Source: Brasilonema sp. CT11 (GTDB lineage Bacteria > Cyanobacteriota > Cyanobacteriia > Cyanobacteriales > Nostocaceae). From it: a DNA stretch of 45,354 nucleotides. Shown here in pieces: positions 1 through 45,354 of the stretch (positions within the stretch are counted from its first letter, which is position 1; every line of letters begins with the position of its first letter). Location of the stretch: the NCBI RefSeq assembly GCF_017982655.1, contig NZ_JABXYX010000059.1, positions 1 to 45,354 of the forward strand, read 5' to 3'. Under the pieces are notes generated by a model. That model did no database searches. It saw only the letters and a program-made list of their open reading frames with translations, and was not told the origin of the DNA. A program made the translations under genes and the position numbers.

Positions 1-1104
1 AAGCTGTACAAAGCGATTCTGGAAGTACAAAATCGCTACAAACCAACTGCAGTTTTTGTCTACTCCACCTGTGTCACTGCCTTAATTGGTGATGATATAG
101 ATGCTGTTTGTAAAGCTGCTGCCAACAAAACAGGAACTCCTGTTATTCCTGTCAATGCACCAGGATTCATCGGTAGTAAGAATTTTGGTAACCGCCTTGC
201 TGGTGAAGCTTTGCTGGATTACGTTGTGGGTACAGCTGAACCTGAATTCACCACACCTTATGACATCAACCTCATCGGTGAGTACAATGTTGCTGGGGAA
301 ATGTGGAATGTTGTGCGACTTTTTGAGAAACTAGGTATTCGAGTTTTAGCAAAAATGACAGGTGATGGTCGTTACAACGAAATCTGTTACGCTCACCGTG
401 CCAAGCTCAACGTGATAATTTGCTCAAAAGCGCTGCTTAATATGGCGACAAAGATGGAAGAGCGCTATGGCATCCCCTACATTGAAGAGTCTTTCTACGG
501 TGTAGAAGACATGAACCGTTGTCTGCGGAACGTTGCTGCAAAGTTGGGTGATCCCGATTTGCAAGAGCGTACAGAAAAGCTGATTGCTGAAGAAACTGCT
601 GCTCTGGATGTGGCTTTGGCTCCCTATCGCGAGAAACTCAAAGGCAAGCGCGTTGTTCTTTATACTGGTGGTGTTAAGAGTTGGTCGATTATTTCAGCAG
701 CTCAGGACTTAGGAATGGAAGTTGTTGCTACTAGTAGTAGAAAGAGTACTGAGGAAGATAAAGCCCGAATCAAGAAGTTGCTCGGTCAGGATGGCATCAT
801 GCTAGAACAAGAAAGTCCTAAAGAGCTGCTGCGGATCATCAAGGAAAAGAAAGCTGATATGTTGATTGCTGGAGGTCGCAATCAATACACCGCTTTGAAA
901 GCTCGGATTCCTTTCCTACACATCAACCAAGAACGCCATCATCCGTATGCAGGCTATGAAGGAATGGTGGAAATGGCACGAGAACTGTACGAAGCTGTTT
1001 ATAGCCCTGTTTGGCAGCAAGTACGCAAACCCGCACCGTGGGAAGTTGCTGAATCTGTTGAGCAAGCAGTTTCTTCCTCTTCTGTTCTACAGGAGGTGCA
1101 TTGA
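1..1104 (+). CDS. nifE: NifE, nitrogenase FeMo-cofactor scaffold subunit (5' truncated)
   Basis: NifE pairs with NifN in the NifE2N2 scaffold on which the iron-molybdenum cofactor precursor matures before transfer to NifDK. The reading frame is open from base 1, so the N-terminus lies outside the window; 367 codons are visible. The visible part resembles the second half of NifE/NifD-type proteins: a VYSTCVTALIGDDI stretch near the edge, then NAPGFIGSKNFGNRLAG, then the late Rossmann-like domain with the GGRNQYTALK and HINQERHHPYAGYEG segments. The TGA stop shares one base with the ATG of nifN, so the pair is probably translationally coupled. Identity is secured by the order nifE-nifN-nifX. 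Family role is established knowledge; only partial sequence is seen. Confidence 0.96.
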   Translation, partial: KLYKAILEVQNRYKPTAVFVYSTCVTALIGDDIDAVCKAAANKTGTPVIPVNAPGFIGSKNFGNRLAGEALLDYVVGTAEPEFTTPYDINLIGEYNVAGEMWNVVRLFEKLGIRVLAKMTGDGRYNEICYAHRAKLNVIICSKALLNMATKMEERYGIPYIEESFYGVEDMNRCLRNVAAKLGDPDLQERTEKLIAEETAALDVALAPYREKLKGKRVVLYTGGVKSWSIISAAQDLGMEVVATSSRKSTEEDKARIKKLLGQDGIMLEQESPKELLRIIKEKKADMLIAGGRNQYTALKARIPFLHINQERHHPYAGYEGMVEMARELYEAVYSPVWQQVRKPAPWEVAESVEQAVSSSSVLQEVH

Positions 1105-2444
1105 TGGCGATTGTGACTGTGACAAACTCATCAGTTGCTGTTAATTCTTTCAAGCTGAGTCAACCTTTGGGTGCTGCTTTAGCGTTGTTAGGCTTAAAGG
1201 GAATGATACCTGTATTCCACGGTTCCCAAGGCTGTACTGCTTTTGCCAAATCCATGTTGGTGAAGCATTTCTGTGAGTCGATTCCCCTTTCTACCACAGC
1301 AATGATGGAAGTTAGCACTATCTTGGGTGGGGAGGAGAATGTAGAACAGGCTATTGTTACGTTAGCCGAGAAGTCAAAGCCAGAAATCATTGGTTTGTGT
1401 ACGACTGCACTGACAGAAACCAGAGGCGATGATATGCCGCGATTTCTTAAGCAAGTTCGCGATCGCCATCCAGAACTCAATCATCTACCGATTGTATTAG
1501 TCTCGTCTCCTGATTTTAAGGGCACATTGCAGGATGGGTATGCTGCTGCTGTTGAGAGCATCGTTAAGGAACTTGCCCAAAAAAGTGACAACCCAAACCC
1601 TTCTCCCACACAAGTCGTGATTTTGCCGAGTTCTGCTTTCACGCCTGGAGATGTCGAGGAGATAAAAGAGATTATCACGGCTTTTGGATTGAAGCCGATT
1701 GTTGTTCCTGATCTTTCTGCTTCACTAGATGGTCATTTAGAAGATTCTTACAGTGCTATCACAGCTTGTGGGACAAGCATAACAGAACTGGGCGAGATTG
1801 GTAATTCTGTATTCACCTTAGCTTTCGGTGAGAGTATGCGCTCTTGCGCGCAAATCTTGCATGAGCGCTTTAGCATTCCCTATGAGGTGTTTGGTGAACT
1901 GACTGGATTAGAACCAGTGGATAATTTCTTGCAAGCATTGGCAGATTTAAGTGGTACTAGTGTACCAGAAAAATACCGCCGCCAGCGCCGTCAGTTGCAA
2001 GATGCCATGCTCGACACTCACTTTTATTTTGGGTGCAAACGAGTATCCTTAGCACTAGAACCAGATTTACTCTGGTCAACAGTGTATTTTCTAAAATCAA
2101 TGGGTGCTGAAATTCATGCAGCGGTGACGACGACTCGCTCTCCCTTGTTGGAAAAACTTCCTATCAATAGTGTCACCATCGGTGATTTGGAAGACTTAGA
2201 GCAACTCGCACCTACGTCTGACCTGCTCATTGGTAACTCCCACACCGTTACTGTCGCAAATCGCTTAGGAATTCCTCTTTATCGTCAAGGGTTTCCTATT
2301 TTTGACCGCGTGGGTAATGGTCTATTTACTAAAGTTGGCTACCGAGGCACAATGCAGGTTTTGTTTGATATTGGGAACATTTTTTTGCAGGCTGAGGAAG
2401 CGAAAATTCAGCACCCGGCAAGTTTGAATGTTTTGAGTTCATAA
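1104..2444 (+). CDS. nifN: NifN, nitrogenase FeMo-cofactor scaffold subunit
   Basis: Partner of NifE in the cofactor-assembly scaffold. The chosen ATG at 1104 is preceded by AGGAGG at 1091-1096 with a 7-base spacer; a TTG three bases upstream is in frame but too close to the Shine-Dalgarno sequence. The product is 446 residues, usual for NifN. The early motif VFHGSQGCTAF places a cysteine at residue 44, the position of the cluster-ligand cysteine in characterised NifN. Late segments include GNSHTVTVANRLGIPLYRQGFPIFDRVG, shortened relative to NifK, and the protein ends without a NifK-like tail. It overlaps nifE by one base and is followed by a 105-base gap containing a long imperfect hairpin before nifX. 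Confidence 0.97.
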   Translation: MAIVTVTNSSVAVNSFKLSQPLGAALALLGLKGMIPVFHGSQGCTAFAKSMLVKHFCESIPLSTTAMMEVSTILGGEENVEQAIVTLAEKSKPEIIGLCTTALTETRGDDMPRFLKQVRDRHPELNHLPIVLVSSPDFKGTLQDGYAAAVESIVKELAQKSDNPNPSPTQVVILPSSAFTPGDVEEIKEIITAFGLKPIVVPDLSASLDGHLEDSYSAITACGTSITELGEIGNSVFTLAFGESMRSCAQILHERFSIPYEVFGELTGLEPVDNFLQALADLSGTSVPEKYRRQRRQLQDAMLDTHFYFGCKRVSLALEPDLLWSTVYFLKSMGAEIHAAVTTTRSPLLEKLPINSVTIGDLEDLEQLAPTSDLLIGNSHTVTVANRLGIPLYRQGFPIFDRVGNGLFTKVGYRGTMQVLFDIGNIFLQAEEAKIQHPASLNVLSS

Positions 2445-2462
2445 AATTAAGTCGTCAATAAT

Positions 2463-2527
2463 TTATGAGTTATGAATTATGAGTAGTTGTAAATGTTTTT
2501 TTACTACTCACAACTCATCACTCATAA
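2463..2527 (+). repeat. Imperfect long hairpin between nifN and nifX
   Basis: The arms 2463-2487 and 2503-2527 are reverse complements over 25 bases with three mismatches and a 15-base AT-rich loop. The arms consist of TTATGAGT-like short repeats. It sits inside what is otherwise a continuous operon. It could be an mRNA processing or stability element, or simply a repeat. No run of T follows the second arm, so it is a poor Rho-independent terminator. Confidence 0.6.
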
Positions 2528-2549
2528 CTATAGGAGAGGATAATTAAGC

Positions 2550-2963
2550 ATGAAAATTGCCTTTACAACTAATGATCGAGTTCATATTAACGAGCACTTT
2601 GGAGGAGCGAAAGAAATTGATGTGTATGAAATTAATGCAGAAGGTTACGAGTTTTTAGAAACTCTTTCTTTTGGTGGTGACCTTAAGCTAGATGGTAATG
2701 AAAGTAAACTGGAACCAAAAATTGAGGCACTAGCTGACTGTAAAATTGCTTATGTTGCAGCAATTGGAGGTACAGCGGCAGCTCGGTTAATTAAGAAGGG
2801 TGTGACTCCAGTTAAGGCACGTTCCGAAGAAGAAGAAATTGCCGAACTTCTCAACAAGTTGGTACAAACTCTTAAGGGTAATCCTCCGCCTTGGCTGCGT
2901 AAAGCTTTACAGCCAAAGCCCCAAAGTTTTGAAGATGAATTGGAAGAGGAAGCAACAGTATGA
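2550..2963 (+). CDS. nifX: NifX, FeMo-cofactor precursor carrier
   Basis: NifX binds the NifB cofactor and the VK cluster and shuttles cofactor precursors during nitrogenase maturation. The 137-residue product has the NifX/NafY/NifB C-terminal type fold: the start MKIAFTTNDRVHINEHFGGAKE, then IAYVAAIGGTAAARLIKKGVTPVKA near residue 70-95. The start is set by GGAGAGGA at 2532-2539, about ten bases upstream. The TGA stop overlaps the ATG of the next gene as ATGA (2960-2963), so the two are probably coupled. C-terminal residues after about 110 are an acidic, proline-containing tail ending FEDELEEEATV. Confidence 0.96.
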   Translation: MKIAFTTNDRVHINEHFGGAKEIDVYEINAEGYEFLETLSFGGDLKLDGNESKLEPKIEALADCKIAYVAAIGGTAAARLIKKGVTPVKARSEEEEIAELLNKLVQTLKGNPPPWLRKALQPKPQSFEDELEEEATV

Positions 2964-3436
2964 GTTTCACTAATAATGTTAACGGAACACGCCCAACCGA
3001 AACCTTAGACTCGCCTTTTCTCAAGGCGATCGTGCAACAGTTCAGGGGTCAAGATACTTACGGAACTTATCGTAGTTGGTCGGATGATTTACTGCTCAAA
3101 CCATTTATTGTCAGCAAACAAAAGAAACGAGAAATTTCCGTTGAAGGTGAAATTGATCTGATGACTCAGGCAAGAATTATGGCATTTTATCGTGCTGTTG
3201 CTGCCTGCATTGAAAAGGAAACAGGTCTTTTATCTCAAGTTGTAGTTGATTTGAATCATGAAGGATTTGGCTGGGCACTGGTCTTTTCTGGTCGTCTTTT
3301 GTTAGCTGCAAAGACTTTAAGGGATGCACATCGCTTTGGCTTTGACTCGTTGGAAAAATTAGCAGAAGAGGGAGAAAAGTTCGTACAAACTGGCGTAAGT
3401 TTGGCTCAGCGTTTCCCGGAAGTAGGTAATATTTAA
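2960..3436 (+). CDS. NifX-associated protein (DUF269 family)
   Basis: A 158-residue protein of the DUF269/NifX-associated family, found next to nifX in most diazotrophs; its exact biochemical role in cofactor maturation is not settled. Recognisable features are the N-terminal SPFLKAIVQQFRGQDTYGTYRSWSDDLLLKPFIVSK segment and the central LLSQVVVDLNHEGFGWALVFSGRLLLAAKTLRDAHRFGFDS segment, both characteristic of the family. It starts inside the stop of nifX (ATGA overlap), and a gap of 67 bases with a small ATGAAGAG/CTCTTCAT inverted repeat (about 3458-3480) leads to the next nif gene. Position and length agree with the corresponding gene of other heterocystous strains. Confidence 0.93.
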   Translation: MSFTNNVNGTRPTETLDSPFLKAIVQQFRGQDTYGTYRSWSDDLLLKPFIVSKQKKREISVEGEIDLMTQARIMAFYRAVAACIEKETGLLSQVVVDLNHEGFGWALVFSGRLLLAAKTLRDAHRFGFDSLEKLAEEGEKFVQTGVSLAQRFPEVGNI

Positions 3437-3503
3437 AAAAATCATGAATAATGAAGAGTAAAAAGAATTGTTCTCTTCATTTTTGAGGCAAGAAAGAGGT
3501 TTG

Positions 3504-3725
3504 ATGGCACAAGCTGAAGAAACATCTACTATTGAGAATCTGAAAAATCAGATAAAACGCCTTAATAGTAAAGCAGGTCAAATGAAAATGGATCTGCACG
3601 ATTTGGCAGAGGGATTACCAACAGATTATCAACAACTGATGGATGTTGCTTCCCAGACTTATGAAATTTATCGTCAGTTAGACGAACTTAAGCAACAGGT
3701 AAAAAAGCTGGAGCAGAGAAAATGA
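3504..3725 (+). CDS. DUF683 / CCE_0567-like small nif-cluster protein
   Basis: A 73-residue, largely helical protein of the DUF683 family that accompanies nifX and nifW in cyanobacterial and other nif clusters. I chose the ATG at 3504, preceded by an AGAAAGAGG-like Shine-Dalgarno sequence; an upstream in-frame ATG-type extension (from 3468) would add 12 residues but has no ribosome site. The sequence is heptad-like (IENLKNQIKRLNSKAGQMKMDLHDLAEGLP, then QTYEIYRQLDELKQQVKKLEQR), which suggests a two-helix coiled coil. Its stop overlaps the ATG of nifW (ATGA at 3722-3725). A structural or adaptor role in nitrogenase maturation is inference from context. Confidence 0.9.
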   Translation: MAQAEETSTIENLKNQIKRLNSKAGQMKMDLHDLAEGLPTDYQQLMDVASQTYEIYRQLDELKQQVKKLEQRK

Positions 3726-4039
3726 CCTGGGATTATGATCAATTCAAAAAACTTGAAGATGCAGAGGAGTATTTTCAGTTTTTTCAACTCCCCTACGATC
3801 AAAAGTTCGTGAATGTAAATCGTCTGCATATTTTGAAAAAGTTTTCTCAATTGATCACAGAAATTGATGAGAATTATACTGACCTGACTATTTCAGATAA
3901 GTTAAATAAATATCGTGAGGCTTTGGAACAAGCCTATCAGGTCTTTCTGGAATCAACACCCCAAGAACAAAAGCTGTTCAAAGTGTTTAATCAGAAGCCG
4001 AAAAATGTAGTCACGCTGACAGAAATCACATCAGATTAG
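3722..4039 (+). CDS. nifW: NifW, nitrogenase stabilising/protective protein
   Basis: NifW is thought to help maturation or oxygen protection of the MoFe protein. The 105-residue product matches the family in length and in the start DYDQFKKLEDAEEYFQFFQLPYDQKFVNVNRLHILKKFSQLI, where NifW proteins share a short FF-x-LPYD-type segment followed by the NxxRLHILK stretch. It begins in the stop codon of the preceding DUF683 gene and ends 10 bases before the GTG of hesA, so all three are one transcription and translation unit. Confidence 0.92.
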   Translation: MTWDYDQFKKLEDAEEYFQFFQLPYDQKFVNVNRLHILKKFSQLITEIDENYTDLTISDKLNKYREALEQAYQVFLESTPQEQKLFKVFNQKPKNVVTLTEITSD

Positions 4040-4049
4040 GAGGTAAAAA

Positions 4050-4850
4050 GTGGTAGACCTAACGCCTACCGAGTTGGAACGCTACCGTCGTCAAATGATG
4101 CTTCCTAATTTTGGCGAAACAGCACAAAAGCGCCTCAAATCAGCGACGGTTGTCGTTACAGGTGTAGGAGGATTGGGCGGTACGGCGGCGCTATACCTTG
4201 CAGTAGCTGGCGTTGGGCGGCTGATTCTAGTCCGGGGTGGTGACCTGCGGCTTGATGACATGAATCGTCAGATTCTGATGACGCACGATTGGGTGGACAA
4301 GCCTAGGGTGTTCAAAGCACAAGAAACTCTCCAAGCCATCAATCCTGATGTCCAAGTGGAAGCAGTTCATGAATATGTCACCCCGGAAAATGTAGACTCC
4401 TTAGTGCAATCAGCTGACATGGCTCTTGACTGTGCTCATAATTTTACGGAGCGCGATTTGTTAAATGAAGCTTGCGTACGCTGGCGTAAACCTATGGTGG
4501 AAGCAGCAATGGACGGGATGGAGGCTTACTTGACCACAATTATTCCTGGTGTGACTCCTTGTTTATCTTGCTTATTTCCGGAAAAACCTGATTGGGATAG
4601 GCGTGGCTTTTCTGTTCTAGGTGCTGTTTCTGGAACACTAGCTTGTCTGACTGCACTAGAGGCGGTTAAGCTGATCACTGGGTTGAGTCAACCTTTGTTG
4701 TCACAGCTTTTGACAATGGATCTCACCCGGATGGAATTTGTCAAGCGCCGTTCTCATCGCGATCGTGATTGTCCTGTATGCGGTAACAGTGCGCCTTGGA
4801 GATACTCGCAATCTCAAGTCATGGAAACCACCAGTGTTGCAAACAAATAA
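4050..4850 (+). CDS. hesA: HesA, ThiF/MoeB-type adenylyltransferase of the nif cluster
   Basis: A 266-residue E1-like (ThiF/MoeB/HesA) ATP-binding enzyme. In heterocystous strains hesA lies with hesB and fdxH and is linked to nitrogen fixation; a role in metal or sulfur supply is suspected but not proven. Evidence: the nucleotide-binding glycine motif GVGGLGGTAALYLAVAGVG near residues 38-56, an RQ pair in the DDMNRQILM segment, and two zinc-binding CxxC pairs, PCLSCL near residue 170 and CPVCG near residue 240. The start is GTG at 4050, with AGGAGG at 4038-4043 six bases upstream; no better ATG lies in frame. Gap to nifW is 10 bases. Confidence 0.94.
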   Translation: MVDLTPTELERYRRQMMLPNFGETAQKRLKSATVVVTGVGGLGGTAALYLAVAGVGRLILVRGGDLRLDDMNRQILMTHDWVDKPRVFKAQETLQAINPDVQVEAVHEYVTPENVDSLVQSADMALDCAHNFTERDLLNEACVRWRKPMVEAAMDGMEAYLTTIIPGVTPCLSCLFPEKPDWDRRGFSVLGAVSGTLACLTALEAVKLITGLSQPLLSQLLTMDLTRMEFVKRRSHRDRDCPVCGNSAPWRYSQSQVMETTSVANK

Positions 4851-4852
4851 TT

Positions 4853-5077
4853 GTGATCTTGGTGTCTTCATTCATTCCTCTGGGGTTTGCCATACGTTCG
4901 TTTCAAGTCAGTGCAAAAATCGTGAATCAGATGTGGCAACTGTTAGCAACATTAATTGCCTTATTTTGCCTGAGTGTAAGCTTCATTTTTTCACCTGTGC
5001 CAATTGAAGTGCTGATTGCTATGGCTGTACTCATCACCACTAAACAAATTCACACCTTAAATCACAACAACAACTAA
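4853..5077 (+). CDS. Small hydrophobic protein between hesA and hesB
   Basis: An open frame that runs from inside the end of hesA to 5077 in the +1-shifted frame. The most economical start outside hesA is the GTG at 4853, giving 74 residues; an ATG at 4796 inside hesA would give 93. No clear Shine-Dalgarno sequence precedes either. The product has two hydrophobic stretches (ILVSSFIPLGFAIRSF and LLATLIALFCLSVSFIF) followed by PVPIEVLIAMAVLITT, so it looks like a two- or three-helix membrane protein with a short polar tail. It fills the gap and ends 21 bases before the hesB start, which favours a real gene. Function unknown; start uncertain. Confidence 0.5.
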   Translation: MILVSSFIPLGFAIRSFQVSAKIVNQMWQLLATLIALFCLSVSFIFSPVPIEVLIAMAVLITTKQIHTLNHNNN

Positions 5078-5098
5078 TTTTCCCAATTAGGAGGATTG

Positions 5099-5470
5099 AT
5101 GACGGTTACTTTGACGGAAAAAGCAGAATTTCGTCTGCGAACATTGCTGCGGGGTGCTACCTCCGAAACCAATACACCAGCTAAAGGTATCCGCATCTCT
5201 GTCAAAGATGGTGGTTGCAGTGGCTATGAGTATGGGATGGAAGTCATAAGTCAGCCGCAACCAAATGATTTAGTGAGCGAACAAGGTCATGTGCTTGTTT
5301 ATGTTGATGCCAAAAGTGCCCCCTTGTTAGAAGGGTTGGTTATCGATTTTATCGAGGGAGTGATGGAAAGCGGGTTTAAGTTCATCAACCCCAAAGCTAC
5401 TGATACCTGCGGTTGTGGAAAGTCATTTAGGACAGCTGACTGTTCTTCCGCAGGTACACCTTGTAACTAA
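5099..5470 (+). CDS. hesB: HesB, IscA-type iron-sulfur cluster carrier
   Basis: A-type iron-sulfur carrier of the HesB/IscA/SufA family, the version encoded in heterocyst nif clusters. The 123-residue product has the three conserved cysteines: one in KDGGCSGYEYGM near residue 40 and a CGC pair in DTCGCGKSF near residue 108. A C-terminal extension with two more cysteines (RTADCSSAGTPC) follows. The ATG at 5099 is chosen because AGGAGG ends at 5094, four bases upstream; an in-frame TTG at 5096 is too close. It probably delivers clusters to nitrogenase components or FdxH in the heterocyst, by analogy with the family. Confidence 0.95.
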   Translation: MTVTLTEKAEFRLRTLLRGATSETNTPAKGIRISVKDGGCSGYEYGMEVISQPQPNDLVSEQGHVLVYVDAKSAPLLEGLVIDFIEGVMESGFKFINPKATDTCGCGKSFRTADCSSAGTPCN

Positions 5471-5477
5471 ACCAAGT

Positions 5478-5503
5478 AAAAGTAAAAAGAAATTTTTACT
5501 TTT
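5478..5503 (+). terminator. Possible AT-rich hairpin after hesB
   Basis: Perfect 11-base arms (5478-5488 and 5493-5503) with a GAAA tetraloop, 8 bases after the hesB stop. The stem is nearly all A-T, ending in a T-rich arm, so it could terminate or attenuate the operon before fdxH. The AT content makes a chance match easier, hence modest confidence. Confidence 0.4.
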
Positions 5504-5565
5504 GACTTTCTTACACCCTTGAAGTCAGAAAACCTAACTGTACCGCGTGTGAGAAGAATCAAAAA

Positions 5566-5865
5566 ATGGCAACATACCAAGTTAGATTACTCAACAAGAA
5601 AGAAGATCTAGATACCACCATTGAAGTTGATGAAGAGACAACTATTGTAGATGCAGCTGAAGAAAACGGTATAGATTTGCCTTTTTCTTGTAAGTCAGGT
5701 GCTTGCTCTAGCTGTGTTGGAAAAGTTGTTGAAGGTACAATTGATCAATCAGATCAAAGCTTTTTAGATGACGAACAAATGTCTAAAGGTTTTGCTCTAC
5801 TTTGTGTGAGTTATCCACGTTCTGATTGCACGATTAAGACTAACCAAGAACCATACTTGGTCTAG
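5566..5865 (+). CDS. fdxH: FdxH, heterocyst-type [2Fe-2S] ferredoxin
   Basis: Plant-type [2Fe-2S] ferredoxin that donates electrons to nitrogenase reductase in heterocysts. The 99-residue product carries the ligand pattern C-x4-C-x2-C (CKSGACSSC, residues about 43-51) with the fourth cysteine in ALLCVSYP near residue 84. The N-terminal [16 protein letters not shown] carries the two adjacent lysines described for heterocyst FdxH, which are implicated in contact with the Fe protein, and the end TNQEPYLV is also typical. It lies 95 bases beyond hesB; the AT-rich gap may hold its own promoter. Confidence 0.96.
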
Positions 5866-5913
5866 TTCATATCTTGTTGCAGTGTTTTCAACCGTAAGGA
5901 ATTAATTTCCTTA

Positions 5914-5943
5914 TTTAGAGACGTAGTCTACTACGTCTCTAAA
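5914..5943 (+). terminator. Strong palindrome after fdxH
   Basis: A perfect 13-base inverted repeat (5914-5926 and 5931-5943) with a TCTA loop, 49 bases after the fdxH stop. It is followed on + by TTAAAAAAAA, so the U-tract is better on the complementary strand. It may still end the nif transcript, or it may be a dispersed palindromic repeat. Confidence 0.55.
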
Positions 5944-5989
5944 TTAAAAAAAACCTACTATAGCAATATGAAATAATTCTTTTTCAACA

Positions 5990-6022
5990 AGATACCCGGC
6001 TTCTAGAAGAAGTCGGGTATCT
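5990..6022 (+). repeat. Palindromic repeat of the GAAxCCGGGTxTC type
   Basis: Arms 5990-6004 and 6008-6022 pair over 15 bases with one G-T wobble and an AGA loop. The design (AGA, CCCGGC/GTCGGG core, TCT ends) closely resembles the hairpin at 35450-35482, so both are probably members of a dispersed cyanobacterial repeat that often works as a terminator at gene ends. Confidence 0.6.
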
Positions 6023-6103
6023 GGATTTTCAGCTTGAGATTTATTATGATTTTATAATATTAATCTGAAAGATTCCTCACTATAATAGCTAAAAAAAGGA
6101 TAA

Positions 6104-6298
6104 GCAGGAATCATCAAGTTTTGCAACATTAAGGACGAAAAATTTCTCAAAGAACTGATATCAATGGGGATAACACCAAGAACTCCCTTCACTGTAGAAC
6201 AGCACTTTCCTTGTTTTGTCATCACAGTAGAAGAAAGACGATTAACACTAACTTGGGATTTGGCTCAAAAAATTTATGTCCGCATTGATGATGAGTGA
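6104..6298 (+). pseudogene. FeoA-like remnant without a usable start
   Basis: The open stretch from the stop at 6101-6103 to TGA at 6296-6298 encodes about 62 residues that look like a FeoA (ferrous-iron transport accessory, SH3-like) domain: LKELISMGITPRTPFTVEQ, then FVITVEERRLTLTWDLAQKIYVRI. Small FeoA proteins occur next to fdxH in several cyanobacterial nif clusters. There is no ATG, GTG or TTG start before the domain; the first ATG in frame (6164) removes the first strand. I therefore read it as a decayed or misstarted feoA; an ATC or ATT start at 6110-6130 cannot be excluded. Its end overlaps an in-frame upstream extension of ctaB. There is no feoB nearby. Confidence 0.5.
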
Positions 6299-6321
6299 AC
6301 AAATCAGGAATTCGTCCAATC

Positions 6322-7266
6322 ATGATTGAGAACACCGCCACACGCCACCATCAGAACTTTCTACAAGTCATTCACAGTTACTATCAACTCACAAAGCCTC
6401 GGATTATCCCGCTGCTACTCATGACAACTGCTAGTAGTATGTGGATTGCCTCTCAAGGAAATGTTAACCCAGTATTGCTGCTTGTCACTGTCTGTGGTGG
6501 TACTTTTGCTGCTGCAAGTGCCCAGACTATTAATTGTATCTATGACCGCGACATTGATGACCAAATGGAACGTACACGCCACCGACCATTGGTTTCTGGT
6601 CGCGTGCAACCGTCCCATGCTTTAATATTTGCGATCGCACTTGCAAGTCTATCCTTCACGCTGCTTGCTGTGTTTGTCAACCTGCTGAGTGCCCTACTAA
6701 CAATGTCTGGTATTGTTTTTTATGTGGGCGTCTACACTCACTTACTCAAACGCCATAATCCTGCCAACATCGTCATTGGTGGTGCTGCTGGGGGAATCCC
6801 AGCGTTGGTAGGTTGGGCTGCGGTAACAGATACTTTAAGCTGGGCTGCATGGCTGCTATTTGCAATTGTCTTTTTGTGGACACCTCCCCATTTCTGGGCT
6901 TTAGCATTGATGATCCGTGATGAGTATGCCAAAGTTGGTGTACCCATGCTTCCTGTTGTTGCTGGTAATGTTGCTGCAACTCGCCAGATTTGGGTGTACT
7001 CTTGGCTTCTTATCCCCACTACATTTTTACTTTCCTATCCGCTTCAGGTTACAGGTGCTGTTTACACTTGCATCGCCCTTATACTGGGAGGTTTTTTCAT
7101 CAAAAAAGCTTGGGTGCTATTGCACAATCCTGATGATAAACAACTAGCACGTTCTCTATTTCTCTACTCAATTTTCTATATGATGTTGCTCTGTGCTGCA
7201 ATGGTGGTTGATAGTTTGCCTTTGACTCATCAACTCATAATATCCATTTTAGATTTGATACAATAG
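6322..7266 (+). CDS. ctaB: Protoheme IX farnesyltransferase (heme o synthase) family protein
   Basis: A UbiA-superfamily membrane prenyltransferase that attaches farnesyl to heme b to make heme o for terminal oxidases. The 314-residue product has the prenyl-diphosphate binding motif in [23 protein letters not shown] (residues about 70-92) and about nine hydrophobic segments; the second acidic loop includes [17 protein letters not shown], as in CtaB. I chose the ATG at 6322; the GTG at 6295 overlaps the FeoA remnant and would only add nine residues. Neither has a strong ribosome site. ctaB usually sits with ctaA or cox genes, none of which are here, so this copy is an orphan beside nif. A heterocyst oxidase role is only a guess. 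Confidence 0.88.
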
Positions 7267-7875
7267 AAAAGAAAATCACACAAAAAAAAGAAAAAGGAAA
7301 AAGATAAATATAGGATTTACCTTTTTCCTTTAAAAATTTACCTACTTGCTCATCTCACATCCAAAATCAAACTGAGAATTTGATTGCTCCAGATATTGAG
7401 GTTGCAGGAGAAAGCCAGCTACTATCTCTTGCAACTTCAACTATCATGTTAATATTAGCTTTCTCAAAAAATACTTGTCTTCCGTAAAACTACTAGTAAC
7501 TTGATAACATCCATAACATCTTTTTTTGAATCGAGATTGAGATTATAGAGGACAAAGCTTTTTAGCTTCCTAGAAAATGATTAATTAACGGCAATTATCA
7601 TATCTGTGATCTTAATCACTGCTCAAACTTGTCTACTTCTGTTTTTGACACGTTTAAACCCAACTTTTGGGGAACCATTGCGTTGCTTTAGTTCCCCTAA
7701 GTGGATGCAAACTAGCTCGGGGCTTGGACGCCAAAAAACACAGAGAAACAAGAAAATTTTGGGAATCCTCTAAGATTGCTATAGTATTGTTTCAATCAAA
7801 GAGCAGGTGATTTTTAGATAAGATCTGCTTCTATCTCTATGGGTTAATGGTTCAAATTCCAAACTTGTATATACT
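7267..7875. other. Intergenic stretch, no gene seen
   Basis: About 600 AT-rich bases between ctaB and the methyltransferase gene. Visible structure: an 11-base inverted repeat (7293-7303 with 7321-7331), which may end the ctaB transcript, and a GGGGAAC/GTTCCCC pair around 7669-7697. No frame of convincing length or composition is present on either strand. Confidence 0.5.
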
Positions 7876-8532
7876 ATGTCAGATTTAAACAATTATCAAT
7901 CTGAAGGTAATGTTTTTGAGCGCGATTGGTCTGCATATTATAATGCTGTTGTGGGTCGTCCGCCACGAGACACCTTAGTTGAAGCTTTAGCACGTTTTGA
8001 TAGTGAAAGTCTTAACCAACACCAGACACCTGTCCCACACTCACGCTTTGCAGTTGATTTGGGCTGCGGCGAAGGGCGAGATACAGTAGAACTCTTACGT
8101 GGGGGTTGGCGAGTCTTGGCTATTGATGGTGAAGCTGAAGCGATCGCGCGTTTACTAGAACGTCCAGATATTAATCGCCAACTTCTGGAAACTCGCGTTG
8201 TTCTTTTTCAAGACGTAGTGCTACCAGAATCAGTAGATTTAGTAAACGCCAGCTTTTCACTACCATTTTGTCCACCGAAATCTTTCCCTAGCTTATGGGA
8301 AAAAATTATTTCATCATTACGTTCTGGTGGTCGTTTCTGTGGACAATTGTTTGGTAACCGTGATTCTTGGGCAATTTATACTTCCATCAATCACCATACA
8401 ACTCAACAAGTAGAAATGTTGCTGCAACTTTTTGAAATAGAAATGCTACAGGAAGAAGACCATCCTGGAAAAACAGCTATCGGAGAAGAGAAATATTGGC
8501 ATATTTTTCATATTGTTGCTCGGAAAAAGTAA
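7876..8532 (+). CDS. Class I SAM-dependent methyltransferase
   Basis: A 218-residue Rossmann-fold methyltransferase of unknown substrate. Motif I is AVDLGCGEGRDTVELLRGGWRVLAIDG (residues about 60-86), giving the AdoMet-binding glycines and the acidic residue after strand two; VDLVNASFSLPFCPP (about 116-130) corresponds to motif IV, and LRSGGRFCGQLFG to the following strand. It resembles the small tellurite-resistance/TehB-like group in layout, but that does not fix a substrate. It stands alone, with about 600 empty bases before it and a convergent gene after it. Confidence 0.82.
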   Translation: MSDLNNYQSEGNVFERDWSAYYNAVVGRPPRDTLVEALARFDSESLNQHQTPVPHSRFAVDLGCGEGRDTVELLRGGWRVLAIDGEAEAIARLLERPDINRQLLETRVVLFQDVVLPESVDLVNASFSLPFCPPKSFPSLWEKIISSLRSGGRFCGQLFGNRDSWAIYTSINHHTTQQVEMLLQLFEIEMLQEEDHPGKTAIGEEKYWHIFHIVARKK

Positions 8533-8695
8533 GGTTTTTATGATACAAATCTGGATAAGATCAATTGGTTCGGTCGGACAAATCCGCAGGCTTGTACCCT
8601 GTGCGGGATTAACGGTCAATTGGTAGATACTGTCTACCCATTCATTATGAGATAGACAGTATTCACCGTATGCTTATAACGTCCTGAGCCTAGAG

Positions 8696-9430
8696 TTATG
8701 GAGTTGCTGAGCCTGGAGTTGCTGAGCCTGGAGTTGCTGAGCCTGGAGTTGCTGAGCCTGGAGTTACTGAGCCTGGAGTTCCTGAGCTAGAGCTTCCCGA
8801 CCCTCCTGTCATATTCTGTGCCATTTGTAGGTGGTCAGCGACAATTGGAGCAATCTTATTTGCAAACGCACTCAAATCTGAGTCTTGTCCCTGGCTGAGG
8901 TAATTTTGGTAATCAGCCAGAGTTTTGGTATGAGCTTGAACCTGCCCTTGCATATATGCTTGGTCAAAATTCGTACCCTTGAGGTTGGTCAGTTCCGTCA
9001 ATAAAGGTTTGTTTTCTTGACCAATATCTTTTGGTAGTTTAAAACTCTTTTTCTGAGCTATCTGCTTGAGTTGTTTGCTCGAATCTGTATGTTCTTTAAT
9101 CATGCGCTGTGCAAAATCTTTCACCTGTTTGTTTTGAGACCGCTTGAGCGCCAGTTGACTTGTTTGAATCTCTGTTTTGTCACTTTGCGCCGCCTTAGTC
9201 ATAAATTCCTGGTCTAAAGCAGTAAGCGAACCATTAGGAGTTGTGGTACCACCAGAAGGACTCGTTGTCCCTGGCGTATTCTGGGAAAGGAGAGATTTAC
9301 TAGAACTGTTAGAAGAACTAGAGTTGATATTGGCTTGTACCATCCCTGGAAAAACAATCAAGGTACTTATACCAGCAACTCCTACAAAAGCGCCAACAAA
9401 TTTTTTCATTAATCGTTTGTGATTGTACAT
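8696..9430 (-). CDS. Exported DUF4142 protein with a pentapeptide-repeat tail
   Basis: A 244-residue protein with an N-terminal signal (MKKFVGAFVGVAGISTLIVFPGMVQA, cleavage probably after about residue 33), a Ser/Thr/Gly-rich linker, then a DUF4142 domain (ferritin-like helical bundle) from about residue 70 to 205: LDQEFMTKAAQSDKTEIQTSQLALKRS and AQRMIKEHTDSSKQLKQIAQ. The last 30 residues are tandem TPGSA units, encoded by a 15-bp repeat. DUF4142 proteins are periplasmic or envelope proteins with ill-defined roles. The start at 9430 or at the internal ATG 9409 (MKKFVG) are both possible; the second gives a more standard signal peptide. Confidence 0.8.
   Translation of the reverse strand: MYNHKRLMKKFVGAFVGVAGISTLIVFPGMVQANINSSSSNSSSKSLLSQNTPGTTSPSGGTTTPNGSLTALDQEFMTKAAQSDKTEIQTSQLALKRSQNKQVKDFAQRMIKEHTDSSKQLKQIAQKKSFKLPKDIGQENKPLLTELTNLKGTNFDQAYMQGQVQAHTKTLADYQNYLSQGQDSDLSAFANKIAPIVADHLQMAQNMTGGSGSSSSGTPGSVTPGSATPGSATPGSATPGSATP
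8701..8790 (-). repeat. 15-bp tandem repeat at the 3' end of the DUF4142 gene
   Basis: Six 15-base units in a row on + (GAGTTGCTGAGCCTG type); units 1-4 are identical, units 5 and 6 differ by a few bases. On the coding (-) strand they encode Pro-Gly-Ser-Ala-Thr repeats. A partial unit (GAGCCTAGAG) lies beyond the stop codon around 8686-8695, so the present stop may have arisen by slippage inside a longer array. Confidence 0.85.
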
Positions 9431-10686
9431 GATATTTATCAGATGCTTCTATTGCTTATGATGAAAAGATAACTACTGTGATTGCTTTAAACTTCTACCT
9501 TAGGAATATCCTCCCCTTCCACCTATAGAGAGACTTTCTGACTATTGCAAGGCTTATTTATCAGGAATTAGGTTCAATTTTTCTATTCATTCCTCTAGCT
9601 AAATTACTCTGAAAAGATGATATTTATTATCAATAAGCATTTGATTAGCTATGAACTAATACTACTGAAAATCTTTACCTTTTCTAGGCGGATAGATAAT
9701 AGTAGATATTTTTATCATCTACTATTCGCAACTTACTGCTACTATTCATTCATGAATTTCTTGGTTCTAGTTTACAGAGTTCAAATTGATAGAAGAATCG
9801 TATAATTTGATTCTTTTTTTTAATTCTTTGCGCTTATTATAGGTCTAGTTGGAAATATAAATAAAGGAGTGTGAGGTATTCCTTTTTGGATAGCGGAGAT
9901 CATCTGGGTGCTATTGCCGCTTCAACTTATCTACACAATAGAGACTTACAATTATTTTGATGTTGATAAACTCGCTCTCAATACGGATTTAGGTATTGAG
10001 AATAAAGAGTATTGACTGCTTATGCCATCTATTATGAGTTTCAAGCAAGAAAGTCAGACGTTTAAGGCTGAAAATGCCTTTCGTTCCTAGAACAGATTAT
10101 TTTGAAGCTCATCAATTATTTATTGAAGATGGCTATAAAGCAACTGCACTCCGAGTTTGTAAAAACAACTAGAGTATCCGCAATTTGACTTATACCAGGG
10201 AAGATTTTACCAAATTGTTTGCAACAAACGTCAAATCAGGCGTTTTCAGAAAAAAGTTATCTCTGCAAAAATTTTCTGGAATATCTTACACTCAGTAGAA
10301 AAACTAATACCAACAGAGAATTTTGACGAGATAGAGATTTGTTCAGTGAATAACTGAATAAAAGAATATTGCCTGGTTTTAAGGAAAGCGTTTGTGAAAG
10401 CAGGTAATTTTAGTCACAAGGTGAGTGACTTGTGTCTTAATCAAGCTTTTGCTAGAGATAGTGCTGTCATTTTTTATTTTATTTCCAACTACAAAAATTA
10501 TCTAAGTGCAATCTAAATTGCTAGTTTTTTAGGACTAAGTATGTATCTATTCAATAGCTATTGGGATATTCGGTGTAGTAGTATTAGCGCTTTCTATGAT
10601 GATGCAAATCAGTAGTTTTTAGAAAGACGTACTTTATGTATGCAATGGTCATTGAAAAATACTGAGAGTAATTGAGAGACAACGAG
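9431..10686. other. 1.25 kb without an intact gene; probable decayed DNA
   Basis: AT-rich, with no open frame that I can support. Short runs look protein-like but are broken by stops or frameshifts: one around 9891-9953 reads as DSGDHLGAIAASTYLHNRDL before a stop, and one around 10085-10170 as DYFEAHQLFIEDGYKATALRV. I could not assign either to a family. The picture suits a degraded gene or genes. A 62-codon ORF at 9617-9805 has AT-driven composition and no ribosome site, and is not called. Confidence 0.4.
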
Positions 10687-11058
10687 ATGAAGAGGAAACA
10701 TTTTTTTCACGAAGAGGATTCACACCCTATCCAACTGACTTCGGCAGATATTATCCTGCGGCAGCAACTTGAATATTCTATCAGCAGATACTTCTACGAA
10801 GGATGCGATCGCGACATCCAAGATTTATTATCTAATTGTCGGTGGTACGTCACCACTGACATGAGTACTTTGACTTTAGTCATTAAATGTCCAGATCAAG
10901 TAACAAATTGGCGTGTGTTACAGAAACTTGTAACGATGGGTGCATTGCTACAGCAAATAGTCAGTAGTGCAAAAATTCGCGTCTGTCCTCCCAAAAATCA
11001 AGGAATGCCTTTTGAAATGAGAGTAGATGAACTATCAGTCTACCGAAATTTGGCTTAA
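10687..11058 (+). CDS. Conserved hypothetical protein, paralogue of the gene at 35629-36000
   Basis: A 123-residue protein of unknown function. It clearly shares a family with the - strand gene at 35629-36000: both have LRxQLExSxxRxFxExCDxxxxxLLSNCxWYxTTD, then a VIxCPD segment, then SSAKIRV/SSARIRV-CPP/YPP and G-xPFE-x-xVxE-x-SxYR near the end, and both are 123 residues from their ATG starts. No signal peptide or membrane segment is present. The ATG at 10687 is preferred over an upstream TTG at 10672 because it gives the same length as the paralogue. The Shine-Dalgarno sequence is weak. A strong terminator follows at 11134. Confidence 0.72.
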   Translation: MKRKHFFHEEDSHPIQLTSADIILRQQLEYSISRYFYEGCDRDIQDLLSNCRWYVTTDMSTLTLVIKCPDQVTNWRVLQKLVTMGALLQQIVSSAKIRVCPPKNQGMPFEMRVDELSVYRNLA

Positions 11059-11133
11059 GATGGCTGTGATTGCATAGCAATGCGAGATTTCGCCCCTTTG
11101 GCAAGATAGAAGCAAGCCAAGCCAATAAGCATG

Positions 11134-11166
11134 AAAGAGCCAGATAGTTATGTTATCTGGCTCTTT
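11134..11166 (+). terminator. Bidirectional Rho-independent terminator
   Basis: Perfect 13-base arms 11134-11146 and 11154-11166 with a 7-base loop, ending in TTTT on + and preceded by AAA (so TTT on -). It lies between the + gene ending at 11058 and the convergent psaK ending at 11212, and can serve both. Confidence 0.8.
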
Positions 11167-11211
11167 TGTGTCCAAAAAAACAATCAAGTGAGTTCTAAGT
11201 TCGGCAACAAT

Positions 11212-11478
11212 CTAGAGCCTACCAAGGTTATGTAGCCCTAAAATAACACCAGCACCTAGAACATGACCAAAAGCAGTAGTTGCCAAAAGTGCAGGTACAC
11301 CAAAACCACCAAAAAACTTGGGTGAAGGAAGTTCTGGACCAACGCTTTGATACTTAATGGTAGATTTGCCAAAGGCAATGGCAGCTATGTTGCACAGGAC
11401 CATAATTAGTCCGACTACAGGACTCCATTCCAAGGGGGTTCTAGCGAAAGTGGTTACTAGTAAAGTAGATGTTAACAA
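11212..11478 (-). CDS. psaK: Photosystem I reaction centre subunit PsaK
   Basis: PsaK is a small peripheral PSI subunit with two transmembrane helices in the thylakoid. The 88-residue product shows the family pattern: helix one LEWSPVVGLIMVLCNIAAIAFGKSTI, a charged loop with SVGPELPSPKFFGGFG, and helix two VPALLATTAFGHVLGAGVILGLHNLG; the KFFGGFG..ALLATTAFGHVLGAG run is diagnostic. The start at 11478 is preceded on the coding strand by an AAGGAGAAAG ribosome site. The gene stands alone. Confidence 0.95.
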   Translation of the reverse strand: MLTSTLLVTTFARTPLEWSPVVGLIMVLCNIAAIAFGKSTIKYQSVGPELPSPKFFGGFGVPALLATTAFGHVLGAGVILGLHNLGRL

Positions 11479-11637
11479 CTGACTTTCTCCTTAAAATTGT
11501 TAATGAGCAAAATCGAAGATATTCATGTAAATTTAATTATCAACAAATTGAATCCAGTGTTTATTTGTGAATTAATAATTAACATTTATTGTTAATGCTT
11601 AATATAAATTTTTTATACTCCTCCTGTCTTGAAAATG

Positions 11638-11672
11638 GGGAACAGGGAACAGGGAACAGGGAACAGGGAACA
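11638..11672 (+). repeat. Heptanucleotide tandem repeat (GGGAACA)x5
   Basis: Five perfect 7-base copies. Such short tandemly repeated repetitive heptamers are a known feature of heterocystous cyanobacterial genomes. A degenerate relative of the same unit appears at about 25131-25149. It lies between the divergent psaK and sufE. Confidence 0.9.
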
Positions 11673-11767
11673 AATAGGGCTTTATGCTCACAACACACTC
11701 AAGGAGCTATTATTGTGAAGATAATTTAAACTCAAGAAGATGTAGATTCATTGTTCCGACATCTGTT

Positions 11768-12208
11768 ATGACCTCTACCATTGATTCCTTGCCACCAAGC
11801 CTTGCTAAAATCGTCCAACGCTTTCAACGGGCTTCTGACCCCAAAAGACGTTACGAACAGCTTATCTGGTATGGTCAGCGACTCAAGGACTTTCCAGAAG
11901 CTGACAAACTACCAGAAAACAAAGTTTCTGGGTGTGTTTCCCAAGTTTATATCACAGCAACTTCGGAAGACGGTAAACTTATATTCCAGGGAGACTCAGA
12001 TTCTCAATTAACCAAAGGATTAGTAGGGCTTTTGGTCGAAGGGTTAAATGGACTAACCCCTGGTGAAATTGTGCAATTGACTCCAGATTTTATTCAAGAG
12101 ACTGGTCTAAATGTCAGCCTAACGCCCTCCCGAGCTAATGGATTTTACAATATTTTTAAAACCATGCAAACAAAAGCTTTGGAATTTCAGTTAAACGTTA
12201 AGGACTAA
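11768..12208 (+). CDS. sufE: SufE-type cysteine desulfuration protein
   Basis: SufE accepts sulfur from the SufS desulfurase and passes it to the Fe-S scaffold. The 146-residue product has the catalytic cysteine in ENKVSGCVSQVYITA (about residue 58) and the family's KIVQRFQRASDPKRRYEQLIWYGQRL start. I chose the ATG at 11768; the frame is open further upstream to 11684 but that extension (with CEDNLNSRRCRF) is not SufE-like. Sulfur assimilation in general, and the high Fe-S demand of nitrogenase, fit, but the gene is not in a suf operon here. Confidence 0.93.
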   Translation: MTSTIDSLPPSLAKIVQRFQRASDPKRRYEQLIWYGQRLKDFPEADKLPENKVSGCVSQVYITATSEDGKLIFQGDSDSQLTKGLVGLLVEGLNGLTPGEIVQLTPDFIQETGLNVSLTPSRANGFYNIFKTMQTKALEFQLNVKD

Positions 12209-12220
12209 CATATAGTTAAT

Positions 12221-12267
12221 AGTCAATAGTCGATAGTAGAAAACTATACAACTATAGACTATTGACT
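12221..12267 (+). terminator. Inverted repeat after sufE
   Basis: Perfect 11-base arms (12221-12231 and 12257-12267) around a 25-base spacer, in a region of AATAGTC-like short repeats. There is no T-tract after the second arm, so it may be a repeat with incidental stop function. Confidence 0.4.
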
Positions 12268-12313
12268 GATAAGAAAACTCAAATAGCCAAATCTAATAAA
12301 AAAATATTTTGTT

Positions 12314-13222
12314 ATGTCAACTAACGTACTATCTGCATCTTCCAAAAGTGAGATTGGTGGAGTTGTTGGAGAATATTTATGGAAGTGCGAAAACCAACAA
12401 TTGCGTATTGCCTATGAAATTCTAGGAAAAGGTTCACAGCTATTGCTACTCCCGGCTTTCAGTACTGTTTCGATGCGCTCAGAAATGGGCGAAATAGGTA
12501 AGTTGCTTTCTGCTCATTTTCAAGTTGTAGCAGTGGATTGGCCTGGTTTTGGGCAATCTTCACGTTTTGGAGTCAATTATGGACCAGCTTTATATCAGCA
12601 ATTTCTGAAAGATTTTGTCACATCCGTATTAGATACGCCAGTAGCAGTGGTTGCAGCTGGTCATAGTGCAGGTTACGTTCTGCAACTGGCAAATCAATTA
12701 CCATCAGTGTTTTCCCGTATAGTTTTGGTAGCTCCGACTTGGCGCGGTCCTTTGCGTGTGATGGGGGTAAATCAGCAAATTAGAGGGATGGTCAAAGATT
12801 TGGTGCGATCGCCTTTCATCGGTCAATTTCTCTACAAGCTCAACACCTTACCTTCTTTCCTCAAGTTTATGTACCGTCGCCACGTTTACGTTAATGCGGC
12901 TAAACTCACACCCGACTTCATTCAGTATAAATGGCGCAATACCCAACAAAGCGGGGCAAGATATGCTCCTGCTGCATTTGTCACTGGTACTCTTGATCCT
13001 GTAGACAACCAAGCTGATTTTTTAACACTTGTTCAAGGTTTGTCTATCCCCTTGAAGGTAGTCATTGGAGAATCTAGTCCTTCCAAGTCCCGTGCAGACA
13101 TGGATGCTTTGACAGGTTTAAACGGAGTACAAAAAGTCGTTCTTGCTGGTTCGTTGGGAATGCATGAGGAATACCCACAAGCTGTGCTTGATGCTGTTCA
13201 GGACTTTTTATTGTCTACATAA
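12314..13222 (+). CDS. Alpha/beta hydrolase fold protein
   Basis: A 302-residue alpha/beta hydrolase of unknown substrate. The nucleophile elbow is GHSAGY (Ser near residue 118), an oxyanion-loop region follows strand three (LLLLPAFSTVSMRSEMG), the acid is probably in VIGESSPSKSRADMD, and the catalytic histidine in LGMHEEYPQAV near residue 284. No signal peptide or lipobox is visible, so it is probably cytosolic. Start: the ATG at 12314 is preceded by AT-rich sequence without a clear ribosome site. A terminator shared with the convergent PEP-CTERM gene follows. Confidence 0.86.
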   Translation: MSTNVLSASSKSEIGGVVGEYLWKCENQQLRIAYEILGKGSQLLLLPAFSTVSMRSEMGEIGKLLSAHFQVVAVDWPGFGQSSRFGVNYGPALYQQFLKDFVTSVLDTPVAVVAAGHSAGYVLQLANQLPSVFSRIVLVAPTWRGPLRVMGVNQQIRGMVKDLVRSPFIGQFLYKLNTLPSFLKFMYRRHVYVNAAKLTPDFIQYKWRNTQQSGARYAPAAFVTGTLDPVDNQADFLTLVQGLSIPLKVVIGESSPSKSRADMDALTGLNGVQKVVLAGSLGMHEEYPQAVLDAVQDFLLST

Positions 13223-13267
13223 AATTATGGCGGTTCTCAATTAAACACACCACAAGGTAAAGGTTCA

Positions 13268-13298
13268 GATTGCCGACTTCTTAGAAAAGTCGGCAATC
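13268..13298 (+). terminator. Terminator between convergent genes
   Basis: Perfect 12-base arms 13268-13279 and 13287-13298 with a 7-base loop, followed by TTGTTGTTT. It ends the hydrolase gene on + and, with a weaker U-tract, possibly the PEP-CTERM gene on -. Confidence 0.8.
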
Positions 13299-13305
13299 TT
13301 GTTGT

Positions 13306-14280
13306 TTAGTTCATCCGTTCGTTACCAATAGGCTTCCTTTGCCGAGAAACAGAAAGCGCTAGTATCGCAGCAACACCTAGCCCAATTGTGGTTGTAGGTT
13401 CAGGCACTTTCTCTACTTTAAAATCAAAACTGAAAGTGCCAGACTCGCCGAGAGGTGTGCGGTTATTAGCAGTACCTAAGTTTATAAGTTTGAATGTCGC
13501 TGAGTATGTTCCTAGTGGTGCAGTCGCATTAGTCCAAAATGTAGGAGTGAATGAAAAATTGTCATCACTGCCCACAGTGTAAATATCACCAACAGAGTTA
13601 AAAAGATTCAACCCTGACTTATCAGTAACATTTAAACCGTCGCTAATTGATACCAGTTGCAAACCAGTCGTTGCTCCCTGAAGCGAACCCTGCCAACGCC
13701 TATTACTGCTATTAAACAGATACTGGTCTTCTGATTCGGTAGAATTTTTCAGAGAGAGCACAGGTTGTATATTCAGATTGCTATATTCCTCGTTTGTGGG
13801 AGTGCTGACTAAGCGACCACTAAAAACTCCTGTTCCCGGTAATAATGTCAGGGGCGATTGTTGCGAGTATGCTTCAGGAATTCTGTTATTTGTGTTGGTT
13901 GAGGTAATAGTCGGACTATCTTTTGACCCTGAATAGCTATAAGCACCGATACCGTGGAAATGGTTAGTTGTAGGCTCAACTTCGCGATGTGCGTATAGAA
14001 AAGTCAGACGATTGTAGTTGGGGTTTTCCAATCCAGCGTATGTACCGCTAGTAAGAACCTGCAAATTATCTAACCCTATGAAAAATTCAGTTTCATCAGT
14101 GTGAGTGTGACCTTCATCAGCCTGTGCTGATGTCAATGCGGTGGATAGAACTAGAGGTGTCGTCACTAAAAAGCTCACTGCAATAGACGCAAATGCTTTC
14201 CCTGTTTGAGTTTTCTGCTTTATAAAGCAGGTTTTGTTACTTGCAATCACCACGCTTCTCCATTTGAGTGTGATTTTCAT
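13306..14280 (-). CDS. all3515-type Zur-repressed PEP-CTERM protein
   Basis: A secreted 324-residue protein with a signal region (FASIAVSFLVTTPLVLSTALTSAQA), an N-terminal histidine-rich start to the mature chain (DEGHTHTDETEFF), a NHFHGIGAYSY motif near residue 104, and a C-terminal sorting signal: VPEPTT, hydrophobic helix GLGVAAILALSVS, then RQRK. It resembles the cyanobacterial family named after Anabaena all3515, whose genes are zinc-regulated. The histidines suggest metal binding in the envelope (inference). The ATG at 14280 abuts a perfect Zur palindrome; a GTG at 14253 preceded by GGAG would leave normal leader space and keep the signal peptide, so the true start may be there. It is divergent from the COG0523 gene. 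Confidence 0.82.
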   Translation of the reverse strand: MKITLKWRSVVIASNKTCFIKQKTQTGKAFASIAVSFLVTTPLVLSTALTSAQADEGHTHTDETEFFIGLDNLQVLTSGTYAGLENPNYNRLTFLYAHREVEPTTNHFHGIGAYSYSGSKDSPTITSTNTNNRIPEAYSQQSPLTLLPGTGVFSGRLVSTPTNEEYSNLNIQPVLSLKNSTESEDQYLFNSSNRRWQGSLQGATTGLQLVSISDGLNVTDKSGLNLFNSVGDIYTVGSDDNFSFTPTFWTNATAPLGTYSATFKLINLGTANNRTPLGESGTFSFDFKVEKVPEPTTTIGLGVAAILALSVSRQRKPIGNERMN

Positions 14281-14303
14281 ATTATGATAATCATTATCAT
14301 AAT
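14281..14303 (-). promoter_or_regulatory. Perfect Zur box for the PEP-CTERM gene
   Basis: A perfect 11+1+11 palindrome centred on 14292, containing TGATAATCATTATCA at 14285-14299. That core equals the cyanobacterial Zur consensus TGATAATNATTATCA. It lies directly upstream of the PEP-CTERM gene, where a zinc-bound Zur dimer would block transcription. The consensus is established knowledge; binding here is inferred. Confidence 0.85.
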
Positions 14304-14475
14304 ATTTTCTTTTCTACACATTAAGATTTTATAAAGAAATGCTTAAGCTACTCTTTTGTGCTAAGGTATTAGAATTTATTTTTTGTGTAAAAAAATCACC
14401 ACAGTTGTCTTGTTATTTTTCCAGAATCAAATTCAGCAACAAGTCGTCATTAAAATATAAAGCGATTAAGATAGG

Positions 14476-14490
14476 CGATAATGATTATCT
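14476..14490 (+). promoter_or_regulatory. Zur-box-like site upstream of the COG0523 gene
   Basis: CGATAATGATTATCT matches the Zur palindrome at 13 of 15 positions; the two mismatches are the symmetric outer bases. It ends 21 bases before the COG0523 start codon, so a bound repressor would block the promoter or the start of the message. Confidence 0.72.
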
Positions 14491-14511
14491 ATACAGGAAA
14501 GAGGCTAGGGC

Positions 14512-15483
14512 ATGGTTGCTGAGATAATAACAGATTCAGTCCCCGTTACTGTTCTGACTGGCTACTTGGGAGCGGGCAAAACAACACTGTTAAATCGCAT
14601 CCTCACCCACGAACATGGCAAGAAAGTTGCTGTAATTGTCAATGAGTTTGGAGAAGTGGGTATTGATAATCAATTGGTTATTGATACGGATGAAGAAATC
14701 TTTGAGATGAACAACGGCTGCATCTGTTGTACAGTGCGTGGCGATTTAATTCGTATCATCGGTAATTTGATGAAGCGTCGTCATAAATTTGACCACTTAG
14801 TCATAGAAACCACAGGTTTAGCTGACCCCGCGCCAGTGATTCAGACGTTTTTTATGGATGAAGATATGCGCGAACAGCTAGAGTTAGATGCTGTGGTGAC
14901 GGTGGTGGATGCTAAACATATATGGCAGCACTGGGATGCCGATGAAGCACAAGAACAGATTGCCTTTGCCGATGTGATTTTACTAAATAAAACCGATTTA
15001 GTGCCACCAGAACAGCTTGATCAGCTAGAAAAACGGATTCGGGGGATGAATGCTATGGCTAAAATCTACCGTACTCGTGAATCTGAGGTATCAATGGATG
15101 CTTTGTTGGGTGTGAAAGCTTTTGACCTCAACCGCGCCTTAGAAATTGATCCAGAATTTCTGGGTGAAGACGCGCATCAACATGACGAAACTGTTTTCTC
15201 TGTAGCTTTGGTAGCAGAAGGCGCACTCAATGGCGACAAGTTATATGATTGGATGGGAGAGTTACTGCGTACCCAAGGACCAGATATCTTCCGTATGAAA
15301 GGTATTTTGAATATTGCTGGGGAAGATAACCGCTTTGTATTCCAAGGGGTACATATGTTATTTGACGGAAAACCGGATCGTCCTTGGAAAAAAAATGAAA
15401 CCCGGAAAAATGAACTGGTTTTCATCGGTCGTAACTTAGACGAAGCCCAACTCAAACAAGATTTTCTCGCTTGTTTGGCGTGA
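14512..15483 (+). CDS. COG0523 (CobW/ZigA-type) GTPase, probable zinc metallochaperone
   Basis: A 323-residue P-loop GTPase of the COG0523 family, which delivers metals to client proteins, many members during zinc starvation. Motifs: Walker A GYLGAGKTT (residues about 19-27), the metal-binding CxCC in NGCICCTVRGD (about 69-79), ETTGLADPAP (Walker B/switch), and NKTD for guanine specificity (about 162). A histidine-containing stretch DAHQHDE lies near 222, followed by the CobW C-terminal domain ending in RPWKKNETRKNELVFIGRNLDEAQLKQDFLACLA. Start ATG has an AGGAAAGAGG ribosome site. The Zur-like box just upstream makes a zinc rather than cobalt role likely. The WD40 gene follows at 104 bases. 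Confidence 0.9.
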   Translation: MVAEIITDSVPVTVLTGYLGAGKTTLLNRILTHEHGKKVAVIVNEFGEVGIDNQLVIDTDEEIFEMNNGCICCTVRGDLIRIIGNLMKRRHKFDHLVIETTGLADPAPVIQTFFMDEDMREQLELDAVVTVVDAKHIWQHWDADEAQEQIAFADVILLNKTDLVPPEQLDQLEKRIRGMNAMAKIYRTRESEVSMDALLGVKAFDLNRALEIDPEFLGEDAHQHDETVFSVALVAEGALNGDKLYDWMGELLRTQGPDIFRMKGILNIAGEDNRFVFQGVHMLFDGKPDRPWKKNETRKNELVFIGRNLDEAQLKQDFLACLA

Positions 15484-15587
15484 AGAAAAGATGAGGGAGT
15501 CCATTCGTGAGAAAGTGAGGAAAAATATCCTTCCCTCCCTCCTTCCCTCATAATCTTCCTCATCCCCCTTATCTTGCATACACAACC

Positions 15588-16667
15588 ATGAACGCCTCAA
15601 CCCTCAACTCCAAAGAATTTGAACAGCAATATTCGGGGACGCTTTCGGATTATGTTACGGTGATCGCCTGGTCCCCAAAAGGTACAACTCTAGCAGCAAC
15701 TTCTGCTGCTGGTGAAGTTGTGCTGTGGCAAGATGGTGATCTGACAACTTTACAAACTGGTAAAGGTGAATCAGTAAATTGTGCGGCCTTTTCCAAAGAT
15801 GGACAATTTTTAGCTGTTGGCGGACAAGATGGAAAGGTAAAAATTTGGCGAGAAAGCGAATTAATCGCCACTTTAGAAAATTCTCCCGCGTGGGTTGATA
15901 AACTAGCATGGAGTCCGACGGACAATCATCTCGCTTTCAGCTTAGGGCGTTATGTTCAAGTGTGGAATGCTGATACTCGTGAAATAGTCGTCACCTTGAA
16001 TTTTGATGCCTCGTCGGTTTTGGGTATTGATTGGCGTGACGATGGAGAGTACTTAGCCATTGGCGGTTACCTGGGAGTCAAGATATGGGACTCTCAAAAC
16101 TGGGATGAAGACCCATATATCCTAGATATACCTTCTGTCAGTGTAGCAATAGCTTGGTCGCCGGATGGCAAATACCTTGCCTCTGGTAATATGGATCGTA
16201 GCATTACTGTTGTGGAATCGCAGATGTTATCCTCTGACGGGGAAGCCCAACCTTGGCTTATGCAAGGTTTTCCTGGCAAAATTCGCCAAATTGCATGGTC
16301 AGAATTAGCGACTCAACAAGGTGCACCTCTGGTCGCCTGTTCCAGTGTTGATGGTATTGTTGTGTGGGAGAAGCAGGCGGATGACTCCTTGGGTTGGGAA
16401 GCAACAGTCTTAACGAATCATGTTGATATCATTCAGGCTATCGCCTTTGCACCCAAAAGCTTTCTGCTTGCTTCCGCTGCTGCTGATGGCTGGATTTGTC
16501 TGTGGAAAGAAGCAAAGGAAGTCTCTCAAATTCTTACAGGTGTTTCATCCGGGTTTTCAACACTCGCTTGGCATCCCCAAGGTAACCAACTTGCTGCAGG
16601 TGGTGAAAATGGTGAGTTGTTTATTTGGTCAAAAACGAAGCGTGGTCAAGGCTTTGGGGATAAATAA
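15588..16667 (+). CDS. WD40-repeat protein
   Basis: A 359-residue beta-propeller protein; about seven WD repeats can be followed, with repeated blocks such as VNCAAFSKDGQFLAVGGQDGKVKIW, VAIAWSPDGKYLASGNMDRSITV, IQAIAFAPKSFLLASAAADGWICLW and FSTLAWHPQGNQLAAGGENGELFIW. There is no signal peptide, kinase or other domain. It probably acts as a protein-binding platform. It lies on the same strand after the zinc-responsive COG0523 gene, so it may be co-transcribed and share Zur control; a link to zinc handling is inference. Confidence 0.88.
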   Translation: MNASTLNSKEFEQQYSGTLSDYVTVIAWSPKGTTLAATSAAGEVVLWQDGDLTTLQTGKGESVNCAAFSKDGQFLAVGGQDGKVKIWRESELIATLENSPAWVDKLAWSPTDNHLAFSLGRYVQVWNADTREIVVTLNFDASSVLGIDWRDDGEYLAIGGYLGVKIWDSQNWDEDPYILDIPSVSVAIAWSPDGKYLASGNMDRSITVVESQMLSSDGEAQPWLMQGFPGKIRQIAWSELATQQGAPLVACSSVDGIVVWEKQADDSLGWEATVLTNHVDIIQAIAFAPKSFLLASAAADGWICLWKEAKEVSQILTGVSSGFSTLAWHPQGNQLAAGGENGELFIWSKTKRGQGFGDK

Positions 16668-16865
16668 TTTCTTTTTTTCTGAATCAGGGATTGCTGAATT
16701 CTATTTTCAAGCATCCCTAGCCTGAACGCGAGTGCGTGCCGTAGGCATAGCCACAAAGTTTTCAGCCAGCCATCGTTCATCCTTATAATGTTAAATTTTT
16801 TGCCAAGGGCATTAATCTTTTTTGTGGAATATTACTTTTCTTTGCAATGGTGTCAATATCTTGAT

Positions 16866-16880
16866 TGATAATGATTATTA
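16866..16880 (+). promoter_or_regulatory. Zur-box-like site upstream of the gene at 16933
   Basis: TGATAATGATTATTA matches 14 of 15 positions of the Zur consensus. It ends 52 bases before the start codon of the next gene. Position and sequence support zinc control of that small gene. Confidence 0.75.
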
Positions 16881-16932
16881 TGTTCAGAAATTGAGTCACA
16901 GTTGACTCGAATGTTCACCAAAGGAAAGATAT

Positions 16933-17322
16933 ATGTCTCTAAACGTGAGTGTGCATCTCATTGAACAAGCAAAAGCAAATCAGGTTAACGAAGCAGATTT
17001 TGTAGCCACCATTAGAGAGTCGTTACCTTATGCTTGGAGTGTTGTTGAGGGTTTAGCTGAACGTTTGGCAAGAGGAGAAGAATGGGCTAATCATGCTGTA
17101 GCACCACCAAGTGAGAAAGCACGCGCTCAATTATTGCGGATGATGGGTGGAGATGCTATACGTGGAGCAGTTGAGCGTTATTTTGGTATCAAATTGGCAT
17201 TTCAGAATTGTCACAGCGTTGCTGTCTTTCACCCAAATAGATTAGATTCTGCTGCTTACCAAGATTTTATTTCCATTAAGAGTCAAATTCTTAACCAAAC
17301 ACCAGAATTAGTAGACTGCTAA
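16933..17322 (+). CDS. Conserved hypothetical protein, probably zinc-regulated
   Basis: A 129-residue soluble protein that I cannot place in a named functional family. It has a helical N-terminal half (VSVHLIEQAKANQVNEADFVATIRESLPYAWSVVEGLAERLARG) and a conserved-looking middle (ARAQLLRMMGGDAIRGAVERYFGIKLAFQNCHSVAVFHP). A cysteine and two histidines (NCHSVAVFH) near residues 95-103 could be metal ligands, but that is speculation. The start has a good AAGGAAAG ribosome site. A 14/15 Zur box lies 52 bases upstream, and its neighbours are a COG0523 GTPase/WD40 pair and a zinc-type solute-binding protein. Confidence 0.75.
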   Translation: MSLNVSVHLIEQAKANQVNEADFVATIRESLPYAWSVVEGLAERLARGEEWANHAVAPPSEKARAQLLRMMGGDAIRGAVERYFGIKLAFQNCHSVAVFHPNRLDSAAYQDFISIKSQILNQTPELVDC

Positions 17323-17366
17323 CACTAAACTTCCTGTAAAAGAACAAACAACAGTAAAGCTACGAT

Positions 17367-17449
17367 ACCCCTTGTTTCATCCTCCACTAAGAAGTTTTCC
17401 TTGTTTTTCCCGACATGAGGAAATTAGTAGAAGTAGTGAAACAGGGGGT
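17367..17449 (+). terminator. Long-loop hairpin downstream of the gene at 16933
   Basis: Arms 17367-17379 and 17437-17449 pair over 13 bases with one wobble (CCCCTTGTTTCA / TGAAACAGGGGG); the loop is 57 bases. It may end the upstream transcript, but the long loop makes this uncertain. A half-site-like TGATAAT follows at 17458-17464, before the ZnuA-like gene. Confidence 0.35.
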
Positions 17450-17564
17450 TTCGTTTATGATAATTTTTCTATAATTGCCTAAAGATGCACAATATAGCTG
17501 GTGAAAACAACTCCTCAAAGGAAGATACAGCATTATTATTGTGTTTGTTCTTATAGAAGTATTT

Positions 17565-18599
17565 ATGTCAAGAAAGTTACAATTAATCCAACCATTACGT
17601 GCTGCTCTCGTTGCTTTTACTCTTGGATTGTTTGGGTGTCATAATTTAGGTAGTATGGCAAACACTTCTACTGGCACTCTCAACTCCAGTGAACAGAATG
17701 CTAATCTTCCTAAAGTCGTAGCAACAACAAGTATATTGTGTGACTTAACCAAGCAAATAGCACAGGAGACAATTAATCTCACCTGCCTAATTCCCTCTGA
17801 TACAAATCCCTACTTTTATCAACCAAAACCAGAAGATCAACAAGCCATCCAGCAAGCTAAATTGATTCTTTTCAGTGGATACAATTTAGAACCTAGTGTA
17901 GTCAAGCTGATCAAGGCGAGTAAAAATAGTGGGGCAAAAATCGCAGTTGCTCAACGTGCTGTTCCTCAGCCGCTAAAGTTTGAAGAAGAGGATAAAACAG
18001 TATCTGATCCTTATGTTTGGCACAATGCGAAAAATGGTATCAGGATGGTAAATGTTATTAGCAATAACCTGAGTAAAGCAGTACCAGAAAATGCATCATT
18101 ATATAGTAACAACGCGGATAAAGTCAAAAATGAACTCACAAAACTAGATGGTTGGATTAAGTCAAGAATATCTAGTGTACCTGCTAAACAACGCGAATTA
18201 GTAACAACTCATGATGCAATGGGTTATTATGCCAAAGCATACGGTCTTTCTTATGCATCTGCTCTAAAAGCCATAAGCGATAGAGAAAAACCTAGTGCAA
18301 CACGAATAGAATCACTGGCTACATACATTAAAGAATCTAAGATTCCTACGCTTTTTACAGAAACAACAACAAACAACTCTAATTGGATTAACTCTGTCAC
18401 TCAAAACACAAAAGCGAAAGTGTCACAAAGAAAACTATTTGTTAATAACTTAGGTGCGCCAGGAAGCGAAGCAGACACTTACCAAAAAATGATGGTTGCT
18501 AATACTCGCACAATTGTAGAAGGATTAGGAGGGACGTATCTGATTTTTGAGCCAACACTCTCAAGTCGCCAACAAAAAAGTGATACCGAGAACCAGTAA
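17565..18599 (+). CDS. ZnuA/MntC-type (cluster A-I) solute-binding lipoprotein with altered ligands
   Basis: A 344-residue metal ABC-transporter solute-binding protein of the zinc/manganese class. The N-terminus has a lipoprotein signal with lipobox LFGC (Cys25). Family hallmarks: VVATTSILCDLTKQIA, a TTHDAMGYYAKAYGL segment with the family histidine, and VNNLGAPGSEADTYQKMM with the late acidic ligand. Two ligand sites look altered: the DPH position reads NPY (Tyr83) and the second DPHVW reads DPYVWH (Tyr150, with His153 three residues on). No permease or ATPase gene is adjacent. The ATG at 17565 is chosen over a TTG at 17541 because it gives a proper signal. It probably belongs to the zinc-response island but may bind metal differently. 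Confidence 0.85.
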   Translation: MSRKLQLIQPLRAALVAFTLGLFGCHNLGSMANTSTGTLNSSEQNANLPKVVATTSILCDLTKQIAQETINLTCLIPSDTNPYFYQPKPEDQQAIQQAKLILFSGYNLEPSVVKLIKASKNSGAKIAVAQRAVPQPLKFEEEDKTVSDPYVWHNAKNGIRMVNVISNNLSKAVPENASLYSNNADKVKNELTKLDGWIKSRISSVPAKQRELVTTHDAMGYYAKAYGLSYASALKAISDREKPSATRIESLATYIKESKIPTLFTETTTNNSNWINSVTQNTKAKVSQRKLFVNNLGAPGSEADTYQKMMVANTRTIVEGLGGTYLIFEPTLSSRQQKSDTENQ

Positions 18600-18708
18600 C
18601 TATTAAGCATTCGGTAATTGGTAATGGATAATGGGAAATAAACCCACCATTACCATCTTAAGTATTACGTAATAATACAAATAGTATCAGTAGCATTAGG
18701 TCAACAGC

Positions 18709-18978
18709 ATGAGTTGCGAGTTGTGTGAAAGACAAGTGCAGCCGTTAACGGTTCATCATCTGATTCCTAAACAGAAAAAGGGTCATCATGGATCGAAAAT
18801 AAATATCTGTTCTGCCTGCCATAAGCAAATTCACACATTCTATGATAATACACGTTTAGCACAAGAGTTGAACTCGCGGGAGTTGCTCAAGGATGAACCG
18901 CAAATGCAAAAATTCCTTTCTTGGGTGAAGAAGCAAGACCCCAACAAACGGGTTAAAGTGCATCGTAAAAGAACTTAA
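18709..18978 (+). CDS. Small HNH-type nuclease domain protein
   Basis: An 89-residue protein with a complete HNH layout: zinc-knuckle MSCELCERQ, the catalytic-type HHLIPK near residue 17, then CSACHKQIH near residue 36-44 giving the second CxxC and the final histidine, followed by helical basic C-terminus ending KVHRKRT. It has no partner domain. Small free-standing HNH proteins are common in cyanobacteria and their role is often unknown. Start ATG at 18709 follows AT-rich sequence without a strong ribosome site. Confidence 0.8.
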   Translation: MSCELCERQVQPLTVHHLIPKQKKGHHGSKINICSACHKQIHTFYDNTRLAQELNSRELLKDEPQMQKFLSWVKKQDPNKRVKVHRKRT

Positions 18979-19081
18979 GTTTCTAATTAATATTTCCTGG
19001 CAGAAGCTCAAGCGCTTTCAATTTGAGAGTTTCTCATAAAAAACTTGTTTCGTTCATTAGGTCTATCGGTAAGATTGTATG

Positions 19082-20305
19082 TCAACTCTCCGGCTTTGAG
19101 TCTATTTCAGTATTTGGGACAACTGCATTGTGATTCATACGTAGAGTAAATGCGATCGCGATCAGTATCATTAAAGTTCCACTAAGAAAAGGACTGGAAC
19201 TTCCAAACATCATAAAACAGATTCCTGCCCAAGTAGGTCCGAGGATTCTTGCTAAAGCAGCCGCTGCTTCAGCAGAACCCATAGTTTTTCCTTGCTGTTG
19301 TGCTGTTGTGAACCGCGAGATGAGACTGTGAATTGTTGGTAAGCTCAAACCAGTTCCGCTTCCCAAAAGTATGGTGGCAATTAACGCTAAAGGTAAGCTT
19401 TTGGAAAAGGCAATGACCAAAAAACCCATGCCTACTGTGGACATTCCTAAAATAAGCACCTTGATGTCACCAAAGCGTTTGCTTAAAAATCCGATGAATC
19501 CGCCTTGTACGCAAGTGTTAAGTAAACCCATTAAGGCGAACAGATAACCAATTTGTTGAAGTCCCCAGCTAAACTCGCGTTTACCCCACAAGGCAAGTGT
19601 CGCGTCTATGCCAGATAGAGCGAATGATATTAAGAAGTATAAGAAAACAAGTAGACCTACTTGTGGACGTTGCAAAACTTTTAACAAATTGACCAGATGT
19701 TGATGCTGCCCTTGAGTTCTGGTGTTGGCTTTATTCTTTGAGTTTAGAGTCTCTGGAAGAAAGGTTAAGGCAATAAACAATGCAAATAGGGATGATCCAG
19801 CGGCAAAAAATGATGGTAGTTGGAAGTTAAGACTTTGTAGTTGTGCCCCTGCCAAAATACCTCCAATCATTGGACCAATAATAAAGCCAAGCCCGAATGC
19901 TGCTCCAATTCTGCCCATACCACCAGAGCGATTTGTTGGTGTCGTGATGTCTGCTATGTAAGCCTGAGCTATTGCAATGTTACCTGCCATCGCCCCGGCA
20001 AAACTACGAGCAGCAAACAACAACCAAAAGGAATTAGCTATGCCCAAAAAGATGTAAGCAATGACTGTGCCTAATAAAACTAGCAAAAATACAGGACGCC
20101 GTCCATAGCGATCGCTTAAGCTTCCCCATACGGGTGCAAAAAACAGCTGCATTAATGAGTAAACTGCTACAGCCATTGTAGCTTGAGAAGGATTTGCACC
20201 AAAATGCTCTGCGTATAAAGGAACTAGTGGTATCACAGTACCAAAGCTGACCAAGTCAAACAATAGCGTTAAAAACAATACAAGCATGGCTCTGTTATTG
20301 TTCAT
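19082..20305 (-). CDS. MFS transporter, TetA/multidrug-exporter type
   Basis: A 407-residue, 12-helix major facilitator of the drug:H+ antiporter (12-TM) group. The signature loop between helices two and three is present (GSLSDRYGRRPVF, about residue 61-73), as is a motif C-like GLGFIIGPMIGGILAG (about 135-150). Substrate unknown; efflux is likely from the family. The start ATG at 20305 has a GAGGGA ribosome site and overlaps the stop of a 50-residue upstream ORF (ATGA). It is convergent with the HNH gene and divergent from nothing close. Confidence 0.85.
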   Translation of the reverse strand: MNNNRAMLVLFLTLLFDLVSFGTVIPLVPLYAEHFGANPSQATMAVAVYSLMQLFFAPVWGSLSDRYGRRPVFLLVLLGTVIAYIFLGIANSFWLLFAARSFAGAMAGNIAIAQAYIADITTPTNRSGGMGRIGAAFGLGFIIGPMIGGILAGAQLQSLNFQLPSFFAAGSSLFALFIALTFLPETLNSKNKANTRTQGQHQHLVNLLKVLQRPQVGLLVFLYFLISFALSGIDATLALWGKREFSWGLQQIGYLFALMGLLNTCVQGGFIGFLSKRFGDIKVLILGMSTVGMGFLVIAFSKSLPLALIATILLGSGTGLSLPTIHSLISRFTTAQQQGKTMGSAEAAAALARILGPTWAGICFMMFGSSSPFLSGTLMILIAIAFTLRMNHNAVVPNTEIDSKPES

Positions 20306-20454
20306 ATAAGTTCCCTCAGTTTTTGAATAGTTGTTTGTTGCTTGTGTTTTGGCTCAGGTTTGCACTCTGCTTTTGGTACATCAGCCCAGCGATTTGAGTG
20401 ACTTGTTTTTACCAGCAGAGGCTGGTTAATTTCAGCTTTCTTGTTGTTTATCAT
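20302..20454 (-). CDS. Possible 50-residue leader ORF coupled to the MFS gene
   Basis: ATG at 20454 to TGA at 20302-20304 on -, whose stop overlaps the MFS start as ATGA. The product begins MINNKKAEINQPLLVKTSHS and is polar and lysine-rich, with one cysteine and no membrane segment. The overlap suggests translational coupling, and the GAGGGA before the MFS start lies inside this ORF. No strong ribosome site precedes the ORF itself, and I do not recognise the sequence, so it may be fortuitous. Confidence 0.35.
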   Translation of the reverse strand: MINNKKAEINQPLLVKTSHSNRWADVPKAECKPEPKHKQQTTIQKLRELI

Positions 20455-20639
20455 TTTTCATACATAATCTAGCTTTCTGGTGCTTTCACTGACTAATGCA
20501 CACCAACCGACTGTTTGGTCTTTAAAAGTAGTTCAATGAGGAAGGAATAATTCTCAACTTTTTGTGGGGTTGACGCAAGAAAATTCAACGTCTTGAATAT
20601 AGCAGTTTTGGTTTGCCTGCAATACACCCTCGAATTAAG

Positions 20640-20667
20640 TAGGGTGGGCATTGCAATGCCCACCCTA
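20640..20667 (-). terminator. Perfect 28-bp palindrome downstream of hupL
   Basis: TAGGGTGGGCATTG (20640-20653) followed immediately by its exact reverse complement. It lies 50 bases past the hupL stop and could end the hupSL transcript; the GGGTGGGCA/TGCCCACCC core is also a widespread dispersed palindrome in cyanobacteria. No T-tract on the - strand, so the terminator role is inferred. Confidence 0.5.
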
Positions 20668-20717
20668 CAGTACTACAGTACATGTGTATTTCACTCAATT
20701 GAGAAGCGCTATAGCAG

Positions 20718-22313
20718 CTATGCAGTACGAAAACGCGCCAACTCCTCACCTGTCTTGGCATCATGGGCGTGAACAGTACAAACTAAACAAGAATCAAACG
20801 ATCGCGCCACATGACCCACTTCCACTGGATCGGTCGAGTCGAAAATAGGTGTCCCGACTAAAGCTTCCTCAATGGGTCCGCGTATTCCTTCTGCGTCACG
20901 CGGTCCGATATTCCAAGTACTCGGTGCCATAATTTGGTAATTCTTAATCTTACCACCCTCAATCTCCAACCAGTGACACAGGGAACCGCGCGATGCTTCT
21001 GTTGCACCCCAACCGCGCCCATCTTTTTCTTTGGGTTTGATATACCAGGTGTCATTCAGGCGGAACTCGCGCAAGCAGCGTTCTGCTTGTCTGTATAACT
21101 TGACAATTTCGTGGACTCGTGCTAACTGTCGTATATGAATACTGGCACCACCCAACTCTTTGAATGCATCTAGAATAAACCCATCGTAGTGCTGCCAAGA
21201 CTCACCATGTTTACCACCAGCCACTAACTGACGTGCGAGTGGTCCTGCTTCCAAGCGTCCTAAGTCTTTGTGACGTACTGCCGTTGACCAAGAGTATCGC
21301 CCATTGAAGTCTTTGACATTATTTTTGCTTGGTTTGGTTACGCGGTCAAAGGGGTGAATGTCTGATGTCAGTTCCTCATACCAGGAGTAAGTTGTATTTT
21401 CCCGGACAAAAGTCTGATCCATGAGAGTGTGGGTGTCGCTGAAACTGTCGTAGACTCCACTCTTCATAATCAGGGATGCATTTCGCCCTTCTATTGTTGG
21501 TTTCTGGTATTTTGCTTCATGAGGTAAATATCCCCAAGTGACATATCGACCTACACCAGCACCATATTTATCTAGACCTATATCTAAACCCATGCGCCAA
21601 TAAAAACCTAAGTCAGAGTTTGCATGGCTGGGGCTTTCGTCTAGCCATTCCATGAAGTCTTCATAAGTCTGAATTTGTTCGTAGCGTTCTAATGAACAAC
21701 CTAACCACACGGGTTCTAACCAGTTGGTGCGGAAGTATTCTAAAATTGACCACGCGCGAGTCACGTCTGTTAAGGTGGGGGCGCACATCACGCCACCAGG
21801 AACCATATAACTGCTGTGGGGCCATTGACCGCCAAATAGGGCGTAAATTTCGACAGGTTTAGCAGAAATTGTAATGCCAAGTTCGTAAGACTTGCCTGTG
21901 AAAGCGGCAAAGCGTCTGCAAGCTTCTAGATAATAAGGGCTGTATTGGTACTTTTTATTGGTTAAATCAATAGCGAATAAACCGTAAAAGTAACGAGGTA
22001 TGCTTTGGATTGTTTCGACAATTTGACCTAAGTTTCTTGCCAAAATTGCATTACGCGGGACTTCTGTTCCCCAAGCGGTGTCCAATGCCCAAGCTGCACT
22101 AGTCAGGTGAGAAGCACCACAAATACCGCATACACGAGGTGTGACAATTAATCCTGCTTGGGGGTCTTTTCCACGTAGGATGACTTCAAATCCTCGAAAG
22201 AGTTCGGCATGTGTCCAAGCGTTGACGACGTGTCCGTCTTCTATTTCGACTCGGACATCTAAATCGCCTTCTACTCTCCCGACTGGGGAGATGTCTAATG
22301 TTTGATTTCCCAT
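20718..22313 (-). CDS. hupL: HupL, uptake [NiFe]-hydrogenase large subunit
   Basis: Large catalytic subunit of the cyanobacterial (group 2a) uptake hydrogenase, which oxidises the H2 made by nitrogenase in heterocysts. Nickel ligands: RVCGICGASH (proximal pair, near residue 60) and DSCLVCTVH near the C-terminus; after the last histidine a 16-residue tail (AHDAKTGEELARFRTA) remains, the part removed by the HupW protease. I choose the ATG at 22313 (MGNQTLDISPVGRVEGDL, 531 residues), with AGGAC upstream; an ATG at 22334 would add seven residues. The gene is uninterrupted, unlike Anabaena PCC 7120 hupL, which carries an excisable element. Confidence 0.97.
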   Translation of the reverse strand: MGNQTLDISPVGRVEGDLDVRVEIEDGHVVNAWTHAELFRGFEVILRGKDPQAGLIVTPRVCGICGASHLTSAAWALDTAWGTEVPRNAILARNLGQIVETIQSIPRYFYGLFAIDLTNKKYQYSPYYLEACRRFAAFTGKSYELGITISAKPVEIYALFGGQWPHSSYMVPGGVMCAPTLTDVTRAWSILEYFRTNWLEPVWLGCSLERYEQIQTYEDFMEWLDESPSHANSDLGFYWRMGLDIGLDKYGAGVGRYVTWGYLPHEAKYQKPTIEGRNASLIMKSGVYDSFSDTHTLMDQTFVRENTTYSWYEELTSDIHPFDRVTKPSKNNVKDFNGRYSWSTAVRHKDLGRLEAGPLARQLVAGGKHGESWQHYDGFILDAFKELGGASIHIRQLARVHEIVKLYRQAERCLREFRLNDTWYIKPKEKDGRGWGATEASRGSLCHWLEIEGGKIKNYQIMAPSTWNIGPRDAEGIRGPIEEALVGTPIFDSTDPVEVGHVARSFDSCLVCTVHAHDAKTGEELARFRTA

Positions 22314-22366
22314 TTGTTTTTTGTCCTGTGTCATTTGTGCTTTGTGCTTTGCTAATGATTAATGAC

Positions 22367-22517
22367 TACTCCCTTCTCGCCAGAAGAATACTTAAACGAA
22401 CCGCAAAGACGAGCCAGCGCCGTGGGCGGGTCTCCCGACTTGAGGCGACTGGCGTCGCTAAGGACACAAAGGAAGAAAAAAAAGAAGATAAGTAATCTTA
22501 GACCACTGAAGGGAGTA
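22367..22517 (-). repeat. hupS-hupL intergenic repeat and potential hairpin
   Basis: The 215-base spacer between hupS and hupL carries a 10-base perfect outer inverted repeat (22367-22376 and 22508-22517), and inside it a GC-rich dispersed repeat (about 22405-22460) with GCCAGCGCC, GGGCGGGTCTCCCGAC and GGCGACTGGCG elements that can fold back. In other heterocystous strains the hupS-hupL spacer can also form a hairpin, proposed to stabilise or coordinate the transcript. Sequence structure is seen; function is inferred. Confidence 0.6.
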
Positions 22518-22528
22518 ATGACTAATGA

Positions 22529-23491
22529 CTAAACTGTAAAAAAGTCATCTTCTGCCCAATGAGGCATTGTGTCTTTCGCCACAATGGAGAGTAGGGCATA
22601 GTCTTTCTTGTTCACTCCTGTGGGTAAGTCTTTGGGAACTCCCATCACGGTTTGTGTCTTAAATACGGTTCCTGGTTTGAGGTCATAGAAGGGGAATTCG
22701 GGTTCGGTGCAACCTAAACAAGGCATCCCGGCGCGGGTTTTGGAGGAGACGCGGTTCCACAAGATGCGGTTGCAGGAGGAACGAGTCATTGGTCCGCGAC
22801 AACCTAAGTCGTAGAACAAGCATCCTTTACGTTGACCAAAATCGGTGGTTGATGCTTTGTAGGCAAAGTGGATGTTGCGGGTGCAGCCTGTTTGGGTATA
22901 AGTGTTGAAGAAGGTTTGTGGACGATGCAACTCGTCAAGGACAATATCGCCAATTCTATTGGTGGCGATCGCCACTAATATTTGTGTGATCCAGTCGGGA
23001 TGGGCAGGACATCCAGGAATGTTGATCACGGGTAATCCCGATTTTGTCCGGAATTCTTTTCCTAAAAAGCCCCCTTCTTTGCGTTTGAGAAATTGCAATC
23101 CAATCGAATCACTAGGATTAGGTGCCATTGCGGGAATTCCTCCCCAAGTTGCACAGTCTCCCACTGCGACTATATAGTTAGCAACTTGGGATAGGTCGTT
23201 TAACCAGTCTTTCATGGGGCGATCGGCAAAACGGTTCCATTCTCCTGTGCCATTAGGTGCGTTAATAACTGTGCCTTCAAAAACCAGGATATCCAAGGGA
23301 ATCTTGCCCAAAAGACAGTCCCACAGCATTGTCTGCAAGTTTGTACCTAATTCCAGTCCTAAAGATGGATGCCAAAGGACGTTTATGCCAAAGTCAGTAA
23401 CTAAATCACAAGCTGTGGGTTCTTCAGCGTTAAGAAATGACATGGTGTTGCCTGAACATGCACCACCTTGCAGCCATAGTAAGTTAGTCAT
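22529..23491 (-). CDS. hupS: HupS, uptake hydrogenase small (Fe-S) subunit
   Basis: Electron-transfer subunit carrying three Fe-S clusters that link the HupL active site to the membrane quinone pool or another acceptor. The 320-residue product has the proximal-cluster start WLQGGACSGNTMSF (cysteine near residue 12), the GDCATWGGIPAM stretch (about 112), NIPGCPAHPDW (about 150), and the C-terminal cluster regions GCLFYDLGCRGPMTRSSC and MPCLGCTEPEFPF. As in other cyanobacteria there is no twin-arginine signal peptide and no C-terminal membrane anchor. It is upstream of hupL on - and divergent from the hyp series. Confidence 0.97.
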   Translation of the reverse strand: MTNLLWLQGGACSGNTMSFLNAEEPTACDLVTDFGINVLWHPSLGLELGTNLQTMLWDCLLGKIPLDILVFEGTVINAPNGTGEWNRFADRPMKDWLNDLSQVANYIVAVGDCATWGGIPAMAPNPSDSIGLQFLKRKEGGFLGKEFRTKSGLPVINIPGCPAHPDWITQILVAIATNRIGDIVLDELHRPQTFFNTYTQTGCTRNIHFAYKASTTDFGQRKGCLFYDLGCRGPMTRSSCNRILWNRVSSKTRAGMPCLGCTEPEFPFYDLKPGTVFKTQTVMGVPKDLPTGVNKKDYALLSIVAKDTMPHWAEDDFFTV

Positions 23492-24120
23492 CAGCTATCT
23501 TTTTTTTCTATTGTTTAGCCTGCATGATTCAGGTGACGTTATTTGTCGCGTCTCAACTGTTTTTCATCCTTTATTTTTTATATCATGTATTTTTTAATTC
23601 AATTGTTTATGTTTTACAGAAAGAATCAGATATTTTGAAACGAAATCTCATCTAATTTTGAGAAAACAGTTAACCAATAACCTTTATTTAGAACGATGAT
23701 AGATCAAATAACCGCTATATTATGTTATGCTAAACAAAATTATAATTTGGGAAATAATAATTGTTGAAAACAAGTGTCATCTAAAAGATTTTTAACTTCA
23801 AAATATAAAATCAAAGTATAAAGTCAATCTCAATAGAAGCTCAAATATTTTTATCAAAATAAAACAAAAAAATATACTTTTTTCAATAAAAATGTTTTAT
23901 CTTAAAAGAGAATAGACTTATTTAAACAGTTATCAGTTACCAGTGGTAACTGATAATTGATAACTGGTAACTGATAACTGCAACGGGATTTACCAAGACA
24001 CAACTCATTATCTGCGTAAACAAGCTTGGTTGGTACAACCCAAAGATGCAAGAAATATGCATCTTAAAGGTGTGCGAACTTGAAAGACTCAATTGTCCAA
24101 CCTGCTATAGGAAGATGGTA
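23492..24120. other. Divergent hup/hyp promoter region
   Basis: About 630 very AT-rich bases between hupS (-) and the TPR gene (+). It should hold both promoters. I looked for a GTAN8TAC NtcA site and did not find a convincing one by eye. The only clear structure is the ACTGATAAC repeat at 23928-23980. No gene is supported here. Confidence 0.5.
23928..23980. repeat. ACTGATAACTGGTA short repeat with inverted arm
   Basis: CAGTTATCAGTTACCA at 23928-23943 is followed by two copies of its reverse complement: 23944-23959 with one mismatch and 23965-23980 perfect. A related array lies at 25994-26038. It belongs to the short repeated sequences common in heterocystous cyanobacteria. Confidence 0.75.
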
Positions 24121-25092
24121 ATGACCCCCAGCATGACAGATTCTGCGGTGAAGGCGGCAATGGATATGATAGCCTCAACGTCCGCAACAACACAAGAAAA
24201 AATCGAGATGCTGATTGAAATAGCGCAAGGCTTTCAAAAAAAGCCGAAAACTGCCCAAGATTTATGGAATGCAGTTTCGCTATGTCACCAAGCGTATGAT
24301 TTATGTGGTGAGGATAATTTACTTTGGCAAGCTAGGGCAAAGGTAGGAATGGCACTTGCTTTGAAGGCTATTCCCGATGTTGGGGAACAACTGTTATTAG
24401 AAGCAAAACAACGATTAGATGAAGCCCTACCTGTTATACAACAGCTTGCAACACCTATGGAAGTAGCAGAAACCCAAATGAATTTTGGGTTAGTATTGCA
24501 GTCGCTTGTGCCATTCAATTTAGCGCGGGTGACAGATAGCATCCAAGCTTATCAGAAAGCTTTGCAGGTGTTTACCTGGCAGAAGTACCCGCAGGAATAT
24601 GCGATTTTACACAACAATATTGCAATTGCTTACCTCTCGACGCCTTTGACGACACAAACAGAGTACCTGCGTCAAGGGTTAGCTGTGCAGACATTTGAGG
24701 AGGCGCTGAAGCATATTGAGTTAATCAGCCATCCCAGGGAATATGCGATGTTGCAGAATAATCTGGGCAACGCTTTGCAATATCTACCGAGTTCGCATCC
24801 TTTGGAGAATGTTGTGCGGGCGATCGCCGCTTATGAGGAAGCGTTAAAAGTGCGTAACCCCAAAGACACACCCTTAGAATACGCCAACACAATTTCTAAC
24901 AAAGCCAACGCCTTATTGAACTTACCAGACGACTCAGAAAAACCAGAAGCTGGGAATCTCAAAAATCTCTTGCAAGCGCGTGCCTATTATCAAGAAGCTT
25001 GGAAAATTTTTACTCAACATGGACAAATAGAACAAGCGCAAATTGTAGCACAGGTACTGCAAGAAGTTGAGACAGAAATCGATAATGGTTAG
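24121..25092 (+). CDS. TPR-type helical repeat protein of the extended hyp operon
   Basis: A 323-residue helical protein with TPR-like repeats: blocks such as SIQAYQKALQVFTWQKYPQEYAILHNNIAIAYL, EEALKHIELISHPREYAMLQNNLGNALQYL and AIAAYEEALKVRNPKDTPLEYANTISNKANALL, each about 60 residues apart. In Nostoc PCC 7120 genes for proteins of this kind precede hypF in an extended hyp operon, and a role in uptake hydrogenase maturation, perhaps of the small subunit, has been proposed. I chose ATG 24121, six bases after AGGAAG; an upstream ATG (24046) would add 25 cysteine-containing residues without a ribosome site. No cofactor-binding motif is seen. Confidence 0.82.
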   Translation: MTPSMTDSAVKAAMDMIASTSATTQEKIEMLIEIAQGFQKKPKTAQDLWNAVSLCHQAYDLCGEDNLLWQARAKVGMALALKAIPDVGEQLLLEAKQRLDEALPVIQQLATPMEVAETQMNFGLVLQSLVPFNLARVTDSIQAYQKALQVFTWQKYPQEYAILHNNIAIAYLSTPLTTQTEYLRQGLAVQTFEEALKHIELISHPREYAMLQNNLGNALQYLPSSHPLENVVRAIAAYEEALKVRNPKDTPLEYANTISNKANALLNLPDDSEKPEAGNLKNLLQARAYYQEAWKIFTQHGQIEQAQIVAQVLQEVETEIDNG

Positions 25093-25250
25093 TAGTTGGT
25101 AGTTTTAAAAAAAATAACAACTATAGCAGGGAACAAGGAACAGGGAACGCTTAACAGACTTTCAAGTCTCTTGGTGACCGTGTTTTCTCATTAGTCTGTG
25201 TCCTAATCTACCTGGCGACTGCTATAACAATTTTCGTGTAGGAGATAAGA

Positions 25251-25517
25251 ATGACAGACTTTTTGACAAATCCTGTTTTAAAAGATTTTTTCACAAGCTT
25301 AATGGCTGGCGACTTAAATCTGATGACGGGATTTGTGTGGTTTTTAGTAGCAACAGCCTTATCTATGATTGGCGGTGCAATTGGCGGAATCATTTTAGCC
25401 AAAGAAGATTTAGGCTATGAGTTAGCTGCACTACTTGGTGGATTCTTTGGTCCGGCTGGCGTTATTCCTGGAATAATCTTAGGGCTAATAGTCTTGAATG
25501 CGTTGAAAAATTTTTAG
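25251..25517 (+). CDS. Small glycine-rich membrane protein
   Basis: An 88-residue protein with two transmembrane segments: FVWFLVATALSMIGGAIGGIILA and LAALLGGFFGPAGVIPGIILGLIVLNAL, the second with a glycine-zipper look. The ribosome site AGGAGA lies eight bases before the ATG. It is followed nine bases later by another small membrane gene, so they form one unit. Two small genes also precede hypF in Nostoc PCC 7120 (asr0689 and asr0690). Function unknown; a membrane role in hydrogenase assembly is inference from position. Confidence 0.72.
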   Translation: MTDFLTNPVLKDFFTSLMAGDLNLMTGFVWFLVATALSMIGGAIGGIILAKEDLGYELAALLGGFFGPAGVIPGIILGLIVLNALKNF

Positions 25518-25525
25518 GAGGAATC

Positions 25526-25750
25526 ATGTTAGAAATAGGATGGTTCAGCGCTAGGCTATTTTTTAAGGGAAAGCTACTGCGCGACCCCATGAATTTTGTT
25601 AAGCAAACTGCAATTGGTATTAGTACAAGTGCATTGTTGTTGTTTTTGCTTGCACAAACTCAAGTTAGCCTTTGGATACCAATTACTGTCTCTAGCTTTT
25701 TGACTGGTATCTTAATGCCATTTCTACATAAAGAACTCAAGATGAAGTAA
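25526..25750 (+). CDS. Small membrane protein next to the above
   Basis: A 74-residue protein starting MLEIGWFSARLFFKGKLLRDPMNFVKQ, then two hydrophobic segments (TAIGISTSALLLFLLAQ and LWIPITVSSFLTGILMPFL) and a basic end. The start has AGGAGG six bases upstream and the gap to the previous gene is eight bases. A basic amphipathic N-terminus followed by a hairpin of two membrane helices is what can be seen; function is unknown. Confidence 0.72.
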   Translation: MLEIGWFSARLFFKGKLLRDPMNFVKQTAIGISTSALLLFLLAQTQVSLWIPITVSSFLTGILMPFLHKELKMK

Positions 25751-25993
25751 ATGTCGGACAAAAAGCTAAAAAATTATAAAGTTTTCCGCCTCTTAAAATT
25801 AACTGAGGCTATTATTAGCCCGGAAGTTTAGTTCTAAACGGCTGAACACGCAAACACATTTCAACTCAGTAATTGCTTTTAGTCTCAAATTTTTTTGAGG
25901 CTTTTCAAACAGTGAACAGTAAACAACGGGACACGACACTGATAAACCCTAACTGTTAACTGATACCTGTTTGGGGCTCAACGGAACACGACA

Positions 25994-26038
25994 GTGGTAA
26001 CTGATAACTGATAACTGGTAACTGGTAACTGATCACTG
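25994..26038. repeat. ACTGATAACTGGTA short-repeat array
   Basis: Direct copies of GGTAACTGATAACTGATAACTGG and related units fill 25994-26038, just before the NHL gene, in a 304-base gap that holds no other feature I can support. The same motif class occurs at 23928-23980. Confidence 0.75.
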
Positions 26039-26054
26039 AATTCCAAGATCACCG

Positions 26055-27272
26055 ATGAACACAGCAACTAAAATGACTCTTACACCTAAAGATGCAACAG
26101 AAGCGGCAAAAGTTTCCCAACTTTCACCTTTTTTGCCTCAAGGTGCAGAAGTTATTTTAGGAACGACTCTTGATGTGGGTGAACTAGCAACACCTGTCTT
26201 ACCCAGTAGTAGAGAAATGTTTGGTCCTCGCGGTGCTTGTTTGATATCTGAAACTGGACCATTGTGGGTATCAGATACAGGACATCATCGTTTATTAGGG
26301 TGGCGGAATGTTCCCACTCAAGATAGTCAACCTGCTGATTGGGTGATTGGACAACCAGACTTTAACCATGAAGGACAAAATGCCAAAAGTAGTCCTGGAA
26401 GGACAACACTCAGTGTACCAACTGGAATTTGTGCTTGTGGTGAAGGTTTAGCAGTTGCAGATGCTTGGAATCATCGCGTTTTGATTTGGAAAAAATTGCC
26501 AGAAGATAGCAATGTTCCAGCCGATTTAGTATTAGGTCAAACTCATTTCACTGACAACGAACCAAACAGAGGAACTCAACAAGCAGCAGCCAATACTCTC
26601 AACTGGTGCTATGGAGTTTTCTATCATCAAGGAAAGCTATTTGTTGCGGACACAGGTAATCGCCGAGTTTTAATTTGGCATCAATTACCTGAAGAAAATG
26701 GTCAACCGGCTGATGTTGTTTTGGGACAAAAAGATATGATGTTCCGCGACGAAAATGGCGGTGATACTGCTTCAGCATCGAGTATGCGTTGGTGTCATGA
26801 CATCACTGTTTGGGAAGAAAATTTAGTTGTCACTGATGCGGGTAATAACCGTGTGATGATTTGGCAGGGAATTCCAACAGAAAACAATGCCCCTTGTGCA
26901 GTAGGGTTAGGACAAAAAACTTTTGATTCAGTTGAAATAAATCAAGGAGTTTATTTTCCTAGTGGTTCTAGTTTGAGTATGCCCTATGGTGTCACTGCTG
27001 CTGGTGAGTGGTTACTTGTTACCGATACAGCTAATTCAAGGCTATTAGGCTGGAAAAAATCAGAATCAATTTTGTCTTTGCACGGAAGCGAAAGTCATGC
27101 ACTGGCTGGACAAAGAGATTTTCAAAGTAAAGGTGAAAATCGTGATTTTGGGTTAGCCAAACGAGATAGCTTGAATTGGTCTTATGGAATAAAAGTGTGT
27201 GGAAATACTGCGGTTATAGCAGATTCCGGAAATAACCGAGTTTTACTTTGGAAGATAACTACCAAAGAATGA
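26055..27272 (+). CDS. NHL-repeat beta-propeller protein of the extended hyp operon
   Basis: A 405-residue protein with at least five clear NHL repeats, each ending in an AD-x-xN-x-RVLIW pattern: ADAWNHRVLIW, VADTGNRRVLIW, VTDAGNNRVMIW, VTDTANSRLLGW and IADSGNNRVLLW, with LPE-x-x-PAD-x-VLGQ links between them. There is no signal peptide, so it is probably cytosolic. In Nostoc PCC 7120 an NHL protein gene lies directly before hypF in the extended hyp operon; a scaffold role in hydrogenase maturation is proposed there, not shown. An STRR-containing gap separates it from hypF. Confidence 0.85.
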   Translation: MNTATKMTLTPKDATEAAKVSQLSPFLPQGAEVILGTTLDVGELATPVLPSSREMFGPRGACLISETGPLWVSDTGHHRLLGWRNVPTQDSQPADWVIGQPDFNHEGQNAKSSPGRTTLSVPTGICACGEGLAVADAWNHRVLIWKKLPEDSNVPADLVLGQTHFTDNEPNRGTQQAAANTLNWCYGVFYHQGKLFVADTGNRRVLIWHQLPEENGQPADVVLGQKDMMFRDENGGDTASASSMRWCHDITVWEENLVVTDAGNNRVMIWQGIPTENNAPCAVGLGQKTFDSVEINQGVYFPSGSSLSMPYGVTAAGEWLLVTDTANSRLLGWKKSESILSLHGSESHALAGQRDFQSKGENRDFGLAKRDSLNWSYGIKVCGNTAVIADSGNNRVLLWKITTKE

Positions 27273-27410
27273 GCTGCGCCCTTGCACTCTACAGCAACTC
27301 TTGAGTCAAAAGACAAAATAAGTTTACGTTGTGTATTGTGTTAAGTCCGGTACACAGTTTCCAAATAGATTGTACAAAGCCTTTATCTCAAGACAATAAA
27401 TCATTCTGTA

Positions 27411-27461
27411 TTCTGAGTTCTGAGTTTTGAATTCTGAATTCTGAGTTCTGAATTCTGTCTT
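27411..27461. repeat. TTCTGAATTCTGAG short tandem repeat
   Basis: Degenerate 7- and 8-base repeats of the (A/G)TTCTGA type, about seven copies, in the 217-base gap between the NHL gene and hypF. No terminator-like structure is seen, so hypF may be transcribed from upstream. Confidence 0.7.
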
Positions 27462-27489
27462 TAGCATCTACGTAATTCGTTCAAATATC

Positions 27490-30081
27490 ATGTCTACTGA
27501 AGAAATCATCAGGGTTCGCGGTATCGTTCAAGGAGTGGGATTCCGCCCCACTGTATATAGACTTGCAAAAGCATACGGATTGCAAGGCGAAGTTTGTAAT
27601 GACGGTCAAGGTGTCCTCATTAGGGTATCTGGCTGTGAAGAATTTATAGAAGAATTTGTTCAAAATTTACAGAAACAGTGTCCGCCATTAGCGAGAATTG
27701 ATGAAGTAACGCGCAAGCGTTATGAAGGCAAATCTACCTTTGGTGATTTTGTCATTTCTGACAGTCTCAGCAGTGCAGTGAAAACAGAAATTCCTGCGGA
27801 TGCTGCGACTTGTCCGAAATGTAAAGCGGAAATTTTTGACCCCCTCAACCGCTGGTACCGTTATCCCTTCACGAACTGTACTCATTGCGGTCCTCGCCTA
27901 AGTATCATTCGCGCCATACCTTATGATCGCGACAACACAAGTATGGCTGCTTTTGCTATGTGTGCAGAGTGTCGTCGGGAATACAACGATGTTGAAAACC
28001 GTCGCTTTCACGCCCAACCCGTAGCGTGTCAAATTTGCGGTCCTAAAGCCTGGTTAGAACGTTCAGATAATCAACCAATTACATCTTATATGTTTTCTAT
28101 GCTTGACGATGTTGATGCCGTTTGTACCTTATTACAAAAAGGCGAGATTGTTGCTATTAAAGGGTTAGGTGGATTTCATCTAGCTTGCGACGCCACTCAG
28201 GAAGCGGCTGTACAAAAACTACGCAGCCGTAAACAGCGCCATCAAAAACCTTTTGCTTTAATGGCAAAAGACATATCAGTTATAGAAGAGTACTGCACCC
28301 CGAACAGCAAAGAAAGAGAATTATTAGAAAGTCCCGCCGCGCCTGTTGTGTTGATTCAGGCAAATGCGGGAGACGATGATGAAGAAAGGGGAAGTGGAAG
28401 GATAGAATTCAAAGTTCGTCTTGAAAAGTTTGCTACGGAGGGAAACCAACGCCAGATACCTACGGAGGGAAACACTCATCAAGTACTGGCTCCTCCTGGC
28501 ACGCCAGTTCGCACAACGGGGGGAACCCCCGCAAGCGACTGGCTCAACTTTTCGCAAAGTTCAAAATTCAAAATTCAAAATCCAAAATCCAAAATTCAAA
28601 ATAAAATTGCGCCTTCAGTTGCACCAGGGCAAAACACTTTGGGTTTCATGCTACCTTACACCCCGTTACACCACCTCATTCTGAGGCGGATGAATCGCCC
28701 GATTGTTTTCACAAGTGGTAATCTTTCTGATGAACCGCAATGTATTGATAATGTCGAAGCGCGTGAGAAGTTAGGAAAAATTGCGGATTATTTTCTTCTG
28801 CACAATCGGGAGATTGTAAACCGAGTTGATGATTCAGTGGTGAGGGTTGTTGGTGAAAAAGTGCTAACAATCCGTCGTGCTAGAGGATACGCACCAACAT
28901 CTATTAATTTACCATCTGGATTTGAAAGTGTTCCTCACATTTTAGCAATGGGCAGTCAGCTAAAGAATACTTTTTGTTTATTGCGAGATGGGAAAGCAAT
29001 TCTATCTCAGCATATAGGAGATTTAGAAAGTGCAGCGACTTTCAAATCCTATCAGGATACGCTCAATCTCTACTTGAATTTATTTGAGCATCAACCCGAA
29101 GCGATCGCTGTTGATTTACACCCTGAATATCTATCAACCAAACTTGGAAAAGAACTTGCACACGCGAATCAGTACGGACACGGCACAGCCGTGCCCCTAC
29201 TTCACATCCAACATCATCATGCTCATATTGCTGCTTGCATGGCAGAAAATGATATACATATTAATTCACCACCTGTTTTAGGTATTGCATTAGATGGATT
29301 GGGTTATGGTGAAGATGGAACACTCTGGGGCGGGGAATTTCTGTTAGCAGATTATCGCCATTTTAAGAGATTAGCAACATTTAACCCAGTACCAATGATT
29401 GGCGGAACACAAGCAATGAGAGAACCTTGGCGTAATACCTATGCCCAGTTAATATCTGCCTTGAATTGGGAAGATTTAAAACAAAAATACAAAAACTTAG
29501 ATATTTTAGAATTTCTTGAACAAAAGCCGCTGAAACTTCTCAATCAGCTTGTCGAGAAAGGAATTAACGCTCCTCTAACTTCATCAGTTGGGCGTTTATT
29601 TGATGCTGTTGCTGCTGCAATTGGTATTTGCCGAGAACAATGTAGCTATGAAGGACAAGCAGCAATTGAAATGGAAGCTTTGGCTGAGACGAGTTTATTA
29701 AATAATAAAGAATATTTAAATTATGATTTTGATTTTTTTGTTTCATATAAGATTTATTATATAGATTCATATCCAATGTGGCAAGCTTTGCTGAATGACT
29801 TACAGCAGCAGACTCCTCAAGCAGTTATCGCTGCTAAATTTCATACAAGCTTGGCTCATAGTATTGTACAAATGGTTGATAACTTGCGTCACAAAAATGA
29901 CATTCATCAGGTTGTCTTAACAGGAGGAGTTTTTCAAAATTGCATTCTGTTAGAGCAAGTTACTCAAGGCTTACAAGCGTTAGGGATAAATGTACTTACT
30001 CATAGCTTAGTTCCAGCTAATGATGGTGGTTTATCACTAGGACAAGCTGTGATTGCAGCTGCTCAATTAACGAGTCAATAG
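27490..30081 (+). CDS. hypF: HypF carbamoyltransferase with a repeat-derived insertion
   Basis: HypF makes thiocarbamate on HypE from carbamoyl phosphate, the source of the cyanide ligands of the NiFe centre. Domain order: acylphosphatase (RGIVQGVGFRPTVYRLA, residues 9-25), two zinc fingers (CPKCKAEIFDPLNRWYRYPFTNCTHCGPR, about 110-138, and CAECRRE...CQICGP, about 158-184), YrdC-like domain (about 200-390), and Kae1-like C-terminal domain (HIQHHHAHIAACMAEN, about 572-587, and VLTGGVFQNCILLEQV). At 863 residues it is longer than usual because about 75 residues (roughly 292-371) inside the YrdC-like region come from repetitive DNA. All frames around remain open. Confidence 0.95.
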   Translation: MSTEEIIRVRGIVQGVGFRPTVYRLAKAYGLQGEVCNDGQGVLIRVSGCEEFIEEFVQNLQKQCPPLARIDEVTRKRYEGKSTFGDFVISDSLSSAVKTEIPADAATCPKCKAEIFDPLNRWYRYPFTNCTHCGPRLSIIRAIPYDRDNTSMAAFAMCAECRREYNDVENRRFHAQPVACQICGPKAWLERSDNQPITSYMFSMLDDVDAVCTLLQKGEIVAIKGLGGFHLACDATQEAAVQKLRSRKQRHQKPFALMAKDISVIEEYCTPNSKERELLESPAAPVVLIQANAGDDDEERGSGRIEFKVRLEKFATEGNQRQIPTEGNTHQVLAPPGTPVRTTGGTPASDWLNFSQSSKFKIQNPKSKIQNKIAPSVAPGQNTLGFMLPYTPLHHLILRRMNRPIVFTSGNLSDEPQCIDNVEAREKLGKIADYFLLHNREIVNRVDDSVVRVVGEKVLTIRRARGYAPTSINLPSGFESVPHILAMGSQLKNTFCLLRDGKAILSQHIGDLESAATFKSYQDTLNLYLNLFEHQPEAIAVDLHPEYLSTKLGKELAHANQYGHGTAVPLLHIQHHHAHIAACMAENDIHINSPPVLGIALDGLGYGEDGTLWGGEFLLADYRHFKRLATFNPVPMIGGTQAMREPWRNTYAQLISALNWEDLKQKYKNLDILEFLEQKPLKLLNQLVEKGINAPLTSSVGRLFDAVAAAIGICREQCSYEGQAAIEMEALAETSLLNNKEYLNYDFDFFVSYKIYYIDSYPMWQALLNDLQQQTPQAVIAAKFHTSLAHSIVQMVDNLRHKNDIHQVVLTGGVFQNCILLEQVTQGLQALGINVLTHSLVPANDGGLSLGQAVIAAAQLTSQ
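28396..28602 (+). repeat. Repetitive DNA inserted in frame within hypF
   Basis: The segment contains two CTACGGAGGGAAAC copies (28433-28446 and 28460-28473, period 27), a GGGGGGAACCCCC palindrome with flanking GCCAGTTCGC and GCGACTGGC elements (about 28502-28545), and a run of CAAAATTCAAAATC repeats (28556-28602). All are classes seen in intergenic DNA of these genomes and elsewhere in this window (for example 32511-32530). It encodes low-complexity protein and the reading frame stays open. Confidence 0.85.
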
Positions 30082-30162
30082 TTACTGATTGTCATTCGTA
30101 AATTTTTTAGCAAAAACTAAGAATTTTTATTCAAGAAATATCACAAAAGCAGAAAAAACAAA

Positions 30163-30444
30163 ATGTGTTTAGGAATTCCAGGTAAAATTATAGAAATCAC
30201 TGACGTGAAACAAAAACTAGCTGTTGTCAATGTTGGTGGTGTGAAGCGTCAAGTCAATATTGCTTGTATCGTTGATGAACAGCATTCAGTGGAATCATGT
30301 GTCGGCGATTGGGTGCTAGTTCATGTTGGCTTTGCGATGAATCGAATTAATGAAAAAGAAGCTATGGAAACACTGCAACTCTTGGAAGAATTAGCAGAAG
30401 CAGTAGCAATGGATTCATATATAGCAATCCCAAATGATTCGTGA
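30163..30444 (+). CDS. hypC: HypC hydrogenase chaperone
   Basis: HypC with HypD carries the Fe(CN)2CO unit to the large subunit. The 93-residue product has the obligatory MCLGIPGKIIEI start, whose cysteine 2 is essential after removal of Met, and the GDWVLVHVGFAMNRINEKEAMETLQLLEEL core. It follows hypF at 81 bases and precedes hypD at 180 bases. In that second gap a CCGAC...GTCGG hairpin (about 30562-30586) is visible. Confidence 0.96.
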   Translation: MCLGIPGKIIEITDVKQKLAVVNVGGVKRQVNIACIVDEQHSVESCVGDWVLVHVGFAMNRINEKEAMETLQLLEELAEAVAMDSYIAIPNDS

Positions 30445-30624
30445 AATTCTCTCTTCTCTATTTTATTGGCGCCCTTGGCGTCTTGGTGGTTCGTTAAAAA
30501 ATAGTTTTCACAAATGAAATAGGATTGCTATCGCAGTCCTAAATGATTGAAAAAACAAGAACACCGACAACTTTTGCGAAGTCGGGGGTTCTGAACGCAA
30601 TAAACTTTTTCTTCTAATTTTAAT

Positions 30625-31770
30625 ATGAAATACGTTGATGAATTTCGAGAACCTAAAAAAGCTGATGCTTTATTCCGCGCCATTGAAAAATTATCTCAAC
30701 GGCTCAAAAAGCCTATCAAAATAATGGAAGTGTGTGGTGGTCACACTCATTCTATTTTCAAATATGGAATTGAAGAAATTTTACCTGAGGCAATAGAATT
30801 AATTCATGGTCCAGGTTGTCCTGTATGTGTGATGCCAAGAGGAAGGCTAGATGATGCTATCTCAATCTCCCTAAAACAAAACGTTATCTTCACGACTTTT
30901 GGAGATGCCATGCGGGTTCCTGGTTCTAAAACAAACTTGTTGCAAGCGAAAGCACAAGGGGCGGACATTCGTATGGTTTACTCTCCCCTCGATAGTCTAC
31001 AAATTGCTAAGGACAACCCTGATAAAGAAGTTGTCTTCTTCGCCTTGGGCTTTGAAACAACTGCCCCCAGCACTGCTTTGACTATCCTGCAAGCAGCATC
31101 TGAAAAAATTCAGAACTTTAGTATGTTTTCTAATCACGTCCTCGTGATTCCTGCCCTCAAAGCACTTTTAGATAATCCGGATTTACAACTTGATGGATTT
31201 ATTGGTCCGGGTCATGTCAGTATGGTGATTGGCAGTGACCCTTATCAGTTTATTTCCCAACAATATCAAAAACCCATTGTGGTTTCTGGCTTTGAACCTT
31301 TAGATATTATCCAATCCATTTGGATGCTGTTGCAACAGATTGTAGAAAATCGTTGTGAAGTTGAAAATCAATATAACCGATTGGTAGAGAAGACAGGAAA
31401 TCAGGTGGCGATCGCCACGATGAATAAAGTCTTTGAAAACCGAGAAAGTTTTGAGTGGCGCGGTTTAGGTGAGATTCCCAAGTCTGGATTAAAAATCCGT
31501 GCCCAATATGCTCAATTTGATGCAGAATTAAAATTTACCCTTCCCAACCTGCAAGTTGCTGACCATAAAGCGTGTCTTTGTGGAGAAATCCTCAAAGGAG
31601 TGTTGAAACCTTGGCAGTGTAAAGTCTTTGGAACAGCTTGCACTCCAGAAACACCGATTGGAACTTGCATGGTTTCTTCTGAAGGTGCTTGTGCAGCTTA
31701 TTATAAGTATGGTAGCTTTTTTCACATGACTAAAAAAATGATGCTTGACAAAGAAAAGCTAAGAGCATAG
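30625..31770 (+). CDS. hypD: HypD hydrogenase maturation protein
   Basis: A [4Fe-4S] protein that, with HypC, builds the Fe(CN)2CO group. Motifs: MEVCGGHTHSIFKYG (about residue 36-50) with the key cysteine, HGPGCPVCVMPRG (about 71-83), GFETTAPSTA (about 141-150), PGHVSMVIG, and the cluster cysteines in the C-terminal third (KACLCGEILKGV, CKVFGTACTPETPIGTCMVSSEGACAAYYKY). The 381-residue length is normal. The tautomerase remnant follows at 50 bases. Confidence 0.97.
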   Translation: MKYVDEFREPKKADALFRAIEKLSQRLKKPIKIMEVCGGHTHSIFKYGIEEILPEAIELIHGPGCPVCVMPRGRLDDAISISLKQNVIFTTFGDAMRVPGSKTNLLQAKAQGADIRMVYSPLDSLQIAKDNPDKEVVFFALGFETTAPSTALTILQAASEKIQNFSMFSNHVLVIPALKALLDNPDLQLDGFIGPGHVSMVIGSDPYQFISQQYQKPIVVSGFEPLDIIQSIWMLLQQIVENRCEVENQYNRLVEKTGNQVAIATMNKVFENRESFEWRGLGEIPKSGLKIRAQYAQFDAELKFTLPNLQVADHKACLCGEILKGVLKPWQCKVFGTACTPETPIGTCMVSSEGACAAYYKYGSFFHMTKKMMLDKEKLRA

Positions 31771-31820
31771 AAAAATCACAAGTCAAAAGTCAACACTGAA
31801 AAAATCATTAGGGAAAGCAT

Positions 31821-32072
31821 ATGCCATCTGTTACCGTCAAAATTGCTGAATCTGATTCTATTAAACTTAAGCGGAAACTGGCGCAAGCAGTTACTCACGC
31901 ACTTGTTTCTACTTTAAAGACTAAATCTGAATGGGTGACAGTTCACATAGATAAATCTGAAAGCGAAAATTAGGCTGTTGGAGGTCTACTACATTCAGAT
32001 AACCAAGTGGTAGACACCATCACAAAACCACAAAAGAATTCACGCATTCAAATATGGGATTCTTCATTTTGA
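31821..32072 (+). pseudogene. 4-oxalocrotonate tautomerase-like gene with an in-frame TAG stop
   Basis: The ATG at 31821 (AGGGAAAG ribosome site upstream) begins MPSVTVKIAESDSIKLKRKL, with the catalytic-type Pro after Met and the vTxALV-like helix. After 50 residues, ...DKSESEN, a TAG stop occurs at 31971, but the frame continues as AVGGLLHSDNQVVDTI to TGA at 32072. Family members normally read ENWAVGG or FGIGG here, so the stop sits where a tryptophan (TGG) would be expected: a single-base nonsense change. A small tautomerase gene lies between hypD and hypE in Nostoc PCC 7120 too. The truncated product would lack the C-terminal hairpin. The alternative is a real but short 50-residue form. 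Confidence 0.7.
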
Positions 32073-32117
32073 ATTTTGTTAGCGCAGCGGGACGCAGTCC
32101 ATTTTGAATTTTGAATT
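32068..32117 (+). repeat. 50-bp inverted repeat, left copy
   Basis: Fifty bases that are the exact reverse complement of 32518-32567. The core reads GTTAGCGCAGCGGGACGCAGTCC between AATTTTG/TTTTGAATT arms. It immediately follows the 3' end of the tautomerase reading frame. Repeats with this core are typical of intergenic DNA in these genomes. Confidence 0.9.
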
Positions 32118-32223
32118 GGAGCGTTAGCTCCGGCCCCCTTAGGGGCTAGCGAGGGTCACTATCAGTGGTAGAGTCAAACCTGTAGACTTTAAGCAAGTGA
32201 TAAAACTCTACAAAAGCATCTCC

Positions 32224-32457
32224 ATGCAAGTCAAAGCGGACATCACACAACAAAACTCACAACCCCTCCGTGTGCTTATTGCAGGTGGTTCAATAAGTGG
32301 TTTATGTGCAGGCTTGGCGCTGCACTGTATTGGTTGTGATGTAGAAATTTTTGAACGCACCTCGTACCAAGGGGTAGCGCCTACACTTGGTGGTGTCCAA
32401 AGTCACGGTGCTGCTTTTGTTGTGCAGATGGCAGTTAGCGATGGGGAATTACCTTAA
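32224..32457 (+). pseudogene. N-terminal fragment of a flavin-dependent monooxygenase
   Basis: Only 77 residues long. After MQVKADITQQNSQPLR it shows the dinucleotide-binding beta-alpha-beta start VLIAGGSISGLCAGLALHCIGCDVEIFERT, as in PHBH/salicylate hydroxylase-type FAD monooxygenases (normally about 380-400 residues). It then stops at 32457 after QMAVSDGELP, and the rest of the enzyme is missing. It lies between the two 50-bp inverted repeats, between tautomerase and hypE, and is not a hydrogenase gene. Read as a degraded passenger gene. Confidence 0.65.
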
Positions 32458-32517
32458 GGTTTTAGGCGTGACTCTAGGAAATCGTTCTAGATTAGGTCAC
32501 CACGGAGGGGAATTCAA

Positions 32518-32567
32518 AATTCAAAATTCAAAATGGACTGCGTCCCGCTGCGCTAACAAAATTCAAA
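32518..32567 (-). repeat. 50-bp inverted repeat, right copy
   Basis: Exact reverse complement of 32068-32117. It is flanked on the left by extra AATTCAAAA units (32511-32519) and on the right by a GTTCAAAAG tail. Together the two copies bracket about 400 bases containing the monooxygenase fragment. Around 32610-32690 further dispersed-repeat DNA follows (AGCGTAAGCGCAAAGCGCACGCTA type). Confidence 0.9.
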
Positions 32568-32748
32568 GTTCAAAAGTAAGTAGCTCAACCTAATGAAACG
32601 TGAAATGTCATTACGAGCGGAACGGAGTGTAGCGTAAGCGCAAAGCGCACGCTAAGAGCGAAAGCGCAGCGTGTCCCCTTGGGACTCAGTAATCGCAAAT
32701 ATTCTATTTTACGTTTTTCAATGTTGACCTACTGATCAGAGAAATTTT

Positions 32749-32821
32749 GTAGGTTGGGTCGAAGATATGAGACTCAACAACTCCGTAAATGTTGGGTTTC
32801 GCTTTGCTCAACCCAACCTAC
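32749..32821. repeat. GTAGGTTGGGT/ACCCAACCTAC dispersed hairpin
   Basis: Arms 32749-32759 and 32811-32821 are exact reverse complements with inner GTTGGGTTTCGCTTTGCTCAACCC pairs. This class of element is common between genes in cyanobacteria. It ends 43 bases before hypE. Confidence 0.7.
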
Positions 32822-32864
32822 CACTGAATGCGCTTTTTTAGAAAAAATCTAAACATAATTTAGA

Positions 32865-33968
32865 ATGAACTTCTCCTTATCTGACTCACCACAGAATTCC
32901 CTTTTTCAAAAAATCGAAAAAGTCCGCCGTCATCAAGGTAAAGTGCGAGACACTCATATCACCCTCGCACATGGTAGTGGCGGTAAAGCAATGCGCGATT
33001 TAATTGATGATATCTTTGTCAAGAATTTTGATAATCCAACTCTGTCTCAATTAGAAGACCAAGCCAGTTTTCATTTAGCAAGTCTCATGAAACAGGGAGA
33101 CAGACTTGCTTTTACAACTGATTCTTATGTTGTAGACCCTTTATTTTTTCCTGGTGGTGATATTGGAACATTAGCTATTAATGGCACGGTTAATGATTTA
33201 GCAATGAGTGGTGCCAAACCGTTATATCTTAGCTGTAGTGTTATTTTAGAAGAAGGTTTGCCTGTAGAAACTTTGCGGCATGTTGCGCAAAGTATGCAAG
33301 CAGCTGCTCAAAAAGCTGGCGTACAAGTTGTAACTGGTGACACAAAAGTTGTCCATCGTGGTGCTGCAGATAAATTATTTATTAATACTTCTGGTATTGG
33401 TATTATTCCAACAGGAGTAAATGTTTCTGCCCACAATATTCAACCAGGAGATGCAATTATTATTAATGGTGAGTTGGGCAATCATGGCACAGCAATTTTA
33501 ATTGCCCGTGGAGAATTAGCATTAGAAACTGATATCGAAAGCGACTGTCAGCCGTTGAATAATTTAGTTGAAACTATTCTAAATGTTTGTCCTGATATTC
33601 ATGCTATGCGGGATGCAACACGCGGTGGTTTAGCCACAGTGTTAAATGAATTTGTTCTGGGTTCTGGTGTGGGAATTCGCCTAGATGAACAGTCTATCCC
33701 AGTGCCTGAAGAAGTTAAAGGTGTTTGCGAACTTTTAGGTTTAGATCCATTGTATCTGGCAAATGAAGGTAAGTTCGTAGTTGTAGTAGGACAAGAAAAT
33801 GCTGAGACTGTTGTCTCAGCTATAAAATCTCACCCAGCCGGAAAAAATGCTTGTATTATCGGTGAAGTGATTTCCTCACCCTCTGGTATTGTCTTGTTAA
33901 AAACTGCTTTTGGTGCTGAACGTATTGTTGATATGCTTGTTGGTGAGCAATTACCAAGAATTTGTTAA
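32865..33968 (+). CDS. hypE: HypE, carbamoyl dehydratase of NiFe centre assembly
   Basis: HypE dehydrates the carbamoyl group on its C-terminal cysteine to a thiocyanate that supplies the cyanide ligands. The 367-residue product belongs to the AIR synthase-like fold: HGSGGKAMRDLIDD (about residue 33-46), GDIGTLAINGTVNDLAMSGAKPLYLS (about 99-124), DTKVVHRGAADKLFINTSGIG (about 159), ATRGGLATVLNEF. It ends with the required PRIC tail. It is separated from hypD by repeats and the two fragments described above. Confidence 0.96.
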   Translation: MNFSLSDSPQNSLFQKIEKVRRHQGKVRDTHITLAHGSGGKAMRDLIDDIFVKNFDNPTLSQLEDQASFHLASLMKQGDRLAFTTDSYVVDPLFFPGGDIGTLAINGTVNDLAMSGAKPLYLSCSVILEEGLPVETLRHVAQSMQAAAQKAGVQVVTGDTKVVHRGAADKLFINTSGIGIIPTGVNVSAHNIQPGDAIIINGELGNHGTAILIARGELALETDIESDCQPLNNLVETILNVCPDIHAMRDATRGGLATVLNEFVLGSGVGIRLDEQSIPVPEEVKGVCELLGLDPLYLANEGKFVVVVGQENAETVVSAIKSHPAGKNACIIGEVISSPSGIVLLKTAFGAERIVDMLVGEQLPRIC

Positions 33969-33997
33969 TTCACCAGAATGTACCTCATCCATAGTAC

Positions 33998-34110
33998 GCC
34001 TTGAACTCAAGTTCAAGGCTAATAGTCCAAGTCCGTTAAAACGGACTAAAAGACTTACCTAGTCCGTTTTAACGGACTTGAACTTTGAGCCAAGAAATTT
34101 ATTTCTTGGC
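33998..34110. repeat. Array of four short-loop palindromes between hypE and hypA
   Basis: Four palindromes with two-base loops in 113 bases: GCCTTGAACT-CA (33998-34019), AGTCCGTT-AA (34030-34047), AGTCCGTT-TT (34061-34078), and GCCAAGAAAT-TT (34089-34110). The middle two have the same stem. The cassette of palindromes resembles dispersed palindromic repeats; effects on hypE/hypA mRNA are possible. Confidence 0.75.
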
Positions 34111-34228
34111 GGACTAACATTATGGTGCAAAATCTGAGTTAATTCAAGAATTTGTTAAATTTGGTACGTTCCACTGCGAAAATTGCCTCTACCATTGAAG
34201 ACTGATTAAGCATCCACTCAGCACTTCA

Positions 34229-34570
34229 ATGCATGAATTAGGAATTACTCAAAATGTTGTGGCTATTGTAGCTGAATATGCCAATGGCACAAAAGTCAAA
34301 AGAGTATTACTAGAAATTGGTAAGCTTTCAGCTATTATGCCCGAAGCAGTACAATTTTGTTTTGAGATTTGTACTCAAGGAACTGTTTTAGAAGAAGCAA
34401 AGTTAGATATTTTAGAAACCCCAGGACTAGCAAAATGCCGTCAATGCGGTGCAGAAATCCCTTTAGAAAAACCTTTTGGAAGTTGTCAGTGTGGGAGTGT
34501 GCATTTGGATTTAATAGCTGGAGAAGAACTTAAAATTAAGGAAATAGAAATAGAGGAACTATGTGTGTAA
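34229..34570 (+). CDS. hypA: HypA nickel/zinc hydrogenase maturation protein
   Basis: HypA hands nickel to the large subunit with HypB. The 113-residue product starts MHELGITQNVV, giving the N-terminal nickel-binding His2-Glu3, and contains the structural zinc site: CRQCGAEIP (about residue 71-79) and SCQCGS (about 89-94), the second pair spaced CxC rather than the usual CxxC if C-Q-C is used. The stop lies 10 bases inside hypB, so translation is coupled. Confidence 0.94.
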   Translation: MHELGITQNVVAIVAEYANGTKVKRVLLEIGKLSAIMPEAVQFCFEICTQGTVLEEAKLDILETPGLAKCRQCGAEIPLEKPFGSCQCGSVHLDLIAGEELKIKEIEIEELCV

Positions 34571-35418
34571 CTTGTGGTTGTTCCGATGATGCTGAAGTGA
34601 AAATGACTAATCCCGAAACAGGCGAAGTCGCAACAATGGACTCTTCAAATAATACCCACCATCACCATCACCATACTCATACTTTACCAGATGGTACTGT
34701 CATCACGCATTCCCACACTCATGATGATGTCACACAAGCATCTCATATTCATGCCAAAGTACATGGCACAACTCTGGCTTTAGAGCATGATATCTTAGCA
34801 AAAAATAACCTAATAGCTGCCCAAAATCGAGGATGGTTTAAGGGTCGAAACATCCTCCCATTAAATCTGATGAGTTCTCCTGGATCAGGAAAAACGACTC
34901 TTTTAACTCGAACGATCAATGATTTAAAGCATCAGTTGCCTATCAACGTTATTGAAGGCGATCAAGAAACAACAAATGATGCAAAAAAAATTCAAGAAAC
35001 AGGCTGTAAAGTTGTCCAAATCAACACTGGGACAGGTTGTCATCTAGATGCAGCAATGGTGGATAGAGGGTTACAACAACTCAATCCACCCCTGAATTCA
35101 GTGGTGATGATAGAGAATGTTGGTAATCTTGTTTGTCCTGCTTTATTTGATTTAGGAGAACTTTTTAAAGTCGTGATTCTCTCTGTTACGGAAGGAGAAG
35201 ATAAGCCAATAAAATATCCTCATATCTTCCGCGCAAGTCAGGTGATGATTCTCACGAAAATAGATTTGCTACCTCATGTAGAATTTGATGTTCAGCGTTG
35301 TATAGAATACGCCAAGCAAGTGAATCCTCAAATTCAAGTTTTTCAGGTTTCTGCAATGACAGGAACTGGATTAGAGAATTGGTATGAGTGGCTATTAGGT
35401 AAGGTTGTTTGTAGCTAG
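34561..35418 (+). CDS. hypB: HypB GTPase, nickel-insertion protein
   Basis: HypB is a GTPase that stores and inserts nickel. The 285-residue product starts MCVTCGCSDDAE, the high-affinity CxxCxC nickel site, followed by a histidine-rich segment (HHHHHHTH near residue 32-39 and further His to about 60), then the GTPase domain: P-loop NLMSSPGSGKTTLL (about 102-115), EGDQETTNDAKKI, ENVGNLVCPA, and a TKID guanine motif (about 237). The start overlaps hypA by 10 bases. It is the last gene of the hyp series; a strong hairpin follows. Confidence 0.96.
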   Translation: MCVTCGCSDDAEVKMTNPETGEVATMDSSNNTHHHHHHTHTLPDGTVITHSHTHDDVTQASHIHAKVHGTTLALEHDILAKNNLIAAQNRGWFKGRNILPLNLMSSPGSGKTTLLTRTINDLKHQLPINVIEGDQETTNDAKKIQETGCKVVQINTGTGCHLDAAMVDRGLQQLNPPLNSVVMIENVGNLVCPALFDLGELFKVVILSVTEGEDKPIKYPHIFRASQVMILTKIDLLPHVEFDVQRCIEYAKQVNPQIQVFQVSAMTGTGLENWYEWLLGKVVCS

Positions 35419-35449
35419 TACTCGACCACACAAGTTTTGACAGGTTATC

Positions 35450-35482
35450 AGAAACCGGGTTTCTTGAAGAAACCCGGTTTCT
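35450..35482 (+). terminator. Perfect hairpin after hypB
   Basis: Arms 35450-35464 and 35468-35482 are exact 15-base reverse complements with a TGA loop, just after the hypB stop. No T-tract follows, but the element resembles 5990-6022 and similar hairpins placed at cyanobacterial gene ends. Confidence 0.6.
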
Positions 35483-35628
35483 AGTCCTCATGACCCGTTA
35501 AAATTAATGTGGCGAACTACTACTAGTGTTTTGTCGCATTAATTTTGCTGGGTTGTAGAGACGTTGCATCCGAAAGTTCTACACGTGTGAAATTTCCAAA
35601 AATAATCCTTAACAGCAACGAGATTGTG

Positions 35629-36000
35629 TTATAACCAGTCCCGATAAGCCGATATTTCATTGACGCTAATTTCAAACGGCGTTCCCTTACCAAATGGAGG
35701 ATAAACGCGGATTCTAGCGCTACTGGCAAACCGTTCTAGCCTATTTCCAATGGGTGCAATATTGCTGACTATATGCCAGTAACTGACAATGTCAGGACAA
35801 TCAATGACTAGCATGAGGTAGCCACCATCTGTCGTAATATACCACTGACAGTTAGACAATAATGCTCGTGTTATTTGATCACAAGCCTCAAAAAAGCATC
35901 TGCCGGTGGAATGTTCGAGTTGCGATCGCAATATTTTGTCAAGGTGTGTCGCTTCTGTTGAAGGTAAATCCTCTGGAGGAAGGAAGGATTTATTTTTCAT
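35629..36000 (-). CDS. Conserved hypothetical protein, paralogue of 10687-11058
   Basis: A 123-residue protein from the ATG at 36000; an in-frame extension to 36087 would add 29 residues and is not matched by its paralogue. Core: LRSQLEHSTGRCFFEACDQITRALLSNCQWYITTDGGYLMLVIDCPD, and near the end SSARIRVYPPFGKGTPFEISVNEISAYRDWL. It has no known domain that I recognise. Its upstream neighbour on - (36057-36392) is 56 bases away and the two may be transcribed together. Confidence 0.72.
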   Translation of the reverse strand: MKNKSFLPPEDLPSTEATHLDKILRSQLEHSTGRCFFEACDQITRALLSNCQWYITTDGGYLMLVIDCPDIVSYWHIVSNIAPIGNRLERFASSARIRVYPPFGKGTPFEISVNEISAYRDWL

Positions 36001-36056
36001 AGGAACCCCTTCAGGTTGCAAGGTGGGTTTGGAGGAAGTTGGGTTTACGATTATTC

Positions 36057-36392
36057 CTATGTTGTCAGCCAATGCAAATCCAACCACAAACGTGGATGTA
36101 TTCGCTTGACATTCGACATAGGATCGCGCAATAGTCGCGTTGCGTTGAGGAAAACTACCTGAACAAGTCCCATATTTTCTGCTAGTTCTCGCAAAATTTC
36201 TTTGTGAGTTTGCACATGGGGCATCATTTTTTCAGAGCAATAAATTCCTATGTATCGCAAGCGCTTAGGAGGTCGTCCCCAGTAAGAGGAGATAACTTTC
36301 ACATAACAGCCGTCTAGTGATTCTCCGACTTTTGGGTAATAGTGAGTGACGACCCTCATGAATTCTTGTGCTAGGATATCTTCACTAATCAT
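36057..36392 (-). CDS. Conserved hypothetical protein
   Basis: A 111-residue protein of unknown function: MISEDILAQEFMRVVTHYYP, then VISSYWGRPPKRLRYIGIYCSEKMMPHVQTHKEILRELAENMG and RLLRDPMSNVKRIHPRLWLDLHWLTT. It has no signal peptide or membrane helix. A start ATG at 36392 follows AT-rich sequence. It is upstream of the paralogue gene on the same strand, with 56 bases between, and the 320 bases before it (36393-36712) hold a terminator but no gene. Confidence 0.65.
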   Translation of the reverse strand: MISEDILAQEFMRVVTHYYPKVGESLDGCYVKVISSYWGRPPKRLRYIGIYCSEKMMPHVQTHKEILRELAENMGLVQVVFLNATRLLRDPMSNVKRIHPRLWLDLHWLTT

Positions 36393-36559
36393 GAAATGCT
36401 ATGATTATGTAAGGATGGTCACATTATTTAATATAACACAATTTGACTATATTTATGTGAATAAATATCCGAAATTATTATAAAATTAAGGATCTGTCTT
36501 TAGAAGAAAAATTTGGAATAATCATTGAAAATTATTCAAGAAAAAATGAGAAAAAAAGG

Positions 36560-36586
36560 CGTAGAGTATATCATGTATACTCTACG
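36560..36586. terminator. Bidirectional terminator
   Basis: Perfect 11-base arms 36560-36570 and 36576-36586, 5-base loop, followed on + by TTTTT and preceded by AAAAAAAGG, so a U-tract exists on both strands. It probably ends the three-gene - operon whose last gene stops at 36713. Confidence 0.8.
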
Positions 36587-36712
36587 TTTTTAATTAGAAA
36601 ACCAGACAATATGAGTGTTTTTTTCAACTCATAATAATCATGTATTGTTTCCATAGCTCTGTGTTTATTAACACAACTTTAGATTGAAGCTCTGAGTTTG
36701 TAATTCTCATCG

Positions 36713-37024
36713 TTATCGAGCATTACGTTCCGAAAACAATACCTCTTCTACCATAAATGGTAAATTATTCGTGTCAATATCTCTGTGTGAGCCATGAATT
36801 GGTGAAATAAAAGTGTAATTCGGGTCGCACGCTCCAGTATCATAAACTTGGACATACCACCTATCAGGAAATCCTGCGACAGCAAGTTCTACAATGTACC
36901 AATTGTCACCAGTTAGGCGAGAGTTAACAATGACAAACCATTGTCTGTCTTCTTCTGAAATATTCCACTCCGCCATCAGGAATTCTAACGCTATGTGTCC
37001 CGCGTCCGTTGCAGTCAATAACAT
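36713..37024 (-). CDS. Hypothetical protein, last gene of a three-gene operon
   Basis: A 103-residue soluble protein I do not recognise: ATDAGHIALEFLMAEWNISEEDRQWFVIVNSRLTGDNWYIVELAVAGFPDRWYVQVYDTG, with the alternating hydrophobic pattern of a small beta-rich fold and a single cysteine in GACDPNY. It starts 3 bases after the stop of the gene at 37028-37279, so it is in the same operon. Function unknown. Confidence 0.68.
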   Translation of the reverse strand: MLLTATDAGHIALEFLMAEWNISEEDRQWFVIVNSRLTGDNWYIVELAVAGFPDRWYVQVYDTGACDPNYTFISPIHGSHRDIDTNNLPFMVEEVLFSERNAR

Positions 37025-37027
37025 TAT

Positions 37028-37279
37028 TTACTCCTTTTGTGAAGTATCAGGATACAGTCCTAGTTCCTTAGATAACTCACGTGCAACATGGATAAGAAAC
37101 TGAGCTCCATCTGGATTATTGTTGTGTGCAAATCCACTTGCAACTTGTAACATTGTCTGTATCAAACCAGCATCAAGTAATTCTGGCTTAGCTTCTAAAA
37201 CTTCTGGTTCTTGACCATTGGGACAACGAAGTAGCTGGTCAATGAGGCTGAAATATAAGTTTTCTCTTTGTTCTGTCAT
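37028..37279 (-). CDS. Small helical protein like the N-terminus of CHAT-domain proteins
   Basis: An 83-residue helical protein from ATG 37279 (an upstream TTG would add six residues): YFSLIDQLLRCPNGQEPEVLEAKPELLDAGLIQTMLQVASGFAHNNNPDGAQFLIHVARELSKELGL. That pattern (LLxCPxGxExExLxAxxxLxDAGLxQTMxxxA, then AxxFLxxxA) is a segment I associate with the N-terminal region of cyanobacterial TPR-CHAT proteins, but no CHAT protease or TPR array follows. It may be a stand-alone interaction module. The assignment is from recalled pattern, not from a search. Confidence 0.6.
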   Translation of the reverse strand: MTEQRENLYFSLIDQLLRCPNGQEPEVLEAKPELLDAGLIQTMLQVASGFAHNNNPDGAQFLIHVARELSKELGLYPDTSQKE

Positions 37280-37286
37280 AGTTGGT

Positions 37287-37712
37287 TTATTGTTCAATTC
37301 CTTGTTGCCAAAGTCTTTCTAACATTTCTACTTGTTGCTGAAAAACACCTGTACGATAAATGAGATATCTGTCATAGAAAAAAACAAGTAGTCCAAGAAT
37401 TATAGGAAATAATAAAAGGAACCATTGTAAGAATTTGACAGTTTTGTCTGTTTTTTTATGATTTAGAGATTGCTTGACAAAGTTTGTGACAGAAAATTCT
37501 ACAGAAGAGCTATCTTGATAGGATTTTTTACCTTCTTGCAGAGCTAATCCAACTTGACTCGTACTATTCTGATTCGCTTCACAGGTTGAATTATTTGTTT
37601 GTGCTAGCTCCATATGGCGCTCCCAAACCATACTAAATACTAATATCTCTGGAAAAAGCACCACTAAAGTGACTGTACAAACTGTGAGTAATTGAACGAG
37701 TCTAAATTTCAT
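37287..37712 (-). CDS. Two-helix membrane protein, first gene of the three-gene operon
   Basis: A 141-residue protein with one hydrophobic helix near the N-terminus (LLTVCTVTLVVLFPEILVFSMVW), a Ser/Asn-rich loop of about 55 residues with one cysteine, and a second helix (FLQWFLLLFPIILGLLVFFYDRYLIY) followed by a short charged C-terminus (QQQVEMLERLWQQGIEQ). With the first helix acting as an anchor or signal, the loop would be outside the cytoplasm. It heads the operon with seven bases to the next gene. Function unknown. Confidence 0.65.
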   Translation of the reverse strand: MKFRLVQLLTVCTVTLVVLFPEILVFSMVWERHMELAQTNNSTCEANQNSTSQVGLALQEGKKSYQDSSSVEFSVTNFVKQSLNHKKTDKTVKFLQWFLLLFPIILGLLVFFYDRYLIYRTGVFQQQVEMLERLWQQGIEQ

Positions 37713-38543
37713 TCAGCGATCATGAGTAACTGTTAACTGCTAACTGTTTGAGGACTAAGCTGCCGCGCATGTAAGAATGTACACTCTTTGAAGGAATAGA
37801 CCAATTGCTAGCACCCAACTCCGAAAGCAGTTCCTAAGGCGTGAGAAACTCTCATTCACCCTATACCTGGAGCACGCCCCGAATAAGACATGGGCACGTT
37901 GTTGCTTTGAACAACGCTGTCTGACTGCTTTTGTTGCGGATTCAATCAGCGAATGCGTGAATTGTTTAAGAAGCCCCCCCTCATTCCTAGACTCGCGTCT
38001 AGAAGTTTGGGGGGTAGAGGGGAATCTCTGCGTAAATCCTATATCTTTTATATCAGTTGTCTTTGCTCAAGAGAGTTTATCGACCCTGGATTAAGATTAT
38101 TAAATTAATTAAGGTTGTACTCAAAGCCTGTCATTCTTATTTAATCAGTGTTCACAAATTTTTTTGGGGTAGAGGTGCTAGACTTTTCATGTAGTGGTAC
38201 TAGTATTTACAGATTGGGGTTCTAGCTTTCGTGTACTCAATATCAAAACTATATAGAACTTGCGATTGATAAGTTTCTTTCACTTTTTTTAGTAAAATAA
38301 AACTTGTACTCAAAAATTGTATGGTTATGCTAAGAGAAAGTTGAGTATTATGAAAAGAAATCAAAAAATGGCGATTTTTTGACTTTGTTCAAAGATAACA
38401 GAAGATTAAGAATTATCTTAAAATCATCTAAAATGAAGTAGAGTAACTTTTTTAATTTCAAGATAACTATTCATGCACTGATTGGCTACAGCTTAGTTTC
38501 TTGTGATCCATCACTAAAACGTATCTATATTAGGAGTTAGTAT
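37713..38543. other. 830-base gap before cysK
   Basis: No gene is supported. Structure seen: a nested hairpin at 37975-38014 (outer CCCCCC/GGGGGG, inner CTAGAC-TCGC-GTCTAG), a short TTAACTGCTAACTG repeat at about 37731-37748, and AT-rich sequence up to cysK, where an AGGAGTTAG ribosome site precedes the ATG. Confidence 0.5.
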
Positions 38544-39497
38544 ATGCGGATTGCTCGTGACATAACAGAACTGGTTGGAAGAACTCCTTTAGTTCAGCTA
38601 AACAAAATCCCTCAAGCTGAGGGGTGTATAGCCAGGATTGTTGTGAAGTTAGAAGGAATGAACCCAGCAGCTTCGGTAAAAGATCGCATTGCTGCAAGCA
38701 TGATAAAGACGGCTGAGGAGCAAGGGTTCATTCAGCCTGGAAAAAGCATTCTGGTTGAGCCTACATCTGGTAATACAGGAATTGGACTGGCGATGGTGGC
38801 GGCGGCGCGTGGCTACCGTTTGGTTTTGACAATGCCCGAAACGATGAGTTTGGAACGACGCGCCATGCTACGAGCATATGGTGCTTCTTTGGAATTGACA
38901 CCCGGACTTGAAGGAATGCGAGGCGCTATTAGCAAAGCTGAACAAATCGTTGCTAGCACTCCCAATGCTTATATGTTGCAACAATTCCGCAACCCAGCTA
39001 ACCCCAAAATACACAGAGAAACCACAGCAGAGGAGATTTGGGCAGATACCGATGGGGAAGTGGATATTGTGATTGCAGGTGTTGGTACTGGCGGAACAAT
39101 AACTGGCGTTGCAGAAGTTATCAAACAACGTAAACCCAGTTTTCAGGCGATCGCCGTAGAACCAGCTAACAGTCCTGTCCTTTCTGGAGGTAAACCAGGA
39201 CCACATAAAATTCAAGGTATAGGTGCCGGATTTATCCCCGAAGTTCTCGACAAGGAATTAGTCGATGAAGTGATAAGCGTTAGTGATGATCAGGCGATCG
39301 CCTATGGACGACGCTTAGCAACAGAAGAAGGTTTGTTATCTGGTATCTCCTCTGGTGCTGCTTTATATGCTGCAATCCAAGTCGCGAAACGCCCAGGAAA
39401 CGCAGGTCGTTTAATCGTGATGATTCAGCCTTCCTTTGGCGAACGTTACCTCAGCACCCCAATGTTCCAAGACTTGGCGTTGCAGACTGTCCGATAA
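38544..39497 (+). CDS. cysK: Cysteine synthase A (O-acetylserine sulfhydrylase)
   Basis: PLP enzyme that makes cysteine from O-acetylserine and sulfide. The 317-residue product shows the family markers: [18 protein letters not shown] start, the PLP lysine in [11 protein letters not shown] (about residue 44), [19 protein letters not shown] (substrate loop), [14 protein letters not shown] (phosphate loop, about 178-190) and a SSGAALYAA serine-rich late motif. It could also be a CysM-type paralogue; CysK fits the layout. The Shine-Dalgarno site is AGGAGTTAG. The gene stands alone with a long upstream region. Confidence 0.94.
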
Positions 39498-39569
39498 AAG
39501 TTGTTTAAGACACACTACCTCTAAATAAAAATATTTAGAAGCATAGATTTCTTAACCTTCAGTTTCCGG

Positions 39570-39593
39570 GTAGGGGCTGCTTTATGCCCCTAC
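39570..39593. terminator. GTAGGGGC/GCCCCTAC hairpin after cysK
   Basis: Perfect 8-base arms (39570-39577 and 39586-39593) with an 8-base loop in the gap between cysK and the convergent transporter gene. This GC-rich element is also a common dispersed repeat; no strong T-tract. Confidence 0.45.
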
Positions 39594-39624
39594 ACAACAG
39601 GCTTTAAGGAAGTAGAAAGAAAAC

Positions 39625-39638
39625 TAGTCTAAACTCCA
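39625..39638 (+). repeat. Left boundary repeat of the transporter pair
   Basis: TAGTCTAAACTCCA here, with the exact reverse complement at 42238-42251. The 15-base TCTAAACTCCAGTAA (39628-39642) also recurs in direct orientation at 42375-42389. All three copies lie just outside the two transporter genes. Confidence 0.6.
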
Positions 39639-39644
39639 GTAAGC

Positions 39645-40832
39645 TTAGTAAATCCAAAAATAGGTAAGCACTAGAGTAATCGCAGTTAGCGGCAGTCCAA
39701 ATCGCAGATGTTCCCCAAAAGTCAGCCGATGTCCTTGCTTGGCAACCGCCTCCGCCACAATCAAGTTTGCCACAGAACCCAGCAGTGTCAGATTTCCTGC
39801 TAGTGTTGAAGCTGCCGCGAGTAAGAGCCAAGTGCGCATATCGGGATGAGGAATCAGGTGATGTAGCAGCAGTACAGCAGGGACGTTCGACACCAAATTC
39901 GACAACAATGCAGTGACACCAAGAATACTCAAGGGATGATTAACGAAACGGGCAAACCATTCCAGCGAACCGAGTTTCTGCACACCCTCGGTGAGGATGA
40001 ACAACCCACAAAACATCAGCAGCAAATCCCAATCCACCTTTTGTAAAACTCGCTCTGGCTTGAGGCGACGTGTTATCAATAGCAGTCCAGCAGCAATAAG
40101 CGTCGCTTCAGCAGTCGGAATACCCACCAAAAACGCCACCAGCAATGCGGTAGTAATGAGTAGACTCTTGACAAGCAGTGGTTTAAAAATGCGGTAACGG
40201 GGTGGTTCAACTTTTTGGTAAGGGCGAAGCGATCGCACCTCGGGATATAGCCAGCACAGCAAGCCCACCTGAATCGCCAAACCAAGCAAAGCAAGCGGTG
40301 TCAAAGCTTTAGCAAAATCTAGATAACTAATCTTAGAGAAAGAACCAATCAGGATGTTTTGAGGATTACCGCTTAGGGTAGCAACGGAACCGAGATTGGT
40401 TGCACCTGCCAAAGCCAGCAGGTAAGGAACAGAATTGAGGTTCAGCAATTGGGTTAAACCAACTACCAGAGGTGTGAGGATCAGGGCTATTGTGTCATTA
40501 AGGAACAGTGCCGAAAGAATACCACTGCCAAACGTTAACACCACTAGTAGTCCGAATGGATTGTGGATGCGGCGTATTGTGTAATCAACAGCAAGCTGAA
40601 AAAAACCAGAAGCAGCCAGATTGGCACTGATAACCATCATGCCAAACAAGAAAATCAGTGTCTGATAGTCGATCGCACTCCATGCTGCACGCAGATCCAG
40701 CACTCCCAACGCCATCAGCGCTGCTGCACCAACAATGGCAATTGTGGCACGATTCATCCGCAGTCCAGGCAAGTAACCGAGTCCCAATCCGATGTAGGTG
40801 AGTATAATGACGAGATATCTTAGGAATATCAT
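39645..40832 (-). CDS. ArsB/SLC13-like anion transporter
   Basis: A 395-residue, about 11-helix membrane protein of the ion-transporter (ArsB/NhaD/citrate-SLC13) superfamily. Two inverted halves are recognisable: FGSGILSALFLNDTIALILTPLVVGL with GATNLGSVATLSGNPQNILIG in the first half, and ALLSNLVSNVPAVLLLHHLI with AASTLAGNLTLLGSVANLIVAEAV in the second; the paired SxNxxA/SNVPAVLLL loops are the transport sites in this fold. Substrate could be arsenite, phosphate-like anions or dicarboxylate, and is not determinable here. The start overlaps the stop of the upstream MFS gene (ATGA at 40829-40832), so both are made together. Confidence 0.85.
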   Translation of the reverse strand: MIFLRYLVIILTYIGLGLGYLPGLRMNRATIAIVGAAALMALGVLDLRAAWSAIDYQTLIFLFGMMVISANLAASGFFQLAVDYTIRRIHNPFGLLVVLTFGSGILSALFLNDTIALILTPLVVGLTQLLNLNSVPYLLALAGATNLGSVATLSGNPQNILIGSFSKISYLDFAKALTPLALLGLAIQVGLLCWLYPEVRSLRPYQKVEPPRYRIFKPLLVKSLLITTALLVAFLVGIPTAEATLIAAGLLLITRRLKPERVLQKVDWDLLLMFCGLFILTEGVQKLGSLEWFARFVNHPLSILGVTALLSNLVSNVPAVLLLHHLIPHPDMRTWLLLAAASTLAGNLTLLGSVANLIVAEAVAKQGHRLTFGEHLRFGLPLTAITLVLTYFWIY

Positions 40833-42097
40833 GACTCTACCTGCCCAGTGTAAGACATCTGCGACTTAGAGACTGGACGCGTTTCGGGCATGAAGAACCA
40901 GAAAAATACCAGGGCGATCGCAGCAATTGCAGCCATGCTCAAAAAGCTAGCATCGTACCCAGCGGATTTAGCAACCAACCCAGCCAGATAGTTACTGAAG
41001 GAAGCACCAATCCCAACGGCAGTCCCAATTGCTCCCTGCGCTAAATTGAAACGTCCCGTTCCCTTGGTCAAATCAGCAATTATCAACAGCTGCATCACTC
41101 CAAAAATTCCTCCGCCTATACCATCTAATAATTGCACTGACACCAAGAAGAAAGGGTTATCGTTTAGAGTATACAGCACGCCACGAATCGGCAACACCAA
41201 AAACGCTAGTAAAAAGATGGGTTTGCGCTTGCTTCGACTTGCTCGTCGCCCAATGATAATTCCTAACGGAATCATTACCACTTGAGCTGTGATAATGCAG
41301 GCAGCCATGAACAAAGTAGGACTGCCGCCCTTGCGATGAGCTAATACTTCACCTAATAAGGGCAACATTGCTGCGTTGGCAAAGTGGAACAAAACAGCAC
41401 AAAAAGCAAAAATTAGCAAGCTACGGTTGCTCAAAAGATGTGTAATATTAGAAACATGCGCATTTTCACTTGGCTTTTTCCCAGAAGAATCGCTATCATC
41501 GCCTCCTCGTGCGAGTCGATAGTCAATGTCCTGTTGGCGAATCCGTAAAGCACAAATAATCACGACTCCCGACATCAGTGCAATGAAGTAGAAAATTCCA
41601 GCCTGACCAATAAACTGACCGATGATTCCTGCTAGCAATGCCGCTGCTACATTTCCCGCTGAACTAAGGCTCTGGTTGCGCCCAAGGCGGCGTTCCATTC
41701 CCTGTCGCCCTACCAATCCTAGAGAAATAGAGGCGATTATCGGACCAAAGAAAGCTCCAGCAATGGCGATAAGGGATTGAGTTGCTGCAATTATGGGAAA
41801 AAATGGAAAGATGACGACGGCGATTGAACTGATGGCAATTAGCACAGCAGCCATGACGATGAGCGATCGCTTATTGCGTACTTGGTCAATTAATGCTCCA
41901 ACAGGTGTTTGAGCAACCACTCCTACCAATCCCGAAATCGTCATTACCAACCCCACCTGGGCTGGATTCCAGTGCAGACTTGAGGTGAGGTAAACCACCA
42001 GAAACGGTCCCACACCGCCCTGAATATCTGCTAAAAATACGTTCAACCAGTCGAGTGCCCTAAGACTCTGCCCACGTGATGCGGAGCGCACAACCAT
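40829..42097 (-). CDS. MFS transporter upstream of the ArsB-like gene
   Basis: A 422-residue, 12-helix major facilitator. Signature loop: GALIDQVRNKRSL (about residue 69-81) in place of the GRxxDxxGRR pattern, with a long central loop containing RGGDDSDSSGKKPSENAH. It starts at 42097 with MVVRSASRGQSLRALDWLNVF. Its stop overlaps the start of the ArsB-like gene, so the two probably form one transport unit or an exporter pair. Substrate unknown; the 325 bases upstream (42098-42422) hold repeated CAGGGTATT and boundary repeats only. Confidence 0.84.
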   Translation of the reverse strand: MVVRSASRGQSLRALDWLNVFLADIQGGVGPFLVVYLTSSLHWNPAQVGLVMTISGLVGVVAQTPVGALIDQVRNKRSLIVMAAVLIAISSIAVVIFPFFPIIAATQSLIAIAGAFFGPIIASISLGLVGRQGMERRLGRNQSLSSAGNVAAALLAGIIGQFIGQAGIFYFIALMSGVVIICALRIRQQDIDYRLARGGDDSDSSGKKPSENAHVSNITHLLSNRSLLIFAFCAVLFHFANAAMLPLLGEVLAHRKGGSPTLFMAACIITAQVVMIPLGIIIGRRASRSKRKPIFLLAFLVLPIRGVLYTLNDNPFFLVSVQLLDGIGGGIFGVMQLLIIADLTKGTGRFNLAQGAIGTAVGIGASFSNYLAGLVAKSAGYDASFLSMAAIAAIALVFFWFFMPETRPVSKSQMSYTGQVES

Positions 42098-42237
42098 ACT
42101 TTTTTTTGTTACGGACGTTTATAAAATTGGGTTCTGCAAATCTGTGTGCAAAAACTATGCCAAAAAGGGAGTTGTGTTTTTTTCAACCCAAAAATCAGGG
42201 TATTATCAGGGTATTTTAATCAAATAGCTAAACTAAT

Positions 42238-42251
42238 TGGAGTTTAGACTA
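42238..42251 (-). repeat. Right inverted boundary repeat of the transporter pair
   Basis: TGGAGTTTAGACTA, exact reverse complement of 39625-39638. It lies 141 bases upstream of the MFS start. With the copy at 39625 it brackets the two-gene unit. Confidence 0.6.
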
Positions 42252-42374
42252 ATTTTGTTTATCAAACTGCCAAGTCCTTTTGCAGACAGGCTTTCCTAAT
42301 TTATAGGCGTGTCTAGATTCCCAAGTCTAAAATGCCTGTAACACAAGGGTTGTAGCCTTAAAAATCGAATTTAA

Positions 42375-42389
42375 TCTAAACTCCAGTAA
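42375..42389 (+). repeat. Third copy of the boundary repeat, direct orientation
   Basis: TCTAAACTCCAGTAA, identical to 39628-39642, in the same orientation; 34 bases before the next + gene. Confidence 0.6.
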
Positions 42390-42422
42390 ACAATCAATTA
42401 TTATCAAATAAGAGTTATCCCA

Positions 42423-42758
42423 ATGTCTCAATATATTTTTGTTTTAGACTTCATCATTCTGAAATCAGAAATAGTTTCAGTGGAATTTGGCTTTGAACCG
42501 TCTCAAAGAAAGAGGTTTAACACTCTTACAACAGATTTAGAAACCGAGAACATGCAGGAGTTCGGCAAATCAACAATACAATTTATCTTAAAAGACGGTT
42601 CAACACGAGTCATCTCCAAGTATGGATACTCTGAAAAACTAGCTCAAATCAAAGCAGATATCGTCAGTCAAATGAAAGCTGAGGCACAACCAAAAGTAAC
42701 TACAAGCAAGACAACAACAGTAACAGCGATAAAGAGAGTACCAGCTAGGTTTTGGTAA
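42423..42758 (+). CDS. Hypothetical protein
   Basis: A 111-residue protein I do not recognise: MSQYIFVLDFIILKSEIVSVEFGFEPSQRKRF, then EFGKSTIQFILKDGSTRVISKYGYSEKLAQIKADIVSQMKAEA, and a Lys/Thr-rich tail. The predicted mix of short strands and one helix suggests a small soluble domain. It has no obvious ribosome site and is followed by an overlapping small frame and the protease-like gene. Confidence 0.5.
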   Translation: MSQYIFVLDFIILKSEIVSVEFGFEPSQRKRFNTLTTDLETENMQEFGKSTIQFILKDGSTRVISKYGYSEKLAQIKADIVSQMKAEAQPKVTTSKTTTVTAIKRVPARFW

Positions 42759-42787
42759 TCTTTCATAAAACATCTAAAACGGCGACC

Positions 42788-43000
42788 ATGATTGAAGCAT
42801 TGCGCCAATTTTTGAATACACGAAAGACCACCTCTAATTTAACCATTCAGAGGTTGCAACTTCCTAGTCAGAATAAAGTGAAGAATAGCCGAGCAGCTTA
42901 TGACACAAGTATTAAAACAGCACCAACAGTCAATCATCGAACCCCAGCTAAATTTGGACTTTCAATGCGAAATCGACTCGCTAAGTACCAAAATAACTAG
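42788..43000 (+). CDS. Doubtful small ORF overlapping the retropepsin gene
   Basis: From ATG 42788 it encodes 70 basic residues (MIEALRQFLNTRKTTSNLTIQRLQLPSQNK start) and overlaps the next gene by 101 bases in another frame. It could be a partner gene, but overlap length and weak ribosome site argue against it. Kept at low confidence because the helical N-terminus looks protein-like and it fills the 141-base gap between its neighbours. Confidence 0.25.
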   Translation: MIEALRQFLNTRKTTSNLTIQRLQLPSQNKVKNSRAAYDTSIKTAPTVNHRTPAKFGLSMRNRLAKYQNN

Positions 43001-43313
43001 AGAATGTTTGATTGACACTGGCAGCGTCTTGCCGCTAGCGATTGACCTAAAAACTTACCAGCGTCTGGGTAAACCCCCAGTTATTGATGAGGACTACGAA
43101 ATAGCTCTAGCTAATAATCAATCGCTGTTTCTACCTGTGATCAATATGGACATTCTAATTGACTGTAAAATTCTACCCATTGAAGCGGTGATTTTAAATC
43201 AAGAAATGCAACCTATTATCGGCATACCTCTACTCAAACTTATCTGTGAAGTAACCGAAAGTCGCTTTATTATGGACTTCTTACGCTCCATAATTAGTTT
43301 TGAGAAAATTTAG
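42900..43313 (+). CDS. Retropepsin-like aspartic protease (clan AA)
   Basis: A 137-residue protein of the single-domain, retropepsin-like aspartyl protease group. The active-site motif is LIDTGSVLPLAID (Asp near residue 40); after it comes YEIALANNQSLFLPVINMDILIDCKILPIEAVILNQEMQPIIGIPLLK, with the second hydrophobic motif and the IIGIPLL hairpin typical of the fold. Such proteins dimerise to form one active site. Many cyanobacteria encode small aspartyl-protease genes of unknown role; substrate unknown. Start ATG 42900 lacks a strong ribosome site. Confidence 0.72.
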   Translation: MTQVLKQHQQSIIEPQLNLDFQCEIDSLSTKITRECLIDTGSVLPLAIDLKTYQRLGKPPVIDEDYEIALANNQSLFLPVINMDILIDCKILPIEAVILNQEMQPIIGIPLLKLICEVTESRFIMDFLRSIISFEKI

Positions 43314-43386
43314 CCGCCGCCAAAATTCCCCTCTCCTCAAACCTTCCTCAATTCACCTCTACCCATATCCCTACCCCAAGCCATCT

Positions 43387-45240
43387 CTACCTACCAAAAA
43401 TCTCTTTCATTTTTTTCTTAACCTGTTCTTTTACTTCTGGAGTAATGTAGGGAATTGCTGAGGTTAAAGCGGCTCCCAATGCACCTAAATCATCTGTCCA
43501 GCCAGCGACAGGAATCAAATCAGAAATAAAATCGAAAGGAAGGATAAAATAACCCAAAGCAGCTATTATCGTTAACTTAACCCCTAACGGAATGTTAGGT
43601 TGTTTGGCGGCATAAAACAGTGTCAGCACCTTTTCTATCACTTCCTCGCCCGCTTTGCCAGCGAATCTTGTTACCTTTTTCCAAAAATCTTCATCTGAAT
43701 AATGCTTTTGATAAGCTAGCAAAGCTACGGATGAATCTGAGTTGGGATTACATTCTTCAAAATTCCAAACTTTAAAATGCAAAAAATTGTCTGCAAAGAT
43801 TTTCTGATCCTTGGCTCCCCAAATGGGCATGTGTCCTTGTGGAGCGTTAAGCGTAAAATCTAGCTTACTATAGAGTTTCCAAGCGAATACACCCCCAAAA
43901 AGACCCGCTTTATCGCTCCAGCCAACTTTTTCAGCAAATTTTTGCCTTTCCTGCTTCGTCTCGTTGAAAATCCTTTTCTGCACGCTAAACCCAAAACGAC
44001 CCTTACTGTACTCTACCCAAAGCCTGTCGAGCGTATACACATCTCTTGCGGAAATTTTCTCGATAGCCTCCTTCTCGAGCAAGCCCTTGCCGCTTGCACC
44101 AGCCAGCTTAAGCAGAATAGCCCTAGTTAGAGCGTCCGCTTTTTGCCATTCGCACTGAGCCAAAGAATTGACCAATTTCCAGTAACTTGCGTCAGAATCA
44201 CGTTCATTAAAAAGATGCTCAATTTCCCAATTATTTCTAACCAGCCCTTCAACAATTTTTATATCTTCGATTCTAATTCCTAATGTTTGTAGAGATTCTT
44301 TCAACTTGCTGTCTTGGTCTGCAAAGTAAAGATTACTTTCTATCGCTTTTTTGATTTCTTGCACGTAGTATTCGAGATTCTCTGCGTAAAATAATTCCTT
44401 TGCAGTTTGTTCTACAGCAAACAGGTCAGCTTCTAGAGGGAAAAATTGACCTAGAATATCCAAATTTTTCAAGTGAGTATAAGTAAAACCAAAATTACTC
44501 CTTAACTTCTCCAAATCAAACTTATGTTTTTCAGCAAAATCTAGTCCTTGTTGATAAAGCTTTCCTTTATATTCTTGGCTATAATTTTGCAAGTTTAATT
44601 GATAGAACGGCTTGATCAATTTCGTTCTGATTGATTTTACATCCGAGCAATCCTGAATTTGAACACTTCCCAGACCTAACATCTCTTCCAGATGGGTCAA
44701 TTCGCCAATAGTCGAATAGCTCAAGACAAAACCTTCTTCATCAAGCCTTCGCTTATACTCTTGCTCGTAGCTTTGAAGGTTCTCTCGATAAACAAGTTCT
44801 ATTAATTCTGATTCAATATTATTGATTTCTTCTATATTGAATAGCGCTTGCAAACCCAAACTTTCCAAGTAGCAAATGTCAAAACCAAAGTGACCTCTTA
44901 ATTTCTCTAACTCGGCAGTATTTTTATGAGAAAAGTTGACTCCAAATTGGTCTAGCTTATGTTTATATTCTTTACTATAAGCCTGCAAATTAGCCTTATA
45001 GAAGGGTTTGGTTAATTCTTCTTTAATTGATACGGGTTCTAGACAATCTGGAAATTGAAAACTCCCCAAACCAAGAGCCTTTTCAAGGCGGTTCAACTCG
45101 CTGATAGTGTTAGGGCTGAGAGGGAAGCCTTCCTGAGCAAGCTTTTGCTCATACTCTTGCTGATATTTTTGGGTATTCTCCCGATAAACAACCTCGATTA
45201 ATTCTGATTCAATATTATTGATTTCTTCTATAGAACCCAT
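43387..45240 (-). CDS. Multi-repeat GUN4 plus DUF1232 fusion protein
   Basis: A 617-residue protein. Residues about 4-300 are about four and a half repeats of a helical unit of about 65 residues (INNIESELIEVVYRENTQKYQQEYEQKL), arranged as a 132-residue double unit (INNIESELIE at about 6 and 138). Residues about 350-475 match a GUN4 domain: LVNSLAQCEWQKADALTRAILL, LDRLWVEYSKGRFGFSVQKRIFNETKQERQKFAEKVGWSDKAG and NAPQGHMPIWG. GUN4 binds porphyrins and regulates Mg-chelatase. Residues about 548-600 match DUF1232/YkvA: GVKLTIIAALGYFILPFDFISDLIPVAGWTDDLGALGAAL, a membrane-associated domain. The start ATG has no strong ribosome site. GUN4 residue match is by recall. Confidence 0.85.
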   Translation of the reverse strand: MGSIEEINNIESELIEVVYRENTQKYQQEYEQKLAQEGFPLSPNTISELNRLEKALGLGSFQFPDCLEPVSIKEELTKPFYKANLQAYSKEYKHKLDQFGVNFSHKNTAELEKLRGHFGFDICYLESLGLQALFNIEEINNIESELIELVYRENLQSYEQEYKRRLDEEGFVLSYSTIGELTHLEEMLGLGSVQIQDCSDVKSIRTKLIKPFYQLNLQNYSQEYKGKLYQQGLDFAEKHKFDLEKLRSNFGFTYTHLKNLDILGQFFPLEADLFAVEQTAKELFYAENLEYYVQEIKKAIESNLYFADQDSKLKESLQTLGIRIEDIKIVEGLVRNNWEIEHLFNERDSDASYWKLVNSLAQCEWQKADALTRAILLKLAGASGKGLLEKEAIEKISARDVYTLDRLWVEYSKGRFGFSVQKRIFNETKQERQKFAEKVGWSDKAGLFGGVFAWKLYSKLDFTLNAPQGHMPIWGAKDQKIFADNFLHFKVWNFEECNPNSDSSVALLAYQKHYSDEDFWKKVTRFAGKAGEEVIEKVLTLFYAAKQPNIPLGVKLTIIAALGYFILPFDFISDLIPVAGWTDDLGALGAALTSAIPYITPEVKEQVKKKMKEIFGR

Positions 45241-45296
45241 TTGACATCTTTTAGTGTGTTGAAGTAAAGTGACCGCAAAAGTTGTAAACAGTAGTT

Positions 45297-45354
45297 ATGC
45301 CATACTCTAGCAGCCTCACAGACGAAGAGTGGAGAATCCTCGAACCCTTACTGC
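45297..45354 (+). mobile_element. Start of an IS transposase gene (window edge)
   Basis: The ATG at 45297 begins MPYSSSLTDEEWRILEPLL, the usual start of IS4/IS5-type transposases (SLTDEEWxxLEPLLP). Only 19 codons are visible. The upstream 45245-45296, with GTGACCGCAAAAG, probably contains the left end of the element. It lies 57 bases from the start of the GUN4-DUF1232 gene, so that gene's promoter may lie in or near the IS. Confidence 0.75.

Follow-up and report, generated by a model that had tools for sequence, protein, structure and literature searches.

In-frame nest of dispersed repeats in a variable loop of the carbamoyltransferase HypF from Brasilonema sp. CT11

Introduction

How does repetitive DNA, of classes otherwise seen between genes, come to lie in the open reading frame of a conserved enzyme, and what becomes of the protein? 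The question is raised by hypF of the cyanobacterium Brasilonema sp. CT11, within a window of 45,354 nucleotides (the whole stretch of DNA analysed here, contig NZ_JABXYX010000059.1). A sequence-only reading of this window had described a long repetitive insertion in the YrdC-like region of hypF, at 28396-28602, in a frame that stays open, and had put forward either tolerance at a surface loop of the protein or a path leading from intergenic repeat to coding sequence. The composition of this segment, its counterparts in related genomes, the occurrence of its elements elsewhere and the explanations that may account for it are examined in the following.

The HypF protein and its extra loop

The product of hypF (Table 1) is matched by the full-length profile TIGR00143 with 840 bits (cut-off 466), in two stretches, and its domains follow in the order acylphosphatase, two zf-HYPF zinc fingers, YrdC-like and Kae1-like. 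The phmmer alignment of the protein with solved HypFs ends at residue 290-291 and restarts at 371-372, and at this position the solved proteins have 2 residues (3vth) or 5 (E. coli HypF), such that residues 290-371 constitute an extra loop that follows the '...PVVLI' strand in the YrdC-like domain. The alignment to solved structures suggests that the loop is surface-exposed, and the segment is probably disordered; the AlphaFold model, with a mean pLDDT of 59, is too poor to show the surface position of the loop. The right border of the sequence-only reading coincides exactly with the end of the loop, while its left border falls 39 bp inside it.

The genes which HypF would serve are presumably hupS and hupL, named from their protein sequences, and the hyp genes of the window, named partly by reading, have open frames. 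Two further observations were made in this neighbourhood. Between hypD and hypE, positions 32197-32457 encode an 86-aa fragment which, by reading, resembles the start of an FAD-dependent oxidoreductase and is possibly a gene remnant. Immediately 5' of hypF, at 27410-27458, lies a degenerate TTCTGAG/TTCTGAA heptamer run, whose repeat class differs from the intragenic one.

Table 1. Features of the hypF locus, in positions of the window.
Feature	Position	Strand	Remark
hupL	20718-22334	-	frame intact; uptake-hydrogenase gene that HypF would serve; length near constant across loci
Further copy of the 45-bp unit	22411-22455	-	spacer between hupS and hupL
hupS	22529-23491	-	frame intact; uptake-hydrogenase gene that HypF would serve; length near constant across loci
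hypF	27490-30081	+	863 aa, carbamoyltransferase HypF, single open frame
Variable loop of HypF	28357-28602	+	82 residues, 290-371; splits the halves of the YrdC-like domain; anchored on conserved flanks
Loop lead-in (QANAGDDDEERGSGRI)	28357-28404	+	48 bp, common to the genus, not recognised as repeat
Left end of the TTCAAAA-type heptamer array	28405-28417	+	hairpin cuts into the array
Left arm of the 48-bp outer hairpin	28418-28447	+	in Brasilonema sp. UFV-L1 the hairpin encloses no unit
First 45-bp palindromic unit (AACGCCAG...CTGGCTC)	28448-28492	+	nested in the hairpin
Right arm of the outer hairpin, first piece	28493-28499	+	from the loop DNA alignment
Second 45-bp palindromic unit, GGGGGGAACCCCC core	28500-28544	+	-15.1 kcal/mol
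Right arm of the outer hairpin, second piece	28545-28555	+	from the loop DNA alignment
TTCAAAA/TCCAAAA heptamer array	about 28555-28602	+	reads FKIQNPKSKIQN

Nested repeats in the loop

Repeat DNA inside hypF, in frame, could be confirmed, and the loop proved to be a nest of dispersed repeats: a TTCAAAA heptamer array encloses a 48-bp hairpin, which in turn encloses two 45-bp palindromic units, the repeat-derived part of the loop beginning near 28405. All the elements named in the sequence-only reading were located, namely two exact copies of CTACGGAGGGAAAC (starts 28433 and 28460), the GGGGGGAACCCCC palindrome within the second unit, and the terminal heptamer array. The description as one long insertion holds insofar as the segment is made of repeats; a single event is too simple, as several nested events at a site that is variable throughout the family are represented.

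With DNA parameters, the 138-nt nest folds at -29.4 kcal/mol compared with a mean of -16.8 for shuffled sequences, none of the 200 shuffles being as good. Taken by itself, the second 45-bp unit is likewise unmatched by its shuffles (0 of 200), while the first unit on its own folds weakly, with 7 of 200 shuffles as good. For UFV-L1, a stretch set 3 bases too far to the left of the hairpin gave -11 kcal/mol (1 of 200 shuffles as good), a value to which no claim is attached. The hairpin sits in a heptamer array which is itself repetitive, and a 7-bp target-site duplication would be masked there.

Stages in relatives

In the loop DNA alignment, the individual layers of the nest are found separately in related genomes. 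An unbroken array alone is present in HT-58-2, Tolypothrix campylonemoides and B. angustatum; the array with the hairpin occurs in Brasilonema sp. UFV-L1, together with another short insert further along the array; the array, the hairpin and one 45-bp unit are combined in G004, S. tolypothrichoides and B. bromeliae; and two 45-bp units within the hairpin are seen in the window. From end to end, enclosed units included, the hairpin is thus 48 bp long in UFV-L1, 93 bp long in the three relatives and 138 bp long in the window, each step being a multiple of three, and it is in frame in all five genomes that share it. Since the outer hairpin is common to five genomes of the genus, the repeats in hypF are not merely recent, and the earlier suggestion that the gene was only lately affected does not hold for the nest as a whole.

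The simplest reading of these stages, which is not a proof, would be a succession from the array to the 48-bp hairpin within it, then to a 45-bp unit within the hairpin and finally to the second 45-bp unit. B. angustatum is the sister of the window on the HypF tree (support 94) and yet has no hairpin, so that either loss of the hairpin or its repeated gain must be assumed. Furthermore, a three-level copy similar to the nest of the window lies at another place in G001 (L047), which makes gene conversion from another copy as likely a source of the second unit as a new insertion. RU_4_4 (G005), from the same clade, has a different loop filling that includes a related palindrome.

The HypF loop across cyanobacteria

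The survey of the loop was extended to 80 further loci from named genomes. These are the highest-ranking 80 among 191 tblastn matches, a choice that may favour intact genes. Including the window, the loop is in frame and free of stops in 81 of 81 genes, one of the sequences holding an N, and its length ranges from 5 to 98 aa; an earlier parse with slightly wider borders had covered 26 of 30 loci, with loops of 9-101 aa. The tolerance at the protein level proposed in the sequence-only reading is thereby borne out, the surface position being suggested by the alignment discussed above. The segment of the window is not spread through the order, as the loops of the 81 genes show, and HypFs with short loops are without it. 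Length and sequence of the loop vary widely even among close relatives.

The fillings comprise TTCAAAA arrays (peptide FKIQNSK), GGGGAAT arrays (GEWGMGN), ACTCCTA arrays (LTPNSS), HTPHTP, a GACGCGATTAATCGCGTC palindrome (RDAINRVS) and others. A named repeat was assigned to 34 of the 81 loops and a local duplication to 5, while 17 are short (≤30 nt) and the remaining 25, classed as 'other', fit no repeat class. The Okeania and Hydrocoleum loops (L103, L104, L105, L107 and L114) appear to be tandem duplications of hypF's own flanking residues rather than dispersed repeats. Mapped on the HypF tree, a quick one with 27 of 78 inner branches open, our own pattern classes require at least 28 changes, a figure that is inflated, since the sisters L063 and L066, with alike fillings, were classed apart.

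The variation is a property of HypF more than of its neighbours. The standard deviation of length amounts to 21.1 aa for HypF (n = 77) compared with 0-10.6 aa among the other eight alignable neighbour proteins, namely HypD 3.0 (n = 60), HypE 3.4 (67), HupL 2.9 (32), HupS 0 (36), HypC 2.4 (32), a 405-aa ORF 4.3 (40), a TPR protein 7.9 (13) and HypB 10.6 (65), the last of which varies as well, with inserts of up to 32 aa. NifE, represented by one row only, was left out of this comparison.

Dispersed copies and the origin of the fillings

The search of the own 8.8-Mb genome for the 207-bp segment, as the sequence-only reading had proposed, returned at least 42 matches including the segment itself, the best other match being 93% identical over 96 bp; 40 of 389 candidates were scored, so the count is a lower bound. 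The pattern ACGCCAG-N{16,44}-CTGGCTC, which describes the ends of the 45-bp unit, has 125 occurrences in the own genome, where the reversed control has 0; in G004 a search by these ends located the unit 171 times (controls 2). The motif of the hairpin arm, with at most 2 mismatches, has 19 copies in the own genome (reversed control 0) and is present in 8 of the 10 genomes searched. Matches of the segment, motif counts and folding all exceed chance, in line with the view that the open 863-aa frame contains repetitive DNA.

Forty-one distinct units were compared, a biased sample, as many loci had been retrieved by similarity to the element. Measured from ACGCCAG to CTGGCTC in a search that allowed 40-50 nt, 29 of the 41 are 44 nt long and 12 are 45 nt; lengths of 38, 39, 46, 47 and 55 nt are also among the matches listed. 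The idea of unit lengths always divisible by three was consequently rejected. The left flanks end in ACCA or TCCA in 20 of the 41, and the right flanks start with CTCC in 18. A test for complementarity between the flanks of these units gave a mean duplex energy of -12.34 compared with -11.39 for re-paired flanks, the best of 200 re-pairings reaching -12.80; it is uninformative, because the flanks resemble each other. The unit often sits mid-way in other hairpins. As regards a possible mobilising enzyme, no unit was found within 1.5 kb of the five Y1_Tnp genes of the own genome (0 of 5 loci of 3.3 kb).

The question of where the fillings come from was approached with the 51 loops of at least 60 nt. 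Across 74 loci, the flanks contain 15-mers of these loops 1413 times, and only 187 of the occurrences fall inside ORFs of at least 100 aa, which make up 74% of the flank DNA; control 15-mers taken from hypF itself occur 8 times. The contents of the loops thus recur in neighbouring DNA mostly outside ORFs, which supports the proposal that intergenic repeats become coding. The coverage by pooled-flank 15-mers amounts to 0.351 for the loops and 0.071 for hypF control windows, with 23 of 51 loops above every control and 6 of 51 at zero, and the peak of self-similarity at lag 7 to 0.427 compared with 0.258 in the control; the loops being related by descent, these tests overstate independence, and p-values such as 3e-9 in the pooled-flank test are too strong. 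Pooled-flank 13-mers discriminate poorly (6 of 51 loops above every control). Own-flank 12-mers are only partly supportive: the score is higher than in any control for 14 of 48 loops and zero for 18 of 48 (means 0.170 and 0.054). For the window, the 43-kb flank shows no clear enrichment of the loop's 12-mers, with 0.21 compared with 0.112 for hypF controls, 12% of which score at least as high.

Reading frame, selection and alternative explanations

The explanation that we regard as highly probable is that the HypF loop is a permissive site, repeatedly colonised by intergenic repeats, at which selection keeps only those events that preserve the frame and bring in no stop. The heptamer arrays would grow by slippage, and short hairpin elements would insert into the loop and also into one another; purifying selection on HypF would remove events that shift the frame or bear a stop, and the survivors, confined to places where the fold of HypF allows them and to the right frame, would be read through as an extra translated segment, which would need no function of its own. 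The succession outlined above for the window may be understood in these terms, with the second 45-bp unit added either by insertion or by conversion.

The reading frame is consistent with this picture. None of the 51 loops of at least 60 nt contains a stop in the frame that is read, while 41 and 37 of them do in the other two forward frames; 741 windows of the hypF core behave alike, with stops in 1% in the read frame and in 83% and 93% in the others. The element AATTCAAAA, which is open on one strand only, occurs 33:0 in that orientation in the loops and 51:49 in the flanks, the 33 copies falling in 8 loops, 7 of them from one clade. In comparisons of the window with five relatives, dN/dS was 0.16-0.33 for the core and 0.20-0.65 for the loop. 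The former values indicate that the flanking HypF protein is under purifying selection, and the pattern of the loop is that expected of a segment which would be translated, tolerated and weakly constrained.

The loop might instead be a functional linker, selected for length or disorder, for which repeats are merely a handy source of disordered peptide. It can be argued along these lines that the loop is open in every gene parsed and that its dN/dS stays below 1 in all five comparisons. A required linker is nevertheless hard to reconcile with the 17 of 81 loops of 30 nt or less, with the 2-5 residues of the solved HypFs, and with the wide differences in loop length and sequence between close relatives, and we consider this explanation unlikely. 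Even less probable, to a degree that makes it highly improbable, is that hypF is decaying and that the repeats are early debris. Repeat insertion usually inactivates genes, and the second 45-bp unit looks recent, its peptide occurring in no other HypF loop among those compared, the 81-gene set included; the low dN/dS of the core, the open frames of hupS, hupL and the hyp genes, and a hairpin that is in frame in each of its five genomes nonetheless speak against decay. Removal of the segment after transcription or translation, by a small intron, bypassing or protein splicing, which would leave a protein of ordinary size, may find some encouragement in the nested hairpins into which the strand folds (DNA parameters), but is hardly credible in view of the 81 of 81 frame-neutral, stop-free loops with stop-rich other frames, a pattern expected only if the segment is translated, and of the finding of no Rfam match at the gathering score.

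Units in other proteins

In-frame copies of the repeats also occur outside HypF. Nine genomes were searched for the peptide frame of the element, and 12 ORFs among the matches listed were inspected. One of them was rejected, the 354-aa open frame at L182 (G004:C1:560000-563500), which is spurious and arises from a long tandem array of palindromic units. Pfam was applied to ten proteins, comprising nine of the other 11 ORFs and a 669-aa protein of G000. The element occupies residues 258-299 of the Mg-chelatase H subunit (ChlH) of G005, inside the Mg-chelatase domain (187-1284), and residues 661-697 of the PEP carboxylase (PEPC) of G004, inside its domain (35-1068). The unit is also present in a beta-ketoacyl synthase of G000 and, by sequence, of G004; in a polyketide synthase of G000, between ketosynthase and acyltransferase; in a histidine kinase of G011, between kinase and receiver; in a DALR protein of G000; and, by reading only, in an NRPS of G002. 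Three more unit-bearing proteins had no Pfam match above the family cut-off. The 669-aa protein, with orthologues in G004 and G002, reached 26.8 bits for AAA_35, below the cut-off of 27.

In the PEP carboxylase of G004 a 45-bp unit is centred, in frame, in another hairpin, and the own genome has this hairpin without the unit, at the same junction. Matches of PEPC were obtained from 59 of 59 genomes and of ChlH from 51 of 59, the loops being read in 30 loci each. The PEPC loops (L183-L191, L209-L229) are in frame and stop-free in 30 of 30, and those of ChlH (L192-L200, L230-L250) in all 29 that could be parsed, the 30th locus lacking the anchor pair; in both proteins of Nostocales the loops are variable and many are filled with repeats. 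Separately, the ChlH query is matched in a split manner around residues 846-867 in G028, G053, G055 and G057, an indication of another variable loop in this protein.

A wider reading, which we hold tentatively and at somewhat less than even confidence, is that housekeeping enzymes of Nostocales, at least HypF, PEP carboxylase and Mg-chelatase H, possess hot loops which steadily turn intergenic repeats into protein. The 45-bp unit seems to favour the centres of other hairpins, so that intragenic hairpins might serve as landing sites, and each round of nested growth may add about 15 residues in frame.

Relation to known systems and significance

Among known systems, the Rickettsia palindromic elements (RPEs) of Ogata and colleagues come closest. 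As far as the accessible parts of the sources go, these are short palindromic repeats of ~105-150 bp, found in Rickettsia between genes and also in frame in unrelated conserved proteins, and an RPE-bearing guanylate kinase was reported to be active (PMC2229807, PMC10969869). Like the RPEs thus described, the palindromic repeat of the window lies in frame in unrelated protein genes as well as between genes. Unlike them, it is cyanobacterial, with units of 45-48 bp and a nest of 138 bp (93 or 48 bp in relatives); its units are nested in each other and in heptamer arrays, and several unrelated repeat classes recur as fillings of one and the same loop. In view of the different sizes, the element may be said to work like an RPE, and it is not filed as one.

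The elements themselves have counterparts in Nostoc PCC 7120. There, csR2, csR3.1 and csR3.2 are reported from intergenic regions of the hyp operon, csR3.1 (ggagggtttccctcc) and csR3.2 (aacttttcaaga), with 19 and 21 genome copies, in the spacer that immediately precedes hypF (PMC2408588). Of these sequences, csR3.1 and csR3.2 correspond to the core and the arm of the outer hairpin of the window, intergenic in Nostoc and coding here, and csR2 to the palindrome present in two other HypF loops and in ChlH loops. An exact csR3.2 starts at 28419 on the minus strand, and the motif is present in 4 of 81 loops; csR3.1, with any A/T at its centre, is found in 2 of 81 (L055 and L054) and is absent from the window, the core being interrupted there by the nested unit. 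The small dispersed repeats of Nostoc treated by Elhai et al. in 2008 are said to be short and mobile-looking, some of them nested.

Cyanobacterial REP/GTAG elements and MITEs are likewise small dispersed palindromes; in the sections of the literature at hand some REPs are intragenic, MITE-derived ORFs are known in several bacteria, and some Anabaena MITEs carry ORFs (PMC3733652, PMC10969869). Those sections do not report them as repeated fillings of one enzyme loop, and at the five Y1 loci here a transposase link was not found. A parallel at the level of RNA is offered by the P6b stem-loop of the Nostoc trnL intron, according to the available part of its description a peripheral loop with interchangeable 7-nt repeat classes in Nostocales (PMC4476775); on that account both are filled by interchangeable repeats, P6b being an RNA loop and the HypF loop a predicted translated loop of protein. 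The accessible portions of the open-access literature, a coverage outside which the original Ogata and Elhai papers fall, contain no report of such repeats recurrently filling a loop of HypF, PEPC or ChlH.

Rickettsia, an intracellular bacterium, is the best-known source of selfish repeats that lie in frame within conserved proteins. In cyanobacteria the successive stages can be followed in one enzyme, from the array alone to the hairpin and the nest in close relatives, and two more central enzymes show the process as well. With these natural variants it becomes testable how non-coding repeats become segments of proteins, and which loops tolerate them.
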